A stretch of DNA of 64,000 nt from Spirosoma oryzae (GTDB taxonomy: Bacteria > Bacteroidota > Bacteroidia > Cytophagales > Spirosomataceae). The notes beneath the pieces are model-generated. The model was not told the origin of the DNA. It was given only the letters and a program-made list of their open reading frames with translations, and did no database searches. Shown in pieces: positions 1 through 64,000 of this stretch. Location: positions 1 to 64,000 of the forward strand of contig NZ_PVTE01000009.1 of NCBI RefSeq assembly GCF_003002825.1, given 5' to 3'. How positions within the stretch are numbered: position 1 is the first letter of the stretch; every line of letters begins with the position of its first letter. The position numbers and the translations under genes were made by a program.

Positions 1-7
1 CGTAGCC

Positions 8-75
8 GAAAGCCTGCATGGTGAGCAATATTGTGATGTGAGATACCACAAAATTGCTCAACTCGTCAGGCTTTC
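8..75. repeat. Intergenic stem-loop at window start
   Basis: Bases 8-16 (gaaagcctg) pair with 67-75 (caggctttc), and 22-29 (tgagcaat) pair with 53-60 (attgctca), giving one long interrupted hairpin. The stretch to base 149 is AT-rich and holds no gene. It may be the terminator of a gene that ends before the window. Like most intergenic gaps here it is a palindrome, but its arms do not match the repeated families found further on. Confidence 0.55.
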
Positions 76-149
76 CCTATTTTCGGATAGACTCTTAATA
101 TCATAAAATATAACAATAGTTATATTCACTAAAAATCACCATCAACGCA

Positions 150-683
150 ATGACCTTTCTCCATCTACCTCGCCTATCTACTACAGCAATTCTGCTGTGC
201 CTTGTTGGTTTAATTAGTTGCGGACGCTCATCCCAGTCTGGCGCGGACCCGACACCGCAATTACCTCAGCCAACCAACCAACCTTACCCGCAAAGCGACG
301 GCGCGCCTATCACACCTATCTTCGGAAACTATACCGCCAGCTGGTATGAAGAATCATCCGATCGGACGAATTATCCGATTAATAATCAGACAGTATCGTT
401 GAGCATTAGTCCAGTTGCGGGCGATACAGTACAGGTATCTATCCAAGCAACGAAAAACGGCAAGTTCTCACCGGGGCAGAATCTTACGTACACTAAAGCG
501 GTCGTTATCAGTAGGATCTTTACGGACGGCAGTGTTACGTATTACGTATACCTGACACAACCTACGCAGGAAAGCTGTGGCTATAACACACTATACATCT
601 ACTCGAACACCACAATGGACTACTTTTTCGTTCCACCGGGTAACCGCCCCTGCGTAGGCTCCCGTATCCGCCTGCTCAAATAA
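150..683 (+). CDS. Putative lipoprotein of unknown function
   Basis: A 177-residue protein I do not recognise. The N-terminus has a basic/hydrophobic signal segment ending in a lipobox (LISCG, Cys about residue 24), so export and lipid anchoring are expected. A Pro/Gln-rich linker follows (about residues 30-55) and then a domain of roughly 120 residues rich in beta-prone Thr, Ser and Tyr. Two cysteines near the C-terminus (ESCGY and NRPCVG) could form a disulfide. It stands alone, convergent with the AraC-type regulator whose 3' end lies 27 bases away. Function unknown. Confidence 0.7.
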   Translation: MTFLHLPRLSTTAILLCLVGLISCGRSSQSGADPTPQLPQPTNQPYPQSDGAPITPIFGNYTASWYEESSDRTNYPINNQTVSLSISPVAGDTVQVSIQATKNGKFSPGQNLTYTKAVVISRIFTDGSVTYYVYLTQPTQESCGYNTLYIYSNTTMDYFFVPPGNRPCVGSRIRLLK

Positions 684-710
684 TAGTTGAGGCTTCTTCA
701 CCGGCACACT

Positions 711-1280
711 CTACAGTGTGTCCAGGCTGCGCCGGTCGGCCTGGGCGGCTTTGCGAAACTGCCCCGGCGTCTGCCCGACGACCTGCCGAAACTGATTCGA
801 CAGGTGCTGAACGCTGCTGTAACTCAACCGCCACGCCATTTCACTGAGGGTCATTTCCCCGTACCGCAGCCACTCCTTTACCTTCTCGATCTTCAGTGCG
901 ATCACGTATTTTTCGACCGTCTGCCCCTCGCTGGCCGAGAACAGGCTACTGAGGTACGAGTATTCATAACCTAGTTTACGCTCCAGAAAGGTCGATATGT
1001 TTTCCGTTGGCAGGCGGTCGCCCTTTAGGTGCTGTATTTCGTTGATGAGAAGGACTTTCGTGTACTCGACCAGCGACTGCCGCCGATCTTCGACCAGGTC
1101 AAACTCGTTGGCCTGCAACACCCGGCGCACATCGTCCATCGTCACGGATGGTGGTAGTTCACCAATCTCGACTTCTCCGAGGTCGACCCGCCCGACCGTC
1201 AGGCCCAGCGTTTCGAGTTCGTCGCGCACCACCCGTTTGCAGCGGTTGCAAACCATATTGCGAATCATCAGCGTCGTCAT
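711..1280 (-). CDS. AraC-family regulator with HMA-like N-terminal domain
   Basis: 189 residues. The first ~70 look like a heavy-metal-associated (HMA) ferredoxin-like fold, with the metal motif MVCNRC at residues 9-14. The C-terminal ~70 residues form an AraC-type double helix-turn-helix (from about residue 120; FRQVVGQTPGQFR near the end). The design suggests a regulator that binds a soft metal such as Cu(I) directly, an inference from the CxxC motif. Its ATG lies 3 bases after the stop of the TonB receptor, so it is the last gene of a three-gene minus-strand operon and probably controls it. No ligand-binding cupin of the classical AraC type is present. Confidence 0.8.
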   Translation of the reverse strand: MTTLMIRNMVCNRCKRVVRDELETLGLTVGRVDLGEVEIGELPPSVTMDDVRRVLQANEFDLVEDRRQSLVEYTKVLLINEIQHLKGDRLPTENISTFLERKLGYEYSYLSSLFSASEGQTVEKYVIALKIEKVKEWLRYGEMTLSEMAWRLSYSSVQHLSNQFRQVVGQTPGQFRKAAQADRRSLDTL

Positions 1281-1283
1281 TGG

Positions 1284-3566
1284 CTAGCGTTGGGGTTTAA
1301 AGCGGAAACCAACATAGACCATCGCCCCCGTAATCGGGCCCCACACCTGCGAACCGGCGTCGAAGCTGGCGCTGTATGGATCGCTGGGATTGATAATCGG
1401 GTTGGTTTGCCGGAAGCCGGTCAGGTTTTCGCCACCCAGATACACTTCCCAGCCACTGCGAAACGCCCGACTGACCTGCGCGTACAGCGTCGCGAAACCG
1501 GGCGAATAGGCGATGGGCATGTTTTCGTAACTCGTATGCACGTAACCTTCGCGCAGGTACGGAATCCGGCGGGGACCGTTCCATTGCAGCGTAGCGTCAA
1601 ACTTCCACTTGTCGAACGGCAGGGCGTAACCCGCGTTGAGCAGCACCCGGTCGCGCGAAACCATCATCTTCGGCAGCAGGCGCGACTCGCCAAACGGACC
1701 GCCCATCGTTTGCTGCACGTCGAACAGGCGGTAGGCCACTTTGACGTCGAACCGGCGCGCGGGCTGTACGTTCAGTTCGGCCTGAAAGCTGTTCGCGTAG
1801 GACTGAGCACTACGCCCCTGACTGTTCAGGTTGTAGAAATGAATTTCGCGCGGATGGTCGACGTCGACGATCAACTGATTCTGGAACGTCGTTCGGTGAT
1901 AATCGACCACAAACGACGATTTCATACCCAGCAGCTGAAAATCCTGACTCAGGCTCAGGCCGTAGTTCCACGAGATTTCGGGTTGCAGCGTAGACTCATT
2001 GACAATGGCCCGCGAACTGACGAAGTAGCCAAAGTTCTCGATGAGCAGATTCGGCACCCGGAAACCCCGCCCACCCGACGCACGGAGTGTCAGGCTGTTA
2101 CTCAGGTTGTATTTGAGGTGCGCACGCGGGGTCCACTGCGCGCCGAACAGGTTGTGATAATCGAACCGGCCACCCAGCACCAGCGTCAGCTTATCGGAAT
2201 CGGTATAGGTGTACTCGGCGAACACGCCCGGTACCGACTCTGTCCGGTTTTGCTGAATCGGGGTCAGCGACTCGCGGTAATCATCGAGCAGATAGCTTAG
2301 TCCCGCCTTGTAGGTGTGGTTGGTATTGCCGATGATGTTCTGGTAAATCAGGTTGGCGTAGAGCGTACGCTGCTGCCCCAGGTACGGCCGGTAGCCGAAA
2401 TTCGCCGTCTGGTCGTGGGTCAATCCGTTCAGAATCAGGCCCAGCCCTTTGTACGGTTTATCCGGGAAGAGAATCGCCGTTTTCGAGAAAAATTCGAGCC
2501 GTTTAGTTGTGTTGCCGAAATCGTACCGCGTTGGTCCGAAGCGCGACAGTTGTCCCCCGTCGCGATTGTCGTACAAAGCCTTGACGCCAACCTGCGCCAT
2601 AAACCGATCACTGCTGTATTTGTAGCGGTTGATGGCGTTGAGCTGCGTGTACAGCGGTAAATCGCGAAAGCCATCGCCGTTCTGGTCGATCTCGGCCTGT
2701 TGCGTGCTGGCGTGTCCCAGGACACCGACGCTCCATTTTTTGTTGATTGGCTGCGACCAGTTGACGTTCCCTTCGAACCGGCCGAAACTGTTGGCGTAGC
2801 CGTTGAGAAACAGGCGATCGGGCGAATCGGGCTTCTGTAGTTCGATGTTCATCTGCCCACTCATGCTCTCGTAGCCATTCACCACCGACCCGGCCCCCTT
2901 GCCGACGTCAATGCTCGTAATCCAGGTGCCGGGGATGTAGTTCAGGCCGAAGGTCGTCGCCAGTCCGCGAATGGTCGGGATGTTCTCGACATTGGTTTGT
3001 ACGTACTGCCCGCCCAGTCCCAGAAACTGAATCTGCTTGGCCCCGGTCACGGCATCGGCAAACGACACACTGACCGACGCATTCGTTTCAAAGCTTTCCG
3101 ACAGGTTGCAGCAGGCGGCTTTGGCGAGTGTGCGTTGCGTGATGAGTTCGGTCTGGATGGGATTGATCCGGTCGATCTGCCCCGGCGAACCCGACACGGT
3201 GACAGCCGCCAGTGTCCGTGCGGCCCGTAACGTGGCCACCACAGCCTGCGCTGGATCGGCGATGGTCAGGGTATCGGATTGGTAACCAACGTAGCTGACA
3301 ACCAGTCGCCGGGCAGCGTCGACAACGGGCAGCGCGAACCGCCCTACTGAATCAGTTGAGACACCAGTCGTCGTACCGAGCCAGTACACATTAGCCCCGA
3401 CGAGGGGTACACGTTTGTTGGAGACGGTCTCCCCCACGGTGCCGCGCAGCAGCGTAACGGTCCGCAGCGTGTCAGCGGGTTGACCGGATGAAGTAGAAAG
3501 CGTATCAGACTGCGCCAGACCCGGTACAGACACCGCCAGCAACAATCCTAAAAGCAGATAATGCAT
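1284..3566 (-). CDS. TonB-dependent outer-membrane receptor
   Basis: 760 residues: signal peptide (residues 1-19, ending GLAQ), a carboxypeptidase-regulatory-like beta-sandwich (about 38-115), a plug domain (about 130-240, with the GQMNIEL segment) and a long C-terminal beta-barrel ending in YVGFRFKPQR. A CC pair (KAACCNLSESFE, about residue 150) at the start of the plug is characteristic of the receptor group found beside HMA-type AraC regulators and HYC_CC_PP proteins in Bacteroidota. Uptake of a metal or metal chelate across the outer membrane, powered by TonB/ExbBD encoded elsewhere, is inferred from that context; the substrate is not shown by the sequence. Middle gene of the operon at 711-4098. 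Confidence 0.88.
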   Translation of the reverse strand: MHYLLLGLLLAVSVPGLAQSDTLSTSSGQPADTLRTVTLLRGTVGETVSNKRVPLVGANVYWLGTTTGVSTDSVGRFALPVVDAARRLVVSYVGYQSDTLTIADPAQAVVATLRAARTLAAVTVSGSPGQIDRINPIQTELITQRTLAKAACCNLSESFETNASVSVSFADAVTGAKQIQFLGLGGQYVQTNVENIPTIRGLATTFGLNYIPGTWITSIDVGKGAGSVVNGYESMSGQMNIELQKPDSPDRLFLNGYANSFGRFEGNVNWSQPINKKWSVGVLGHASTQQAEIDQNGDGFRDLPLYTQLNAINRYKYSSDRFMAQVGVKALYDNRDGGQLSRFGPTRYDFGNTTKRLEFFSKTAILFPDKPYKGLGLILNGLTHDQTANFGYRPYLGQQRTLYANLIYQNIIGNTNHTYKAGLSYLLDDYRESLTPIQQNRTESVPGVFAEYTYTDSDKLTLVLGGRFDYHNLFGAQWTPRAHLKYNLSNSLTLRASGGRGFRVPNLLIENFGYFVSSRAIVNESTLQPEISWNYGLSLSQDFQLLGMKSSFVVDYHRTTFQNQLIVDVDHPREIHFYNLNSQGRSAQSYANSFQAELNVQPARRFDVKVAYRLFDVQQTMGGPFGESRLLPKMMVSRDRVLLNAGYALPFDKWKFDATLQWNGPRRIPYLREGYVHTSYENMPIAYSPGFATLYAQVSRAFRSGWEVYLGGENLTGFRQTNPIINPSDPYSASFDAGSQVWGPITGAMVYVGFRFKPQR

Positions 3567-3645
3567 GAAGAATCGGATTGGTAAACGAAACAGAAAAGCG
3601 GCTGCATCCGGCCGGACACAGTCGTAGCTTAGCGAATCAAACCAA

Positions 3646-4098
3646 TCAGATCAGGAGGGTTTGTACGAACGTGAGAATGGCACGCCCGGACAAGGCAAAG
3701 GGAGGGGAATCAGAAACGCTGGCAACCGTGCTCTGTTGGTTGAAAAGCCAACCCAGCAGGTACTTGACAAGGGTAATAGCGCCCGCCACGACGGCTTCGG
3801 TGACAACCTTGACGAAGTGGGCAATCAGCTGGCTCAACGACGACGATGTTTCGACGTTGTCGTACGACAGTTCATCGTCGCAGCAGTCGGTTTTCTTGAC
3901 CATCGTCTGCCCCGTTGGTTTCGTCTGGACATCGCTGGCGCAGGTTTTGGCCGGTGTCTGTTTGCTGAACGCGACAACGAGTGTCTTTTTCTTCCCGCGC
4001 ATCTGACAGGTATGCTCAACGAGACCAAAGCCGGTACTGCTTAGCAGCACGACGCAGGCCATCAGGACGTTGAACAGTTGACAGAGTGCACGTTTCAT
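3646..4098 (-). CDS. HYC_CC_PP family protein
   Basis: 150 residues with start at MKRALCQLF; an upstream in-frame ATG at 4137 would place the promoter inside the gene, so it was not used. There is an N-terminal hydrophobic segment (about 5-25), then HTCQMRGKK, a CC pair (KKTDCCDDE), a second hydrophobic stretch (about 100-125) and SPPF near the C-terminus. This is the H-x-C / CC / PP pattern that names the family, with Thr in place of Tyr in the first motif. The function is unknown; the family occurs in Bacteroidota next to metal-linked TonB receptors. First gene of the operon with the receptor (80-base gap) and the HMA-AraC regulator. Confidence 0.75.
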   Translation of the reverse strand: MKRALCQLFNVLMACVVLLSSTGFGLVEHTCQMRGKKKTLVVAFSKQTPAKTCASDVQTKPTGQTMVKKTDCCDDELSYDNVETSSSLSQLIAHFVKVVTEAVVAGAITLVKYLLGWLFNQQSTVASVSDSPPFALSGRAILTFVQTLLI

Positions 4099-4106
4099 AG
4101 ACGGGT

Positions 4107-4138
4107 CAAAAGTAAATCTGCCCGGTAAGATTTGCAAA
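4107..4138 (-). promoter_or_regulatory. Bacteroidota-type promoter, metal operon
   Basis: On the minus strand a TTTG (-33 box, bases 4138-4135) is followed after 20 bases by TACTTTTG (bases 4114-4107), an exact match to the Bacteroidota -7 consensus TAnnTTTG. The ATG of the HYC_CC_PP gene begins 8 bases after the -7 box, so the transcript would be leaderless or nearly so. Confidence 0.6.
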
Positions 4139-4217
4139 CCAGCGCATTCGAAAGGGGGAAATTCTGCACGGCTACCCCTGAATCGTGTTAGCTTTCCAGC
4201 AACAACTCACTCACGTT

Positions 4218-4814
4218 ATGTATACACTCGTTCAGGCAGCTACCCAGCTCCGTCAGCAGATCGATCAATTTACACCCTTATCCGACGACGAATGGGCCAG
4301 ACTGGTCCCGCACCTGACCATTGTGACGCTGCAAAAGCAACAGACCTTTGCCCGGCAGGGCATCACAGCCGACCGGATTGGCCTGGTGCTCGACGGGGCA
4401 TTGCGGCAGTTCTACACGAAAGACGGCGACGAGCGCACAACGTATTTTTTCTTCGAGCACCAGCTTACCGGAGCCTACATGAGCTGCGTAACAGGTCGGC
4501 CGTCGCCCGTCACGATCGAAGCCCTCACACCGACCACCTGCGTCAGCTTTCCCTACGCTGTATTCCACGATTTGCTCGAAACGTACCCCGGCTGGCAGCG
4601 GTTCGGGCGGTTACTGGCCGAGTACCTGATGGTTGCGCTGGAAGAACGGATGGCAAGTCTGCTGCTTCTTAGTCCCGAAGAGCGGTATCTGTCCCTGCTG
4701 GAAGGGCCGTATAAAGACCTGCTTCAACGCGTCCCCCAACATTACATCGCCAGCTATCTGGGCATCACGCCCGTCAGTATGAGTCGCATCCGCAATCGTA
4801 TCCGACCGCGTTGA
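4218..4814 (+). CDS. Crp/Fnr-family transcriptional regulator
   Basis: 198 residues from ATG 4218; a GTG at 4185 would add 11 residues. An N-terminal cyclic-nucleotide-binding-like beta-roll (about 15-125; QTFARQGITADRIGLVLDGALRQFY) is followed by a dimer helix and a winged helix-turn-helix (PQHYIASYLGITPVSMSRIRNRI). The E/R residues that bind cAMP in Crp are not evident, as usual for this Bacteroidota subgroup, so the ligand is unknown. The epimerase gene starts 85 bases downstream on the same strand and is a plausible target. Confidence 0.85.
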   Translation: MYTLVQAATQLRQQIDQFTPLSDDEWARLVPHLTIVTLQKQQTFARQGITADRIGLVLDGALRQFYTKDGDERTTYFFFEHQLTGAYMSCVTGRPSPVTIEALTPTTCVSFPYAVFHDLLETYPGWQRFGRLLAEYLMVALEERMASLLLLSPEERYLSLLEGPYKDLLQRVPQHYIASYLGITPVSMSRIRNRIRPR

Positions 4815-4899
4815 GTGCATTCCTTATCTTTTGTTATCGTTTTGGCGCGTGAGCCAGCCGCACCTTTGTCGTAGCAATCACCCGCAAACAGCCAACGAC

Positions 4900-5862
4900 A
4901 TGCACACGATCTTAGGAGCCGGCGGACACGCATCCGGCGCATTGACCCGCGAGCTTATCAACGCCCAGTTACCCGTTCGGCTCGTTAGTCGCCGACCCAT
5001 TTCGACCGACGCTCCCAATGTAAGCTGGCTACCGGCCGACCTGCTCAGCTATAATGAGCTGGTGAAAGCGACGAAAGGCGCTACCGTGCTCTACCTCTGC
5101 CCCGGTCTGCCCTATGACAGCACCGTCTGGCGGCAACAGTGGCCGACGATCGTTCGCAACGCCATCGACGTCGCCAAAATCAACCAGGCCCGGCTGATTT
5201 TCCTGGACAATGTTTATATGTACGGACTGGTCGACGGCCCGATGACCGAGCAAACGCTTTACAACCCCATGAGCCCGAAAGGCGAGGTGCAGGCCCAGAC
5301 GGCAACGACACTGCTGGACGAGGTCAGGGCCGGAAACATTCGGGCCAGCATTGCCCGATGCCCGGACTTCTACGGCAGCGGAGCCAGCAGCTTTTATGAC
5401 GCCACCGTACTCGACAAGTTTGCCAAAGGACAGCGGGCGCAGTGGATCGGGCGGGTCGACAAGCGGCATAGCTATCTGTATTTACCCGACATCGGCAAAG
5501 CCATGTATTTGTTAGGGCAGCGACCGGAAAGTGACAATCAAATCTGGCACCTACCCACCGCCCCTGCCCTGACCGGCCGGGAGTACATCAGCCTGGCAGC
5601 CGCTGCCTTTGGTGTACCTGATCGCTATATCGCCTTGCCCAAACTCGCCGTTCAGTTGACAGGGCTGTTCATACCATTCATGAAAAATCTGGCGGAAGTA
5701 TTCTACCAGTACGACCACGATTACGTATTCAACTCCGATAAGTTCGAACAGGCATTCGACATGCAGCCAACCAGCTATCTTGATGGTGTTACGGCCCTCG
5801 CCGATAGCCTGCGGCAACCGACGACAGCCCCAGCGAAGCCTTTGTCGCTGGTAGCCCGTTAG
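4900..5862 (+). CDS. NAD-dependent epimerase/dehydratase family protein
   Basis: 320 residues from ATG 4900. The extended-SDR Rossmann fold begins at once with ILGAGGHASGALTREL, which departs from the usual GxxGxxG spacing (GAGGHAS). The catalytic region has DNVYMYG, the usual place of the YxxxK tyrosine. Substrate not identifiable; relatives are annotated as NAD(P)-binding or NAD-dependent epimerase proteins. It follows the Crp/Fnr gene in the same direction. Confidence 0.75.
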   Translation: MHTILGAGGHASGALTRELINAQLPVRLVSRRPISTDAPNVSWLPADLLSYNELVKATKGATVLYLCPGLPYDSTVWRQQWPTIVRNAIDVAKINQARLIFLDNVYMYGLVDGPMTEQTLYNPMSPKGEVQAQTATTLLDEVRAGNIRASIARCPDFYGSGASSFYDATVLDKFAKGQRAQWIGRVDKRHSYLYLPDIGKAMYLLGQRPESDNQIWHLPTAPALTGREYISLAAAAFGVPDRYIALPKLAVQLTGLFIPFMKNLAEVFYQYDHDYVFNSDKFEQAFDMQPTSYLDGVTALADSLRQPTTAPAKPLSLVAR

Positions 5863-5939
5863 CTCCGGCAGAACATCAACCGCCACAGGCAGTTTGTAAC
5901 AGCACGGCCCCGGTCCGACGAAGGATGGGGTTGTGCTGT

Positions 5940-7409
5940 ATGAAAAAGACGATTATCTACTGGTTCCGCAACGACCTGCGCCTGCATGACAACGAAGGGC
6001 TGTACCGGGCGTACGACGATGCCGAGATCATGCTGCCTGTTTTTGTAGTCGATCCGCGATCCGTTGCCCCGATTCCCGGCATCGACGCACCGAAGGCCGG
6101 GCCGCACCGCATCCGGTTTTTGCTTGAATCGCTACACGACCTGCGCGAATCGCTGCGCAAACGGGGCAGCGATCTGCTTATCCGGCTGGGCGATCCGGTT
6201 GAGGAGTTGGCAAAGCTAGCCAGGGAACAGGGGGTAACCGCCGTCTATGCCGGTCAGGAAGCCACCACCGAGGAAATCGATCTGGAACAGCAACTGGCCA
6301 AACGGCTCAAGGCCGATCACGTCGACCTGCGGCTGTTCTGGATGCTGTCGCTCTACCACATCGACGACCTGCCATTCGACGTATCGGAACTGCCCGATGC
6401 CTACCGAGACTTCCGACGGGGCTGCGAGAAAGAAGCGCATGTCCGGCAGGTGCTTCCCGAACCAACCATCAGCCCGATTCCTAATGGCATCACTGCCGGC
6501 AAGCTACCGACGTATACGAGTCTGGGCATGACTAAACCTAACGTCGATAAGCGGGCGGCCATCAAATTCACGGGTGGCGAAACCGAAGCGCTCGCCCGAC
6601 TGCACGACTACATCTGGGAGCGCGACCAGTTGCGGAATTACAAATACACCCGCAATCAGCTACTGGGCGACGACTATTCGAGTAAGTTCTCCCCCTGGCT
6701 GGCTAACGGTTGCCTGTCGCCCCGGCAGGTGTACTGGGAGGTGAAGCGATACGAAACCGAACGCGTCAAAAACGTATCGACCTATTGGCTGGTGTTTGAG
6801 CTGATCTGGCGGGATTATTTCCGCTTTCAGGCCGCGAAACAGGGTACCCTGATTTTCCAGGCAAAAGGTCCCCGGCAGGTAGCGGTAGCGGGTTGGACGA
6901 AAAACAAAGCCTTGTTTTCAGCATGGGCCGCCGGGCAAACAGGCATTCCCTTTGTCGACGCGGGCATGCGCGAGCTTAACGCGACGGGGTACCTGTCCAA
7001 CCGGGCCCGGCAGAACGTAGCCAGCCTGCTCATCAACCGCGACGGCAAGCCCGACCTGAGCGTGTGGTGGCCGTGGGGCGCAGCCTACATGGAAAGCCTC
7101 CTCATCGACTACGACCCGGCCAGCAACTGGGGCAACTGAAACCTGGTCGCTAAAGTGGGGGCCGACCCGCGTAACGACCGCTATTTCAACATCTACACCC
7201 AGGCCACGAAATACGACGCGAACGGTGACTACGTAAAGCTGTGGTGCCCCGAACTCAAAAACGTCCCTGCCGATAAGTTACAGTTACTGTCGCTCAATAG
7301 TCCCGGCGAATTGGCGGGCTGGGGCGTCACGCTGGGGAAGAACTACCCGAAACCGCTGGTCGATCCGCAAAAGTGGACCCGCCGGAAAGTGAAAGCTACG
7401 AAAACCTGA
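5940..7409 (+). pseudogene. Cryptochrome-DASH/photolyase, interrupted by an in-frame TGA
   Basis: Starts at MKKTIIYWFRNDLRLHDNEG, a typical DNA photolyase alpha/beta N-terminus, followed by the helical FAD-binding domain (GLY..RNYKYTRNQLLG; NLVAK..GADPRNDRYFN). Codon 400 (bases 7137-7139) is TGA and the same frame continues to a proper stop at 7409, giving 489 codons in all, a normal length for Cry-DASH. The family has NWGNW at this point; here the second Trp is TGA, consistent with one TGG-to-TGA change. The 89 codons beyond still match the family (DPRNDRYFNIYTQATKYD), so the lesion is recent, a sequencing error, or read through. If translation stops, the product lacks the C-terminal part of the FAD domain and is probably inactive. 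Cry-DASH proteins repair CPDs in single-stranded DNA or act as blue-light sensors. Confidence 0.85.
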
Positions 7410-7682
7410 CGGCGCTGGAAACATAACAGCCAGCCGCAGCAGCCTTGGAGAACTTATGCGCCTGCCGTACGGTTGTCAATAAAGAACTCACCGCTTCAGC
7501 TCATCCGGACTTCTTATTTAACCTCAACCAGGTTTGCCACGATTTGCTGACGACTGATTTCTGTCCGATTCAGCAATGTCGACTGGCTTCTACAGTCCGC
7601 TTTCCTTTCAGGTCTGAATTGCCCAGACAGTGCTGTCCGGAACAGGACTATTTTTTTACACACGCTAGCAATACGAGTAACT

Positions 7683-8189
7683 ATGGGCGCATCGAGCGAG
7701 ACCTTCAGTAAACGAGAAAAAGAAAAACAACGTCAGAAAAAAAAGCAGGACAAACAGGAGAAGCGCGAAGACCGGAAGGCTAACGCGATCAAAGGGCAGG
7801 GCCTCGATCAGATGATGGCCTATGTTGATGAGTACGGCAACATAACGTCTACCCCGCCGAACCCAAATCGCCGGAGTACCGTGGCGCAGCACGATATCGC
7901 GATAAGCACAGCCCGGCGGGAAGCCGAACCACCCCAGGACCTAATTCGTCGGGGAACAGTCACGCGCTTCGATTCGTCGAAAGGCTACGGCTTTATCCAG
8001 GATGGGCAAAGTCAGCAGAGCGTATTCGTACACCAGAACGAGTTGATCGATTCAATCCAGCAAAACGACAAGGTTACGTTTGAGATCAAGATGACCCCCA
8101 AAGGTGCCAGCGCCATCAACGTAAAGAAATGGGTCAACGAACCGGCTCCGGCTCCAGCCGCTGCCGACGAGCCAACCAGTCAGTCCTAA
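7683..8189 (+). CDS. Cold-shock domain protein with charged N-terminal extension
   Basis: 168 residues. Residues ~8-37 are almost entirely Lys/Arg/Glu/Gln/Asp and likely form a charged helix. A linker follows, then a cold-shock domain at about 88-150 (RRGTVTRFDSSKGYGFI as RNP1 region and VFVHQNEL as RNP2 region), and an Ala/Pro tail. CSDs bind single-stranded RNA or DNA and melt structure. The basic extension separates it from ordinary 65-70 residue CspA proteins. A strong terminator follows at 8255-8294. The 273-base gap upstream holds no other gene that I can support and may carry a long leader. Confidence 0.85.
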   Translation: MGASSETFSKREKEKQRQKKKQDKQEKREDRKANAIKGQGLDQMMAYVDEYGNITSTPPNPNRRSTVAQHDIAISTARREAEPPQDLIRRGTVTRFDSSKGYGFIQDGQSQQSVFVHQNELIDSIQQNDKVTFEIKMTPKGASAINVKKWVNEPAPAPAAADEPTSQS

Positions 8190-8254
8190 CGTAGTATGGT
8201 AGTTGCTCTCTGTCAGCAACTATCACCTCGTATACACGCTCGGTTACCGAGATC

Positions 8255-8294
8255 GAAAGCCCAGCCATACGCCCGAGCGTGTGGCTGGGCTTTC
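8255..8294 (+). terminator. Rho-independent terminator
   Basis: A 13-base arm (8255-8267) pairs perfectly with 8282-8294, the loop can extend with acgc/gcgt, and the right arm runs into a T-rich tail. It lies 65 bases after the stop of the cold-shock-domain gene. Confidence 0.8.
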
Positions 8295-8350
8295 TGTTTG
8301 AACCCATATCGGTACTACTGTAATCGTTATGATTTATCTTCCCTTGAGCG

Positions 8351-8358
8351 TATTTTTG
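8351..8358 (+). promoter_or_regulatory. Putative -7 promoter element
   Basis: TATTTTTG is an exact TAnnTTTG match, lying between the terminator at 8255-8294 and the GTG start at 8433. No clear -33 TTG at the expected distance. Confidence 0.4.
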
Positions 8359-8432
8359 TCAGCTACGATTTTGTCAAAAACACTCAGCCGATCCGCATTC
8401 CGCGCAATTCTTCCGTAATCAGCCTAACCCCC

Positions 8433-11400
8433 GTGAAACCGACCCTTTTGTTTGTGCTGCTGGCCCTGCTGCTGACCAGTTGCGAGAAGCCCCTCTTCAC
8501 GCAGCTCCCCGCTGACGATACCGGCATCACCTTCGCCAACCGCATTGTCGACAACGATTCGATGAACATCATCGACTTCGAATATATCTATAACGGCGGG
8601 GGCACCGCCATCGGCGATTTCAACAACGATGGGCTGGCCGACATTTTCTTTACCGGCAACCAGGTAGCGAACCGCTTATACCTGAACAAGGGGGATTTCA
8701 AGTTCGACGACGTCACCAAAACAGCGGGCGTCGACGGGGGCGGCAAATGGTGTTCGGGCGTAGCCCTGGTCGACATCAACAACGATGGCTGGCTCGATAT
8801 TTACGTTGGCGCGACGGTGAGTAAAGTCGCCAGTCGGCGGGAGAATATGCTGTTTGTCAACCAGGGTTCGACAAACGGACAACCGCCCGTGTTTCGCGAA
8901 ATGGCCAAGGAGTACGGCATCGCCGACGACGGTCACACGACCAACGCAGCCTTTTTCGACTACGATAACGACGGTGATCTCGATCTGTATGTGCTGACCA
9001 ATACCATCGAGGAATACCCCAACGCCTACCGTGCCCGCCTGACAGATGGCTCGTCGATCACGACCGACCGGCTGTATCGCAACGACCCTAACCCTACGCT
9101 GGGCCACCCGGTATTTACCAATGTCTCCAAACCCGCCGGCATTCAGATCGAAGGCTACGGGTTGGGCCTGAACATCACCGACATCAACCGCGACGGCTGG
9201 AAAGACGTCTACGTAACCAACGATTACCTGAGCGACGATCTGTTGTGGATCAACAACAAAAACGGGACGTTTACCGACCGGGCACCCGAGTACGTGAAGC
9301 ACACCAGCGGCTCGGCGATGGGCAATGACATTGCCGACGTCAACAACGACGGACTGGTCGATATTATGGCCGTGGACATGCTGCCGCGCGACAATTTCCG
9401 TAAGAAAATGCTCGTCGGGCCGAACAACTACCAGACGTACCTGAACAACGATCAGTACAAGCACACCTACCAGTTTGTGCGGAATACGCTGCAACTGAAT
9501 CAGGGCATGGCCCGTACCGATTCGGGGGGTACGCATCCGGTGTTCAGCGAAGTAAGCCTGTTCAGCGACGTCGCCGAAACCGACTGGAGCTGGACGCCCA
9601 GCCTGCTCGATTTCGACAACGACGGCCATCGTGACCTGCTGGTTACCAACGGCTTTCCCAAAGACATTACCGACCGCGACTTTATCTCGTTCCGGGCACA
9701 GAGTTCGTCGGTGGCCACGAAAGAGTTTATGCTGGCGCAGATCCCGGTCATCAAGATCAGCAATTACGCCTTTCGCAACCGGGGCGAAGCCGGTGTTCCG
9801 ACCTTTGAAGACGTAACCGAGAAGTGGGGGCTGAAAACGCCGTCGTTCTCAAACGGCGCGGCTTACGGCGACCTCGACAACGACGGTGACGTCGACTACG
9901 TGGTCAACAACATCAACGACTCGGCCTTCGTCTACCGCAACAACCTGATCGAGAGCAAGCAGCCGAAAGCCAATTACCTGCGGATGAAATTCGTCGGTGA
10001 GGGGCAGAACCGCATGGGTCTGGGCGCGATCGTTGAACTGCGCTACGGCAAAGGACAGCAGCAGGTGTACGAACATACGCCGTATCGGGGTTATCTCTCG
10101 ACCGTCGAAGCCGTTGCGCACTTCGGGCTGGGCGACCAGAAAACCGTCGATGAGGTACGGATTATATGGCCCGGCCTGAACGGTGCCCCGCAGCATCAGC
10201 AGGTCCTGCGCAACGTGCCGGTCAATCAGGTGCTGACCGTCGACGCCCGTAACGCCCGTGCCCCCTACGTACCGGCAAGCCAGCCGGCCGGGCTGTTCGC
10301 CGACGTTACCGACTCACTGAACATCACCTATCGCCATTCCGAACCCGACTATATCGACTTCAACACGCAGAAACTGCTGCCGCACAAACTCTCGCAGTTT
10401 GGACCGGCCGTATCGGTGGGTGATGTCAACGGCGACGGGCTGGACGACCTGTTCATCGGCGGCTCACGGTTGAACAAAGGGCATTTCCTGATTCAGACGC
10501 TTCGCAACGGCAAGCCAACCTTTACCGAACAGGATCTACTGCCTGAACCAGCCATTGCGGGTACGATGTACGGCGGATCGGGCAACGCCAGAGATAAAGT
10601 GCAGGAAGACATGGGCACGTTGCTGTTCGATGCGGACGGCGACGGGGATGTTGATCTGTACATTGCCAGTGGCAGCGTAGAGGGTCAGGCCAATTCCACT
10701 GCCTTTCAGGACCGGCTGTACCTGAACGACGGCAACGGCAAATTCAGCCTGACACAAACTGCCCTGCCAGCCAATACGACGAGCAAGTCGTGCGTCAAAG
10801 CCGTTGATTTCGACCGCGACGGTGACCTCGATCTGTTCGTAGGTGGTCGTATCGAACCCGATCATTACCCCAAACCGGTGTCGAGCTGCCTGCTCCGTAA
10901 CGACTCGCGGCCCGGTCAGCCCAGCTTCACCGACGTTACCAAAGCCGTTGCCCCCGCGCTCGTCGATGCGGGGCTGGTCTGTGATGCGCTGTGGACCGAC
11001 GCCGATAACGACGGCTGGCCCGACCTGATGCTAGCCGGTGAGTTTATGCCGCTGACTATTCTGAAAAATCAGAACGGCAAAAAACTGGACGCGCTGAAAA
11101 CCGACCTGGATGGTTATAAAGGCTGGTGGAACAGCCTGATCGCGGGCGACTTCGACCGCGACGGCGACATGGATTACGTAGCCGGTAACTTCGGTCTGAA
11201 TGCCCGGATGCGGGCGTCGGAGCGCGAGCCCGTACGCATGTACGCGGGCGACCTCGACAATAACGGCTTCTACGATGCCATCCCAACGCTGTTTCTACCC
11301 GACGAAAATGGCGTCAGCCGCGAGTTTACGCTGCACGGGCGCGACGACCTGATTAAGCAGATGATCGTCATGCGGAAGCGGTTCCCGATGTACAAAGACT

Positions 11401-12041
11401 TTACGCAGGCCAGCATCGACAAACTGCTGACACCCGAAGAGCGGGAAAAGGCGGTGGTATTGGAAGCGAACTACTTACAATCGGCCTACATTGAAAACAA
11501 AGGCAACGGCACGTTCGCCATTCATCCCCTGCCCGACCTCGCACAACTCGGCCCGATTTTCGGGATGGTCGCCCAGGACGTCGACCGCGACGGAAATCTG
11601 GACCTGATGCTGGTTGGCAACGACTACGGTGGTGAAGTGCTGATCGGGCGGTACGACGCGCTGAATGGCCTGTGGCTGCGGGGCGATGGCAAAGGCGGTT
11701 TTGCCGCGCAGTCGATCGCCAGGAGCGGCTTCTACGTTCCCGGCGACGCCAAGGGACTCGCCCAGCTAACCGACGCACGGGGTCGCCAACTACTCGTAGC
11801 GTCGCAGAACCGGGGCCGACTCTGTGTCTTCCAGAATAGTAAACCGGCTCCCTCCGTCCGGCTGAAACCAACCGACGCGTCGGCGCTGCTGACATTTGCC
11901 GATGGTCGGAAGCAGAAGGTTGAACTTAGCTACGGCAGTTCGTTCCTGTCGCAGTCGGGCCGGTCGCTCTTAGTAAGCCCCCAAATCAAAGCCGTCGACA
12001 TCATCGACTCAAAAGGGACAAGACGACAGGAGAAATTATAG
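8433..12041 (+). CDS. VCBS/FG-GAP repeat lipoprotein with ASPIC/UnbV domain
   Basis: 1202 residues from GTG 8433. This start was chosen because it opens directly into a lipoprotein signal (VKPTLLFVLLALLLTSCEK), while the frame upstream has no good signal. At least 14 Dx[DN]xDG-type loops (DFNNDGLAD, DINNDGWLD, DYDNDGDLD, DVNGDGLDD, DADGDGDVD and others) mark FG-GAP/VCBS beta-propeller blades that bind Ca2+. An ASPIC/UnbV domain (HFGLGDQKTVDEVRIIWPG) lies mid-protein, so two propellers flank it. Such CRTAC1-like proteins are surface lipoproteins of Bacteroidota often encoded near SusC/D pairs, but no SusC/D pair is adjacent here. The role is unknown; carbohydrate binding or adhesion is inferred. 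Confidence 0.88.
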   Translation: MKPTLLFVLLALLLTSCEKPLFTQLPADDTGITFANRIVDNDSMNIIDFEYIYNGGGTAIGDFNNDGLADIFFTGNQVANRLYLNKGDFKFDDVTKTAGVDGGGKWCSGVALVDINNDGWLDIYVGATVSKVASRRENMLFVNQGSTNGQPPVFREMAKEYGIADDGHTTNAAFFDYDNDGDLDLYVLTNTIEEYPNAYRARLTDGSSITTDRLYRNDPNPTLGHPVFTNVSKPAGIQIEGYGLGLNITDINRDGWKDVYVTNDYLSDDLLWINNKNGTFTDRAPEYVKHTSGSAMGNDIADVNNDGLVDIMAVDMLPRDNFRKKMLVGPNNYQTYLNNDQYKHTYQFVRNTLQLNQGMARTDSGGTHPVFSEVSLFSDVAETDWSWTPSLLDFDNDGHRDLLVTNGFPKDITDRDFISFRAQSSSVATKEFMLAQIPVIKISNYAFRNRGEAGVPTFEDVTEKWGLKTPSFSNGAAYGDLDNDGDVDYVVNNINDSAFVYRNNLIESKQPKANYLRMKFVGEGQNRMGLGAIVELRYGKGQQQVYEHTPYRGYLSTVEAVAHFGLGDQKTVDEVRIIWPGLNGAPQHQQVLRNVPVNQVLTVDARNARAPYVPASQPAGLFADVTDSLNITYRHSEPDYIDFNTQKLLPHKLSQFGPAVSVGDVNGDGLDDLFIGGSRLNKGHFLIQTLRNGKPTFTEQDLLPEPAIAGTMYGGSGNARDKVQEDMGTLLFDADGDGDVDLYIASGSVEGQANSTAFQDRLYLNDGNGKFSLTQTALPANTTSKSCVKAVDFDRDGDLDLFVGGRIEPDHYPKPVSSCLLRNDSRPGQPSFTDVTKAVAPALVDAGLVCDALWTDADNDGWPDLMLAGEFMPLTILKNQNGKKLDALKTDLDGYKGWWNSLIAGDFDRDGDMDYVAGNFGLNARMRASEREPVRMYAGDLDNNGFYDAIPTLFLPDENGVSREFTLHGRDDLIKQMIVMRKRFPMYKDFTQASIDKLLTPEEREKAVVLEANYLQSAYIENKGNGTFAIHPLPDLAQLGPIFGMVAQDVDRDGNLDLMLVGNDYGGEVLIGRYDALNGLWLRGDGKGGFAAQSIARSGFYVPGDAKGLAQLTDARGRQLLVASQNRGRLCVFQNSKPAPSVRLKPTDASALLTFADGRKQKVELSYGSSFLSQSGRSLLVSPQIKAVDIIDSKGTRRQEKL

Positions 12042-12187
12042 ACAGGATTACAGGATTTTCTACTATGGCTGGCGGTGTTGTCAGGTCGGGAACTTGGCAA
12101 CACCGCCAGCCATAGTATTGAAAAAGGTCGGGTTTAAAATCCGACCTTTACAACAGAATAAAATCCTGTCAATCCTGTAATCCTGTC
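12041..12187. repeat. Nested intergenic palindrome (family D arms)
   Basis: Three concentric or serial inverted repeats. The outer arms 12041-12057 and 12171-12187 are 17 bases and perfect, with an internal direct repeat of acaggatt. Inside lie 12063-12080 with 12098-12115 (18 bases, perfect) and 12123-12131 with 12141-12149 (9 bases). It fills the gap between the convergent VCBS and DUF4494 genes and could terminate both. The outer arm sequence recurs at 27707-27780. Confidence 0.85.
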
Positions 12188-12194
12188 CAAAAAC

Positions 12195-12704
12195 CTATTC
12201 CTGTTCGCTGACGACTTCGGCGAGGGGGCGCAGGTTGCGTTGTTCCTCTTCGTTGTACGGGAAAATATCCAGAATCTTCGTGATGTTGACGTCGGTGATT
12301 TCGAACGGATCGAGCGACGATTTCAGACTTACCTCCACGCGTTCATACGCTTGTTTGGGCGTTTCGGCATTGACAAGCATCACGCTCGGCGTTTTCTTCT
12401 GCTTACCGGTTTTTTCGTCGTCCAGGATAAACAGCGCTTTAACCTTGAACCAGGTTTCGCCACCGTCTTCGATCATCAGCACGTCGGCCAGTTTCATCCG
12501 CGAAATGTTCGTAATTTCAAACTCCGGCGTGTTGGCAGCAATCTCCTGATAGAGTCGACCTTCAGCATCGGTATAACTCACGGCATCGACCAGATAAGCC
12601 TCCGTGACGTTCTTTTGCTTGATAAACTCTTCGTTGCGCGTTCCGACGGTAGCGTCGTCGACAGGCTGCTGATAACGGATCTTTCCGAGAAACCAGTTGG
12701 GCAT
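12195..12704 (-). CDS. DUF4494 domain-containing protein
   Basis: 169 residues from MPNWFLGKIRYQQ; the upstream extension to 12749 lacks family similarity. The whole length matches DUF4494, a Bacteroidota family of cytoplasmic proteins with no known function (MPNWF.GKI start, VTEAYLVDAVSYTDAEGR, and a mid-region ending ILDIFPYNEE). No signal peptide or membrane segment. It stands alone, divergent from the rhodanese-thioredoxin gene. Confidence 0.85.
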   Translation of the reverse strand: MPNWFLGKIRYQQPVDDATVGTRNEEFIKQKNVTEAYLVDAVSYTDAEGRLYQEIAANTPEFEITNISRMKLADVLMIEDGGETWFKVKALFILDDEKTGKQKKTPSVMLVNAETPKQAYERVEVSLKSSLDPFEITDVNITKILDIFPYNEEEQRNLRPLAEVVSEQE

Positions 12705-12756
12705 TTTTGATTGATTTAGTCTGTAATTAAAACAAAAACCGGGCGGCAAAAGTGCT

Positions 12757-12764
12757 TATTTTTG
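12757..12764 (+). promoter_or_regulatory. Putative -7 promoter element
   Basis: TATTTTTG matches TAnnTTTG in the divergent gap between the DUF4494 gene and the rhodanese-thioredoxin gene, 108 bases before the ATG of the latter. The -33 box is unclear. Confidence 0.35.
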
Positions 12765-12872
12765 GGATCTGTTCGTGCTTTATTCCGCGTTGTTTTTACC
12801 ACGCAACGGCCGATACACCATTGCTCTACGCCTGACAATCTATTCGCTTATCGCAGCAACTCACAAACGACA

Positions 12873-13559
12873 ATGAAATTTATCCTCCTCTCCCTCCTGC
12901 TTGGCGCGGCCGTCTCCGGGCAGGCACAGACTGTTTCCGCCGACACGTTTGCCACACAGCTGAAACAAAGCGCACAGGCACAACTGATCGACGTACGGAC
13001 ACCCGCCGAATTTGCCGACGGGCATTTACCCAACGCCGTCAACATCAATTCCCAGCGTCCCGACTTCTCGCAGGCGCTGGGTCAGCTCGACAAGTCGAAA
13101 CCCGTCTTCGTCTACTGTATGTCGGGCGGACGCAGCAAAGGCGCGGTCGAGACGCTCCGGGAATTGGGCTATACCGATGTGCATGAACTGAGGGGAGGCT
13201 ATCTGAAGTGGGCGTCGAAGATGATGCCGGTAGCCGGCGTAACGCATTCGACAGCCAAGCCAGAGTGGCCTGTCGCCCGCTTCGACAGTCTACGCCAGAA
13301 ACAGTCGCTACTGATGGTCGACGTGTACGCGCCCTGGTGCGGTCCGTGCAAGAAAATGGCCCCGGCCATCGTCAAGCTACAGCAGGAGTTTGCTGGGTCA
13401 GCGACCATTCTTAAAGTGAACGCCGACACGGAAAAACCTTTTCTGGCTGCGTATCAGGTCGATGAATTACCGACGATACTGGTCTTTCGAAACGGCAAAC
13501 TGGTCGACCGCCAGATCGGCTACCGCGACGAAGCTGCCATGCGCGCCCTGTTGAAGTAA
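12873..13559 (+). CDS. Exported rhodanese-thioredoxin fusion
   Basis: 228 residues. The signal peptide (MKFILLSLLLGAAVSGQAQ) places it in the periplasm. A rhodanese domain (about 22-110) has the active-site loop VYCMSGGRSKG with catalytic Cys, and a thioredoxin domain (about 125-228) has WCGPCKKM and the cis-Pro region DELPTI. Rhodaneses carry persulfide sulfur on Cys and thioredoxin reduces disulfides, so the fusion could regenerate its own persulfide or handle oxidised thiols outside the cytoplasm; this coupling is an inference. It is single; the gap after it carries the palindrome at 13564-13663. Confidence 0.88.
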   Translation: MKFILLSLLLGAAVSGQAQTVSADTFATQLKQSAQAQLIDVRTPAEFADGHLPNAVNINSQRPDFSQALGQLDKSKPVFVYCMSGGRSKGAVETLRELGYTDVHELRGGYLKWASKMMPVAGVTHSTAKPEWPVARFDSLRQKQSLLMVDVYAPWCGPCKKMAPAIVKLQQEFAGSATILKVNADTEKPFLAAYQVDELPTILVFRNGKLVDRQIGYRDEAAMRALLK

Positions 13560-13563
13560 CTAT

Positions 13564-13663
13564 GTAGCCCAGACCTCCAGGTCTGGAGGCCGGCAGGTCA
13601 ATTTATTCGGATGGAGACTACGTTGGCCGCTTCGCGTCCTCCAGACGTGGACGTCTGGGCTAC
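13564..13663. repeat. Intergenic palindrome (family C arms)
   Basis: 26-base arms 13564-13589 and 13638-13663 pair with two mismatches. Each arm is itself nearly palindromic (agacctccaggtct on the left). The arms begin gtagccc.gac, related to those at 16631, 22336 and 56051. The rest of the gap to 13761 is AT-rich and may hold the YceI promoter. Confidence 0.8.
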
Positions 13664-13761
13664 ACGAACGTCAAATTATTTTTTGGCTACCTGAACCATT
13701 CGAAACAATTACGTGTATAGACATTAAATATACATGTAACTAAGTAACACATCACTCAATC

Positions 13762-14304
13762 ATGGAAGCACAAACAGCCACCACCTGGGTTATCGACCCC
13801 CTGCACTCAGAAATCCAGTTCAAAGTAAAACACCTGATGGTATCGACCGTGACCGGTTCATTCGGCCAGTACGAAGGTTCGGTCGAGATGGTGGGCGACG
13901 ATTTTGAAGACGCCAAGATTCAGTTTTCGGCGGATATCGACAGCATCAGCACGGGCAACGAACAACGCGATGGACACTTGAAGTCGGGTGAATTTTTCGA
14001 CGCGGAGCAGTTCCCGAAACTGACGTTTGAATCGACAGACATGCGCAAAACCGGCGACGATACGTACGAACTGCGCGGTAACCTGACCCTGCACGGCGTA
14101 ACGAAGCCCGTCACACTGAAAGCCGAGTACGGTGGCCAGATGGTTGATTTCTACGGACAGACGAAAGCGGGTTTTGAAGTGACCGGTACCATCAAGCGGA
14201 AAGAGTTCAGCCTGACCTGGGACGGCGTAACCGAAGCTGGTGGCGTTGTTCTCAGCGATGATGTTCGGCTGGTCATGAACATCCAGGTGACGAAGCAAGC
14301 GTAG
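13762..14304 (+). CDS. YceI family protein
   Basis: 180 residues, a full-length YceI lipocalin-like beta-barrel with WVIDPLHSEIQFKVKHLMVSTVTG at the start, then RDGHLKSGEFFD and LTLHGVTKPVTL, all hallmark segments. YceI folds bind a polyisoprenoid or amphiphilic lipid in the barrel. No signal peptide is visible, so a cytosolic location is likely. Monocistronic; it ends just before the palindrome at 14312-14410. Confidence 0.9.
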   Translation: MEAQTATTWVIDPLHSEIQFKVKHLMVSTVTGSFGQYEGSVEMVGDDFEDAKIQFSADIDSISTGNEQRDGHLKSGEFFDAEQFPKLTFESTDMRKTGDDTYELRGNLTLHGVTKPVTLKAEYGGQMVDFYGQTKAGFEVTGTIKRKEFSLTWDGVTEAGGVVLSDDVRLVMNIQVTKQA

Positions 14305-14311
14305 TTATACA

Positions 14312-14410
14312 GTTATAAAGTTGTAGGGTTGGATAGTTGTAAAGTTGGCTGACGCCGATGTTGTTCGCGTCAATCAACTCTATAACTATCCAACCCTACA
14401 ACTTTATAAC
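14312..14410. repeat. Intergenic palindrome with GCTGACGC loop
   Basis: 27-base arms 14312-14338 and 14384-14410 are perfect reverse complements. The loop contains gctgacgc (14348-14355) and ttgttcgcgtca (14361-14372); the latter 12 bases recur in the loop at 54852-54863 although the arms there are unrelated. It lies between convergent yceI and the M3 peptidase gene. Confidence 0.9.
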
Positions 14411-14415
14411 TCCAC

Positions 14416-16557
14416 TTACAAAATCAGACCGCTTCGGCGCAGCATGGCTTTGGGCGACGGTTCGCGACCCCGGAACTTCTTGTAGAGCTCCATCGGGCGC
14501 TCGCTGCCGCCTTTCTCCAGTACATTCTTCCGGAAACTGTCGGCAGCGGCTTTGTTATCCAGCCCACCTTTTTCTTTAAAGAACTCAAACGCGTCGGCAT
14601 CGAGCACTTCGCTCCATTTGTAGCTGTAGTAACCCGCTGAGTAACCACCGGCGAAAATGTGCGAGAACGCCGGGCTGAACGCAACGCCATCGACGCGCGG
14701 GAACAGGTTCGCCACCGAATCGACGCGGTTTTCAACCTCCGTGATGCTCTCACCCGTTGGCTTCTGACCGTGGTAATACATGTCGACCAGGCCGAAGCGA
14801 AGCTGTCGCATGTTGGCCAGACCAGCTAAGAAATTCTGGCTGGCGCGGATTTTCTCGATTAGTTCGTTTGGAATGACTTCGCCCGTCTGGTAGTGCTTGG
14901 CGAACAATTTCAGCGCTTCCGGATCGTAGCACCAGTTTTCCATAACCTGCGACGGCAACTCGACGAAGTCGCGGGGCACGCTGGTTCCGCTCAGACTTTC
15001 GTATTTGCCATTGGCCAGCATACCGTGCAGGCCGTGGCCGAACTCATGGAACAGGGTCGTCACTTCATAGAATGTCAGCAGCGACGGTTTGGTGTCAGTC
15101 GGGCGGGTGAAGTTGCAGACGTTGATAATCTGCGGCCGGATGTTCTGGTTGTTTTCAATCTTCTGCCCCTGAATGTCGTTCATCCAGGCACCGCTACGCT
15201 TACCGGCACGGGGGAAGTAATCGCCGTAGAACACCGAAACGAACTTGCCGTCTTTATCGAATACGTCGAAGGTGCGGACTTCGGGGTTATACACCGGGAT
15301 GTCTTTACGCTCCTTGAACGTGATACCATACAACTTGTTGGCGACCATGAACGCGCCGTCGAGTACGTTGTCGAGCTTGAAATACGGCTTTAGCGTTTCA
15401 TCGTCGAGGTCGTACTTTTCTTTCTTCAGCTTCTCGGCATAGTAGCTGTTGTCCCACGCCTGAAGTTTGTCTTCCGTGAAGCCGTTGGCTTTCGCGTAGG
15501 TCGTCAGTTCGGTCAGTTGCTTTTCAGCAGCCGGGCGGGCGTAGCCGACCAGTTCGTCGAGGAAGCTCTGCACTTTGGCCCGCGAGCCGGCCATACTTTC
15601 TTCCAGCACAAAATCGGCATGGGTTGGGTAGCCAAGCAGGTTCGCCCGCTCATAGCGCAGGTCAACGATTTTTTTGATGATCGCCGAATTATCGTTTTTG
15701 TCGCCGTGGAAGCCGCGTCCGTTAAACGCCATGTACAGTTTCTTCCGCAGTTCGCGGTTATCGGCGTACTGCATAAACGGCCCGTAACTCGGTGCCTGTA
15801 GGGTGAATACGTACCCTTCTTTCCCCTGTTTCTGCGCGGTTGCCTTTGCCGCTTCCAGCACGTAATCGGGCAAACCGGCCAGTTCTTTTGGGTCGGTCAC
15901 GAGCATCGAAAATTCGTTGGTCTCGTTCAGTACGTTCTCGCCAAACTGAAGCGACAGTTGCGACAACTCCTTATCGATGGCCCGCAGGCGCTCTTTTCCT
16001 TTCTCGTCCAGATTAGCACCATTGCGGGCAAAGCGCTTGTACGCCTTTTCCAGCAGCATGTCGCTTTCGGGATCGAGCTTCAGACTGGCCCGTTTGTCGT
16101 ACACTGATTTGATGCGGGCGTACAGTTTCTGATTCAGGGTAACGTCGTTGCCGTACTCGGTCAGCATGGGCGACGCTTCTTTAACGATCTTTTGCAGGTC
16201 GGGGGTCGTTTCGGCGCTGTTGAGGTTGAACAGAACCGACGTCACTTTGCCGAGCAGATCACCCGTGCGTTCGAGCGCCACAATGGTGTTATCGAACGTA
16301 GGTTCTTCCTTGGTGCTGGTGATGGCGGTTACTTCCTTACGCGCCTGCTTGATGCCTTCTTTGAGGGCAGGCATGTAATCGTCGTTGGTAATCTTGTCGA
16401 ATGGAGCCGTCTGATGCGGTGTCGTGTACGGCTGTAAAAACGGATTCTGATGCATGGGAACGCGGGTCGTTTTAGACGGCGATGGTTGCGCTACGGCCGT
16501 GATAGCCGCCACGCCCAACCACAGGCCCGTCAGAGCAAGCTGTTGATGACGTAACAT
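14416..16557 (-). CDS. M3 family zinc metallopeptidase (oligopeptidase/Dcp-like)
   Basis: 713 residues from MLRHQQLALTG, with a signal peptide cleaved after AVAQ, so probably periplasmic. The catalytic zinc motif HEFGHGLHG lies around residue 500, with the downstream Glu in the usual helix, in the large helical M3 fold. The length fits peptidyl-dipeptidase Dcp/oligopeptidase A (about 680-720). The role would be degradation of short peptides. The start was moved 13 codons inward from the longest frame because the signal peptide begins there. Confidence 0.9.
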   Translation of the reverse strand: MLRHQQLALTGLWLGVAAITAVAQPSPSKTTRVPMHQNPFLQPYTTPHQTAPFDKITNDDYMPALKEGIKQARKEVTAITSTKEEPTFDNTIVALERTGDLLGKVTSVLFNLNSAETTPDLQKIVKEASPMLTEYGNDVTLNQKLYARIKSVYDKRASLKLDPESDMLLEKAYKRFARNGANLDEKGKERLRAIDKELSQLSLQFGENVLNETNEFSMLVTDPKELAGLPDYVLEAAKATAQKQGKEGYVFTLQAPSYGPFMQYADNRELRKKLYMAFNGRGFHGDKNDNSAIIKKIVDLRYERANLLGYPTHADFVLEESMAGSRAKVQSFLDELVGYARPAAEKQLTELTTYAKANGFTEDKLQAWDNSYYAEKLKKEKYDLDDETLKPYFKLDNVLDGAFMVANKLYGITFKERKDIPVYNPEVRTFDVFDKDGKFVSVFYGDYFPRAGKRSGAWMNDIQGQKIENNQNIRPQIINVCNFTRPTDTKPSLLTFYEVTTLFHEFGHGLHGMLANGKYESLSGTSVPRDFVELPSQVMENWCYDPEALKLFAKHYQTGEVIPNELIEKIRASQNFLAGLANMRQLRFGLVDMYYHGQKPTGESITEVENRVDSVANLFPRVDGVAFSPAFSHIFAGGYSAGYYSYKWSEVLDADAFEFFKEKGGLDNKAAADSFRKNVLEKGGSERPMELYKKFRGREPSPKAMLRRSGLIL

Positions 16558-16630
16558 AGCGTGGGTTAAAATGAGTTTCCCCGCAAAATACAACAAAAAC
16601 AGGCAGGGCTGGCGGGACTTTGATGAGCGG

Positions 16631-16670
16631 TGTAGCCTGGACCCGCGCCGGCGGACCGGTCCAGGCTACA
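16631..16670. repeat. Short palindrome (family C arms)
   Basis: 13-base perfect arms 16631-16643 (tgtagcctggacc) and 16658-16670 with a GC-rich 14-base loop. It lies between the M3 peptidase and thioesterase genes, which run in the same direction. Confidence 0.8.
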
Positions 16671-16695
16671 CGGCAACGCCAGGCCACAACGAAAG

Positions 16696-17220
16696 TTATA
16701 CGGCGACACTCAGCACCTGCTGCTTGATTGCTTTGATCCGGTCGTTGAAGTCGATGTGCGGATAGTCGACGTTGGGCAGTTCCGTGGTTTTCAGAAAGTC
16801 CATGATAATCGGGTCGTGGGGAACACGCTTGCCGGTGTCGACACTGACATATTTCGAGACTGTCCAGAGCACGTTTTTCAGGTGCGTCCGGGCATCGTCG
16901 GTCATATAAAACTCGGTAACGATCGTGTCTTCGTTGTGGTAAATCAGCCGTGACGCGATACGAATCCACTCGCTAACCAGCGCGGGGCGGATGTAGGCAA
17001 TCTGGTGTTGATAAACGACCCAGCTTGTCCGTAGTTCATGGAACATCTGGCCGGGGTTGAAATCGTAGAGTTTGGCAACCTGATCCTCGCGGGCGTTGAA
17101 GTAGTAGTCGAAATACTTGGCGTTGTTGAGGTGCTGAAGGGGGTCGCAGTCCTGAAAGCGGATAATCACCCGCGATTCAGTTTCGGTCGGATAGTGGCGT
17201 CCGGGATCGAGTCGGAACAT
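16696..17220 (-). CDS. Acyl-CoA thioesterase-like hotdog protein
   Basis: 174 residues from MFRLDPGRHYPTE. Single hotdog domain of the 4HBT kind (RFQDCDPLQHLNNAKYFDYY, matching the DxxxHxNN catalytic pattern with DCDPLQHLNN). It would hydrolyse an acyl-CoA thioester in the cytosol; chain length not predictable. The frame extends upstream to 17301, but that part is made of the palindrome at 17229-17330. Confidence 0.85.
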   Translation of the reverse strand: MFRLDPGRHYPTETESRVIIRFQDCDPLQHLNNAKYFDYYFNAREDQVAKLYDFNPGQMFHELRTSWVVYQHQIAYIRPALVSEWIRIASRLIYHNEDTIVTEFYMTDDARTHLKNVLWTVSKYVSVDTGKRVPHDPIIMDFLKTTELPNVDYPHIDFNDRIKAIKQQVLSVAV

Positions 17221-17228
17221 AGTTGTCT

Positions 17229-17330
17229 GGTTTTCGGTATATGGTTTTCGGGTTACGGCGGTCCGCCGGGTCAATGATCTATCGCACGACGAGCTAGGCA
17301 CCGAAAACCGTACATCGTAAACCGAAAACT
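17229..17330. repeat. Imperfect palindrome (family B arms)
   Basis: The left part (17229-17251, ggttttcggta...) and the right part (17301-17330) form an interrupted inverted repeat built from the words accgaaaac and gtaaacc. The same words occur at 17891-18034, 40686-40766 and 42307-42403. It sits in the divergent gap between the thioesterase and DUF2147 genes. Confidence 0.65.
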
Positions 17331-17428
17331 ACAGTCTGAGAACCGTAAAATTTCCGGCTAGATTCCGGTTCGGTGTAATCACAGATCACATCTTTGCGTT
17401 TAGTACAAAAAAACCAATTTTTATTCCT

Positions 17429-17884
17429 ATGAACAAAGGTCGCTTCATCGTCGCTACACTCGCCATCGTATTTGTTTCCCTGACTGCTTTCGCCCCCAAG
17501 GCCGACAACCCCGACGCTGTACTGGGTACCTGGCTCAACGGCACCAAGAAAGGGCATGTCGAGATCTACAAAAAAGGCGGTACGTACTTCGGCAAACTCG
17601 TCTGGCTGGGTCAGCCCAACGATCCGACAACGGGCAAACCCCGTACCGACGAGAACAACGTGGATGCCTCGAAACGGTCGCGACCGTTGATGAACCTGCC
17701 GTTGATGTACAACTTCAAGTACGACGGCGGCAATGTCTGGAGCGACGGCAAAATTTACAATCCCGAAGACGGTAAGGAATACAACTGCAAGATGACACTG
17801 ACCGATCCCAACACGCTCAACGTGCGCGGCTATGTCGGCATCTCCCTCCTCGGCAAAACGCAGATCTGGACGCGGGTGAAATAA
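17429..17884 (+). CDS. DUF2147 domain-containing exported protein
   Basis: 151 residues: signal peptide (1-22, ending TAFA), then a complete DUF2147 domain (VLGTWLNGTKKGHVEIYKKGGTYFGKLVWL, with G.IYNPEDGKEY and a C-terminal WTRVK). The family is a small secreted beta-rich fold of unknown role. Monocistronic, between two family-B palindromes. Confidence 0.9.
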   Translation: MNKGRFIVATLAIVFVSLTAFAPKADNPDAVLGTWLNGTKKGHVEIYKKGGTYFGKLVWLGQPNDPTTGKPRTDENNVDASKRSRPLMNLPLMYNFKYDGGNVWSDGKIYNPEDGKEYNCKMTLTDPNTLNVRGYVGISLLGKTQIWTRVK

Positions 17885-17890
17885 AGTTTT

Positions 17891-18034
17891 CGGTGTACGG
17901 TTTAAAGTTTACGGTTTACCTAGGCTGACGGTACTTGTGCGCCGAACTGCCACCGCCGACCAATCGACAACCCCACGATTTGTCGAGAACAACCACCTTC
18001 AGTCTTATCACCGTAAACTGTAAACCGTATACCG
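17891..18034. repeat. Intergenic palindrome (family B arms)
   Basis: 25-base arms 17891-17915 and 18010-18034 pair with two mismatches. The loop contains gctgacgg near 17933, close to the GCTGACGC word in other elements. It fills the gap between two co-directional genes, DUF2147 and the monooxygenase, ending 18 bases before the next ATG. Confidence 0.8.
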
Positions 18035-18052
18035 ATCGACTACCAAACGCAC

Positions 18053-19189
18053 ATGCACACGCTCATCATCGGAGCGGGGCCGGCGGGACTGGCGGTGGCC
18101 GGCGAGCTGGCTTACCGCAAGCAGCCCTTCGTGATTATCGAAGCCAGCGAATACGTGGGCTATAGCTGGCGGCAGCACTACGACCGGCTGCACCTGCACA
18201 CGGTCAAGGAGTACTCCGCCCTCCCCCATTTTCCCTTTCCGGCCAGTTACCCTACCTACCCCTCGCGCTTGCAGATGGTCGAGTATCTGGAGCAGTACAC
18301 GGCTCATTTCCACATCAGGCCGCGCTTCGAACAACGGGTGGTCAGTATCCGGCGCAATTCGGCTGGCAAAGGCTGGACGGTACAAACGCAGACCGATAGC
18401 TTCACGGCGGAGCAGATCGTGGTAGCAGCCGGCTACAACCGGGTACCCAATATCCCTGACTTGCCCGGTCAGCGCGATTTTCGGGGTATCATCTGGCACA
18501 GCTACGAATACCGCAACGGAGCTGCCTTTCGCGATGAAAACGTACTGGTTGTCGGCATGGGCAACACGGGCGCGGAACTGGCACTCGACCTGCTCGACTA
18601 TGGTGCCCGGCCGGTAATCTCCGTGCGTCGCCCGATCAACATCACCCGGCGGGACACCTTTGGCCGCCCGACGCAACGCACGGCTATTTTCCTGAATCGG
18701 TTTCCAAACTGGTTTTACGATCTGGTAACCGGCATTGCGCAAAAGCTGACAATAGGCGACCTATCGGCTTACGGACTGGGCAAACCCACTCACCCGGCGT
18801 CGTACGACACCCGGCGGGACAGGATTCCGGTTATCGACGTGGGCACACTCGACAAGATCAAGTCTGGCGCGATCAAGGTGGTACCGGCGGTGCAACAGAT
18901 CAACGCCCGCACCGTTACGTTCAGCGATGGCCGTGAACTTCCCTTCGACGCGATCGTGCTGGCAACGGGCTACCGGCCGGGCCTGGCCGACCTGCTGGGA
19001 CCGGATCTGTCGCAGCAGGTACTCAACGAAACGGGCTACCCTCGCCGGTTGTGGTTTACCGAGTCTACTCTGAAAGGCCTTTATTTCCTGGGCTATTCAA
19101 CCCCGCTGACGGGCATTCTGCACAACATTGGCCGGGAGGCTGGCAGTATCGCAGAAGCCATCGCCGAAAACAATTTTGTCACCACATAG
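18053..19189 (+). CDS. Flavin-containing monooxygenase-like oxidoreductase (CzcO type)
   Basis: 378 residues. The FAD Rossmann motif GAGPAG (residues 7-12) opens the protein, and a second NADPH Rossmann motif (GMGNTGAELALDL) lies around residue 168. DAIVLATGYRP is the typical late FMO/YUCCA signature. The enzyme would use FAD and NADPH to oxygenate an unknown small molecule. It shares direction with csbD downstream (57-base gap). The usual name for this group in genomes is CzcO-like. Confidence 0.85.
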   Translation: MHTLIIGAGPAGLAVAGELAYRKQPFVIIEASEYVGYSWRQHYDRLHLHTVKEYSALPHFPFPASYPTYPSRLQMVEYLEQYTAHFHIRPRFEQRVVSIRRNSAGKGWTVQTQTDSFTAEQIVVAAGYNRVPNIPDLPGQRDFRGIIWHSYEYRNGAAFRDENVLVVGMGNTGAELALDLLDYGARPVISVRRPINITRRDTFGRPTQRTAIFLNRFPNWFYDLVTGIAQKLTIGDLSAYGLGKPTHPASYDTRRDRIPVIDVGTLDKIKSGAIKVVPAVQQINARTVTFSDGRELPFDAIVLATGYRPGLADLLGPDLSQQVLNETGYPRRLWFTESTLKGLYFLGYSTPLTGILHNIGREAGSIAEAIAENNFVTT

Positions 19190-19246
19190 TTCTATTCGTA
19201 TCAACCCGGAAATACCGGACTTTTCGCAACACAAATCACTACGACC

Positions 19247-19432
19247 ATGAACGAGACAACAGCAAGCGGCATGTGGGATCAGCTAAAAGGAAAGATCAAA
19301 CAGGCGTATGCCGACCTGACCGACGATGATCTGACCTACGCAGAAGGTAAAGAAGACGAAATGTGGGGCCGCCTGAAAGAAAAGACGGGTAAGACCAAAG
19401 ACGAAATTCACAAGCAGGTAGCCGACATGTAG
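19247..19432 (+). CDS. CsbD family stress protein
   Basis: 61 residues, full-length CsbD: GMWDQLKGKIKQAYADLTDDDLTYAEGKEDEMWGRLKEKTGKTKDEI. A small hydrophilic helical protein; family members in other bacteria are induced by general stress. A terminator follows 24 bases later. Confidence 0.92.
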   Translation: MNETTASGMWDQLKGKIKQAYADLTDDDLTYAEGKEDEMWGRLKEKTGKTKDEIHKQVADM

Positions 19433-19455
19433 TTTGTCTACCAAGATGAAAGCAG

Positions 19456-19483
19456 AAAGCCGGGGCAGTGCTCCGGCTTTTTT
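19456..19483 (+). terminator. Rho-independent terminator
   Basis: aaagccgg pairs with ccggcttt (19456-19463 and 19473-19480), followed by a run of T, directly after csbD. Confidence 0.85.
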
Positions 19484-19575
19484 CGTGTCCTGCCAGCAAT
19501 TTCAGCAAAGCCGCCAAACAGTGGCCGATAAGCAACCTGCGCCAGCAGTTAGTAGCAGCAAGAACCAGCATTCCC

Positions 19576-19608
19576 AGACCTAAAAGGTTGTTAAAACCTT
19601 TTAGGTCT
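19576..19608. repeat. Perfect 14-bp hairpin
   Basis: 19576-19589 and 19595-19608 are perfect inverse complements (agacctaaaaggtt) with a 5-base loop. It lies between the csbD terminator and the next hairpin, in the convergent gap before the rhodopsin gene. Confidence 0.8.
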
Positions 19609-19624
19609 CCACCCCTTCTTTACT

Positions 19625-19659
19625 AAAAACGGCGTCAGTTGCTTTCTGACACCGTTTTT
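19625..19659. terminator. Bidirectional terminator before the rhodopsin gene
   Basis: Arms 19625-19638 and 19646-19659 pair with one mismatch and are flanked by A and T runs on both sides, as expected for a terminator serving both strands. Confidence 0.75.
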
Positions 19660-19685
19660 ATTACCCCTGACACCCATCCTGATCA

Positions 19686-20531
19686 CTAACTCACCGAGCG
19701 ATACGGCGCGACACTGTCCATGGGCAGACGCTCTTCCAGCACGGCGTCAGCAGCCTGGTAGGCGATAGCGCCCACGCCAACTTTATTGATGACGTCGGCG
19801 ATGGAAAATGATAGGTGAATCCAGTTGGTATCGATGCTCGTGATAGCCGTCAGCACATAACCGATTGGGTAAACACCCCAGAATGTTACGACCATGATCC
19901 CCATTACTTTATAGGCCCAGCGTTCAGGGGCTTTTACGTGCCACTCGTTGCTACAGTCGCGCCAGATTTTGTAAAGAATGTAGACGACGATGACGTAGCC
20001 GACCGTTGAAATTGCCCCCCAGACCAGCTTGGGTACCACAAGAATTTCGTTGTCGGGCGTCAGTTGCTGTTCGCCGATGTAGCCCGTTACGATCATAAAT
20101 AAATCCGCCAGCAGCAGCGTATTGATCATGCTCCGGTACTTCCGGTAATGCACTTTCAGCATCGCCGTCATTTTCAGCAGCAACAGCGGGGTTGTAATCG
20201 CCCAGTCCATGTAACGCAGTTGTCCGATCGCGTTGTACGACGTACGAAGAAGTTGCGCCCGTCCTTCCTCGTTGTCGATCGTGGCCAGTTCGTGCAGCAT
20301 ATCCTTGTAATAACTCTGAATCAGAAAGTACGATATGCCCGCAACAGCCGCGATAATCGCCGTGTAGTCGCGGGAGATCCGGTGCTCGGGTGCTACGCTG
20401 CTCCGGCTCATCAGCGCAAAAATGACGTTGCCGACAAAGGCGTAAAACGCGACAAGCATGGAGAACCAGGTAATCATCGGCAGTATGCCTACGAGTCCGG
20501 CGGTTGGCAGAAATTTCTCGGCGAATTCCAT
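19686..20531 (-). CDS. Microbial rhodopsin, DTK motif, probable light-driven proton pump
   Basis: 281 residues, seven membrane helices. Helix C reads RYMDWAITTPLLLLK (residues 106-120): Asp109 is the counter-ion/acceptor, Thr113 the middle residue and Lys120 the donor position (D-T-K). Helix G has ADVINKVG with Asp246 and the retinal Schiff-base Lys250. Helix F has W218, Y221 and P222 of the retinal pocket. In helix E, WGAIST puts Gly172 at the position of bacteriorhodopsin Trp138, the glycine that opens the carotenoid-binding fenestration in xanthorhodopsin. In helix B the His of proteorhodopsin (His75) is Leu70. A donor-site Lys is known from Exiguobacterium sibiricum rhodopsin, a proton pump, so outward proton pumping is the best inference. 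No retinal-forming dioxygenase or crt gene is in the window. The function would be to add light energy to the proton gradient. Confidence 0.93.
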   Translation of the reverse strand: MEFAEKFLPTAGLVGILPMITWFSMLVAFYAFVGNVIFALMSRSSVAPEHRISRDYTAIIAAVAGISYFLIQSYYKDMLHELATIDNEEGRAQLLRTSYNAIGQLRYMDWAITTPLLLLKMTAMLKVHYRKYRSMINTLLLADLFMIVTGYIGEQQLTPDNEILVVPKLVWGAISTVGYVIVVYILYKIWRDCSNEWHVKAPERWAYKVMGIMVVTFWGVYPIGYVLTAITSIDTNWIHLSFSIADVINKVGVGAIAYQAADAVLEERLPMDSVAPYRSVS

Positions 20532-20868
20532 TCTGTTTGTACTGATTAACGTTGAGTTGATTGGTTAGCGCGGGCGCTCAATACGTGAACAAAGACCGTT
20601 CGTCAGCAAATGTTTGTCACCGATTTGGACCAAACGAAACACAGTATAATGAGCGGTGTAACAGACCTGTTCAATACAAACAACAGACTCTGTTAATCAG
20701 CACATTAACTAACCATACCAACCGATTCGAGCCGCAATTAAATAGTAGTTAATCTTTACCAGTGCGCTTATTGACTCGCCTGCTGGCTGGAATTGTACGG
20801 TTCTTTTTGCTACACGTTGTGGAAAAATAAACGCCCTGGCATCTTAGAACTAAAATTTTCGTTGCGCC
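20532..20868. other. 337-base divergent intergenic region
   Basis: Lies between the start codons of the rhodopsin (minus) and LRR protein (plus) genes and is richer in A/T than its surroundings. No gene, palindrome or repeat family member is seen. It should hold the promoters of both genes; only a candidate for the rhodopsin could be proposed. Confidence 0.6.
20607..20634 (-). promoter_or_regulatory. Putative rhodopsin promoter
   Basis: On the minus strand TTTG (20634-20631) and TTTG (20610-20607) are separated by 20 bases. The second lies in ACATTTG, which lacks the TA of the full consensus TAnnTTTG. This would give a leader of roughly 70 bases. Confidence 0.3.
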
Positions 20869-22323
20869 ATGAAATCGATACTACTTTGCTTACTCCTGCT
20901 GGCGTTGGTCAACGCCGGTCAGGCACAGGACCGCATTGCGCTGCTGCGCGATACAACCCGGCTAGGCATTTCTCCATATGCCCTGCAACAACGGTATCCT
21001 TCGACGCATGCCCGAATTACGGCACGTCCGGGCAGCATGACCTCATCAAAACCAGGCGCATTCGACAATAAAGGAAAGCAGTTCCTCGATACATTAAACG
21101 CGGTTCAGCAGCGGTTTTTCCGCTTCATTGACGCCCGTAAAAAACGGTTGCCAGTCTTGGGGCTGGTCGTTGAAACGCAGGAGTATGTCAACGCTGACGG
21201 TACATACGACCAAGTGCTTTGTCATTTCCTGACCGACACGCTCTCCAGTGAGCAGGAACTGGCCTGTCTAACGCTGCTGGCCGAGTGGTATGCGGCTAAC
21301 CCGTTCCCGCTCAAAAGCAAAGCCGGCTTCTGGCGTCAAAGCCACACGCAGTTGGGTTCAACTAAACAAAAACGAAAGATCATTCGAGGGCCGGGTACGA
21401 TCAACACCCTGGCCACAGCCCGGCAAACCGATCGGCCCGATACCGTCAAGGTGCTGGCACTCAACCAGCTCGATTTAGTCAGCATTCCCGACATCGTCTA
21501 CCGCTTTCCAAATCTGGAAGAACTCGACTTATCGACTAATCAGCTTACCCAGCTACCCGCCCGGCTGACGAGCGACCTGCCCCGGCTTCGGCGACTGAGC
21601 GTATTGCGCAACGACATTCCCGACGACAGTGTCTTCTTCACGAAAAACAAGCACCTCACCGCCCTCAATTTACAGGGCAACAAACTGACCCGTATTCCGT
21701 CGTCCGTACAGTTAAATCGTAAGCTAGAAAGCCTGTGGATGGGTAATAACAACCTGAGTGAACTGAATACCAGACCGCTCCATAGCCTGCGACGGCTCAA
21801 CGATCTGAACCTGTACAATGCGGGTCTGAGTCGGATACCCGCGTCGATCAAGCGTCTGCGTCACCTGACCGTGCTCGATCTGTACTACAACAAGCTAACG
21901 ACCTTACCGAAGCAACTGGGCAAACTGAAACGGCTCGATCAGCTGGCGCTGGCCTACAACGACCTGACCGAACTACCGCCGGCACTGGCTAAACTGAAAC
22001 GGCTTCAACAGCTTTACGCGCACCACAACCGCATCAGTCAGTTACCGCCCGCGTTTACGCGCCTGCGTAACCTGCAAAAACTGGATCTTGGCAATAACTG
22101 GATCACGGTAGCCCCGCCCGTACTGGCCAGCCTGCCCGCCCTGTCTGACCTCGACATAGCTGGCAACAACCTGCAGGAATTTCCGACCGTGCTGTTTTCG
22201 ATCAAACCCCTGAAGCGGGTTTATCTGGGCAGCAACCCACTGTTTGGTCAGGAGGCCATGAGTAGTCCGTACGCTCCGCAAATCCGGCAGCTCCAGGCCC
22301 GCCAAACCGAAGTGTTTTATTAG
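20869..22323 (+). CDS. Exported leucine-rich repeat protein
   Basis: 484 residues. The signal peptide (MKSILLCLLLLALVNAGQAQ) is followed by a ~170-residue N-terminal region without recognised domain. Then come about 11 leucine-rich repeats (roughly 190-475) of the LxxLxLxxNxLxxLPxxL kind, as in LEELDLSTNQLTQLPARL. The repeats give a solenoid for protein binding. The partner is unknown. Rhodopsin is divergently transcribed upstream; a family-C palindrome follows. Confidence 0.88.
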   Translation: MKSILLCLLLLALVNAGQAQDRIALLRDTTRLGISPYALQQRYPSTHARITARPGSMTSSKPGAFDNKGKQFLDTLNAVQQRFFRFIDARKKRLPVLGLVVETQEYVNADGTYDQVLCHFLTDTLSSEQELACLTLLAEWYAANPFPLKSKAGFWRQSHTQLGSTKQKRKIIRGPGTINTLATARQTDRPDTVKVLALNQLDLVSIPDIVYRFPNLEELDLSTNQLTQLPARLTSDLPRLRRLSVLRNDIPDDSVFFTKNKHLTALNLQGNKLTRIPSSVQLNRKLESLWMGNNNLSELNTRPLHSLRRLNDLNLYNAGLSRIPASIKRLRHLTVLDLYYNKLTTLPKQLGKLKRLDQLALAYNDLTELPPALAKLKRLQQLYAHHNRISQLPPAFTRLRNLQKLDLGNNWITVAPPVLASLPALSDLDIAGNNLQEFPTVLFSIKPLKRVYLGSNPLFGQEAMSSPYAPQIRQLQARQTEVFY

Positions 22324-22335
22324 TCCATGTAGTTG

Positions 22336-22438
22336 TGTAGCCTGGACGTCCACGTCCGGGTGGACGCAAAGCGGCCTGTTAGCTGCCGCCTGCAACAGTT
22401 GCCCTGACGGGCACCCGGACGTGGACGTCCAGGCTACA
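22336..22438. repeat. Intergenic palindrome (family C arms)
   Basis: 27-base arms 22336-22362 and 22412-22438 are perfect reverse complements, and each contains the short palindrome gacgtccacgtc. The 49-base loop is GC-rich. Lies between LRR and EamA genes, both on the plus strand. Confidence 0.9.
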
Positions 22439-22534
22439 GACCGCCGGTCTAGGCTACACCCACACACAAAAAAAACACCCTGGCTGGATAGAAAGTGAGG
22501 GGAAGGCTGTTAGCCCGGTAGTAACCGTTACGCT

Positions 22535-23455
22535 ATGCAGGCTAATTCTCCCTCCCTCACTACCTCCCCCAATCGTGTTATGCTCTGGTCGGCCCTGCTG
22601 GCCGTGTACATTTTGTGGGGATCGACGTATCTGTTCATCCACTTCATGACCGAGCAGATGCCCCCGCTGTACATGGCATCGATGCGGTACATTGTGGCAG
22701 GTACACTTCTGTACAGCTACGCCCGGCTGACGGGTATGCCCCAGGCAACCCCCGTCGAATGGCGATCCGCCGGAATCGTCGGTGTGATGCTGCTGACTAT
22801 TTCCAATGGCTTGCTGACGCTGGGCATTCAGTACATACCGACGGGGATGGCTGCCCTGCTGGGAGGAATGCTGCCCGTCTTTCTGCTCAGTCTCAACTGG
22901 TTTTCGTTTGGTCGTCAGCGCCCGTCCAACGCAGCGCTGATGGGCTTACTGCTTGGCGTTGTCGGTGTCTTTTTCCTGATCAAACCCGACCGACTACAGC
23001 CAGTAGGTGGCGCGCAGGCTAACCTGATCGGGTCGGCGCTCGTCATTGCTGGCAATTTTTCGTGGGCAATCGGTACGCTGCTCACGCCCCGACTGACGTT
23101 ACCCAGCGGTCCTTTGTCGAGCGGTATTCAAATGCTGGTGGGTGGCCTGGTGTTGTTGTTTATCAGCCTGTGTCTGGAACCGGTTACCCCGCTTAGTATC
23201 TTCCAGGCTCCGCCGAAAGCCCTCGGCTCCATGCTTTATCTGGTCATTTTCGGGAGCATCATCGGCTTTTCGGCTTATTCGTGGCTGGCCCGCAACGCCC
23301 CGCCCCAACTCCTGTCGACTTACGCGTTTGTCAACCCGGTCGTGGCGATGCTGCTGGGCTCCCTTCTGGCGGGCGAACTCTTCTCCACACAGTCGCTCAT
23401 CGGTGCCCTCATCATCCTCGCCGGCGTCGTCCTGATCACGGTGGGGAAGAAGTGA
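22535..23455 (+). CDS. EamA/DMT-family transporter
   Basis: 306 residues with ten predicted hydrophobic helices in two EamA halves (start of the first: ALLAVYILWGSTYLFIHF; the second from about residue 170). An inner-membrane drug/metabolite exporter of unknown substrate. The stop codon abuts the palindrome 23456-23533. Confidence 0.88.
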   Translation: MQANSPSLTTSPNRVMLWSALLAVYILWGSTYLFIHFMTEQMPPLYMASMRYIVAGTLLYSYARLTGMPQATPVEWRSAGIVGVMLLTISNGLLTLGIQYIPTGMAALLGGMLPVFLLSLNWFSFGRQRPSNAALMGLLLGVVGVFFLIKPDRLQPVGGAQANLIGSALVIAGNFSWAIGTLLTPRLTLPSGPLSSGIQMLVGGLVLLFISLCLEPVTPLSIFQAPPKALGSMLYLVIFGSIIGFSAYSWLARNAPPQLLSTYAFVNPVVAMLLGSLLAGELFSTQSLIGALIILAGVVLITVGKK

Positions 23456-23533
23456 TTGAATGACTGAGTGATAGAATGATTGAGTGGGTCTTACGCAAAA
23501 CCCACTCAATCATTCTATCACTCAGTCATTCAA
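23456..23533. repeat. Intergenic palindrome (family A arms)
   Basis: 33-base arms 23456-23488 and 23501-23533 are perfect reverse complements with a 12-base loop. The arm consists of the words gaatga, gagtgatagaatgattga, repeated at 33813, 34903, 44054 and 54824. It begins immediately after the EamA stop, and its right arm contains the stop codon of the convergent SDR gene (23526-23528). Confidence 0.92.
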
Positions 23534-24317
23534 CCGTTGGCGGAACGCCAACGCTCGACCAGCCGCCGTCGATAACCAGACTTTGTCCGGTGATGTGGCG
23601 CGACGCGGGCGAAAGCAGAAAAAGCGCAGCATTGGTAATGTCGTCTACCGTGCCGGGGCGTCCCATCGGGGTAATCCGCGACCAGGTCGGAATATAGTCA
23701 GGGTCGTCGAGTGTGCGCTCGGTGAGCGTGGCTCCGGGGGCAATGGCGTTGACGTTGATACCCAGGGGGGAAAAGTCGATCACCAGTTGCCGGGCCAGCA
23801 TTTCCAGCCCCGCTTTGGTCATGCTGTAGACGGGCAGACCGGGGTGCGCGATATGCCCTACCACCGACGACATAAACAGCACACTACCACCACGACGACC
23901 GATTGTGTCGGCCTGCTGCCGCATCTGCATAGCCGCCCGCTGCGCCAGGAAAAAAGTACCGCGCAGGTTCAGATCAACAATTTTCTGGAAAGCCTCGGGC
24001 GTAGTCGTGAAAATATCGCCGAATACCGTAATACCTGCGTTGGCAATCGCCAGATCGACCGACCCGAACCGGTCGACCGCCGTATCGACCAGGCGCTGAA
24101 CAAACGTCACGTCCGACGCATCGCCGGGACAGGCTTCACACAGCCCACCCGCTTGTCGAATGGCTTCAGCCGCTTGCTCAGCGACACTAGCGTCAAAATC
24201 GTTCAACAATACCTGCGTTCCCTGTTGGGCCAGCGCCTTCGCAATGGCAAAGCCGATACCGATACCGGCCCCGGTGATGATGGCCGTAGTTTTCGTTGTG
24301 GGTTGATTGGTCAGCAT
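23526..24317 (-). CDS. SDR-family oxidoreductase
   Basis: 263 residues. Classical SDR: TGAGIGIG cofactor motif (about 15-22), NNAG-like ANAG, catalytic Ser (SSVVGH) and Y-S-M-T-K (Tyr/Lys). NAD(P)-dependent dehydrogenase or reductase, substrate unknown. The last codons and stop fall in the arm of a palindrome. The amidase gene lies upstream on the same strand with a 54-base gap. Confidence 0.88.
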   Translation of the reverse strand: MLTNQPTTKTTAIITGAGIGIGFAIAKALAQQGTQVLLNDFDASVAEQAAEAIRQAGGLCEACPGDASDVTFVQRLVDTAVDRFGSVDLAIANAGITVFGDIFTTTPEAFQKIVDLNLRGTFFLAQRAAMQMRQQADTIGRRGGSVLFMSSVVGHIAHPGLPVYSMTKAGLEMLARQLVIDFSPLGINVNAIAPGATLTERTLDDPDYIPTWSRITPMGRPGTVDDITNAALFLLSPASRHITGQSLVIDGGWSSVGVPPTVE

Positions 24318-24371
24318 AAAGTAAGCAGGCGTATCGACAGGGTAAGGCCACTCCCGACGGGTTTTACTGCC

Positions 24372-25349
24372 TTACTGATCGCGGTAATCGTCCATCAGCC
24401 CTTCGGCCAGCCAGCTGGCGAGCGCCTGCCGGTTGCTGGCCAGCAGAAATCGCTTCTGATCCTGCCGGTTCTGAATATTTCCCAACTCGATAAACACCGT
24501 CGGGGCCAGGCTCTTACGGACCACGTACAGTTCACTGCGCGTGCTGACATTACCCACGTACGGGCGGCTCGGGCGATAGCGCCGATAATTCGCCAGAAAA
24601 CGCTTGTGAATACGGTTGGCCAGTCGTTTGCCGACCGCACTGTTTTCGTGGTGGTAGAAAAATACGTCGATCATTTCCCCCCGGCTTCGACTATCGACAT
24701 GAATGGTGACCAGCCGCTGATAGGCACCTTTGTGTTTGGCGTAGAGCCGATTGACGGCTGAGGTTGTCTGGTTAAGTCGCGCCAGTTGGTTGAGGGGTAT
24801 ACGCTGCCCGGAATACGATACCTCGTCGTTATCGAGTTTCAGCACGGCATCGTTGCGGACGCCATCGTTCGGGTCGCGGACCATCATGTATACCGTAGCC
24901 CCCTGTTGTTTAAGCAGTTGTGACAGACGCATGGTCACGTCGTAGGCATATTCATCTTCCGCCAGCCGGAAGCGCCCGTACCGACCGATCGCGCCGGGGT
25001 CAGGCCCGCCATGACCGGAGGCCAGGTAATAGACCGTACCCCGCAAGGATCTGGACCGGGTCAGGCGTTTGGTCGGGATGCGGTTCGCGGTTTTTCCTTT
25101 CTTCGAAACGATCTTGATGACCCGCCGTCGGACGACGATTTTCTGGCGTTTAGCCTTCCGGTCCTGCTTCGGCCGGACGCCTTTCGCAGGCCGTTTAGTG
25201 GCTTTGATCGCCTTTTTCGTCGCAGGCCGGTGTTTGTCGCGACGGATGTTCGACGGTCTGGAGGGAGTATGCCGTTCCGCCCCCATCGTTACCAGCATGG
25301 GCAACCCGCACGTCAGCAGGTACAGCAAAAGAAGAAAACGTATACGCAA
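24372..25349 (-). CDS. N-acetylmuramoyl-L-alanine amidase (Amidase_3)
   Basis: 325 residues: signal peptide, a strongly basic Lys/Arg-rich stretch (about 28-100) and a zinc amidase domain (about 105-325). Zinc ligands and catalytic residues are seen in ASGHGGPDPG (His), RLAEDEYAYD (Glu), TIHVDSRS (His) and FIELGNIQN (Glu). It would cleave the peptide stem from peptidoglycan in the periplasm. The basic region could bind the wall or anionic polymers. Confidence 0.88.
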   Translation of the reverse strand: MRIRFLLLLYLLTCGLPMLVTMGAERHTPSRPSNIRRDKHRPATKKAIKATKRPAKGVRPKQDRKAKRQKIVVRRRVIKIVSKKGKTANRIPTKRLTRSRSLRGTVYYLASGHGGPDPGAIGRYGRFRLAEDEYAYDVTMRLSQLLKQQGATVYMMVRDPNDGVRNDAVLKLDNDEVSYSGQRIPLNQLARLNQTTSAVNRLYAKHKGAYQRLVTIHVDSRSRGEMIDVFFYHHENSAVGKRLANRIHKRFLANYRRYRPSRPYVGNVSTRSELYVVRKSLAPTVFIELGNIQNRQDQKRFLLASNRQALASWLAEGLMDDYRDQ

Positions 25350-25618
25350 TGCAGCAACAGCTCAATGAAGCCGTAAAGCTATCGGTCAATGCGTTGCGGG
25401 CCAAGCGTACGCCCACATACCCTATCCAATGGGGACAGTTTTGTCGGAACGTGGACAAAAAAAGCGAACAGAGCCAATCCGTTCGCTTCGGTTATGTACT
25501 TCGTTACGGTAGTAATTTATTTCTGATCTGATGTCAGGCACTTTCTCCTCGACCGCCTAGTCTATTCCTCCGTGCCCAGGCACCAGATCAGAAACGAGTT
25601 ATCATAGGTTACAGTAGA
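25350..25618. other. Intergenic region between amidase and osmC
   Basis: 269 bases. Short open frames on the plus strand here resemble the antisense of the amidase start and are not supported as genes. No strong palindrome seen. Confidence 0.4.
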
Positions 25619-26035
25619 TTAAGCAAGTGTCGATTCGACGCTTATTTCGGCGTTGAACAGTTTCGAAATCGGGCAGTTGTGTTCGGCATGGTCGACCAGC
25701 TCATCGAATTTCGCTTTGTCGAGACCCGGAACCGCTGCATCGAGTTTCAGCGCCGAGCTGGTGATGGCACCGTCCTGTAGGGTGATCGTACACTGAACGT
25801 CCAGCGTGTCGGCGGTGAAGCCAGCCTGCTGAATGTTGAAGGCCAGTTGCATGGCGAAACAACCCGCGTGGGCAGCCGCAACCAGCTCCTCAGGATTCGT
25901 GCCAACCCCATCTTCAAAACGCGTGTTGAACGAATACTGTGTCTTGTTCAGCACGGTACTGTCGGTTGTCAGCGACCCTTTGCCGTCTTTACCTGAACCA
26001 GCCCAATGAGCAGAAGCCTTACGTGCAATTTTCAT
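25619..26035 (-). CDS. OsmC family peroxiredoxin-like protein
   Basis: 138 residues from [11 protein letters not shown]. Complete OsmC fold with two redox cysteines in HAGCFAMQL (mid) and [10 protein letters not shown] (late) and Glu in [12 protein letters not shown]. Reduces organic hydroperoxides in the cytosol using thiols. Divergent from a Crp/Fnr regulator (114-base gap), a plausible regulator. Confidence 0.92.
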
Positions 26036-26074
26036 AACTCTATAAACCGTTTTGTGGTAGTTGATTTGATAGGT

Positions 26075-26082
26075 CAAAGGTA
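26075..26082 (-). promoter_or_regulatory. Putative osmC promoter -7 element
   Basis: TACCTTTG on the minus strand, an exact TAnnTTTG, 39 bases before the osmC ATG. No clear -33 box. Confidence 0.45.
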
Positions 26083-26149
26083 AAACCGTCGATTCACCCG
26101 TTTTTTCACCTATGTTAAAAAGCGTCGAGCACCGTTATTCTTCCCGTCT

Positions 26150-26743
26150 ATGAACGCTACGCAACAAGCCGTACTGCACCAGCACCTCCACCAGTTCGCC
26201 AACCTGTCCGAAGCCGATACGCAACTAGCCGATCCGTTCTGGCAGGTGCGCCACATGGCCCGCCCCGACCTGTTTACGTTCACGAATTCGGTCTGTCGGC
26301 AGCTGGGCTTTGTCCTGAAGGGATTCTTCCGGGTGTATTACGTCGACCCGCGCACGGAACAGGAGCACAACATGTACTTTCTGGCCGAACATACGTTTCT
26401 AACGTCACTGAAAGGGTTGTTGACGCAAACGACCTGCCCGTACCTGATCGAAGCGCTGGAGGACTGCGAACTGCTGGTCATCGACTACGAGCGGCTGTTG
26501 CAACTCTACGCCCAGTCGCACGCTTGGGAGCGCTTTGGCCGGTTGCTGGCCGAACAGTATTTCATGATCAACCAGAGTCGTTCGGAGAGCTTACTGACCC
26601 AGACAGCCGAAGAACGCTACGTCGACCTGCTCGACAATCACCCCGACATTCTGAACCGCGTATCGCTGGGTCATATTTCGTCGTATCTGGGGATCAAAGG
26701 GCCGTCATTGAGCCGCATCCGTGCCCAGGTCGCCCGACGGTAA
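26150..26743 (+). CDS. Crp/Fnr-family transcriptional regulator
   Basis: 197 residues: N-terminal cNMP-binding-like beta-roll (about 15-125), dimer helix, winged HTH (LGHISSYLGIKGPSLSRIRAQV). Same general build as the protein at 4218. Divergent from osmC, so control of osmC under oxidative or osmotic stress is a reasonable inference. The ligand is unknown. Convergent with the RES/Xre pair. Confidence 0.87.
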   Translation: MNATQQAVLHQHLHQFANLSEADTQLADPFWQVRHMARPDLFTFTNSVCRQLGFVLKGFFRVYYVDPRTEQEHNMYFLAEHTFLTSLKGLLTQTTCPYLIEALEDCELLVIDYERLLQLYAQSHAWERFGRLLAEQYFMINQSRSESLLTQTAEERYVDLLDNHPDILNRVSLGHISSYLGIKGPSLSRIRAQVARR

Positions 26744-26757
26744 ACGTTTCAATAGCA

Positions 26758-27213
26758 TTACGATAACAGGCGGGTATCGATAGCGAACGGTATGTTTTCA
26801 ACAATCCGCACGGCGGTTTGAAAGTCGGGATGTAGCGTATGGATGAGGTAGTTGCGGGATCGACTGACGATAGCCGATGGCACAGACATAGTCAACACGC
26901 TGGGTTGCGAGAGCCAGTCTGTCAGATAAGTCTGTACCGATTCAACCTGCGTTTCTGCATGCCAGTCAGCGGGTAGGTCGGTCAACGACACGGCCCGATA
27001 GTCGTCAGGAATTTCCAGTACCAGTAACTGAAAAGCGGGCACAAAAGCCGGATTCAGGTGCGCAATAATCTCCAGCAGGGCCAGTTCGGGCGTGGCTGAC
27101 GTATACAGAATAGGCACTCCCTTCGGATTCCATCGTCCACCAGCCCGGCGCGCGCCTTCCGCCGACAGCGGATCGTTGATGTACGCGCTTTTATATAAGC
27201 GATAGACAAACAT
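26758..27213 (-). CDS. RES-domain toxin
   Basis: 151 residues, complete RES domain (YRLYKSAY, GARRAGGRWNPKG, ILYTS, LALLEIIAHL, SRSRNYLIHTLHPDF). The family members studied (MbcT, RES toxins) degrade or modify NAD+, stopping growth. Its ATG overlaps the stop of the upstream antitoxin by one base (TGATG), typical of a type II pair. Confidence 0.9.
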   Translation of the reverse strand: MFVYRLYKSAYINDPLSAEGARRAGGRWNPKGVPILYTSATPELALLEIIAHLNPAFVPAFQLLVLEIPDDYRAVSLTDLPADWHAETQVESVQTYLTDWLSQPSVLTMSVPSAIVSRSRNYLIHTLHPDFQTAVRIVENIPFAIDTRLLS

Positions 27214-27647
27214 CAGGCGTACACTCCGTACTCAATGCGGGTCAGCACATCGTCAACCAGCATGAAGCCACTGATTGTGTTCAGCAACGCAAGCGGTGGC
27301 TGATTTTTCAACTCCCGCAGCGGGTAGCGCAACCAGTTGGCTAACGCATCGGCCCGCCCGTCGAATACCAGCAGCCCGTGAGCGGCCAGATTTTCTAACA
27401 ATAGCAACCGCTCCGACGAAGGGCTGTCCAGGAGTCCCTCACTCCGAAAGCGATGCAGGGTCCGTTCGGCGATTTGAAGAACAAAGGCCAGTTCCTTGAA
27501 CGTCACGCCGAGCAGATTTGCCAATTGGTCGGCCTGCTGCGTATCAACCCGTTGTTGAGCCTGCTCGATAATTGTAAAGCCAGACGCGCGCTTAGGTTGG
27601 TAATTTGTGTGTTGTTGCCGGGAGATTGCAGTCATGGCTTCGGTCAT
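27213..27647 (-). CDS. Xre/MbcA/ParS-type antitoxin
   Basis: 144 residues. N-terminal helical DNA-binding part (about 30-85; LLGVTFKELAFVLQIAERTLHRF) and a C-terminal MbcA/ParS toxin-binding part (about 90-144; NLAAHGLLVFDGRADALANWLRYP). Neutralises the RES toxin encoded just downstream and probably represses its own promoter. ATG 27647 is used; a second Met at 27635 is possible. Confidence 0.87.
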   Translation of the reverse strand: MTEAMTAISRQQHTNYQPKRASGFTIIEQAQQRVDTQQADQLANLLGVTFKELAFVLQIAERTLHRFRSEGLLDSPSSERLLLLENLAAHGLLVFDGRADALANWLRYPLRELKNQPPLALLNTISGFMLVDDVLTRIEYGVYA

Positions 27648-27706
27648 TTCTACAAAGATAACTGCTTTTTAGCAACTATATCACTGCCAATTGACAACAG
27701 CGGTTT

Positions 27707-27780
27707 TATGGACAGGATTACAGGATTAGCAGGATCGTCTTATTAATTGAAATCCTGACAATCCTGTAATCCTGTCCATA
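27707..27780. repeat. Intergenic palindrome (family D arms)
   Basis: 21-base perfect arms 27707-27727 and 27760-27780 with an internal tandem of acaggatt. The arm is nearly the outer arm at 12041-12187. It lies between the antitoxin start and the dehydratase stop. Confidence 0.9.
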
Positions 27781-27784
27781 AACC

Positions 27785-29491
27785 TTAATGACTGTCGCGT
27801 CGGACTTCGCTGCCGGAGCCGCCCTTTAAAAAGTCAAAGTCGGCCCCTTCGTGCGCCTGCGTGACGTGCTGAATGTACAGATTCACGTAGCCCCGCCCGT
27901 AGCCGAGGTCAGGCGCGATAAACTGCGACCGGCGTTCGGTCAGTTCGTCGTCCGATACGTGCAGGTGCAGGCTGCGATTTTCCACGTCGAGCGTAATCAG
28001 ATCACCGTTTTGCACCAGCGCGAGGTTGCCGCCAACCGCCGATTCCGGAGACACGTGCAGGACCACCGTACCGAAGCCCGTACCGCTCATGCGTCCATCA
28101 GAGATACGGACCATGTCGTGTACGCCCAGCGCCAGAATTTTAGCGGGTAGCTGCATGTTACCTACTTCGGGCATACCGGGATACCCCTTCGGCCCCACAT
28201 TTTTCAGCACCAGCACACTGTCGGGGTCGACGTCGAGCGCGGGATCGTCGATACGGGCTTTGTAATCGTCGATGTTTTCAAACACCACCGCCCGGCCTGT
28301 ATGCTTCATCAGCGCCGGCGTAGCCGCCGAGGGTTTCAGCACAGCCCCGTTCGGACACAGATTCCCGCGCAGCACGGCAATGCCCGATTCCGGTTTGAAC
28401 GGCTTCGTGATACTACCAATAACCGCCGGATCATAGCATTGCGCATCGGCGCAGTTCTCACCGATCGTATGACCATTCACCGTCAGCGCATCGGTATGAA
28501 TGAAGTTTTCCAGTTCACGGATTACGGCGGGCAAACCACCAGCATAGAACAGGTCCTCCACAAAGTGCTCGCCCGACGGTTGCAGGTTGGTTAGCAGCGG
28601 AATCTGGGCAGAAAGTCGGTCGAAATCATCCAGCGACAGCTCGACACCGACGCGACCCGCAATGGCCGTCAGGTGCAGAATGAAGTTGGTCGACCCACCT
28701 AGGGCCGCGTTAATCATAATGGCGTTTTCGAATGCTTTACGGGTCAGGATTTTCGAGGGCGTCATGCCTTCGCGTACCAGTTCGACCATGCGCGCCCCCG
28801 TCAGATGCGCCAGCACTTTCCGACGCGAATCGGCGGCCGGAATCGTCGCGTTGTCAGGCAACGCCAAACCCAGCGACTCGACCATAGCCGCCATTGTCGA
28901 CGCGGTTCCCATCACGGCGCAGTGCCCCTGCGAACGGGCCATTCCCGCTTCGGCCGCTACGAACTCGGCCTGACTCATCTCACCCATTTTGAACGCTTCG
29001 GCAAAGCGCCAGAGGTCACTCGTACCGATTTTGCGGCCCTGAAAACGACCGGCCAGCATCGGTCCGCCCGACACGACCATCGTCGGAATGTCGACACTGC
29101 ACGCACCCATCACCAGCGAAGGCGTCGTTTTGTCGCAGCCGCACATCAGAATGACACCGTCGAGCGAGTTACCCCGGATACTTTCTTCGACGTCCATACT
29201 GGCCAGGTTCCGAAACAGCATGGCCGTCGGCTTGATCTGGCACTCCCCCAGCGACATCACCGGAAATTCCAGCGGAAAGCCCCCGGCTTCCCAGACACCC
29301 CGCTTGATGGCTTCGGCCAGTTCACGAAAGTGGGCGTTGCAGGGCGTCAGTTCCGACCAGGTATTACAAATTCCGATGACGGGTTTCCCTTCGAATTCGT
29401 GGTGCGGGAATCCCTGATTTTTCATCCAGGCGCGGTAGATGAAGCCGTCTTTTCCGGTGCGGCCAAACCAGTCCTGCGAGCGTAAAGGCAT
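27785..29491 (-). CDS. IlvD/Edd-family sugar-acid dehydratase
   Basis: 568 residues. The three [2Fe-2S] cysteines are at residues 51 (ELTPCN), 119 (CGCDKT) and 191 (GHCAVMG), with spacing very near that of pentonate dehydratases (68 and 72-73). The C-terminal catalytic segment SDGRMSGTGFGTVVLHVSPE is of the sugar-acid type rather than the branched-chain IlvD type. Probable role: dehydration of L-arabinonate or another aldonate to a 2-keto-3-deoxy acid. No other sugar-acid gene is adjacent. Confidence 0.85.
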   Translation of the reverse strand: MPLRSQDWFGRTGKDGFIYRAWMKNQGFPHHEFEGKPVIGICNTWSELTPCNAHFRELAEAIKRGVWEAGGFPLEFPVMSLGECQIKPTAMLFRNLASMDVEESIRGNSLDGVILMCGCDKTTPSLVMGACSVDIPTMVVSGGPMLAGRFQGRKIGTSDLWRFAEAFKMGEMSQAEFVAAEAGMARSQGHCAVMGTASTMAAMVESLGLALPDNATIPAADSRRKVLAHLTGARMVELVREGMTPSKILTRKAFENAIMINAALGGSTNFILHLTAIAGRVGVELSLDDFDRLSAQIPLLTNLQPSGEHFVEDLFYAGGLPAVIRELENFIHTDALTVNGHTIGENCADAQCYDPAVIGSITKPFKPESGIAVLRGNLCPNGAVLKPSAATPALMKHTGRAVVFENIDDYKARIDDPALDVDPDSVLVLKNVGPKGYPGMPEVGNMQLPAKILALGVHDMVRISDGRMSGTGFGTVVLHVSPESAVGGNLALVQNGDLITLDVENRSLHLHVSDDELTERRSQFIAPDLGYGRGYVNLYIQHVTQAHEGADFDFLKGGSGSEVRRDSH

Positions 29492-29639
29492 TGGTAGTCA
29501 GTTTGTCGTGGGCAGGGTGTACTTTCCAGGTTAGTCCTATCCCGGTTTTTGCGCACAACCCACTGTCGTAAAGGTAGGCAACGGCTCCTTTTTACTTTGC
29601 CTAACGAGTAATCCGCCAACCCTACTTTCCCGATGCCGT

Positions 29640-30953
29640 ATGGAACCTGCTAACCCATTGCTCGCTCTGCTTGGCTTTGCAACCATCGCCATTTTCCTGC
29701 TGCTGATCATCACCAAGCGGTTGTCGGTCAATACAGCGCTGGTGCTGGTGCCGCTGGCGATGGGGGTCCTGGCTGGTTTTTCGCCCAAGGAACTCGGCGA
29801 GATGATTCTGGCGGGTATCAAACAGGTAGCCCCAACGGGTATCCTGCTGATGTTCGCCGTGCTTTACTTCGCCACCATGCTCGACGCCGGCCTGTTCGAT
29901 CCGGTCATTGCCGCCATTATTCGCTATGTACAGGGCGACCCGCTCAAAGTCATCGTCGGCACGGCTATCCTAACAATGATCGTTCACCTCGACGGCGACG
30001 GTACGGCTACGTTCATGATCGTAATGTCGGCTTTTCTGCCCATCTACCGGCAGTTGCAGATCAATCGGCTGGTGTTGCCGGGCATCGTAGCCCTGAGCGT
30101 AGGGCCGTTGCACCTGGTCCCCTGGTCGGGCACGTCGGCGCGGGCTATTTCGACGCTTAAAACCGATGCCGCTCACCTTATTGCGCCCAATATTCCGGCC
30201 ATTCTGGCGGGCATTGTCTGGGTGTTGGCCGTAGCGTACTGGTTTGGCCTGAAAGAGCGGAAACGACTCGGCATCAATGCGCTGACCTTTGTTCACCGCG
30301 ATAACCTGACCGATGCGCAGCGGCAGCTTCGCCGGCCCAGACTGGTCTGGCTCAACGCCATACTAACGATTGGGCTAATTCTCACCTTGATGAAAGGCTG
30401 GGTACCCGCCCCGGCCCTGTTTGTCACGGCAAGCGCGCTGGCACTGCTGATTAATTACCCAAAGCTGAGCGAACAACAGCAGGTGTTACGCGCCCACGGC
30501 AACAACATCTTCATGGTGTCGAGTATGATCTTTGCCGCCGGGGTATTTTCGGGCATCTTGACAGGTTCCAAGATGATCGACGCCATGGCTGGCTCGCTGG
30601 TATCGGCCATCCCGGCACAGCATGCCGCCTGGCTACCAACGCTGACAGCCGTTACGAGTATGCCCGCCAGCCTGCTCTTCACGCCCGACGCCTATTACTT
30701 CGGTGTCATTCCTATCGTGAGTCAGTCGGCCGCGCAATTTGGTATCGACCCCCTCGAAATCGGACGTGCCGCCTTGCTGGGACAGATGACCGTTGGTTTC
30801 CCGGTTAGTCCACTCACCGCGTCCACCTTTCTGCTGGTCGGGCTGGCCGAGGTCGACCTGGGCGACCACCAGCGATTTACCCTCAAGTGGGCATTCGGCA
30901 CCACACTCGTCATGACCATCGTAGCGTTGCTAACCGGCTCTATTCACCTATGA
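29640..30953 (+). CDS. CitMHS-family carboxylate transporter
   Basis: 437 residues, 11-12 hydrophobic helices, CitMHS-type (HLDGDGTATFMI and GPLHLVPWSG are conserved segments). In other bacteria the family imports Mg- or Ca-citrate with protons. Stop codon overlaps the ATG of the AtuA gene (ATGA at 30950-30953), so the two are translationally coupled. The substrate here is an inference: a citrate-like or branched acid processed by the AtuA protein. Confidence 0.87.
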   Translation: MEPANPLLALLGFATIAIFLLLIITKRLSVNTALVLVPLAMGVLAGFSPKELGEMILAGIKQVAPTGILLMFAVLYFATMLDAGLFDPVIAAIIRYVQGDPLKVIVGTAILTMIVHLDGDGTATFMIVMSAFLPIYRQLQINRLVLPGIVALSVGPLHLVPWSGTSARAISTLKTDAAHLIAPNIPAILAGIVWVLAVAYWFGLKERKRLGINALTFVHRDNLTDAQRQLRRPRLVWLNAILTIGLILTLMKGWVPAPALFVTASALALLINYPKLSEQQQVLRAHGNNIFMVSSMIFAAGVFSGILTGSKMIDAMAGSLVSAIPAQHAAWLPTLTAVTSMPASLLFTPDAYYFGVIPIVSQSAAQFGIDPLEIGRAALLGQMTVGFPVSPLTASTFLLVGLAEVDLGDHQRFTLKWAFGTTLVMTIVALLTGSIHL

Positions 30954-32272
30954 AACAGCGCATTCGTATTGGCTGTGCCGCCGGCTTCTCCGGCGACCGC
31001 CTAGAACCCGCCCTGCTGCTAACCCAACACGGGCAACTGGATTATCTGGTGCTGGAATGTCTGGCCGAACGTACCATTGCCCTGGCGCAGAAACGCAAAC
31101 GCCACGACCCTACGCAGGGCTACGATCCGTTGCTGGAACGGCGACTGGAAGGGCTATTGCCCCTACTGCTGGCTAACAACGTCCGGCTGATTACCAACAT
31201 GGGGGCGGCTAATCCGTTGGCTGCTGCTGAAAAAATTGCCGCCATCGCCCGGCGACTGGGCCTTTCGGTCACTATCGCCGTGCTGACGGGCGACGACGTA
31301 TTCGATCAGCTGTCAGGGGATGAGACAGCGCTGGAAACCGGTCAGCCGTTATGCGCGTCCGGGCCTTTATTATCAGCCAACGCTTATCTGGGCACCGACG
31401 CTATATTACCGGCGCTGGCTACCGACGCGCAGATTATCATCACCGGTCGGGTAGCCGATCCGTCGCTGTTTGTTGCCCCGTTGGTGTATGCCTTCGGCTG
31501 GCCACTGACCGACTGGGACCGGCTTGGTCAGGCTACGGTGGTGGGGCATCTGATGGAATGCGCCGGACAACTGACAGGCGGCTACTTTGCCGATCCAATT
31601 CGAAAAGACATACCGGACATGGCACACCTTGGCCATCCCTTCGTCGACGTCACGGCTGATGGCATGGCGGTTTTCGGCAAAGTCGCCGGTACAGGCGGAA
31701 AGCTGAGTTTGGCGACGGCGAAGGAACAACTGCTCTACGAGGTTATGGACCCCGGCCAATACATTACGCCCGACGTGGTAACCGACTTTACGCAGGTACG
31801 CTTGCTAGAAACCGGGCCCGACCAGATTAGCGCGACGGGCGGGCGGGGCAACAGCCGCCCGGACACCTTGAAAGTAAGTGTGGGCTACGACGGCGGTTTC
31901 ATCGGCGAGGGCGAGATTTCCTACGCAGGTTCGAATGCACTGGGTCGGGCCGAGTTAGCCGGCAGCATCATACAGGAACGGTTGCAGGATCAGTTCAGCG
32001 ACCTGCGTATCGACTACATCGGCAGCACGTCTGTTCACCGTACCAACTTTAATCAGCCCCCCGCCCCCTACGAGATTCGATTACGGGTAGCGGGCCGGGC
32101 CACGACCGCGCAGCAGGCGGCACTGGTCGGCGAAGAAGTCGAAGCCCTGTACACTAACGGACCAGCAGGTGGCGGGGGTGCCCGAAAATACGTCCACGAA
32201 GTCGTCGGGATTGTATCGACATTACTCGACCGCAGCCAGATAAACCCACAGATTACGTTGATCGACGCATGA
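30950..32272 (+). CDS. AtuA-family protein (DUF1446)
   Basis: 440 residues from MKQRIRIGCAAGFSGDRLEP; a longer frame from 30887 lies inside the transporter. The full DUF1446/AtuA domain is seen (GCAAGFSGDR, NMGAANP, GRVADPSLFVAPL, the C-terminal GPAGGGGARKYV). In Pseudomonas AtuA belongs to acyclic terpene (citronellol) catabolism, but related genes near CitMHS transporters act on unknown substrates. Coupled to both neighbours by ATGA overlaps. Confidence 0.87.
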   Translation: MKQRIRIGCAAGFSGDRLEPALLLTQHGQLDYLVLECLAERTIALAQKRKRHDPTQGYDPLLERRLEGLLPLLLANNVRLITNMGAANPLAAAEKIAAIARRLGLSVTIAVLTGDDVFDQLSGDETALETGQPLCASGPLLSANAYLGTDAILPALATDAQIIITGRVADPSLFVAPLVYAFGWPLTDWDRLGQATVVGHLMECAGQLTGGYFADPIRKDIPDMAHLGHPFVDVTADGMAVFGKVAGTGGKLSLATAKEQLLYEVMDPGQYITPDVVTDFTQVRLLETGPDQISATGGRGNSRPDTLKVSVGYDGGFIGEGEISYAGSNALGRAELAGSIIQERLQDQFSDLRIDYIGSTSVHRTNFNQPPAPYEIRLRVAGRATTAQQAALVGEEVEALYTNGPAGGGGARKYVHEVVGIVSTLLDRSQINPQITLIDA

Positions 32273-32580
32273 GTATCAAACTGTATGACATTGCCCACAG
32301 CCGGGCCGGCGACAAAGGCAATACGCTGACCCTGTCGCTGATTCCGTACGATCCGGCCGACTATCCACTCCTGCGCGACCGCGTAACGGCCGAAGTCGTA
32401 CAGACGCATTTGCAAACAATCGTCACCGGTCCCGTCACACGCTACGAGCTGCCGAATCTACCCGCGCTTCATTTCGTCTGCCAGCAGGCACTGACCGGCG
32501 GAGTAACGACGTCGTTGACGATGGACACGCACGGAAAAAGTCTCAGCTACGCCCTGCTCGAACTGTATATCGACGCCTAA
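32269..32580 (+). CDS. AtuA-related small protein
   Basis: 103 residues, KLYDIAHSRAGDKGNTLTLSLI at the start, the signature of the small subunit or C-terminal domain found after or fused to AtuA proteins. It overlaps the AtuA stop by four bases. Probably a complex partner of AtuA. Confidence 0.85.
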   Translation: MSIKLYDIAHSRAGDKGNTLTLSLIPYDPADYPLLRDRVTAEVVQTHLQTIVTGPVTRYELPNLPALHFVCQQALTGGVTTSLTMDTHGKSLSYALLELYIDA

Positions 32581-32592
32581 GTTACTGAGCAG

Positions 32593-32877
32593 CTAAGCAG
32601 GCTTCCGGTCGGAATGCCCTAGCGGTTTGTCGGGGGCAACGGCGTCGCGGACGAGTTGCTTCAACTCTTTGATGTCGGGAAACCGACCGGCCGTTTTTCG
32701 GTCGAAAATAACCTGTTCATCGACCCGCACCGAAAAAAGACCACTGGTTTCCGACGGCTGTAGCAGCACCCCGTGTACATCGTCGGTGAAGGTGGTAAGC
32801 AGTTCCTGCGCCATCCAGGCTGAACGCAGCAGCCAGCCGCATTTAGGGCAATATTCAAGGGTTATCGTTGGTTTCAT
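32593..32877 (-). CDS. SelT/SelW/SelH-family (Rdx) thioredoxin-like protein
   Basis: 94 residues. The N-terminal CxxC (YCPKCGW, residues 9-13) is the redox motif of the Rdx family; here both positions are Cys, not Sec. The fold is thioredoxin-like with FSVRVDEQVIFDRKTAGRFPD in the middle. Probable thiol redox role. Convergent with the AtuA operon. Confidence 0.85.
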   Translation of the reverse strand: MKPTITLEYCPKCGWLLRSAWMAQELLTTFTDDVHGVLLQPSETSGLFSVRVDEQVIFDRKTAGRFPDIKELKQLVRDAVAPDKPLGHSDRKPA

Positions 32878-33033
32878 ACGCTGTTTCAGGAGATTATAGA
32901 CAACCTGTCGAACGGCTGTGGAACGAGTCGTCTGGAATGGACAAAACCAGTCGTCTCTCGTATCCGTCTGACGATCCTGGCACTAAACTGGTGGTTTTCA
33001 ACGTTAAGACCCTAATACCATCTATAAACTGTT
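32878..33033. other. Divergent intergenic region
   Basis: 156 bases, no palindrome or gene seen; promoters for both neighbours expected. Confidence 0.4.
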
Positions 33034-33810
33034 TTGCTTAAACGAGTTGGACTTTCGGTATTGATGGCCGCCCTGCGCCCGTCGCTTACCATTGCCGCCA
33101 AGTTAACGGCGGCCCCCGTTTTACCTCCTAATCTGGCTTCAGCCAATCAGACTGTTTCGGCCGATGCCACGGCCACCCGGCTTATTCCAGTCACTACCAA
33201 ACCGGAACTTCCCCTGCTGGATGTTGACTTCTGTGGCGAATGTATGCCGTTTCACCAGAACGAAGTAGTAAGTCGCTGGAAACATGTGTTCACACTGTTT
33301 CGCCCGCAGGCCCGCTCGCTCGACGCTCTTCGCGAACGCGCCGACGCTTTCTTCCCGATCATCGAACCGATTATGGCGAAGTACGACATTCCCGACGATT
33401 TCCGGTACGTCCCCATTGCCGAGAGCGACTTGCAGCCTCGTGCTGTCTCGCGGGCAGGTGCCGCCGGTTACTGGCAGTTGATGCCCGGCACGGCCCGCGC
33501 GCTGGGCCTGAAAGTCGGCAAAGGTGTCGATGAGCGGTTCAACGCCAAGAAAGCAACCGAAGCCGCCTGCAAATACCTACGGTCGCTATACAACCAGTTA
33601 GGCTCCTGGTCGCTGGTAGCTGCTGCGTATAATGCGGGGCCGGGTCACCTGAAAAACCAGCTCCGGCGCAACGGCAAAGCCGATTATTACAGCATGACAC
33701 TCCCCCGCGAAACCCGCTACTACCTCTTCCGGGTGCTGGTCTACAAAGAAGTGATGTCGCGCCCCAGCGATTATTCCGCGTTTCTGTCGCCAATGCCGCA
33801 GGCGGCCTAG
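33034..33810 (+). CDS. Lytic transglycosylase (SLT-type)
   Basis: 258 residues from TTG 33034, whose first codons give a basic plus hydrophobic signal (LLKRVGLSVLMAAL); ATG 33064 is the alternative. The transglycosylase domain (about 110-235) has catalytic Glu in IAESDLQPRAVSRAGAAGYWQLMPGTAR and AAYNAGPG. It cleaves the glycan backbone of murein in the periplasm. A CxxC (DFCGECMPF) lies near residue 70. No LysM domain is seen. Confidence 0.85.
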   Translation: MLKRVGLSVLMAALRPSLTIAAKLTAAPVLPPNLASANQTVSADATATRLIPVTTKPELPLLDVDFCGECMPFHQNEVVSRWKHVFTLFRPQARSLDALRERADAFFPIIEPIMAKYDIPDDFRYVPIAESDLQPRAVSRAGAAGYWQLMPGTARALGLKVGKGVDERFNAKKATEAACKYLRSLYNQLGSWSLVAAAYNAGPGHLKNQLRRNGKADYYSMTLPRETRYYLFRVLVYKEVMSRPSDYSAFLSPMPQAA

Positions 33811-33812
33811 CG

Positions 33813-33985
33813 GTTGAATGATGGAGTGATAGAATGATTGAATGGTGCTAGTCCGTTTAGTTGGCCGACTAACCAGCTTTTCTATTGTCAGCTTCCACAC
33901 GACCGACAGTTGACTGACTGAGTGATTGATTAACTGAATCGTTTTCGCCAGTTTATTCAATCATTCAGTCACTCTATCATTCAAC
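33813..33985. repeat. Intergenic palindrome (family A arms)
   Basis: Arms 33813-33844 and 33955-33985 belong to the gaatgatagaatgattga family but pair imperfectly. The long loop contains another copy of family words (actgactgagtgattga at about 33913). It starts just after the transglycosylase stop. Confidence 0.8.
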
Positions 33986-33995
33986 TACTCCCCAT

Positions 33996-34003
33996 TATAT
34001 TTG
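33996..34003 (+). promoter_or_regulatory. Putative mla promoter -7 element
   Basis: TATATTTG exactly matches TAnnTTTG, 73 bases before the mlaE-like ATG. It is just past the palindrome. Confidence 0.5.
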
Positions 34004-34076
34004 CAGGTGCAAACTTCCGGGCAGTCAAATCAGTTTACTACCCTGCCGACGTCCCGTTTGCTTACTCTGCTCCTGA

Positions 34077-34892
34077 ATGCTATCCGATACAAAAGCGTCT
34101 CCCGCCCCGCCCCCCGAGAAACCTGCCGAACCGGGACGGCTCACCCGCCTGTTTCTATCGCTGGCGGATGTAGCATCATTTGTGGGGCGATTTTTTCGGG
34201 AGGCCTTTCTACCCCCTTACGAATTTGGTGAGATCGTCCGGCAGTGCTACGAAGTGGGCTACCGATCCCTCCTGCTGATCTCGACGACCGGTTTCATCAC
34301 AGGTATCGTCTTTACCAACCAATCGCGCCCATCGCTGTCTGAATTTGGCGCTACCTCCTGGCTTCCCTCACTGATCGCGATTGCCATTGTACGAGCGCTG
34401 GGACCGCTCGTTACGGCGCTGATTGCCGCCGGAAAAGTGGGATCGAGCATCGGTGCCGAGCTGGGCTCGATGAACGTTACCGAACAGATCGACGCGATGG
34501 AAGTGTCCGGCACCGACCCGTTCAAGTTTCTGGTCGTCAGCCGCGTGCTGGCTACGTCGTTTACCATTCCGATTCTGACGTTCTACACCATTTTTGTTGC
34601 GCTGATTGGGGCCTTTATCAACGTCAACGCCAACGAGCAGACCAGCTTCCCGTCGTTTATGCAGGAAGTATTCGGTGCCGTTACGTTTCTCGACATCTTC
34701 GCGTCGCTGTTCAAATCCATCTTTTTTGGCTTTACGATCGGTATAGTTGGTTGTTACAAAGGCTTCCACTCATCGAAAGGTACCGAAGGGGTTGGCAAAG
34801 CCGCCAATGCGGCCGTTGTTACCTCGATGTTTCTCATCTTTATCGAAGAGCTGCTCGCCCTTCAGATCATCAGCGCCCTGCGGGGAAGCTGA
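34077..34892 (+). CDS. mlaE: MlaE-family ABC transporter permease
   Basis: 271 residues, MlaE domain with about five membrane helices (from residue ~60; ISTTGFITGIVFTNQ, AAGKVGSSIGAELGSMNVTEQIDAM). Inner-membrane permease of the Mla/MCE phospholipid transport complex, working with the ATPase at 35008 and the MCE protein at 35840. No MlaB- or MlaC-like gene is seen, as is common for Bacteroidota. Confidence 0.92.
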   Translation: MLSDTKASPAPPPEKPAEPGRLTRLFLSLADVASFVGRFFREAFLPPYEFGEIVRQCYEVGYRSLLLISTTGFITGIVFTNQSRPSLSEFGATSWLPSLIAIAIVRALGPLVTALIAAGKVGSSIGAELGSMNVTEQIDAMEVSGTDPFKFLVVSRVLATSFTIPILTFYTIFVALIGAFINVNANEQTSFPSFMQEVFGAVTFLDIFASLFKSIFFGFTIGIVGCYKGFHSSKGTEGVGKAANAAVVTSMFLIFIEELLALQIISALRGS

Positions 34893-34902
34893 TATAAATG
34901 CA

Positions 34903-35003
34903 TGAATGATAGACTGACTGAGTGATTGAATAAGCTGACGCAACAAAAGCTTTCAATTCGCATTTCATTCTTTTATTCAATCATTCTATCATTCACTCAT
35001 TCA
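34903..35003. repeat. Intra-operon palindrome (family A arms, GCTGACGC loop)
   Basis: Arms 34903-34932 and 34973-35003 are related by inverse complement with mismatches. The loop has gctgacgc at 34934-34941. It separates mlaE from mlaF, genes whose products must be made together, so terminator function alone would be harmful here. Confidence 0.82.
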
Positions 35004-35007
35004 ACCT

Positions 35008-35757
35008 ATGGCCTCCGAAGCTGTCATTGTTATCGAAAACCTGCGAAAGTCGTTTGGCAATCTTCACGTATTGCAGGGCGTCGATCTGACAGTTAATCAG
35101 AACGAAAACGTGGTGGTGCTGGGGCGGTCGGGAACGGGTAAGTCGGTGTTGATCAAGATTCTGGTCGGGCTGCTAAAACCAGACTCCGGCTATGTGTCGG
35201 TACTGGGTCAGGAAGTTGAAACGCTGAAAGGGCGTGAACTCGATCAGTTTCGGCAGAAAGTCGGCTTTTCGTTTCAGAACAGCGCGCTCTACGACAGCAT
35301 GAGTATCCGGGAGAACCTGGAATTTCCGCTGGTGCGTAACGTGCGCAACCTGAGCCGGGCCGAGATCGACCGGGCCGTCGAAGAAGCGCTGGACGACGTA
35401 GGGCTGAGTCAGACCATCAATCAGATGCCGTCGGAACTATCGGGGGGACAACGTAAGCGCATCGGTATCGCCCGCACGCTGATTCTCAAACCCGAGATCA
35501 TGCTGTATGACGAACCCACCGCCGGACTCGACCCCATCACCTGCATCGACATCAACAACCTCATCAACGAAGTGAAAGAACGTTACAAGGCAACGTCTAT
35601 CATTATTACCCACGACCTTACCTGCGCCAAAGCGACCGGCGACCGGGTAGCGATGCTGCTCGATGGCAAGTTTGAACGCGTCGGTACCTTCGACGACGTA
35701 TTCGCGGATTCCGATGAACGCGTTCAACAGTTTTACAATTACAACTTTGTGAATTAA
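35008..35757 (+). CDS. mlaF: MlaF-like ABC transporter ATPase
   Basis: 249 residues. Walker A GRSGTGKS (about 38-45), Q-loop SFQNSALYD, ABC signature LSGGQRKR and Walker B with IMLYDEPTAGLDP. Powers lipid movement by the MlaE permease. Starts 5 bases after a palindrome that separates it from mlaE. Confidence 0.92.
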   Translation: MASEAVIVIENLRKSFGNLHVLQGVDLTVNQNENVVVLGRSGTGKSVLIKILVGLLKPDSGYVSVLGQEVETLKGRELDQFRQKVGFSFQNSALYDSMSIRENLEFPLVRNVRNLSRAEIDRAVEEALDDVGLSQTINQMPSELSGGQRKRIGIARTLILKPEIMLYDEPTAGLDPITCIDINNLINEVKERYKATSIIITHDLTCAKATGDRVAMLLDGKFERVGTFDDVFADSDERVQQFYNYNFVN

Positions 35758-35839
35758 ACCAGTCACCCACACGGGTAGTTTTCCTCTTACCGGGCAGCAT
35801 ACCGCCGTCCAATAACCTATTCACTACGCATCAACTCGA

Positions 35840-36865
35840 ATGAGTGCAGAATCAAACAAACGCTCGGTCACCGTCGGCATCTTCGTCCTGGTAGGGCTCG
35901 TCATTTTCGTAGCCGGCGTCTTTGTGCTGGGCGGTCAGCAGAAACGCTTCACCCGCAGCCTTCGCATCATGGCCGTTTTTAACGACATCAGTGGTCTGAA
36001 AGTCGGCAATAACGTCTGGTTTTCGGGCGTGAAGATCGGAACCGTCAAACGCATCAGCTTCTTCGGCAATTCACAGGTCGAAGTCGACATGGACGTTGAG
36101 CAGAGTTCGCAACAATACATCCGCAAAGACGCGAAGGCGACCATCGGCTCGGACGGGCTGATTGGTAACAAAATCGTCGTTATTCAGGGTGGCACCATCA
36201 GCCACCCGGAGATTGAAGAAGGTGATCGGTTACAGACCGTAGCTGCGCTTAGTTCCGATCAGATTCTGGAAACGTTGCAGGAAAACAACCGGAACCTCGT
36301 GCGTGTCACGCAGGATTTCAAGGCGCTGGTCGGCAACATCCGGCGCGGTAAAGGCACCGTCGGCGCGGTGCTGACGGATTCGCTGGTGGCCAACAACTTC
36401 AAGATGGCGATGGCAAACCTGGAAAAAGCGTCGGTCAATACCGCAGCGATTACCGGCTCGGTATCGCGTTTTGCGTCAAAGCTGAACACGAAAGGTACGC
36501 TGGCAAATGAACTGGTTACCGACACGACTATTTTCCGCCGACTCAGCCGGTCGGCCAACAAACTGGAAAACGTCGCCAGTAATGCCGACAAAACTGTTGG
36601 GACGCTGGGGCAGGTATCGCAGAACCTGAATCGGGCATCGGAGAAACTCAACAACAACAACAGTCCGTTGGGCGTACTGCTCACCGACCAGGAAACGGCA
36701 ACCAACCTGCGTATCACGCTGCGTAACCTGAACGAAGGAACGCGCTTGTTGAACGAGGATTTGAAGGCGGCTCAGAACAACTTCCTGTTGCGTGGCTACT
36801 TCAAGAAAAAAGCGAAGGAAGACGAAAAGCGTAAAGCCGACAGCACGGACGCTTCGCAGAAGTAA
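35840..36865 (+). CDS. mlaD: MlaD-like MCE-domain protein
   Basis: 341 residues: one N-terminal membrane helix (about 13-33), MCE domain (about 40-120; DISGLKVGNNVWFSGVKIGTV) and a long helical tail with many polar coiled-coil-like repeats (about 160-310). It would form the lipid-binding ring of the complex in the periplasm. The end is 4 bases from the end of the convergent EamA gene. Confidence 0.9.
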   Translation: MSAESNKRSVTVGIFVLVGLVIFVAGVFVLGGQQKRFTRSLRIMAVFNDISGLKVGNNVWFSGVKIGTVKRISFFGNSQVEVDMDVEQSSQQYIRKDAKATIGSDGLIGNKIVVIQGGTISHPEIEEGDRLQTVAALSSDQILETLQENNRNLVRVTQDFKALVGNIRRGKGTVGAVLTDSLVANNFKMAMANLEKASVNTAAITGSVSRFASKLNTKGTLANELVTDTTIFRRLSRSANKLENVASNADKTVGTLGQVSQNLNRASEKLNNNNSPLGVLLTDQETATNLRITLRNLNEGTRLLNEDLKAAQNNFLLRGYFKKKAKEDEKRKADSTDASQK

Positions 36866-36869
36866 CCCT

Positions 36870-37778
36870 TTATACAAACTGCTGCCACGACAGCAACCCA
36901 ATTGCCAGCACGGCCAATCCGAGTCCTATCCGGTTGGCCGTGTTTAGTTTTTCGTGAAAAAAGATCCCGGCAACGGCGGCTGCGACCAGAATAACGCCGA
37001 TGTTATACAACGGGTAGACAAACGCACCATTCCCCCGGAAAGCCGACAGGGCCAGTAACAGCGTGTAAAAACTCAGGAAGTTTGGCACACCCAGCGTTAC
37101 GGCCCCCAGCAGACTCTTTGCCTGCAATCGTATTTCCCCCCGCACCAGCCGGACGAGCAACATCACGGCACCAGCCGCAATCGCACCAATCACCATCGTC
37201 AGGGTTACCTGCACGGTTTTGTCCGCCGACGGAATGTAGTGGATGTTCATGTAGTTGATCGTCGTATTTGTTCCGCCGTAGCACAGAAACACGGCGATCG
37301 GCAATAGCACGGCCCCCAGACTTTTCGGTTGCCCAGCGGTAGCCGCGTCCGGAGTAGCCGGGCGATACGTGCTCAGGGCTACGGCAACAATGGCCAGTGC
37401 CAGTCCCACGTAATTCAGGGCATCGAAGCGCATGGAGTTACCATCGCTGAAGATGAACAGGCTGAAACAGACCGGAATGACGAGCGACAGATTATTGGCC
37501 AGCGACGTCACGGTGATGCCCATGCGCTGCGTCGACGCGCCCGACAGCAGGAACGTTACGATAAAGCCTACACCCAGCCCCAACGCCATCCAGGTCCAGG
37601 TCTGGCTAAAGTCGATAGTAAACACTTGTCCAGCCGGTAACAGCAGCCAGCCCGTCAGGAAACAGACCGGATAGTTGAATACGATCGCCTGGAACGTATC
37701 GACGTTATAGCGCGGGAACAAGCGAAAATTAAGCAGTAACAGTACCGACAGCAGTACGCTCAACAGTAAGAAAAGCAT
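36870..37778 (-). CDS. EamA/DMT-family transporter
   Basis: 302 residues from MLFLLLSVLLS; a longer frame to 37850 adds a basic N-terminus without support. Ten helices, two EamA halves (GLAVLAIGLLSWQQFV at the end). Substrate unknown. Confidence 0.83.
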   Translation of the reverse strand: MLFLLLSVLLSVLLLLNFRLFPRYNVDTFQAIVFNYPVCFLTGWLLLPAGQVFTIDFSQTWTWMALGLGVGFIVTFLLSGASTQRMGITVTSLANNLSLVIPVCFSLFIFSDGNSMRFDALNYVGLALAIVAVALSTYRPATPDAATAGQPKSLGAVLLPIAVFLCYGGTNTTINYMNIHYIPSADKTVQVTLTMVIGAIAAGAVMLLVRLVRGEIRLQAKSLLGAVTLGVPNFLSFYTLLLALSAFRGNGAFVYPLYNIGVILVAAAVAGIFFHEKLNTANRIGLGLAVLAIGLLSWQQFV

Positions 37779-37929
37779 TGACAAACGGATTGTAAAGGGC
37801 CGTAAAAATAGCAGTCTGCCCGTGAATAGCGCAGGGCGCGCGGTAGCCAATTACCAAACAGATAGCGCCTAACCGAGTTGTATTTGGGTACACAATTCTG
37901 TTTTTACCCAATATCACTACGCTAATTAC

Positions 37930-39186
37930 GTGCTTATGGATAGTTATACTGCCGTCAGTATACTGGTGGCGCTCGGTGCGATGCTGTCGTATATAAACCT
38001 CCGTTTCGTTCGCCTGCCGGGCACGATCGGCATCGTCGTGTTAGCAGCCGCCGTTACGATTATATCGCTGATACTGAGAAACATATCGCCAACATTCGCG
38101 GAAGCCCTGCGCGACATCACCGAGCGCATCGACTTTTCCCGTACGCTTCTGGAGATCATGCTGGGCTTCCTGCTTTTCGCAGCTGCCCTTCAGGTCGATT
38201 TCGATGATTTGAAAGCCCAGTTCAGGCCCGTACTGGTTCTGGGAACCGTTGGCGTCATTTTGTCGACCGTCCTGTTTGCCTTTGGGTTTCTGTTCCTTAC
38301 CCGCGCACTGGACATCGACATGCCGCTCATCTTCTGTTTCCTGTTCGGCGCTCTGATTTCCCCGACCGACCCGGTGGCCGTGGGGGCCGTTCTACGTCAG
38401 TCGCCCATTCCACGGCGGCTCGAAACGATCATCACCGGTGAATCGCTGATTAATGACGGTGTAGGACTGGTGCTGTTTGTGTCGTTGCAGGAAGTAGCCG
38501 ACCCGAATGTCGACTTTCACTTTTCGGATGCGATACTGCTGTTTGCCCGTGAGGTAATCGGTGGCATCACGCTGGGGCTCGCCCTGGGCTACGTCGCTTA
38601 CCGACTGATTAAGGCTACCGACGATTTTCAGACCGTCGTGCTGTTATCACTGGCGCTGGTCATGATCCTGTCGGTGTTTACGAGTGCCGTTCACGCATCG
38701 GTACCACTTGCCGAAGTAGCAGCCGGTCTCTTCCTGGGCACCCGCCTGCCCGACTCCAAAGCGGAGAACTCACCCAAAGCCTATCTGAACCGGTTCTGGC
38801 ACCTGATCGACGAGATCCTGAATACCATTCTGTTCGTCATGATCGGTTTACAGATCGTCGTGCTGCCATTTTTGTCGAACTACCTGGTTATCGGCCTGCT
38901 CAGCATTCCGCTGATGGTACTGGCCCGTGGCCTGAGCATCGCCTTACCCTTTCTGCTTCAGTTCCGGCGGGAGAAACAGACGCCCGGTAGCCTGCGTATC
39001 CTGACGTGGGCGGGTCTGCGGGGCGGTATTTCGATCGCCTTGGCACTGTCGCTGCCCGACTCATCGCACAAAGAGCTAATTCTGGCGAGCTGTTACTGTC
39101 TGGTGCTGTTCTCCATCATCGGGCAGGGACTTACGCTGGGACCACTGGTAACGTCGGTAGCGCAGCCCAAACAGGCAGAAGCCTAG
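37930..39186 (+). CDS. CPA1-family Na+/H+ antiporter
   Basis: 418 residues, about 12 membrane helices. Characteristic segments SPTDPVAVGAVLR and GESLINDGVGLVLF (the CPA1 ion-binding Asn-Asp) and WAGLRGGISIALALSL. Exchanges Na+ (or K+) for H+ across the inner membrane. Single gene. Confidence 0.92.
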   Translation: MLMDSYTAVSILVALGAMLSYINLRFVRLPGTIGIVVLAAAVTIISLILRNISPTFAEALRDITERIDFSRTLLEIMLGFLLFAAALQVDFDDLKAQFRPVLVLGTVGVILSTVLFAFGFLFLTRALDIDMPLIFCFLFGALISPTDPVAVGAVLRQSPIPRRLETIITGESLINDGVGLVLFVSLQEVADPNVDFHFSDAILLFAREVIGGITLGLALGYVAYRLIKATDDFQTVVLLSLALVMILSVFTSAVHASVPLAEVAAGLFLGTRLPDSKAENSPKAYLNRFWHLIDEILNTILFVMIGLQIVVLPFLSNYLVIGLLSIPLMVLARGLSIALPFLLQFRREKQTPGSLRILTWAGLRGGISIALALSLPDSSHKELILASCYCLVLFSIIGQGLTLGPLVTSVAQPKQAEA

Positions 39187-39305
39187 CCAGCTGTAGGTCA
39201 AGCTACCTGCGGCTGCGTGTACCCGCACAAGCGTATTCTAAACATTCCCTACAGGCTAAGGTTGATTTACTGATAATTGCCAAAGCCTAATTAATCAGCG
39301 CAACA

Positions 39306-39875
39306 ATGAAAAAGGTAGTCTTATTGGCCTTCCTGATAGCCGGTGGCCTGACCGTACAATCGTGCGGAAGTGAAAAGAAAGACAGCACCGAACGGGCTGA
39401 AGACATGAACGAGCAGAAGGTCGACGACAAAATGACGTCTGTCTCGGAAGACGGGACGGAGTTTGCCGTCAAGGCCGCTAATGGTAGTATGCTGGAAATA
39501 GCCGCTGGCAAAATGGCTGAAGAAAAAGGAACGAGCCAGGCTGTTAAAGACTTCGGCGCTATGATGGTCAAGGACCACGGTAAAGCCAGCGAAGAGCTGA
39601 AAAGCATTGCGACCAGTAAGAACATCACCCTGCCCAGTACGATGGGGGAAGAACAGCAGAAACACGTCGACGAACTCGCCAAGTTATCGGGGAAAGAGTT
39701 CGACAAAAAATACGTCGACATGATGGCTGACGATCATGATGACGACATGGATATGTTCGATAAGGCGTCGAAAGACCTGAAAGATCCCGAGCTGAAAGCC
39801 TTCGCTACGCAGACGGCATCGGTTGTCAAGGGCCACCTGGAGCGGATCACCACGATCAAGAAAGACATGAAATAG
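39306..39875 (+). CDS. DUF4142 lipoprotein
   Basis: 189 residues. Lipoprotein signal with TVQSCGS (Cys about 20). DUF4142 helical bundle (about 48-185; MLEIAAGKMAEEKGTSQAVKDF, MMVKDHGKASEEL). Very acidic/Lys-rich. The role is unknown; family members are periplasmic. A terminator follows. Confidence 0.9.
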   Translation: MKKVVLLAFLIAGGLTVQSCGSEKKDSTERAEDMNEQKVDDKMTSVSEDGTEFAVKAANGSMLEIAAGKMAEEKGTSQAVKDFGAMMVKDHGKASEELKSIATSKNITLPSTMGEEQQKHVDELAKLSGKEFDKKYVDMMADDHDDDMDMFDKASKDLKDPELKAFATQTASVVKGHLERITTIKKDMK

Positions 39876-39949
39876 GTCCGTCGTTTGTCGTCAGTGGTTC
39901 GTAGTCGATGGTTATTGCGAACACGTGCGGTGACAACCATAAACACGAA

Positions 39950-39984
39950 AAAGGACGCGGGCAATCAGTCGGCGTCCTTTTTTT
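39950..39984 (+). terminator. Rho-independent terminator
   Basis: aaaggacgc (39950-39958) pairs with gcgtccttt (39972-39980) and runs into a T tract. Confidence 0.85.
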
Positions 39985-39999
39985 GGTTTACTTCACCTG

Positions 40000-40680
40000 A
40001 TGAGGCTTCTGAACCGACTTTTATGGATTACCGCTGGTAGTCAACTACTGCTGGTATCCGCTGCGGTTGGGCAGCGCAGCGTGGCCCTGTCGGCAGTTGT
40101 CGCGCCGACCTACACGACCACGAATTACGCCCGGCAAACGCTATACCCTACCAGCGACGGGCAGATTGTCGAACCCGTACACCTGGCGGGGCATCGTGGT
40201 GCAACGGGCTTCACCATTGGCGGCTCCCTACTGTACACCTACGCTCCTGGCTGGACGTTCAGTACGGGTTTGTTGTATCGGCAGTCGAGCATGCGACAGG
40301 AGCGGCTGCCCATAGCCGGCGAAGGCTCTACGCGGGTTAGCAGCCGGTCAATCCGCCTGCCGGTCGCGATCAGTTATCGACCGTCGTTAAAACCGCTGTC
40401 GCCTTATTTTTCCCTTGCCCTGCTCACCGACTTACCACTAGCGACACGCCTGCTGGCGACCCGGAATGGTGAACCGACGCAGCAGCTACGCGTTCGGAAC
40501 ACGCTCAACCCAACGTTTTCGGCCCAGCTTGGCGCAGGTGGTTATTGTCAGCTCACCGATCGGTACGCTCTGATTGTCCAACCTACCCTTGCCTACACCA
40601 TCGGCCGTTTTGGGGGAGCCACCGCCTTCAGCCCTTCGTTTGAACTGGGGCTACAGCTACAAGCCGTGTATCGGTTGTAG
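40000..40680 (+). CDS. Outer-membrane beta-barrel-like protein
   Basis: 226 residues with a signal-like N-terminus (MRLLNRLLWITAGSQLLLVSAAVGQ) and alternating hydrophobic strands ending LQLQAVYRL, typical of small beta-barrels. No named family is certain. It could share the PorT/OmpW-like architecture. Confidence 0.65.
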   Translation: MRLLNRLLWITAGSQLLLVSAAVGQRSVALSAVVAPTYTTTNYARQTLYPTSDGQIVEPVHLAGHRGATGFTIGGSLLYTYAPGWTFSTGLLYRQSSMRQERLPIAGEGSTRVSSRSIRLPVAISYRPSLKPLSPYFSLALLTDLPLATRLLATRNGEPTQQLRVRNTLNPTFSAQLGAGGYCQLTDRYALIVQPTLAYTIGRFGGATAFSPSFELGLQLQAVYRL

Positions 40681-40685
40681 CTAAT

Positions 40686-40766
40686 CGGTTTACGGTTTAC
40701 CTCATCAAACAGTGGTAATGCTCATGTAGCGACCACCGTAAACCGAAAACTGAATACCGTAAACCG
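40686..40766. repeat. Intergenic palindrome (family B arms)
   Basis: Arms around 40686-40699 (cggtttacggttta) and 40756-40766 (accgtaaaccg), with a second match accgtaaaccgaaaac at 40735-40750. Lies between convergent beta-barrel and EcsC genes. Confidence 0.75.
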
Positions 40767-40768
40767 GC

Positions 40769-41533
40769 TTACATCTTCCCTTCGGCCTCCCACCGCATGC
40801 GGTATGCGTTCATGGCAGTGTGGCCTAGCTGGTCGATCAGGCGATAATTGGCGACGATACCTACCGCAGCCCCGATGCCCGGTATCAGCTGTGCCATTTT
40901 TACCAGATCGATGTAATCGCGGTATTCCTGCTGGAACGTTAGCCAGTCGAACTGATTGATGTCGACGGGAAGTTGGGTACTGTGCGCGGGCCAGTTGGCG
41001 ATGTGCTGGTACACGACCTGCCGGCGCTCCTGACTCGAAAAGGCCAGTTGAAAGACGTAGAGCATAAACACCCGTTCGCGGTAGTCGCGGGTGGTGTAGC
41101 CGTACAGCGCGGCAATCTCGAACAGCAGCTTCATCTTCAGGCCCATCAACAGCGGAAAATCGGCCAGCCCCATCAGCAGGCCACCCGCCCCCGTGACGCC
41201 CCCTTCGGCCGCACCCGCCCGCTTGTAGAAGTCGATACGGGCCACGACAGTCATTTCACGCTGTGGTAGTGTCTGCTCCAGTACGGGCGGTTTGTTCAGT
41301 GCTTCGGCCCCAAACAGCATGGCCCGCGTCATCTGTTTGATAGCCGCCGTCACTACCTGATGCACGCGACGCGGAATCAACCGGTTGACCCTACGCTGTA
41401 CGGCCGACGAAACACGTCCGAAGGCCGAGGGATTACGCTGCATGTCCTGTTGCCACTGGGTCAACTCGCTGCGGACCGATTCTTCGTACGATGACATAGC
41501 GGATAGCTGCTCAAAAAGGTGTAGTTTCGTCAT
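40769..41533 (-). CDS. EcsC family protein
   Basis: 254 residues, EcsC domain over most of the length (GGVTGAGGLLMGLADFPLLMGLKMKLLFEIAALYG; PGIGAAVGIVANYRLI near the C-terminus). In Bacillus EcsC is encoded with the EcsAB ABC transporter; here it is alone and its role unknown. Confidence 0.85.
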   Translation of the reverse strand: MTKLHLFEQLSAMSSYEESVRSELTQWQQDMQRNPSAFGRVSSAVQRRVNRLIPRRVHQVVTAAIKQMTRAMLFGAEALNKPPVLEQTLPQREMTVVARIDFYKRAGAAEGGVTGAGGLLMGLADFPLLMGLKMKLLFEIAALYGYTTRDYRERVFMLYVFQLAFSSQERRQVVYQHIANWPAHSTQLPVDINQFDWLTFQQEYRDYIDLVKMAQLIPGIGAAVGIVANYRLIDQLGHTAMNAYRMRWEAEGKM

Positions 41534-41586
41534 GCTAAACCGACAACGCGGCTGTTTGGTGCGTTTGTCAGTGGCTTGTCTCGTCT

Positions 41587-42306
41587 ATGCCGACCTATAC
41601 AAAATTTGGGGTATTGCTGGTAGCCGCCGGGCTGGCGTATGCCTGTAGTTCAGCGCCCGCTTCCACCACCGACCAGCAGCCGCACCTGACAGCAGCGGCC
41701 GCACCGGCATTGCCCGACAATCCGCTTTACAACGAACTGGGCCTGAAGGAAGCTGGTCTGGCGCAGACAATCTTCGAGTACGCAGTCACGGGTCGACGTA
41801 ATCTCGGTAATCGGCACCCCATGCTGACCATCGCCGACATGAGTCAGCCCTCGACGCAGAAGCGGCTGTACGTCATCGATCTGAAAGCGCGGAAACTGCT
41901 GTTCAACACTTACGTTGCGCACGGTCGTAACTCGGGCGGACTCGTACCGGAACGTTTTTCCAATACGCCGTCATCCTGGCAAACCAGTCTGGGCTTTTAC
42001 CGCACGTTGGGTACGTACATGGGCAAACACGGCCTGTCGCTACAGCTGAAAGGACTGGAGAAAGGCTTTAATACCAACGTACAGGACCGAAACATTGTGC
42101 TGCATGGAGCCAACTACGTCTGTGAAGATACCGTGCGCCTGAAAGGGCGACTGGGTTGGAGCGAAGGCTGCCCCGCCGTACCGTACGCCCTGTCGAAACC
42201 GATCATTCTGGCCGTTAAAGACGGTTCCTGCCTGTTTGTGTACGCCCCTAACGAAGATTACCTGAAAAAATCTGTCTACTTAAACGTAGCCAAAGACACT
42301 TTGTAA
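41587..42306 (+). CDS. Murein L,D-transpeptidase catalytic domain protein (YkuD_2)
   Basis: 239 residues, signal segment with LAYACSS (possible lipobox). Catalytic domain about 85-235: LHGANYV (His) and WSEGCPAVPY (Cys), the paired motif of the family. Probably makes or edits 3-3 peptidoglycan cross-links or attaches proteins. Divergent from EcsC. Confidence 0.88.
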   Translation: MPTYTKFGVLLVAAGLAYACSSAPASTTDQQPHLTAAAAPALPDNPLYNELGLKEAGLAQTIFEYAVTGRRNLGNRHPMLTIADMSQPSTQKRLYVIDLKARKLLFNTYVAHGRNSGGLVPERFSNTPSSWQTSLGFYRTLGTYMGKHGLSLQLKGLEKGFNTNVQDRNIVLHGANYVCEDTVRLKGRLGWSEGCPAVPYALSKPIILAVKDGSCLFVYAPNEDYLKKSVYLNVAKDTL

Positions 42307-42403
42307 GGTTTTCGGTTTACGGTATACTAGTTTACGGTGGCTGGTTTTATCACAGCCTTCGTACCCGCCGGGTGCCGTAAACCGTGTACTATAAACCGAA
42401 AAC
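42307..42403. repeat. Intergenic palindrome (family B arms)
   Basis: About 30-base arms 42307-42337 and 42374-42403 pair with a few mismatches; they begin ggttttcggttta and end taaaccgaaaacc. Abuts the stop of the transpeptidase gene. Confidence 0.82.
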
Positions 42404-42411
42404 CGTATTAC

Positions 42412-43053
42412 GTGGATATTTACCTGGTTCGCCATACCGAAGTGGCCGTGGGGCGTAGCGTCGCCTACGGACAGTCGGACGTGGCATTAAGCGAGTCGTA
42501 CGCCGAGCAACGCGATCATCTGATCCGTCATCTACCCCCGGCACCGGCCGTTATTTTCACCTCACCCCTCTCCCGTTGTCGCCGGCTGGCCGACGATCTG
42601 GTAAAGTCGCTGACGACAGGTAGCTCCATCGAAACGGCACCGGGTCAGACGGCACTTGCCGGTACCCACCGCCCCCTTGTCCGATCCGACGACCGGCTGA
42701 AAGAGTTTTTCTTCGGTGACTGGGAAATGACCCCCTGGACTGACATCGACGCTGATGCCCTTGCCACCTGGCGCTCGGATTTCGTTACGATTCCAACGCC
42801 CAACGGCGAAAACTTCGGCGATTTGTCGGCGCGGGTGCGGGCGTTCTGGCACGATAGCATACTCCCCCTGACCCAGACAGGCCACAATCGGCCGGTACTT
42901 GTCGTGTCGCACGGCGGGGTAATCCGAACGTTGCTTTGCCTGTTTCTGGACCTGCCCCTACAAAACGCGTATCGGCTCAACCTCGATTATGGTGCGGTGT
43001 CAAAAGTCACGCTGACCGGCTCTTCGGCCACCGTTCAATACATCAACCGATAA
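42412..43053 (+). CDS. CobC-like histidine phosphatase
   Basis: 213 residues from GTG 42412, chosen because the frame upstream lies in the palindrome. The phosphatase begins with VDIYLVRHTE (phospho-His in RHT), has the acid residue in FFGDWEM and the second His in VVSHGGVIR. Members dephosphorylate alpha-ribazole phosphate in cobalamin synthesis; no other cob gene is adjacent, so a general phosphoglycerate-mutase-like role remains possible. Confidence 0.8.
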   Translation: MDIYLVRHTEVAVGRSVAYGQSDVALSESYAEQRDHLIRHLPPAPAVIFTSPLSRCRRLADDLVKSLTTGSSIETAPGQTALAGTHRPLVRSDDRLKEFFFGDWEMTPWTDIDADALATWRSDFVTIPTPNGENFGDLSARVRAFWHDSILPLTQTGHNRPVLVVSHGGVIRTLLCLFLDLPLQNAYRLNLDYGAVSKVTLTGSSATVQYINR

Positions 43054-43094
43054 CAGTAACGCATGGTTGTCATAGTTGATTTGAGCTGACGCAC

Positions 43095-43250
43095 GTAGAG
43101 ACGCAATCGCACCGGCGACCCGGCCTTTGCGTCTCACCTACCGGATGGTTTTGGATGACGCGAAGGGTTGAGCCGAAACATATAACCAATGGTTTTGGAT
43201 GACGCGAAGGAGACGCAAAGGCCGGGTCGCCGGTGCGATTGCGTCTCTAC
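43095..43250. repeat. Palindrome with 41-bp perfect arms and inner direct repeats
   Basis: Arms 43095-43135 and 43210-43250 are perfect reverse complements of 41 bases. The inner part has a 22-base direct repeat (43145-43166 and 43189-43210, atggttttggatgacgcgaagg). gctgacgc lies just outside the left arm (43085-43092). Located between the convergent CobC-like and SDR genes. Confidence 0.9.
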
Positions 43251-43268
43251 ACACACCGGATGGTATAC

Positions 43269-44042
43269 CTAATTATTTAACCGGATGAACCCACCGTCGA
43301 GGGGGTAATCGCAGCCGGTGACGAAACCCGCTTCATCGGAGCAGAGATACAGGGCCAGGGCACCGACTTCCTGCGGTTGCGCCATACGACCGATGGGCTG
43401 CGTTTTCGACAGCTTGGCAAACATCTCGTCTTCCTGACCAGGGTAGTTTTTCGCCAGAAAACCGTCGACAAAGGGCGTATGCACCCGCGCCGGGGAAATG
43501 CAGTTACAGCGAATATTGTCGGCCAGGTAATCTTTGGCTACCGACAACGTCATCGTCAGCACGGCCCCTTTACTCATCGAATAGGCAAAACGATCCGGGA
43601 TGCCGACCGACGAAGCCACCGAGGCCATGTTCAGGATAACCCCGCCCCCGGCCGCTTTCAGGTGCGGAATGGTCGCGTACAGGCAGTTGTAAACACCTTT
43701 GACATTGATGCGGAAAATCCGGTCGAAATCGGCTTCGGCTGTCGTGTCGGCTTTCCCGACGTGCGCCACCCCCGCGTTATTAACCAAAATGTTTACCGGC
43801 CCATCGGCTGCGATCTGTCCGATCACATCGATCACCTGCGCCTGATCCGACACATCGACAGTATGCGCCTGAGCGTTTCCACCCTCGGCCCTGATCGACC
43901 CGACAACCTGCTGAGCAAGCTGCTCATTGAGTTCAAGGATGTGTACCGTTGCACCCGCTTTGGCAAACGCCTGCGTAATCGCCAGCCCGATACCGCTGGC
44001 CCCACCCGTAACGATGGCCGTTTTGTTTTCTAAGGAGAACAT
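43269..44042 (-). CDS. SDR-family oxidoreductase
   Basis: 257 residues from MFSLENKTAIVTGG. TGGASGIG cofactor motif, NNAG, catalytic Ser in MASVASSVG and YSMSKGA. NAD(P)-dependent dehydrogenase. Downstream of a UxaA-type dehydratase on the same strand, so a role in sugar-acid (L-fucose/L-rhamnose-like) oxidation is inferred; substrate unproven. Confidence 0.87.
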   Translation of the reverse strand: MFSLENKTAIVTGGASGIGLAITQAFAKAGATVHILELNEQLAQQVVGSIRAEGGNAQAHTVDVSDQAQVIDVIGQIAADGPVNILVNNAGVAHVGKADTTAEADFDRIFRINVKGVYNCLYATIPHLKAAGGGVILNMASVASSVGIPDRFAYSMSKGAVLTMTLSVAKDYLADNIRCNCISPARVHTPFVDGFLAKNYPGQEDEMFAKLSKTQPIGRMAQPQEVGALALYLCSDEAGFVTGCDYPLDGGFIRLNN

Positions 44043-44053
44043 AATGAAGGATA

Positions 44054-44124
44054 GAATGATTGAGTGATGGAATGACTGAATGGGCTGACGCGTAGCATTC
44101 AATCATTCGATCACTCAATCATTC
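44054..44124. repeat. Intra-operon palindrome (family A arms, GCTGACGC loop)
   Basis: 29-base arms 44054-44082 and 44096-44124 pair with two mismatches. The loop has gctgacgc at 44084-44091. It sits between uxaA-like and SDR genes on the same strand. Confidence 0.88.
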
Positions 44125-44129
44125 GAAAG

Positions 44130-45812
44130 TTAAAGTGAAACGCCCCGCTTCCAGGGGATAAAGTCGTCCTGACCGAGTTGTTCGGCTTTGGTAATTTCTT
44201 CGCCGGACGCCAGCCGGATAATGTATTCCAGCAGGTTGTCGGCACTTTGCTCGATGGTTTGCTCGCCGTCGATGATGGGTCCGCAGTCGAAGTCGATGAC
44301 GTCGGGCATCCGCAATTTCAGCTTCGTGTTGGTCGCTACTTTCACCACCGGGCAAACGGGGTTACCGGTGGGTGTACCCAAACCAGTAGTGAACAGTATG
44401 ACATTGGTACCCGACCCCGCCATACCCGTCGTTGCTTCGACGTCGTTGCCGGGTGTGCAAAGCAGACTCAGACCGGGCCGCACGGCCGGTTCCGTATAGT
44501 CGAGGACGTCGACAACGGGCGAGTTACCGCCTTTTTTGGCAGCGCCCGCCGATTTGATGGCATCGGTAATCAGCCCGTCTTTGATATTGCCGGGCGACGG
44601 ATTCATGTCGAAACCCGACCCGGCAGCCTGTGCCTGCGCCGAGTAGGTACCCATCAGGTCGATAAACTTCTGCGCATCGGCCGGATCGACGGTGCGGTTA
44701 ATCAGTTCCTGCTCGACGCCATTCAGTTCGGGAAATTCAGCCAGTACGGTTTTACCGCCCAGCGTAGCCATGACGTCCGACAGATGCCCCAGCGCGGGGT
44801 TGGCCGAAATACCCGAAAAGCCATCGGAACCGCCACATTTCAGCCCGATCGTCAGCGCGCTCAGCGGGGCCGGTTTCCGTTCCAGCTTATTGATTTCGGC
44901 CAGGCCTAAAAACGTTTCTTTCACCGCCTGCGCCATCAGCGCATACTCCGTACCGGCCTGCTGTTCGAAAATCAACAGCGGCTTGTCGAAGCTGGGATTA
45001 TTGCGCCGAATTTCCTGCTCGATAATATCGGCCTGTAGGTGCTGACAACCCAGACTCAGGATAGTTGCTCCGGCGACGTTGGGGTTGTTGATGAACCCCG
45101 CCAGCAGCGCACCGAGTGCGTTGGAGTCCTGCCGGGTACCGCCACAGCCCATCTCGTGCGTCAGGAACTTGATACCGTCGACGTTTTTGAACGGGCGCTT
45201 GTCGTTTGTCGTGTGGGGCAAGGTCCGGTTTTGAGACTCGTCAACGAAGGGTGACATCTTCTTAATGACGTCCAGATCACCTGCCTTGTACAGGCTCAGC
45301 AGTTCGTGTACCTGTTCGCGGTACGTTTCGGGCTGGGCGTAGCCGAGTTCGCGTTCAAAAGCATCTTTCAGAATCAGTACATTCCGGTTTTCGCAGAACA
45401 CCAGCGGCACAACCAGCCAGTAGTTTCGTGTACCGACGCTGCCATCCGCACGGTGATAGCCCATGAATGTCCGGTCCTGCCACTTCGTCACGTCGGGCGG
45501 CTGATAATCGTACGGTTGCCGCTTGTCGATGCCGTAGCGGTCGGCGCTGTGTTTCAGGTTGAACGTCGTAATGGGTTCCCCCCGACGAATCGGCTGCATC
45601 GCTTTCCCGACCAGTACACCGTACATGGTAATGGGATCACCGATTTGCCGGTCTTCCGTCACAAACTTATGTTTCGCGCTGACGGCATACGGCAGCGTGT
45701 AGGTTTGCTGATCGAACTCGATCGTTTCCCCGGCCGACAGGTCGCGCAGGGCAACGATCACATTATCGGCGGGATGAACTTTTAATACGCGGGCGGGCAT
45801 GCCAGAACTCAT
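44130..45812 (-). CDS. UxaA-family altronate dehydratase-like protein
   Basis: 560 residues: N-terminal SAF domain (about 5-95), then the UxaA catalytic region (about 110-560) with GYHRADGSVGTRNYWLV, EMGCGGTRQDSNALG, GLKCGGSDGFSGISANPALG and FTTGLGTPTGNPVCPVVKVATN. The real start could be the Met at 45800 (MPARVLKV). Dehydrates an aldonate such as altronate or a 6-deoxy acid. Confidence 0.9.
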   Translation of the reverse strand: MSSGMPARVLKVHPADNVIVALRDLSAGETIEFDQQTYTLPYAVSAKHKFVTEDRQIGDPITMYGVLVGKAMQPIRRGEPITTFNLKHSADRYGIDKRQPYDYQPPDVTKWQDRTFMGYHRADGSVGTRNYWLVVPLVFCENRNVLILKDAFERELGYAQPETYREQVHELLSLYKAGDLDVIKKMSPFVDESQNRTLPHTTNDKRPFKNVDGIKFLTHEMGCGGTRQDSNALGALLAGFINNPNVAGATILSLGCQHLQADIIEQEIRRNNPSFDKPLLIFEQQAGTEYALMAQAVKETFLGLAEINKLERKPAPLSALTIGLKCGGSDGFSGISANPALGHLSDVMATLGGKTVLAEFPELNGVEQELINRTVDPADAQKFIDLMGTYSAQAQAAGSGFDMNPSPGNIKDGLITDAIKSAGAAKKGGNSPVVDVLDYTEPAVRPGLSLLCTPGNDVEATTGMAGSGTNVILFTTGLGTPTGNPVCPVVKVATNTKLKLRMPDVIDFDCGPIIDGEQTIEQSADNLLEYIIRLASGEEITKAEQLGQDDFIPWKRGVSL

Positions 45813-45840
45813 TTTTTTACAGGAAAGAAACCAATACCGC

Positions 45841-45848
45841 CAAATATA
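45841..45848 (-). promoter_or_regulatory. Putative uxaA promoter -7 element
   Basis: TATATTTG on the minus strand, exact TAnnTTTG, 28 bases before ATG 45812. Confidence 0.5.
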
Positions 45849-45875
45849 CCGCTAATCGCGTTTTGTTGACCGAAT

Positions 45876-45971
45876 TACAGGATTGAACGGTACGCAGGTA
45901 AGGCTGACTACTGCGGATATACGCGAATCTTGCATAGCGTTGGGAACCGGCAAATCCGGTAATCCTGTCCA
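45876..45971. repeat. Degenerate family D palindrome
   Basis: acaggattgaacgg near 45876 and ccggtaatcctgt near 45959 form a partial inverted repeat related to the acaggatt arms. It lies in the divergent gap between uxaA and the acyltransferase gene. Confidence 0.45.
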
Positions 45972-46031
45972 ACATTTGTTATTCTGAGCGTCAATCCCAA
46001 GTTTTGACGTTCTGTTCCTAGCCTACGCCTT

Positions 46032-47231
46032 ATGATTCCCCGTTCTACCGAAGCGCGCACAGGCGTGCTTCCCGATCGACTGATGTCGATGGATGCCTAC
46101 CGTGGGTTTGTCATGACTTTGATGGCTGCCGAACTACTCCAGTTTCAGGCCGTCCACGAAGCCTTACCCGGTAGTACCATCTGGGCCTTTCTGGCGCGGC
46201 AGCAAAGCCACGTCGAGTGGGTAGGCTGCACCCTGCACGACCTGATTCAACCATCTTTCTCGTTTCTGGTCGGTGTGGCTCTGCCCTATTCCGTTGCCAG
46301 CCGGACCAACCGGGGGGAGTCATTTCGCAGTCAGTTGGGACACACCCTGCGCCGGTCGCTCATCCTGATTCTGCTGGGTGTCTTTCTCCGGTCGATTCAC
46401 CACGAGCAGACCTATTTTACGTTCGAGGATACCTTATCCCAAATCGGGCTGGGCTATCCTTTCCTGTTTCTACTGGGTCGGACATCGGTCCGGCAAACGT
46501 GGGTAGCCTTCGGGGCCATTCTGGTTGGCTACTGGCTGGCATTTGTGCTGTATCCGGCCCCCGGTACTGCGTTCGACTACACGGCTGTCGGTGTCCCGCC
46601 CGACTGGCCCGAGCACTTTACCGGCCTGATGGCGCACTTCAACAAAAACAGCAACCTGGCCTGGGCGTTCGACACCTGGTTTCTGAATCTGTTTCCGCGC
46701 GAGAAGCCGTTTCTGTTCAACGGGGGCGGCTACGCCACACTGAGCTTTATCCCGACACTGGCCACGATGGTACTCGGCTTGCAGGTCGGTCGCTGGCTGC
46801 GGCAGAAATGGCCCGCCAACCGGCTGCTGCGGCAGCTGATCGTCATGGGCCTCATCGGTATCGTTGCCGGCGTTATGCTGCAGGTGCTGGGCATCTGCCC
46901 GGTCGTGAAGCGAATCTGGACACCGGCCTGGGTGCTGTTCAGCGGAGGCTGGTGCTGCTGGCTGCTGGCCGGTTTTTACGCCCTGATCGACCTATGGGGC
47001 TTCCGGCTTAAACCGCTGCTTGTCGTCGGGATGAACTCGATTGCCATCTACTGCCTGGTTCACCTGATCGACCGCTTTATCATCGACTCCTTTCACATTC
47101 ACATCGGCCGCGCACCGTTTCAAGTGCTAGGCGCTGCCTACGAACCTCTGCTGACCGGTGCGCTGACGCTGGCTGTTTTTTACCTCATTCTCCGGTGGAT
47201 GTACAATCGCCGGCTCTTTATCCGAATCTAA
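46032..47231 (+). CDS. HGSNAT-like membrane acyltransferase (DUF5009-type)
   Basis: 399 residues, about 10 membrane helices. The N-terminal segment [15 protein letters not shown] with [17 protein letters not shown] is typical of the heparan-alpha-glucosaminide N-acetyltransferase-like family. Relatives in Bacteroidota sit among glycan-related genes. It is followed after 3 bases by adenine deaminase, so they may be co-transcribed. Confidence 0.82.
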
Positions 47232-47234
47232 CTC

Positions 47235-48890
47235 ATGCTTGAAGCCAACTTAGTAAACCTGTTCGACCAGAAAATCACCTACGCTCGTATCAGCATAGCC
47301 GGCGGCCGCATCGACCGCATTGACCCACTGGGCCCTGAGCGGCCGGGTGAGCCTTACGTGTTACCGGGCTTTGTTGACGCACACGTACACGTCGAAAGCT
47401 CACTGCTTACGCCACCGCAGTTTGCCCGGCTGGCGGTCGTCCACGGTACCGTCGCGACCGTTTCGGACCCGCACGAAATCGGTAACGTGCTGGGCGTGGC
47501 CGGGGTCGAATACATGATTGCGGAAGGTAAGCGCGTTCCGTTCAAGTTTATGTTCGGCGCACCCTCCTGCGTGCCGGCCACGCCCTTTGAAACAGCCGGG
47601 GCCACCATCACGCCCAACGACGTACGCTACCTGCTGGGACTGACCGAAATCGGCTACCTGGCGGAGGTGATGAATTTTCCGGGCGTGCTCAACGGCGACG
47701 CCGACATGCTGGCGAAAATTACGCTGGCGAAAGCCTTTAACAAACCGATCGACGGGCACGCACCCGGCCTGGTGGGCGACGATGCTCAACGGTACATCGA
47801 CGCTGGCATTACGACGGATCACGAATGTTTCACCTACGAAGAGGGACTCGACAAAGCCCGGCGGGGCATGCAGATTCTGATTCGGGAGGGCAGTGCCGCC
47901 CGGAACTTCGATACGCTGATTCCGCTACTGGGTGAATTCCCGAAACAGGTCATGTTCTGCTCTGACGACAAGCACCCCGATACGCTGGCCATGGGCCACA
48001 TCGACCAGCTGGTCCGGCGCGCGCTGGCACAGGGACAATCGCTCTGGAACGTACTGCGGGCCGCCTGTCTGAACCCGGTGCTTCATTACCGGCTTCCGGT
48101 CGGGCTGTTGCGCGAAGGAGACCCCGCCGATTTCATCGTCGTCGATTCCCTGACCGACTTTCATATACAGCGTACCGTTATCGACGGAGAAACGGTTGCT
48201 GAACATGGTCTGTCGGCCATTCCCGACTTACGCAGCGACCACGTCAATCAGTTTAACTGCTCGCCCGTAGCGGCCGATCAGCTAGCCGTTTCGGCGGAGC
48301 CGGGTACCACGCACATTCGCGTGATCGAAGCCCTCGACGGCCAACTGGTTACCAACGAACTGCGGATCAGTGCGTCGATTGTCGATAACCGAATCGTTCC
48401 TGACCTGACGCAGGACGTGCTGAAACTGGTGGTCGTCAACCGGTACAAGGATGCGCCACCGTCGGTTGGGTTTATCAAAAACTTCGGTCTAACGCAGGGT
48501 GCCATTGCTTCGTCGGTGGGCCACGACTCGCACAATATTACCGCCGTGGGCTGCGACGACGAGAGTATTTGCCGGGCTATCAATCTGGTCATCGGCGCGC
48601 GGGGTGGCCTTTCAGCCGTTGCTGGCAACGACCCCGACGAAGACCAGTTACTACCCTTACCGGTAGCCGGATTAATGACGGACACCGATGGCTACGCGGT
48701 AGCCGCCCAGTATGCCGCGCTCGATACGTACGCCAAGCAGGAACTGGGCAGTACACTGTCGGCCCCGTTTATGACCCTCAGTTTCATGGCCTTACTGGTT
48801 ATCCCGTCGATAAAACTAAGCGACTTAGCTTTATTTGACGGAAACCGATTCTCATTTACCCGACTACAGCTCAGCGAGTCAGGCAATTAA
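47235..48890 (+). CDS. ade: Adenine deaminase
   Basis: 551 residues, full-length Ade: metal site DAHVHVESS (about 49-57), SDPHEIGNVLG, GHAPGL, FCSDDKHPD and a C-terminal adenine-deaminase domain (VGHDSHNITAVG). Converts adenine to hypoxanthine and ammonia in purine salvage, with Mn/Fe. Only 3 bases after the acyltransferase stop. Confidence 0.93.
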   Translation: MLEANLVNLFDQKITYARISIAGGRIDRIDPLGPERPGEPYVLPGFVDAHVHVESSLLTPPQFARLAVVHGTVATVSDPHEIGNVLGVAGVEYMIAEGKRVPFKFMFGAPSCVPATPFETAGATITPNDVRYLLGLTEIGYLAEVMNFPGVLNGDADMLAKITLAKAFNKPIDGHAPGLVGDDAQRYIDAGITTDHECFTYEEGLDKARRGMQILIREGSAARNFDTLIPLLGEFPKQVMFCSDDKHPDTLAMGHIDQLVRRALAQGQSLWNVLRAACLNPVLHYRLPVGLLREGDPADFIVVDSLTDFHIQRTVIDGETVAEHGLSAIPDLRSDHVNQFNCSPVAADQLAVSAEPGTTHIRVIEALDGQLVTNELRISASIVDNRIVPDLTQDVLKLVVVNRYKDAPPSVGFIKNFGLTQGAIASSVGHDSHNITAVGCDDESICRAINLVIGARGGLSAVAGNDPDEDQLLPLPVAGLMTDTDGYAVAAQYAALDTYAKQELGSTLSAPFMTLSFMALLVIPSIKLSDLALFDGNRFSFTRLQLSESGN

Positions 48891-48987
48891 AAAAGTTTTA
48901 TAAAATGCTGTGTTAAATTCAATATTTTATCGGTATGTTTACAGACGCCTAGCTATTTCTAACTCCTTTTCCTTCCTTAAACGCCCC

Positions 48988-49587
48988 ATGGCTCGCTCTC
49001 GTAATCAGTCAGGACCCAGCGACGAAACCCTTTGGAACATGTTTCGCGATGGCGACGAAAACGCGTTTGCCCGGTTATACGAAAATTACGTTCAGGCGCT
49101 CTATCACTACTGCGCCCACTTCGCCACCGACCGCGCTTTGATTAAAGATTGCATCCACGACCTGTTTGTTGAGCTCTGGAAACACCGGACGACCATTGGT
49201 CCGACCACGTCGGTACGGTTCTACCTGATGGCGTCGATCAAGCGCAAGCTGGTTCGTCATCTGACCGCCGAGCAGAAACTGGTCAGTCAGGATGAAGTTA
49301 CGAATGGCCGTCGGGTGGGCGACACGCTGCCCGGTGCCGATCCGTCGCATGAGAATCTACTCATCAGCCACGAGGAAGATTCGTTTATGAACAACTGCCT
49401 GCATCAGGCGCTGGACAAGCTACCCCGGCGGCAACGCGAAGCGGTTCATCTGCGGTACTTCCAGAACATGAGTAACGAAGAAATCTCGGCTCTCATGCAC
49501 ATTAACATTCAGTCGGTGTACAACCTTATTTTTGGGGCGATGAGTAACCTCAAACGCCACATCACTCCTGAAACCGTGTCGCTCTGA
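48988..49587 (+). CDS. ECF-type RNA polymerase sigma factor
   Basis: 199 residues from MARSRNQSGPSD. Sigma2 (about 20-85; FARLYENYVQALYHYCAHF) and sigma4 (about 140-190; LPRRQREAVHLRYFQNMSNEEISALM). No anti-sigma (FecR) gene follows, unlike many Bacteroidota ECF factors. A terminator lies after it. Confidence 0.9.
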   Translation: MARSRNQSGPSDETLWNMFRDGDENAFARLYENYVQALYHYCAHFATDRALIKDCIHDLFVELWKHRTTIGPTTSVRFYLMASIKRKLVRHLTAEQKLVSQDEVTNGRRVGDTLPGADPSHENLLISHEEDSFMNNCLHQALDKLPRRQREAVHLRYFQNMSNEEISALMHINIQSVYNLIFGAMSNLKRHITPETVSL

Positions 49588-49620
49588 TTATACTGACTAC
49601 GCCTACCCTTTTCAACGCAG

Positions 49621-49656
49621 GCCCGATGCTGTCGCCCCCGACGGTATCGGGCTTTG
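49621..49656 (+). terminator. Rho-independent terminator
   Basis: gcccgat (49621-49627) pairs with atcgggc (49646-49652), with gtcg/cgac inside, and a short T-rich tail follows. Confidence 0.75.
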
Positions 49657-49695
49657 TCTTTTGCAGGCCCCATTATCTGGCCGTATTTTCGCTTG

Positions 49696-50967
49696 ATGAA
49701 TACCGACTCAACACCCCTGCCCGAACGGGTTCGCCCCCGCACAATCGATGAGGTTATTGGCCAACGTAAACTAATCGGTCCCGGTGGTGCGCTGCGCCGG
49801 GCCGTCGATGCCGGGCGGCTTCCGTCCATGATCCTGTGGGGACCGCCGGGGGTGGGCAAAACCACGCTGGCGCTGCTGTTGGCCGAAGCCGTCAAACGAC
49901 CGTTCATCGCCCTCAGCGCCATCAATTCGGGAGTAAAGGAAATTCGTGACGTATTGGGTCGTCCATCAGGAATGTTCCCACCGGTCGTGTTCATCGACGA
50001 AATTCACCGCTTCAACAAAAGTCAGCAGGACGCGCTGCTGGGTGCTGTCGAGAAAGGGCAGATTACCCTGATCGGCGCGACGACGGAAAACCCGTCGTTT
50101 GAAGTGAATTCAGCCTTATTGTCGCGCTCACTGGTATACATTCTGGAAGCACTCAGCCGCGATGAGCTGGTACAGCTGGTCGACCGGGCGATTGCGCAGG
50201 ATGCTTTTTTACAGTCGAAACATATTCAGGTCGAGTCGTACGATGCGCTGCTCCGCCTGTCGGGGGGCGATGGCCGGAAGCTGCTCAATCTGCTGGACCT
50301 GGTCGCATCGGCTCACGTATCGGCCGATCCATTGGTGATTACGGACGAGGGCGTTACGAGCGTCGCGCAGCAGAACATCGCCCGCTACGACAAATCCGGC
50401 GAGCAGCATTACGACATCATTTCGGCTTTCATCAAGTCGCTGCGGGGGTCCGACCCCAACGCGGCCCTCTACTGGATGGCGCGGATGATCGTGGCCGGTG
50501 AAGATCCGGTATTTATCGCCCGCCGTATGCTGATTATGGCGTCGGAAGACATCGGTAACGCCAACCCTACGGCGATGATTATGGCGTCGGAAGCGGTGCA
50601 GGCGATCAAAGCGATTGGTATGCCCGAAGGCCGGATCATTCTGTCGCAGGTGGCGGTTTATCTGGCGACGTCGCCCAAAAGCAACGCCAGCTATCTGGCT
50701 ATCGATGAAGCCATTGCCCTGGCCGAACGCACGGCTCATCTGCCCGTACCGATCCACCTGCGCAATGCGCCGACCAAGCTGATGAAGCAGATCGGTTACG
50801 GCAAAGAGTACCAGTACGCCCATGCCCACGAAGGCAATTTCGCGCTGCAAAACTTCCTGCCCGACGATCTGAAAGGCCACAAGCTGTACGAGCCCGGCCA
50901 GAACGCCCGCGAAGCCGAAATCCGACGCAGCCTCCAAAAGTGGTGGGGCGACTGGTACGGCTATTGA
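49696..50967 (+). CDS. rarA: Replication-associated recombination protein A
   Basis: 423 residues from MNTDSTPLPERV. AAA+ ATPase of the RarA/MgsA/WRNIP1 family: Walker A GPPGVGKTT, Walker B VVFIDEIHRFNKSQQDALL, sensor TTENPSFEVNSALLSRS, and the MgsA C-terminal region. Acts at stalled replication forks. A hairpin terminator follows at 51006. Confidence 0.94.
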   Translation: MNTDSTPLPERVRPRTIDEVIGQRKLIGPGGALRRAVDAGRLPSMILWGPPGVGKTTLALLLAEAVKRPFIALSAINSGVKEIRDVLGRPSGMFPPVVFIDEIHRFNKSQQDALLGAVEKGQITLIGATTENPSFEVNSALLSRSLVYILEALSRDELVQLVDRAIAQDAFLQSKHIQVESYDALLRLSGGDGRKLLNLLDLVASAHVSADPLVITDEGVTSVAQQNIARYDKSGEQHYDIISAFIKSLRGSDPNAALYWMARMIVAGEDPVFIARRMLIMASEDIGNANPTAMIMASEAVQAIKAIGMPEGRIILSQVAVYLATSPKSNASYLAIDEAIALAERTAHLPVPIHLRNAPTKLMKQIGYGKEYQYAHAHEGNFALQNFLPDDLKGHKLYEPGQNAREAEIRRSLQKWWGDWYGY

Positions 50968-51005
50968 GCCAGCAATCCTACCAAACGACGGATTAGTCAA
51001 AGGTA

Positions 51006-51040
51006 TTTCTGTCATCCCTCCTGCGTCGGGATGACAGAAA
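51006..51040. terminator. Perfect 13-bp hairpin terminator
   Basis: 51006-51018 (tttctgtcatccc) and 51028-51040 are perfect reverse complements, loop 9 bases, with A/T ends on both sides. Confidence 0.75.
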
Positions 51041-51132
51041 CGCTCTTATTAACTATCTTTTAACTAGCCACTCAATACATAATCACCCGTAGAACCAGTA
51101 ATTCACGAAAGACCACCACACATCGTTTAGTC

Positions 51133-52311
51133 ATGGCTCTCCGGTTAGGATTACTGCTGCTCATACTGCCCCTGCTAATCAGGGGACAGGAAAATCGCGT
51201 TATCCGAGGGCGATTGCTAAGTGCCAGTACGAATCAGCCGTTACCCTTCGCAAACCTGACGGTAGCCGACGGCCGATTGAGTAGTGCGACAAACGCCGAA
51301 GGCTATTTTATGCTTGACCTGCCTGAGTCGCATGTACGTGATACGCTGACAATGGTAGCCCTGCATTACCGGTCGGTTCAATTACCAGTATCGGCATTGC
51401 CCTCGACAGAGTTTACAGTCAGGCTGAATGAGGTACCGAATACGGTGACAACAGCCGATATTTATTTCGACGCAGCTCCTGCCTTTGCTACGCGTGACAC
51501 ACTGCTGAAAGCCGTAGCCGCTATCAGCCGAAACTATTCACAGCAACCCACCCTGCTGCGTGGCTTTTACCGGGAAAGCGTCCGCGATGAAACCAGTGAT
51601 GTACAGGCGATGGAAGCAGAAGGCTTGATCGAGGTCTACAAACCGTCGTATCACTTCCCCGATCAAAGCGATCGCATCCGGTTTCTGAAAGGGCGCCGAA
51701 AGCCGCTTAACCAGTTTACCACGCCGATACTGACGCCGGGGCCGTGGGTCAGCAACATGCTCGATGTCGTGAAATATCAGGAGTTTCTGTTCCGCAATCG
51801 GGCAGTCAACAAAAACTACGTGTTCAACCGGACGGGCGAGACTATAATCGGCGATCAGCCGGTGTATATCATTGGCTTTCGCCCCCGCGATGATGCGCAG
51901 CTCGACGGTTATTTCACGGGTTCGTTGTTTCTGACCAAACGTAGTCTGGCAATAATCCGGGCTGAATATACACTTACACCTGCGGGACTGAATTTACTCA
52001 ATCAGGCGCGGGGTTACGTGCAGCTTTACAAAACGAGGTTGCTACAGCGTACCTACGTCGCAACCTATGCGCTGTTCGGTCAGCAATGGTCGTTTCAGAG
52101 TGGGAGCGTCGAAAATACGTTGGCCTATGAGCCATCGGGAAATCGGTTGAAGGCCCGAATCGATTTTGTCGTTACCCGACGTAATGACAACCAAATCAAA
52201 CCCTTCTCGCGCTTTGCCGAAGCGTCCATGCGACTCCCGATGCAATCGTACACCAAAACCGACGATACATTCTGGGAGGGCGAAACGTACCTGCTCCCGA
52301 CGCGACCCTGA
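51133..52311 (+). CDS. Exported protein with carboxypeptidase-regulatory-like domain
   Basis: 392 residues: signal peptide (1-19), a CarboxypepD_reg-like beta-sandwich (about 22-105; VIRGRLLSASTNQPLPFANLTV), then a ~280-residue region like the DUF5686-type outer-membrane-associated proteins (GFYRESVRDETSD). Probably periplasmic or outer-membrane linked. Single gene. Confidence 0.78.
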   Translation: MALRLGLLLLILPLLIRGQENRVIRGRLLSASTNQPLPFANLTVADGRLSSATNAEGYFMLDLPESHVRDTLTMVALHYRSVQLPVSALPSTEFTVRLNEVPNTVTTADIYFDAAPAFATRDTLLKAVAAISRNYSQQPTLLRGFYRESVRDETSDVQAMEAEGLIEVYKPSYHFPDQSDRIRFLKGRRKPLNQFTTPILTPGPWVSNMLDVVKYQEFLFRNRAVNKNYVFNRTGETIIGDQPVYIIGFRPRDDAQLDGYFTGSLFLTKRSLAIIRAEYTLTPAGLNLLNQARGYVQLYKTRLLQRTYVATYALFGQQWSFQSGSVENTLAYEPSGNRLKARIDFVVTRRNDNQIKPFSRFAEASMRLPMQSYTKTDDTFWEGETYLLPTRP

Positions 52312-52326
52312 TTATGTATTTCGTCG

Positions 52327-52400
52327 CCGGCAGCATCCTCGCTGCCTGACCATAGGTACTATCGCGCTGCTTTATCCTTCGACAGCAGGGATGCTGCCGG
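52327..52400. repeat. Palindrome overlapping a gene end
   Basis: 12-base arms 52327-52338 (ccggcagcatcc) and 52389-52400 are perfect. The right arm lies in the last codons of the GNAT gene (52372-52959). Confidence 0.75.
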
Positions 52401-52959
52401 AGACAGGAGCTACCTGTTTGCCGTAGAGCAGGCTTTCTTTTTCGCCGTACTGGATTCGTTTTTCGAACTGAAAGCCCAGCTTTTCAATCAACGCAGTCGA
52501 TGCGCGGTTTTCCGGGTTGCAGAAGGCCGTCAAGCGCGCGAGTTTCAACTCGTTGGTAGCGTACGCCAGCACGGCCGAAGCCGACTCGTAGCCATAACCT
52601 TTCCCTTCGTAACCCGGCAGAAACGCAAAGCCCAGATCGATGTCGGGCAAGGTATCGCGTCGGAATAGTCCGCAGGTACCAATAACCTCGCCCGTGTCGC
52701 GCAGACTAACCCGATACGAACCGAAGCCGTATTGCTCATAGCTCCGCATCGCTCCGTTTTCGATGTACCGCGCGGCTTCTTCCAGCGTATGTACGTTGCG
52801 ATCGCCAATGAAACGAAGCCAGAGCGGACTGTTTAGCAGCGCCAGCATAAAGGGCGCGTCAGCCGGCGTCAGTTGCCGGATGGTCAGGCGTTCGGTGGTC
52901 AGTTGCCAGTGGTCGGCCGATTGGAGTTGGGGTTGTTCAGCGGTGGGCAGATTGGTCAT
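52372..52959 (-). CDS. GNAT N-acetyltransferase (RimJ/RimL-like)
   Basis: 195 residues; acetyl-CoA motif PGYEGKGYGYES, LTIRQLTPADAPFMLALLNS at the start and CNPENRASTALIEKLGFQ late. Probably acetylates a protein N-terminus or a small amine. The last ~11 residues (PVSGSIPAVEG) are encoded by the palindrome arm. Confidence 0.85.
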   Translation of the reverse strand: MTNLPTAEQPQLQSADHWQLTTERLTIRQLTPADAPFMLALLNSPLWLRFIGDRNVHTLEEAARYIENGAMRSYEQYGFGSYRVSLRDTGEVIGTCGLFRRDTLPDIDLGFAFLPGYEGKGYGYESASAVLAYATNELKLARLTAFCNPENRASTALIEKLGFQFEKRIQYGEKESLLYGKQVAPVSGSIPAVEG

Positions 52960-52989
52960 AACAGGGTACGTAGGCGTCTGACCGGCAAG

Positions 52990-54813
52990 CTACGCAATCA
53001 TCGACTTATCCGGTACCCGTTGGGGTTCGGTTGCGATGGGCAGGCGAAAATAAAAGGCAGCGCCATCCGTCACACTGTTGTCCAGACCGATGCGACCTCC
53101 CATGGCGGTGATAAATTCGCTGGATATTGCCAGCCCCAGCCCTGTCCCGCTCGACTGACCATTGGTACCGGGTGCCCGGAAATACCGGTCGAAAACCCGG
53201 TCGCGGTGTTCGGGACGGATACCGGCACCGTGGTCGCGCACCCGAAATTCGACAGTACCACCGATGGGGTACACGGACAGTTCGATGCGGCTGTCGGGCG
53301 GACTGTGCCGGACGGCGTTCGACAGAAAATTGACCAGTACCCACGATGCTTTATCGACATCGGCCCGCACCGCAGGTACGCCGGTGGGCACATCCGTACG
53401 GATCTGCAACTGCTTGTTCGCAGCCTGTACCTGAAGCGCCTGCGTGGCGTAAGAAACAATGTCGGTGGGCGACACGCTACCCAGTTGCAGCTGGATCTGC
53501 CCCGATTCGACCTGCGCCATGTTGAGCAGTTCGCCCGTCAGTTTCATCAACCGATCGGTATCGTCGCGCACGTTGTCGACCAGGCTTTTCTGCTCACCGT
53601 TCAGATCGCCCACGCGCTTATCTTCCAGCAGCTTCAGACTCATTTTGATGCTGGACAGGGGCGTTTTCAGTTCGTGCGAAACCGTCGCGATGAAGTTGGT
53701 CTTGGCCAGATCAAGCTCTTTGTAGGACGTAATATTTTTCAGCACGATCACGTAGCCGGCCAGCGTCGGCTGCGACTCACCCGTTCGCGATACCTCGACC
53801 GGACTAATCTGCCGGGTAAAGTAACTCTCCCGCCCTTTACCCGACTCGTCGGGGTGCGGATCGTAGATTTTCAGCAGGTTATCGCCCACCGGCGGTTTCA
53901 GGGTGTTTATCGACTCGGCTGAAGCATCGGTTTCGTCCATACCCATCAGCCCCTGGATCAGCGTGCGCAGCAAATCATTCGACGTAGCTATATCGGGTGC
54001 ATACCGACCGATCAGCCGCTGCCGTTCGACACCCAACAGCCGTTCGGCCACGGGATTGATAAACAGGATTCGCCGGTTTTCGTCCAGCCCGATAATGCCG
54101 TCGCTCATCACCTCGATCAGCGTGTCGATGCGTTTTTTCTCGAACAGTACCCGTGCCAGATTCGAGTGTTCGTATTCGTCCAGCTTCTGCGCCATCGAGT
54201 TGAACGAGCGAGCCAGTTCGCCGAATTCGTCGCTCGATTTCACCATGATCCGCTCTTCGAAATTGCGGCTGCTAATCTGCCGGATACCCCGCGTCAGCTC
54301 ACGCAACGGGTTAGCGATGTAACCGGGGAAGTTAACGATGAACGAAAACAGAATCAGGAAGCAGAGCGTCCCGACAACAGCCACCCAACCCAGTGCTTCC
54401 TTGGCCGTCCGCTTGGCGGTTTCGTTCTTACGAACCATCGCCTGCCGGTTTATGTCGTCGAGTTGAAACAGATACCGGCGAATGCGCTGCACCGACATAG
54501 AGTCATTGCTACCTTTCATCCGGTTGAACTCCCGCCGAACGGCGTCGGTCATAGCCTTCTCCCCTACTTCCGTTTCGTTGGCTTCCTGCTTTTTCAGGTT
54601 CGTTTCGAAATCGGCCAGGGCGTCGGGACTCCGCAAATCGGCCAGCGATTTCTGCATCGTGCTGACGTATTCGAGCGAGATGTAATTGTCTTTCAGAATA
54701 GCCTGTGAATCGTCGGCCAGTTCGTTGAGATAATACATGCTCAACCCGCCCAGTGCCAGCAGAATGGCAAACACGAATACCAGCGCCGTCGATATTTTAG
54801 CTTTGAGAGACAT
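52990..54813 (-). CDS. Sensor histidine kinase (HAMP-PAS)
   Basis: 607 residues from MSLKAKISTALV: two membrane helices (about 8-28 and 155-175) around a periplasmic helix bundle, HAMP (about 175-225), PAS (about 245-350; MSDGIIGLDENRRILFINP), HisKA with FIATVSHELKTPLSS (phospho-His), and HATPase_c (NFLSNAVRHSP, DHGAGI, GTGLGLAIS). It lies after the KdpD sensor-domain gene, so it probably does the kinase part of K+ sensing that E. coli KdpD does in one chain. No response regulator is in the window. Confidence 0.87.
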   Translation of the reverse strand: MSLKAKISTALVFVFAILLALGGLSMYYLNELADDSQAILKDNYISLEYVSTMQKSLADLRSPDALADFETNLKKQEANETEVGEKAMTDAVRREFNRMKGSNDSMSVQRIRRYLFQLDDINRQAMVRKNETAKRTAKEALGWVAVVGTLCFLILFSFIVNFPGYIANPLRELTRGIRQISSRNFEERIMVKSSDEFGELARSFNSMAQKLDEYEHSNLARVLFEKKRIDTLIEVMSDGIIGLDENRRILFINPVAERLLGVERQRLIGRYAPDIATSNDLLRTLIQGLMGMDETDASAESINTLKPPVGDNLLKIYDPHPDESGKGRESYFTRQISPVEVSRTGESQPTLAGYVIVLKNITSYKELDLAKTNFIATVSHELKTPLSSIKMSLKLLEDKRVGDLNGEQKSLVDNVRDDTDRLMKLTGELLNMAQVESGQIQLQLGSVSPTDIVSYATQALQVQAANKQLQIRTDVPTGVPAVRADVDKASWVLVNFLSNAVRHSPPDSRIELSVYPIGGTVEFRVRDHGAGIRPEHRDRVFDRYFRAPGTNGQSSGTGLGLAISSEFITAMGGRIGLDNSVTDGAAFYFRLPIATEPQRVPDKSMIA

Positions 54814-54823
54814 GGGAAGGAGT

Positions 54824-54896
54824 TGAGTGCTTGAATGATAGAATGATTGAATTGTTCGCGTCAGCCTATTCAATCATTCTATCATTCAAGCACTCA
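54824..54896. repeat. Intra-operon palindrome (family A arms, GCGTCAGC loop)
   Basis: 29-base arms 54824-54852 and 54868-54896 are perfect reverse complements. The 15-base loop has gcgtcagc (54858-54865), and ttgttcgcgtca begins at 54852. It separates the KdpD sensor gene from its kinase partner. Confidence 0.92.
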
Positions 54897-54900
54897 CTAA

Positions 54901-56031
54901 TTAAGATAGAATAATCAAATCCGTGTCGGAGTCGGCGAGTTTGTTGAGTAGCTGATTGAACGCGCTTGTGCGTAAGATAATCTGGATCAGGCTAAAGTGC
55001 GGCTTGCCGATGCAAAGTGTCGTTACGTTGCGCTGTTTGAGTTCGTCCATGATGCTGTTGACGATGTGATCACTTTTAACCTGAATCACTTCGGCCCCCA
55101 GTTCCGTCGCCAGTTTGAGGTTATTGATCAGGTGCCGTTGTACGTCGAGTTTGATCCGGTCAGCACTCTCCTCGGGCGTCTGTACGTACAACACAAACCA
55201 GCGCGAATTGTAGTAGGCCGCCAGCCGGGCTGTTTTGCGGATAACGCGTCGGGCCGTCAGGTGATTGCTGCTGATCGCGGCCAGAAACCGCTCGTTTTTG
55301 GGCTGCGTACCCGGCGGCAATATCGTATCAATCTTCCGCTCGACCGCCGACGCCACTTCACGCAGGGCCAGCTCACGCAGCTGCAAAATCTTCTCCGACT
55401 GGAAGAAATTGGCCAGCGCCGTCTGCACCTTACCGGGGTCGTAAATCTTGCCTTCCTTGAGCCGGTTGATAAGCTCGTCGGCCGTCAGGTCGATGTTCAC
55501 CACCTCGTCGGCGGTTTGCAGCACGCGGTCGGGTATTCGCTCGGTCACGTCGACGCCGGTAATCGAATGAACTTCGTCGTACAGACTTTCGATATGCTGA
55601 ATGTTAACCGCGCTGATTACGTTGATGCCCGCATCGAGAATCTCGAATACGTCCTGCCAGCGTTTCTCATTTTTCGAGCCGGGAATGTTCGTATGCGCCA
55701 GTTCATCGACGATAACGATCTCAGGGTGTCGGTTCAGTACGGCCTGCACGTCGACTTCTTCCAGTTCGCGGCCTTTATAAAACAAGGTCCGGCGCGGGAT
55801 GATCGGTAGTCCATCGATGAGGGCGTGCGTTTCGGCCCGGTTATGCGTCTCGACAAATCCGATCTGCACGTCGATGCCGGTCCGCAGCAGCGCGTGGGCC
55901 TCCTGCAACATCCGGTAGGTCTTGCCCACACCCGCACTCATGCCGATATACACTTTGAACTTCCCCCGTCTCGACTGCTGAATGAGCCGGAGAAAGTTGT
56001 CAGCCGATTGATCGCGTTGGTCAGGAAGCAT
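54901..56031 (-). CDS. kdpD: KdpD-type sensor domain protein (kinase part missing)
   Basis: 376 residues: N-terminal KdpD domain (about 18-230; Walker A GMSAGVGKTYRM, DELAHTNIPGSKNEKRWQDV) followed by a universal-stress-like domain (about 245-375). It stops before the membrane, GAF and kinase regions of E. coli KdpD. It would sense K+ or ATP and signal to a separate kinase, best guess the one at 52990. Confidence 0.9.
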   Translation of the reverse strand: MLPDQRDQSADNFLRLIQQSRRGKFKVYIGMSAGVGKTYRMLQEAHALLRTGIDVQIGFVETHNRAETHALIDGLPIIPRRTLFYKGRELEEVDVQAVLNRHPEIVIVDELAHTNIPGSKNEKRWQDVFEILDAGINVISAVNIQHIESLYDEVHSITGVDVTERIPDRVLQTADEVVNIDLTADELINRLKEGKIYDPGKVQTALANFFQSEKILQLRELALREVASAVERKIDTILPPGTQPKNERFLAAISSNHLTARRVIRKTARLAAYYNSRWFVLYVQTPEESADRIKLDVQRHLINNLKLATELGAEVIQVKSDHIVNSIMDELKQRNVTTLCIGKPHFSLIQIILRTSAFNQLLNKLADSDTDLIILS

Positions 56032-56050
56032 GGTGATTTATAAGAATCGG

Positions 56051-56090
56051 TTTTTGATGTAGCCTGGACCGGTCTGGGCTATATCAAAAA
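56051..56090. repeat. Palindrome (family C arms)
   Basis: 20-base arms 56051-56070 (tttttgatgtagcctggacc) and 56071-56090 pair with a few G-T or mismatch positions and no loop. The right arm holds the stop codon of the porin gene (56084-56086). Confidence 0.8.
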
Positions 56091-57259
56091 CTAATGGCCA
56101 GGCTGGTTGTAAATGAGACGTTGGTGTTGCTCTGCCCCGTACTAGTTGAAAAAATAGCGTCTTTGCTATCATACACTTTACCTTCGAAGCGAAACAGGGC
56201 GTTCGGCAGGATTGCGTAATCATAGCCCAGCGAGTAACCCAGCGTCTGAAATCCATTGGCTGTACCGGTCGCGATAATCACCCCGTTTTTATCATCATAG
56301 TACTCGACGCGCCCGTTGAGGTAGCTCTTGTCGGACGTTCTGTAGCGGGCAATAATGACGGGTGAATACCACACATACGAGCCACTACCTACCCGCTGAT
56401 CGGTCATCGCATTGATTACAGGTTTACGATCGGCACCGATGTCGAAGCCTAGGATTACGCCAAACTTACCCGCCGGGTTGATAATGGCGTACAGGTTGTT
56501 GAAGAAGCGGCCCTGCTTCAGCGAATCCGGCCGATCGCTGCCCAGGAAGCTACTCCAGTTCAGCGTCAGCATCGACGACGGGCGGTACTGCACCTGCGTA
56601 CTCACGGCCATGCCACTGTATCCCGGCAGCTTAGCGATACGCTGCCAGCCGTTGAGTACCGATCCCAGCAGCGTCCATTTCCCGTTTGGGCTGTTGTACG
56701 TCAGTTTCGCACCCGACAGGTAGTATGGCGAATTTTCAGCCAGTATACTGCGGGTCAGCGTCCAGCAATCTTTCGAGATGGCGCTTTCAAAGCCGATGTG
56801 CGATGAGAAGATACCCGCGTCAAGCCACAGGTCGCGGTTCTGAGCCAGCTTTATTCCCACGTTCGCTTCAAACACGTTTTTCAGCAGCCCCTGCTCAGCG
56901 GCATAGTTATACTGCGCGTAGGTACCCACCTGCACCGCCAGATTCGCCCGCAACCGCTCCGCAGTATAGGCGGCTTTCAGAAACGCCAGGTTGATGTTGA
57001 CTTCCCGATTCCGCTTATGGTTATACAGAAAACCGGGCCGTTCCTGATCGGTTTTGGGGGCCGTAAGGTCACGGGTGTAGTACGCTTCCACATAACCCGA
57101 CATCGTCAGACCGGAAGTTGGCGCGGCCGTCGTAGCCGATACGTCGGACCGCGCTTGTGTAGCAGCGGATGTACCGGTCGTATCAGTGGTCTGGGCGATA
57201 GCCGATGCGGTTAGTAGCGGTACGGCAGCAAGGGAGAAAAATTGGGCAATACGTTTCAT
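56084..57259 (-). CDS. Porin of the kdp cluster (BBP2-like beta-barrel)
   Basis: 391 residues: signal peptide (MKRIAQFFSLAAVPLLTASAIAQ) and a barrel with strands such as GYVEAYYTRDL, ending in LAISF, the terminal Phe typical of outer-membrane barrels. Porins of this type often stand in kdp clusters of Bacteroidota and may bring K+ through the outer membrane. Confidence 0.83.
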   Translation of the reverse strand: MKRIAQFFSLAAVPLLTASAIAQTTDTTGTSAATQARSDVSATTAAPTSGLTMSGYVEAYYTRDLTAPKTDQERPGFLYNHKRNREVNINLAFLKAAYTAERLRANLAVQVGTYAQYNYAAEQGLLKNVFEANVGIKLAQNRDLWLDAGIFSSHIGFESAISKDCWTLTRSILAENSPYYLSGAKLTYNSPNGKWTLLGSVLNGWQRIAKLPGYSGMAVSTQVQYRPSSMLTLNWSSFLGSDRPDSLKQGRFFNNLYAIINPAGKFGVILGFDIGADRKPVINAMTDQRVGSGSYVWYSPVIIARYRTSDKSYLNGRVEYYDDKNGVIIATGTANGFQTLGYSLGYDYAILPNALFRFEGKVYDSKDAIFSTSTGQSNTNVSFTTSLAISF

Positions 57260-57374
57260 GGTTGGTGGTCCGTACGGGACGGACTCGTTGATTTTGTTGT
57301 ACTCAGAAATCTAGTAAGCTCAAATCAGTTGACTCAGTAAATCAGTTGACTCAGTCAGGTAACTAGTTGTTGAT

Positions 57375-57452
57375 TTTACCCCCCGCCCCCTGAAGGGGGA
57401 GAAGGCAATCAGCGATTTTCTCCCCCTTTAGGGAGCCGGGGGGTAGGGTAAA
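57375..57452. repeat. Intergenic palindrome between porin and kdpA
   Basis: Arms 57375-57403 and 57418-57452 form an interrupted, GC-rich inverted repeat built of c and g runs (tttaccccccgccccc, gggggtagggtaaa). It separates genes transcribed in the same direction. Confidence 0.75.
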
Positions 57453-57466
57453 TTCACTCATGTTAC

Positions 57467-59194
57467 TTATCGCGGCTGCGTCAGAAACTCGGCAATCGGC
57501 CCGATGGCCAGTGCCGGAAAGAAACACAACGCGCCGATAATAACAATGACAATAAACAGCAATGCGCCGAAGGTATACGATTCCGTGGGTAGCGTACCGG
57601 ACGAACTCGGGATAAACGGCTTTTGGTACAGTTGCGCGCCAATCAGCAGCGTACCGACGATCGGGATAAACCGACCCAGTAGCATCGCCAGTGCCGTCGT
57701 CAGGTTCCAGAACGGCGTATTGTCGCCCAAGCTTTCAAAGCCTGATCCGTTACCCGCCACCGACGATACGTATTCGTACAGCATCGTCGTAAATCCGTGG
57801 TAACCATTCGGTCCGGCGGTCCGGTTGCCAAGCCACCCCAGCGCTACCCCGCCGTCCGGTGCCCGACTAACGATCAGCACGGCGACGGCTGTCAGCCCCA
57901 AGTAGATCAGCGGCTGCGCGACGATAACACCGACGGCCAGTTGAATTTCGGTCTGCCCGACTTTCTTCCCCAGCAACTCGGGGGTTCGGCCAATCATCAG
58001 GCTACCGATAAAGATGGCGATGATGATATACAGAAACAGGTACATAAACCCTGTTCCGACCCCGCCGTAAAAGGCGTCGATCTGCATCCCCAGCAGCATG
58101 AATACGCCCGAAAGAGACGTATAGCTGTCGTGCATCGAGGTAAGTGCCCCCGCCGGAATCACGACGTTGACCCCACACCAGAATGCCGACGCCAGCGTAC
58201 CGAAGCGCATCTCTTTCCCCTCCAGACTTCCCGCTGACTGATCGATCCCCAATGCGCTGATCGCCGGATTACCCGCCCATTCCTGCTGCATGATCGGAAT
58301 CGTAAGCAGAAGCCAGCAGCCGGTCATCAGCGTGAAGATAATGACGCCCAGTTTCCGCCGGTTCAGGTAGTACCCAACGAAGCAGACAAATGCCATCGGC
58401 AGCAGAAACACGGTAATCAGGTGCAGGCAGTAGGTTGCCATACCCGGATTTTCGAACGGATGTGCTGTGTTTGTTCCGAAGAAACCGCCCCCATTGGAGC
58501 CCAGGTGCTTGATCGGCAGCATAGCCGCCACCGGCCCACGCGCAACGGAAACCAGGTCACCTTGCAACGTCTGAATGGTGTCGTACGGCGCGAAGGTCAT
58601 GGGCACACCGGCAAACACCAACCCAATGGCAACCAGCAGCGACAGGGGCAACAGCACCCGCGTGAGGGAACGCACCAGGTCGCCGTAGAAATTACCGGGA
58701 CTCGCACCCGACTCCGCCCGCAGCGATCGCACCAGCGCCACCCCTACCGTCAGACTCGTCGCAGCCGACATGAATTGCAGGAACGTCAGTACGAACAGTT
58801 GCGAAAAGTACGTCGCGCCGGATTCGCCCGAATAGTGCTGGAGGTTGGTACTGGTCAGAAAGCTGATCGCTGTGTTCAGCGCCAGCGTCCAGTCCATCGG
58901 CGAAATACCACCCTGATTCCAGACCGGAATCTGCGTCTGTGTCATGAGCAGTGTCACAGCCAACACCACCCAGACCACGCTCGTTACCGCCACCGCCCCC
59001 AGGTATTGTGCCCAGGGCATCGGCTGGGTAGGGTCGACTCCGATCAGGCGGAACAGCAGTCGTTCAACCGGAGCCAGCCCGTCGAGTACGCTCGGTTCGT
59101 TCCGAAATACCCGGCTCAGGTAGCGCCCCGTCAGCACGGCCAGGCCAACGGCTGTACCGAACAGCAGCGCAAAGCCAATTAACTCACTTGTCAT
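57467..59194 (-). CDS. kdpA: Potassium-transporting ATPase subunit A, copy 2
   Basis: 575 residues, ten or more membrane helices, with the K+ channel-like loops (SNGGGFFGTNTAHPFENPG; GNGSGFESLGDNTPFWN) of KdpA. Channel-like subunit of the KdpABC P-type pump. Full length. It follows kdpC (55-base gap), which is unusual since kdpA normally precedes kdpB. A second partial kdpA lies at the end of the window. Confidence 0.93.
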   Translation of the reverse strand: MTSELIGFALLFGTAVGLAVLTGRYLSRVFRNEPSVLDGLAPVERLLFRLIGVDPTQPMPWAQYLGAVAVTSVVWVVLAVTLLMTQTQIPVWNQGGISPMDWTLALNTAISFLTSTNLQHYSGESGATYFSQLFVLTFLQFMSAATSLTVGVALVRSLRAESGASPGNFYGDLVRSLTRVLLPLSLLVAIGLVFAGVPMTFAPYDTIQTLQGDLVSVARGPVAAMLPIKHLGSNGGGFFGTNTAHPFENPGMATYCLHLITVFLLPMAFVCFVGYYLNRRKLGVIIFTLMTGCWLLLTIPIMQQEWAGNPAISALGIDQSAGSLEGKEMRFGTLASAFWCGVNVVIPAGALTSMHDSYTSLSGVFMLLGMQIDAFYGGVGTGFMYLFLYIIIAIFIGSLMIGRTPELLGKKVGQTEIQLAVGVIVAQPLIYLGLTAVAVLIVSRAPDGGVALGWLGNRTAGPNGYHGFTTMLYEYVSSVAGNGSGFESLGDNTPFWNLTTALAMLLGRFIPIVGTLLIGAQLYQKPFIPSSSGTLPTESYTFGALLFIVIVIIGALCFFPALAIGPIAEFLTQPR

Positions 59195-59249
59195 GGTCGA
59201 TTTACCCCGGTTCGATCCGGTGGTTCACCGGACGGGACCAGTAGTTACG

Positions 59250-59813
59250 TTAGCGGAGCTGATCGAGGGCAACGTTCAGTTTCAGCACATTCACCGTCGA
59301 CGGACCAAACAGACCCAGCAGCGGCCCATTCGTGTTGGCGTCGACCAGTTGAGTCAGCCGTTCTGTGGGCAGACTACGTACTTTGGCGATGCGGGCGATC
59401 TGGATTTTAGCCGCTGCGGGCGACAGGTCGGGATCAAGACCGGAGCCAGACGCCGTGACCAGTTCGGCCGGAATATCCGCTTTCTTCACCGTCGGGTTGT
59501 GTACCAGAAAGGTGTCGATACGAGCCTGCACCATTTTCAGGTAATCAGGGTTCGACGGACCCTTGTTCGAGCCGGCCGAACCAGCCGCGTTGTACTCGAC
59601 CGCCGACGGCCGTGAGTTGAAATAGCGATCGTCGGTAAACTTCTGTCCGATCAGCGCGTAGCCGACAACCCGGCCTTTTGCTTCGACCGTAACGCCTTTG
59701 CCGCCACCGGGTGCCAGTTTGGCAATTCCCGCTACCACGAGCGGATAGATAACGGACGTAAGAATGAGCATGACCACGGTCAGGCGTATGGCAGGAATGA
59801 GATTCGTTTTCAT
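59250..59813 (-). CDS. kdpC: Potassium-transporting ATPase subunit C
   Basis: 187 residues: N-terminal membrane helix (about 8-30) and periplasmic KdpC domain (GQKFTDDRYFNSRPSAVEYNAAGSAGSNKGPSNP, VTASGSGLDPDLSPAAAKIQIARIAKVR). Stabilises the KdpABC pump. Confidence 0.94.
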   Translation of the reverse strand: MKTNLIPAIRLTVVMLILTSVIYPLVVAGIAKLAPGGGKGVTVEAKGRVVGYALIGQKFTDDRYFNSRPSAVEYNAAGSAGSNKGPSNPDYLKMVQARIDTFLVHNPTVKKADIPAELVTASGSGLDPDLSPAAAKIQIARIAKVRSLPTERLTQLVDANTNGPLLGLFGPSTVNVLKLNVALDQLR

Positions 59814-59826
59814 GACTATTGGGATG

Positions 59827-59889
59827 AAAGAAGAAAGACGTTAGAGGGGTGCACTTTGTCCACTCTCTCAGCGACGCTCTTTCTTCTTT
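59827..59889. repeat. Short inverted repeat between kdpB and kdpC
   Basis: aaagaagaaaga (59827-59838) and tctttcttcttt (59878-59889) are perfect reverse complements in the 101-base gap. Confidence 0.65.
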
Positions 59890-59914
59890 TCTCTAGCTTC
59901 TTTTTTCTACGTTT

Positions 59915-61969
59915 TTATACAAACAACCCGATGACCAGATCAATCAGTTTGATACCGATGAAGGGCGCGATGACCCCGCCGACACCGTAGAGCAGCAGGT
60001 TCTGCCGCAGCAGCGCCGATGCGCCGATGGGCTTGTATTCGACACCGCGCAGCGCCAGCGGAATCAGCATCGGGATGATGATCGCGTTGAAAATAACCGC
60101 CGACAGGATGGCCGACTCAGCACTGTGCAGCCGCATGATGTTGATCGCCTGGAGCGCCGGGATCGACGTGATAAACAGGGCCGGTACGATGGCGAAATAC
60201 TTGGCTACGTCGTTGGCGATACTGAAGGTTGTCAGCGTACCGCGCGTGATGAGCAACTGTTTCCCGATTTCGACGACTTCGATCAGCTTGGTCGGGTCGT
60301 TGTCGAGGTCGACCATGTTGCCGGCTTCCTTGGCCGCCTGCGTACCCGAGTTCATGGCCACACCCACGTCGGCCTGGGCCAGCGCTGGCGCGTCGTTGGT
60401 ACCGTCGCCCATCATCGCCACCAGTTTACCGCCGGTCTGTTCGTGGCGGATGTACTGCATTTTATCTTCCGGCTTGGCTTCGGCGATGAAATCATCGACC
60501 CCCGCTTTCTCCGCGATAAACTTGGCTGTCAGTGGGTTATCACCCGTTACCATCACCGTCTTGACACCCATTTTCCGCAGACGATCGAAGCGCTCGGCGA
60601 TACCCGGTTTGATGATATCCTGTAATTCGACCACCCCTTTCACTTCCTCGTTTTCCGTTACGACCAGTGGTGTGCCACCGTTAGCCGCAATCTCCTTGGC
60701 TTTCGCATCAGTCTCCGCCGGAAAGTGATTGCCAACGCGCTCCACGATGTTCCGAATCGAATCGGTTGCCCCTTTACGGATGCGCTCGCCGGTCACTAAA
60801 TCGATACCCGACGAACGCGTCTCGGCGGTGAACTTGATCAGCTTGGAACCCGTCGTGTTCAGATGCCGCGTTACGTCCGCCCCGGCCAGTTCGACAATCG
60901 ATTTGCCTTCGGGCGTTTCGTCGGCCAGCGAACTCAAAGCCGCAATTCGTACCATATCGGCCTGCTTGACGCCCGGTGCCGGATAGAAGTTGGTCGCTTT
61001 CCGGTTGCCGATGGTGATTGTTCCGGTTTTGTCGAGTAGCAGCGTGTCGATGTCGCCCGCCGTTTCGACCGCCCGTCCCGACTTGGCAATGACGTTGGCC
61101 CGCAGCGCCCGGTCCATACCGGCGATACCGATTGCCGACAACAGCCCGCCGATCGTGGTTGGAATCAGACAGACGAACAGAGAGATCAGGGCCGCAATCG
61201 TGATGGGTGTGTTGGCGTAATCGGCGAATGGTTTCAGGGCGACGCAGACGATAATAAAGATCAGCGTGAAACCCGCCAGCAGAATCGTCAGCGCAATTTC
61301 ATTCGGTGTCTTCTGCCGCGACGCGCCCTCGACCAGCGCGATCATCTTGTCGAGAAACGACTCCCCCGGCTGTGTCGTCACCTGCACTTTAATCCGGTCC
61401 GACAGCACTTTTGTACCACCCGTCACCGACGATTTATCGCCACCGGCTTCGCGGATAACCGGTGCCGATTCGCCCGTAATGGCCGACTCGTCAATGGTGG
61501 CCAGCCCTTCGATGATTTCACCATCCGAGGGGATAATGTCGCCCGGTTCGCACAGGAAAACGTCGCCTTTTTTGAGCTGCGCCGACGAGATCGTCTGTAC
61601 TTCGTTGGTGTACATGTTCCCTACAGCGCGAATCACCTTGGCGGGTGTTTCCTGCCGGGTTTTGCGGAGCGATTCGGCCTGCGCTTTCCCCCGTGCTTCG
61701 GCAATGGCTTCGGCGAAGTTGGCGAACAGCAGCGTCAGCAGCAGAATCAGTGTGATGGTGATGTTATAGCCCAGCGAGCCCTGTGTCTGATCGCCCGACA
61801 CGCCGATGTATATCGTCACCAGCACCATAATCAGCGTGCCGACTTCGACGGTAAACATAACCGGGTTCTTGATCAGAATCGCCGGGTTTAATTTGACAAA
61901 TGACTCCCGGATGGCCGTTCGGACGAGGTCGCCTTGGAACAAACTGGGAGAAGAAGATTGGGTTGCCAT
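59915..61969 (-). CDS. kdpB: Potassium-transporting ATPase ATP-binding subunit B
   Basis: 684 residues. P-type ATPase: TGES ([10 protein letters not shown]), phosphorylation motif [36 protein letters not shown] and [19 protein letters not shown]. Catalytic subunit of the K+ pump. Its ATG (61969) lies 7 bases from the promoter box of the plus-strand toxin-antitoxin gene, so its own promoter must lie inside that module. Confidence 0.95.
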
Positions 61970-61975
61970 TTTGGT

Positions 61976-61983
61976 TATCTTTG
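61976..61983 (+). promoter_or_regulatory. Promoter element of toxin-antitoxin module 1
   Basis: TATCTTTG matches TAnnTTTG and starts a 30-base stretch (61979-62008) that is identical upstream of module 2 (62673-62702). ATG follows at 62002. Confidence 0.6.
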
Positions 61984-62001
61984 AAAAAACAGATTTTGGA
62001 T

Positions 62002-62298
62002 ATGACGGTCGAACAGGCTTCTATCGAGCAGGTATTTCAGAAAGCGGGCTACTCATCGAGTACTGACTACGCCATCAAGAAAATGCAGGAAGAATTGCTG
62101 CGGGAACTCAAGGTGTGCAGCGACCGGATCGATGCGTTTGAAGCGAAATACGGAATGCGCTACGAGGAGTTCGACAAGCGTTTCAATGACCTGACCCAGT
62201 TTGGTTTATTCGAACGGGAAGACGACATCATGGACTGGCGGGCTGAACTTGTCGTATTGAGAGGTGTTGAAAAACGACTGGCGAAACTGGTAAAATGA
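62002..62298 (+). CDS. Putative antitoxin, module 1
   Basis: 98 residues from ATG 62002. Helical, highly charged, no membrane segment; [23 protein letters not shown] and [13 protein letters not shown] are its conserved parts, shared with the protein at 62696. The 4-base overlap (ATGA) with the following TumE-like gene suggests an antitoxin. Named family not certain. Confidence 0.7.
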
Positions 62299-62648
62299 AG
62301 CACGACCTTACTGAATTCCACGCCATCATTCATGTCACCACGCCCCTCGACCCGACCGAACGTCCTGAGCTGACTCAAGTTCGTGGAAGCATTACCTTCA
62401 CAGACTCGTCGGTGCTCCACGTCCGTGAGAACTACGTAACGGTGTCCGGCTGGATCGACTATTCTTACCATTGGCAAACCGCCGATCATCAGCTTATTCA
62501 CCGCTGGGACAACGCCCACGAGGTACCGTTTCCCTCTTCGCCCCATCATCAGCACGTTGGTTCGGAGGACAATGTGCAGCCCTCGGAGCCGATGACGCTG
62601 ACTGACGTGCTGACCATTATTACCCAGCGATTGACTAGTGAGCGTTGA
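62295..62648 (+). CDS. TumE-like toxin, module 1 (DUF6516 type)
   Basis: 117 residues. Conserved parts YSYHWQTADHQLIHRWDN and PHHQHVGSEDNV are characteristic of the TumE family as I know it (RWDN, HH.H). Members are reported or predicted toxins of a type II pair with a small partner gene. Overlaps the antitoxin by four bases. Confidence 0.75.
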   Translation: MKHDLTEFHAIIHVTTPLDPTERPELTQVRGSITFTDSSVLHVRENYVTVSGWIDYSYHWQTADHQLIHRWDNAHEVPFPSSPHHQHVGSEDNVQPSEPMTLTDVLTIITQRLTSER

Positions 62649-62669
62649 CTGAATCGGGTGCATCTTCGT

Positions 62670-62677
62670 TACCTTTG
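62670..62677 (+). promoter_or_regulatory. Promoter element of toxin-antitoxin module 2
   Basis: TACCTTTG matches TAnnTTTG, with a TTG 22 bases upstream (62645-62647). The shared 30-base leader covers 62673-62702. Supports ATG 62696 as the start of the next gene. Confidence 0.6.
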
Positions 62678-62695
62678 AAAAAACAGATTTTGGAT

Positions 62696-63013
62696 ATGAC
62701 GGCTCCTCTTTCAACAGACCAGCTTGACAGCCTGGCCCAGTCGCTGGGTTACCGAAGTGTATCTGATTTTACGCGCATTCAGCTTCGTCATGCCGTCGAA
62801 CAAAAGATGGCCTATTATCAGAGCCGTATCGACTATTACCAGCAGAAATACGGTATGGACTTCGCTGAGTTTCGCCGTCGTGTGGTCGACAAAGCTGATC
62901 CACAGTTACTCAAGTTTGGTATCATCGAGAAAGAAGATGATGACAATGATTGGGAAGACGCCATTGACTTTCTCGATGATTATCTGGCCGCGTTGACCCA
63001 TATCCAGCCATGA
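62696..63013 (+). CDS. Putative antitoxin, module 2
   Basis: 105 residues from ATG 62696; a longer frame from TTG 62645 would place the promoter inside the gene. Shares RID...KYGM..EF..R and FG...E.EDD..DW with module 1 at low overall identity, so an old duplicate or a related import. Four-base overlap with the next gene. Confidence 0.7.
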   Translation: MTAPLSTDQLDSLAQSLGYRSVSDFTRIQLRHAVEQKMAYYQSRIDYYQQKYGMDFAEFRRRVVDKADPQLLKFGIIEKEDDDNDWEDAIDFLDDYLAALTHIQP

Positions 63014-63357
63014 GTCTGACAGTTTCTGACTTCTCTTCTGTCATTGTAGAATACACCACAACAACGGAAGACAGCCCAGGACAAAAGCGTGTCGAGCGGG
63101 GCAGAATCACCTTCATCGATGGATCTCGATTAGTTACGTACGAATCCAGAAAAGGCAGCCGATTCAAGTATGGTTACCAGTGGATGAACCCTGCGGCTGA
63201 AACCATCTTTCGTTGGGACAATACACCACATTTTCCAGAATTCGCCACGTTTCCTCATCACCGTCATGTAGGTGCCGACGAAGTTGCCGAACCACACGCA
63301 TTTGTAAGTCTTGTTGACGTGCTGACTATCATTGCCCAGCGCATCACTTCAGGCTGA
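63010..63357 (+). CDS. TumE-like toxin, module 2 (DUF6516 type)
   Basis: 115 residues. FKYGYQWMNPAAETIFRWDN and ATFPHHRHVGADEV repeat the module 1 toxin motifs. Its 3' end overlaps the 3' end of kdpA copy 1 by 14 bases on the other strand. Confidence 0.77.
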   Translation: MSLTVSDFSSVIVEYTTTTEDSPGQKRVERGRITFIDGSRLVTYESRKGSRFKYGYQWMNPAAETIFRWDNTPHFPEFATFPHHRHVGADEVAEPHAFVSLVDVLTIIAQRITSG

Positions 63358-64000
63358 AGTACTCGGCCAGCGGACCCAGCGTAAGAGCCGGGAAGAACGA
63401 CAGGGCGGTGATAATCATGATGACCGCGAAGACCATCAGCCCGAACGTACCATTATCCGTTGGCAGCGTACCACTCGACTCCGGCACGTATTTCTTCCGG
63501 GCCAGCAACCCAGCAATCGCTACCGGGCCGATAATGGGTAGAAAACGACCCAGCAACAGCACGATCCCCGTCGCGTAGTTCCAGAAAAAGTTATTGTCGC
63601 CCAGCCCTTCAAAGCCCGATCCGTTGTTAGCATTGGCCGAGGTGAACTCGTAAAGCATCTCCGAGAACCCGTGGTAACCGGGATTATTGAGCCAGGCCGA
63701 CGGCTTCACCGTCCACGCAGCTTCGGGATAATTGACGAATAGCCAGGCTGCCAGCGCCGTCCCGCCTTTCACGAGCAGCGTACTAACGAGCGCCACAATC
63801 GACGCGATCTTGATCTCCCGCGCTTCCACTTTCCGACCGAAAAATTCCGGCGTTCGGCCTACCATCAGCCCCGAAATGAAGACCGCGATAATCAGGAAGT
63901 AATAGAAGTTCAGAATACCGACCCCGCAGCCACCGTAGAACGCGCCGGTCATCATGCCCAGCAGTTGCATCATACCCGATACCGGCATCGATGAATCGTG
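63344..64000 (-). CDS. kdpA: Potassium-transporting ATPase subunit A, copy 1 (C-terminal part; runs off window)
   Basis: C-terminal ~218 codons of a KdpA; the frame is open to the window end and continues beyond it (HDSSMPVSGMM). Segments GRTPEFFGRKVEAREIKIA and NNGSGFEGLGDNNFFWN match copy 2 at roughly half identity, so it is a separate paralogue. It is the natural first gene of the operon, before kdpB, but four plus-strand genes separate the two. Confidence 0.93.
   Translation of the reverse strand, partial: HDSSMPVSGMMQLLGMMTGAFYGGCGVGILNFYYFLIIAVFISGLMVGRTPEFFGRKVEAREIKIASIVALVSTLLVKGGTALAAWLFVNYPEAAWTVKPSAWLNNPGYHGFSEMLYEFTSANANNGSGFEGLGDNNFFWNYATGIVLLLGRFLPIIGPVAIAGLLARKKYVPESSGTLPTDNGTFGLMVFAVIMIITALSFFPALTLGPLAEYFSLK

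Follow-up and report, generated by a model that had tools for sequence, protein, structure and literature searches.

We regard P0001, a microbial rhodopsin of 281 amino acids and of the DTK type that is encoded at positions 19686..20531 (minus strand) of a 64,000-nucleotide stretch of Spirosoma oryzae DNA (hereafter the window), as probably a pump that binds retinal, uses light to move protons outward and has a lysine as its proton donor, where the pumping, its direction and the source of the retinal are what we infer. P0001 itself is a variant of a known rhodopsin type, and the graded loss of retinal among its kin is the more interesting part.

The window gene, its residues and its predicted fold

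The open reading frame starts with an ATG at 20531, ends with a stop codon at 19686-19688 and is unbroken over its 281 codons. A profile search matched it to PF01036 (E 3e-33, 115.6 bits), and the predicted fold likewise corresponds to the seven-helix Bac_rhodopsin domain. An earlier reading of this DNA from its letters only (the sequence-only reading) had the coordinates right and left the strand unstated. P0001 is not a chance reading frame: besides its intact length and its canonical retinal residues, it has a 96% identical relative against which dN/dS is 0.036, and against a second close relative the ratio is 0.049, indicating strong purifying selection. The large genes flanking it encode a flavoprotein monooxygenase-like protein and a leucine-rich-repeat protein, and the product of a small adjoining ORF (window 19247-19432, plus strand) resembles, by eye, a CsbD-like stress protein.

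Alignment with bacteriorhodopsin (BR), Exiguobacterium sibiricum rhodopsin (ESR), xanthorhodopsin (XR) and Gloeobacter rhodopsin (GR) placed R106, D109, W110, T113, K120 and G172 of P0001 at BR positions 82, 85, 86, 89, 96 and 138, and W218, Y221, P222, Y225, D246 and K250 at BR positions 182, 185, 186, 189, 212 and 216. The canonical residues are all present (R106, Y107, D109, W110, T113, W218, Y221, P222, D246 and K250), and the residue set of a proton pump is complete, with the carboxylate acceptor Asp109 (codon 20205..20207, on the minus strand like all codons given here; BR Asp85), Thr113 (20193..20195; BR Thr89) and the second counterion Asp246 (19794..19796; BR Asp212). The Schiff-base lysine, Lys250 (19782..19784; BR Lys216), is retained, unlike in the lysine-less type 1 opsins, and the proton-donor site holds Lys120 (20172..20174; BR Asp96, ESR Lys96). 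The sequence-only reading had assigned Asp109, Thr113 and Lys120 to BR 85, 89 and 96 and Gly172 (20016..20018; XR Gly156) to the site of BR Trp138, and the alignment bears out both assignments. It was also right that the histidine of proteorhodopsin helix B is absent, although it misplaced a leucine in that column, where the aligned residue is Ser67 (20331..20333) and the nearest leucine after it within the helix is Leu70. In proteorhodopsin this histidine pairs with the acceptor aspartate, and it occupies the column in 17 of the 22 rows outside the clade described below (14 DTE rows, ESR, XR and GR).

Structure prediction agreed with the rhodopsin assignment. The AlphaFold2 model (21 sequences, mean pLDDT 88.5) matched solved rhodopsins, with psXR as the first match (Z 27.7, rmsd 2.3 over 237; VIA-align), followed by ESR (PDB 4hyj; Z 27.6, rmsd 1.6 over 220 residues; VIA-align), and with Z scores of 25.2, 25.4 and 26.4 for XR, GR and Kin4B8, respectively, and 24.9 for NM-R1. 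ESR is also the top PDB sequence match (E 2.8e-25; 32% identity over 228 columns) and is like P0001 in its DTK motif, its lysine donor and its fold, but the analogy is incomplete, since ESR carries the helix-B histidine that P0001 and its clade lack; it also has a serine, beside a gap, aligned to the 138 site where P0001 has Gly172. In the tree ESR groups with DTE rows at 94/69, outside the clade of P0001, a position that long branches make unsure.

Lysine-donor pumps are best known from ESR. In the cycle that we propose for P0001, light would isomerise the retinal bound to Lys250 and the Schiff-base proton would pass to Asp109, with Arg106 and Asp246 completing the counterion and the exit side; Lys120, presumed uncharged in the dark, would then pick up a proton from the cytoplasm and, as happens in ESR, reprotonate the Schiff base with it. 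For ESR the lysine donor is established in PMC8387761, which describes it as neutral in the dark, protonated from the cytoplasm first and only then reprotonating the Schiff base, and which reports that such a donor also works in a proteorhodopsin mutant. Since the helix-B histidine is missing from P0001, its Asp109 would be expected to be closer to the acceptor of BR than to that of proteorhodopsin.

Carotenoid site and supply of retinal

A 2025 paper (PMC12308411) gives Gly156 and Tyr207 of XR as the sequence criteria for a carotenoid site, and P0001 has both residues, as Gly172 and Tyr225 (19857..19859). The sequence-only reading took Gly172 as a distinguishing mark of an antenna rhodopsin, which was an overstatement: the 14 DTE and 4 NDQ rows that the alignment includes from the order have glycine at the 138 site without exception (ESR has Ser and BR has Trp), so it does not single P0001 out and we rejected it as diagnostic. 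Tyrosine at XR 207 is equally general among the aligned relatives. XR and GR have the same glycine and tyrosine as P0001, as does Kin4B8, whereas XR and GR carry DTE with the histidine against DTK with serine in P0001, at an identity of 24-26%.

It is doubtful, though not far-fetched, that P0001 is a dual-chromophore pump, in which a hydroxylated carotenoid over Gly172 would pass energy to the retinal as in XR and Kin4B8. Its glycine and tyrosine fit both published criteria, the model superposes well on zeaxanthin-bound Kin4B8 (Z 26.4) and on NM-R1 (Z 24.9), both of them solved structures, and the genome holds a lycopene cyclase-family gene (E 3e-61); against this, the two residues are the default among the aligned relatives, Na+ pumps included, and P0001 differs at the positions of XR Phe157, Met208 and Met211 (Ala173, Val226 and Ile230, respectively), which are further contacts of the carotenoid ring in XR. 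As far as the sequence goes, a carotenoid antenna on P0001 is possible and would be optional.

The S. oryzae genome (6.57 Mb in 75 contigs) holds two rhodopsins besides P0001. One is a DTT paralogue that is 47% identical to P0001 (L003:1441-2229; C5:80422-81201, plus strand, in the genome), with an exported DUF4142/DUF305 gene before it and a same-strand DUF2383 gene after it. The other is of the NDQ Na+-pump type, and an S. oryzae Na+ pump is tabulated in PMC7979833. About 150 bases behind this NDQ gene, on the same strand, lies a gene for a PF03055 carotenoid oxygenase (E 2.3e-120; the unit is at L124:5528-7945, on C7 of the genome). The genome check for blh and crt genes that the sequence-only reading had proposed came out both ways, as the TIGR03753 and PF15461 profiles found no blh in the genome, while the lycopene cyclase-family gene and the PF03055 oxygenase are present. 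Judged from its place beside a rhodopsin gene, the oxygenase may form retinal here in the role that blh has elsewhere, and the lineage of the window, which is without blh, probably uses retinal from it. The missing blh counts against the pump reading, as do kin that turned lysine-less; however, a strain without any known retinal gene is described as making retinal in PMC7734400, so the absence of a gene is weak evidence either way.

Two paralogues of the H+-pump type (DTK and DTT) next to one of the Na+-pump type invite the idea of a division of labour, in which P0001, coupled to a gene next to it, would serve as a sensor or transport in another direction. We consider this very improbable, as the large flanking genes include no transducer and DTK together with Asp246 is the signature of a pump.

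A Cytophagales clade with graded loss of the retinal lysine

Phylogeny, another check named in the sequence-only reading, places P0001 in a Cytophagales clade of 46 sequences that a branch with support 99/99 separates from the rest of the tree. Its members were found in Spirosoma, Fibrella and Hymenobacter and in a single lichen MAG that carries the label Sphingobacteriaceae. The tree comprises 68 sequences (the 46 clade members, 18 of the 43 other Cytophagales rows available and 4 references), and the search of the order sampled 390 genomes, such that further members may exist. BR joins the clade in the tree as drawn, a grouping that we set aside because the BR branch is very long. The residues at the BR sites R82, Y185 and D212 are kept in all 46 rows, and the clade opsin was recovered from 29 of 36 Spirosoma genomes. 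The DTK motif is found in 18 of the 46 rows, each of which also has serine in the histidine column, glycine at 138 and the lysine at 216. The combination of DTK, glycine and a missing histidine, which had been put forward as possibly undescribed, is thus present but not unique to P0001, being common to many members of the clade rather than an oddity of one protein; the DTK motif as such is named among proteorhodopsin motifs in PMC10154332. P0001 belongs to a subclade of 17 rows (support 98/99) made up of its near kin and of Fibrella, Hymenobacter and lichen-MAG rows, and the Schiff-base lysine is kept throughout it.

Several further rhodopsin and blh matches were recorded during the search. 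Rhodopsin pieces at contig ends of G205 were rejected as clade members, being DTE-type, and a fragment in G116 gave no significant match. A search of plasmids yielded 3 remote matches only. The Spirosoma genome G193 holds a further rhodopsin (L128:4853-5617) with a D-T-S motif and a proline at the BR212 site, which resembles a xenorhodopsin, as well as a DTE proteorhodopsin and no blh. In another genome, blh matched as two pieces in different frames near a DTE proteorhodopsin (G200:C1:2924958-2925748) and is possibly broken.

Outside Spirosoma, blh was found in all eight clade-bearing genomes searched (G112, G114, G277, G415, G445, G455, G457 and G471), which supports the use of retinal there, without proof for P0001. 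Of 10 Hymenobacter loci, 4 have blh as the next gene after the clade opsin, namely H. polaris (G415), where some 120 bases separate these same-strand genes, G277, G445 and G455, and these four sit in one five-row subclade. The 6 remaining Hymenobacter loci, the two Fibrella-genus loci and the lichen MAG have no blh at the clade gene, which weighs against the pump reading; it is likewise absent beside the gene in the near kin L033, L036 and L038. Adjacency to blh as an ancestral trait of the clade is thus unsupported beyond one Hymenobacter subclade (4/10 Hymenobacter loci and 0/3 other non-Spirosoma loci). Since every member outside Spirosoma keeps the lysine, and the host genomes examined there all carry blh, the clade probably began as a retinal pump.

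Within Spirosoma the picture is different: the Schiff-base lysine is absent from 13 of the 46 clade rows, all from this genus, with Ile, Leu, Gln, Val or Cys instead, and all 13 are also without the acceptor aspartate (Ala, Gly or Ser) and without the proline at BR186. The reverse coupling is not strict, as L088 and L092 (Hymenobacter terrestris and Hymenobacter sp. ISL-91; S-T-T motif, the acceptor Asp changed to Ser) have lost the aspartate and keep the lysine, and L060 has lost the proline and keeps the lysine. The tree requires at least three changes for the lysine, at least four for the aspartate and at least two for the proline; in three independent pairs the aspartate was lost with the lysine each time, too few for a test. 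Twelve of the 13 lysine-less genes are full length, the one in G213 being broken by a stop. Five lysine-bearing rows (L043, L048, L050, L051 and L052) are without the tryptophan at BR182, with Leu, Ala or Gly instead, and four of these five are in genomes with a DTE proteorhodopsin and blh.

A blh or PF03055 gene is present in the genome for 11 of 20 lysine-bearing rows versus 1 of 13 lysine-less rows (Fisher p 0.009, with two-paralogue genomes counted twice). We did not retain the idea that loss of retinal genes drove the loss of the lysine, as this count enters such genomes twice and a tree-aware comparison with three pairs is uninformative. Eight other Spirosoma genomes have a lysine-bearing clade opsin and no blh or PF03055 gene, and G196, likewise with neither gene, holds a DTK opsin beside a lysine-less one. 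Because lysine-bearing opsins persist in such genomes, an intact motif is no proof of retinal use.

These losses, together with the absence of blh from its own genome, raise the possibility that P0001 no longer pumps and stands at an early stage of the retinal-free drift of Spirosoma, with a light-independent job. We judge this unlikely, since the subclade of P0001 keeps the Schiff-base lysine across genera, the DUF4142/DUF305 neighbour typical of the drifting lineage is missing beside P0001, and the genome has a plausible retinal-forming enzyme of the PF03055 family; the proton pump is the reading of P0001 that we prefer.

The neighbour in question is a same-strand gene just 5' of the opsin, found in 29 of 42 loci, whose product is exported and, judged by eye, may carry a lipobox; the two such proteins scanned match DUF4142 and DUF305. 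It is missing in 13 loci, comprising P0001, L033, L036, L038, the two Fibrella-genus loci, the examined Hymenobacter loci and the lichen MAG. A similar DUF4142/DUF305-type gene is nevertheless present in all 36 Spirosoma genomes and stands alone in the 7 without a clade opsin, which weakens the case for an obligate partnership and means that the pairing is stable, not obligate.

Selection on the lysine-less opsins and a possible second role

The lysine-less genes as mere pseudogenes is a view that we rejected for 12 of the 13, given their full length and the dN/dS of 0.10-0.23 in seven lysine-less pairs (pairwise values, with dS > 1 in several; one pair used the open part of G213). By region, with helix and loop boundaries set by hand here and below, the ratio for these pairs is 0.04-0.13 in the extracellular part (six computable pairs) and 0.09-0.19 in the transmembrane part, whereas eight lysine-bearing pairs range from 0.04 to 0.34 with no consistent split between the two, and the highest ratio of all belongs to a lysine-bearing pair (L048/L050). 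In three close lysine-less pairs, 19 of 207 extracellular sites differ versus 83 of 480 transmembrane sites (p 0.007; three of five pairs were used, L053/L058 being dropped as broken and L049/L060 because L060 keeps the lysine), while in nine lysine-bearing pairs the counts are 75 of 621 versus 143 of 1441 (p 0.16). Over all pairs, the mean difference in the retinal pocket rises from 0.075 among 14 lysine-bearing Spirosoma rows whose pocket is intact (L043, L048, L050, L051, L052 and L060, in which it is damaged, are omitted) to 0.348 among 12 lysine-less rows (without the broken L058), partly by construction because the Lys, Asp and Pro positions count among the pocket sites; for the extracellular part it falls from 0.354 to 0.285 between the same two groups. 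The tested lysine-less pairs are under purifying selection, which is strongest on the extracellular face.

The lysine-less opsins were also considered as carotenoid-only proteins, an idea that we rejected. Gly172 is kept in 11 and Tyr225 in all of the 12 lysine-less rows (L058 again omitted), but position 173 has turned to Leu in 7 and position 176 in 10 of them, and these leucines may fill the carotenoid site. The lysine-intact set of this comparison consisted of 25 of the 33 lysine-bearing rows, omitting L043, L048, L050, L051, L052, L060, L088 and L092.

PMC4915679 describes type 1 opsins of haloarchaea (ORPs) and fungi that have no retinal lysine, and further examples are the freshwater FArhodopsins (PMC10308929) and the betaproteobacterial Rh-noK (Yamauchi 2019, as cited in PMC10308929). 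As in the haloarchaeal ORPs, Rh-noK and the FArhodopsins, the 13 Spirosoma relatives have lost the retinal lysine and retained the gene; they form a lineage separate from these groups and, unlike them, belong to a single genus that holds intact DTK, partly decayed lysine-bearing and lysine-less opsins. Among the literature matches listed, judged by title and the start of the abstract and with subscription journals thinly covered, none dealt with the clade or with the lysine-less Spirosoma opsins; PMC12227055 cites a 2024 study of a Hymenobacter nivis proteorhodopsin.

We tentatively suggest, as an idea that could well prove wrong, that the extracellular face of these opsins already had a second task, one that needs no retinal, in the days when they still pumped, and that this task outlived the chromophore in Spirosoma, where lysine and aspartate were shed together at least three times and the pocket decayed, while the outer loops (the BC loop, and GHQQLSFDNEI of the DE loop) were best kept. 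The lysine-less opsin might serve on the periplasmic face as a receptor or as a scaffold in the membrane, its partner perhaps being the exported DUF4142/DUF305 protein encoded just upstream. For the family, the histidine-less DTK clade offers new test proteins for the reprotonation of the Schiff base by a lysine and for the behaviour of an acceptor without its histidine partner. One genus, Spirosoma, holds intact-looking DTK opsins, lysine-bearing opsins with a damaged pocket and full-length lysine-less opsins, many of which have neighbouring genes in common, and with all of these stages within one genus the role of a retinal-free opsin becomes approachable via close relatives and knockouts in culturable species.
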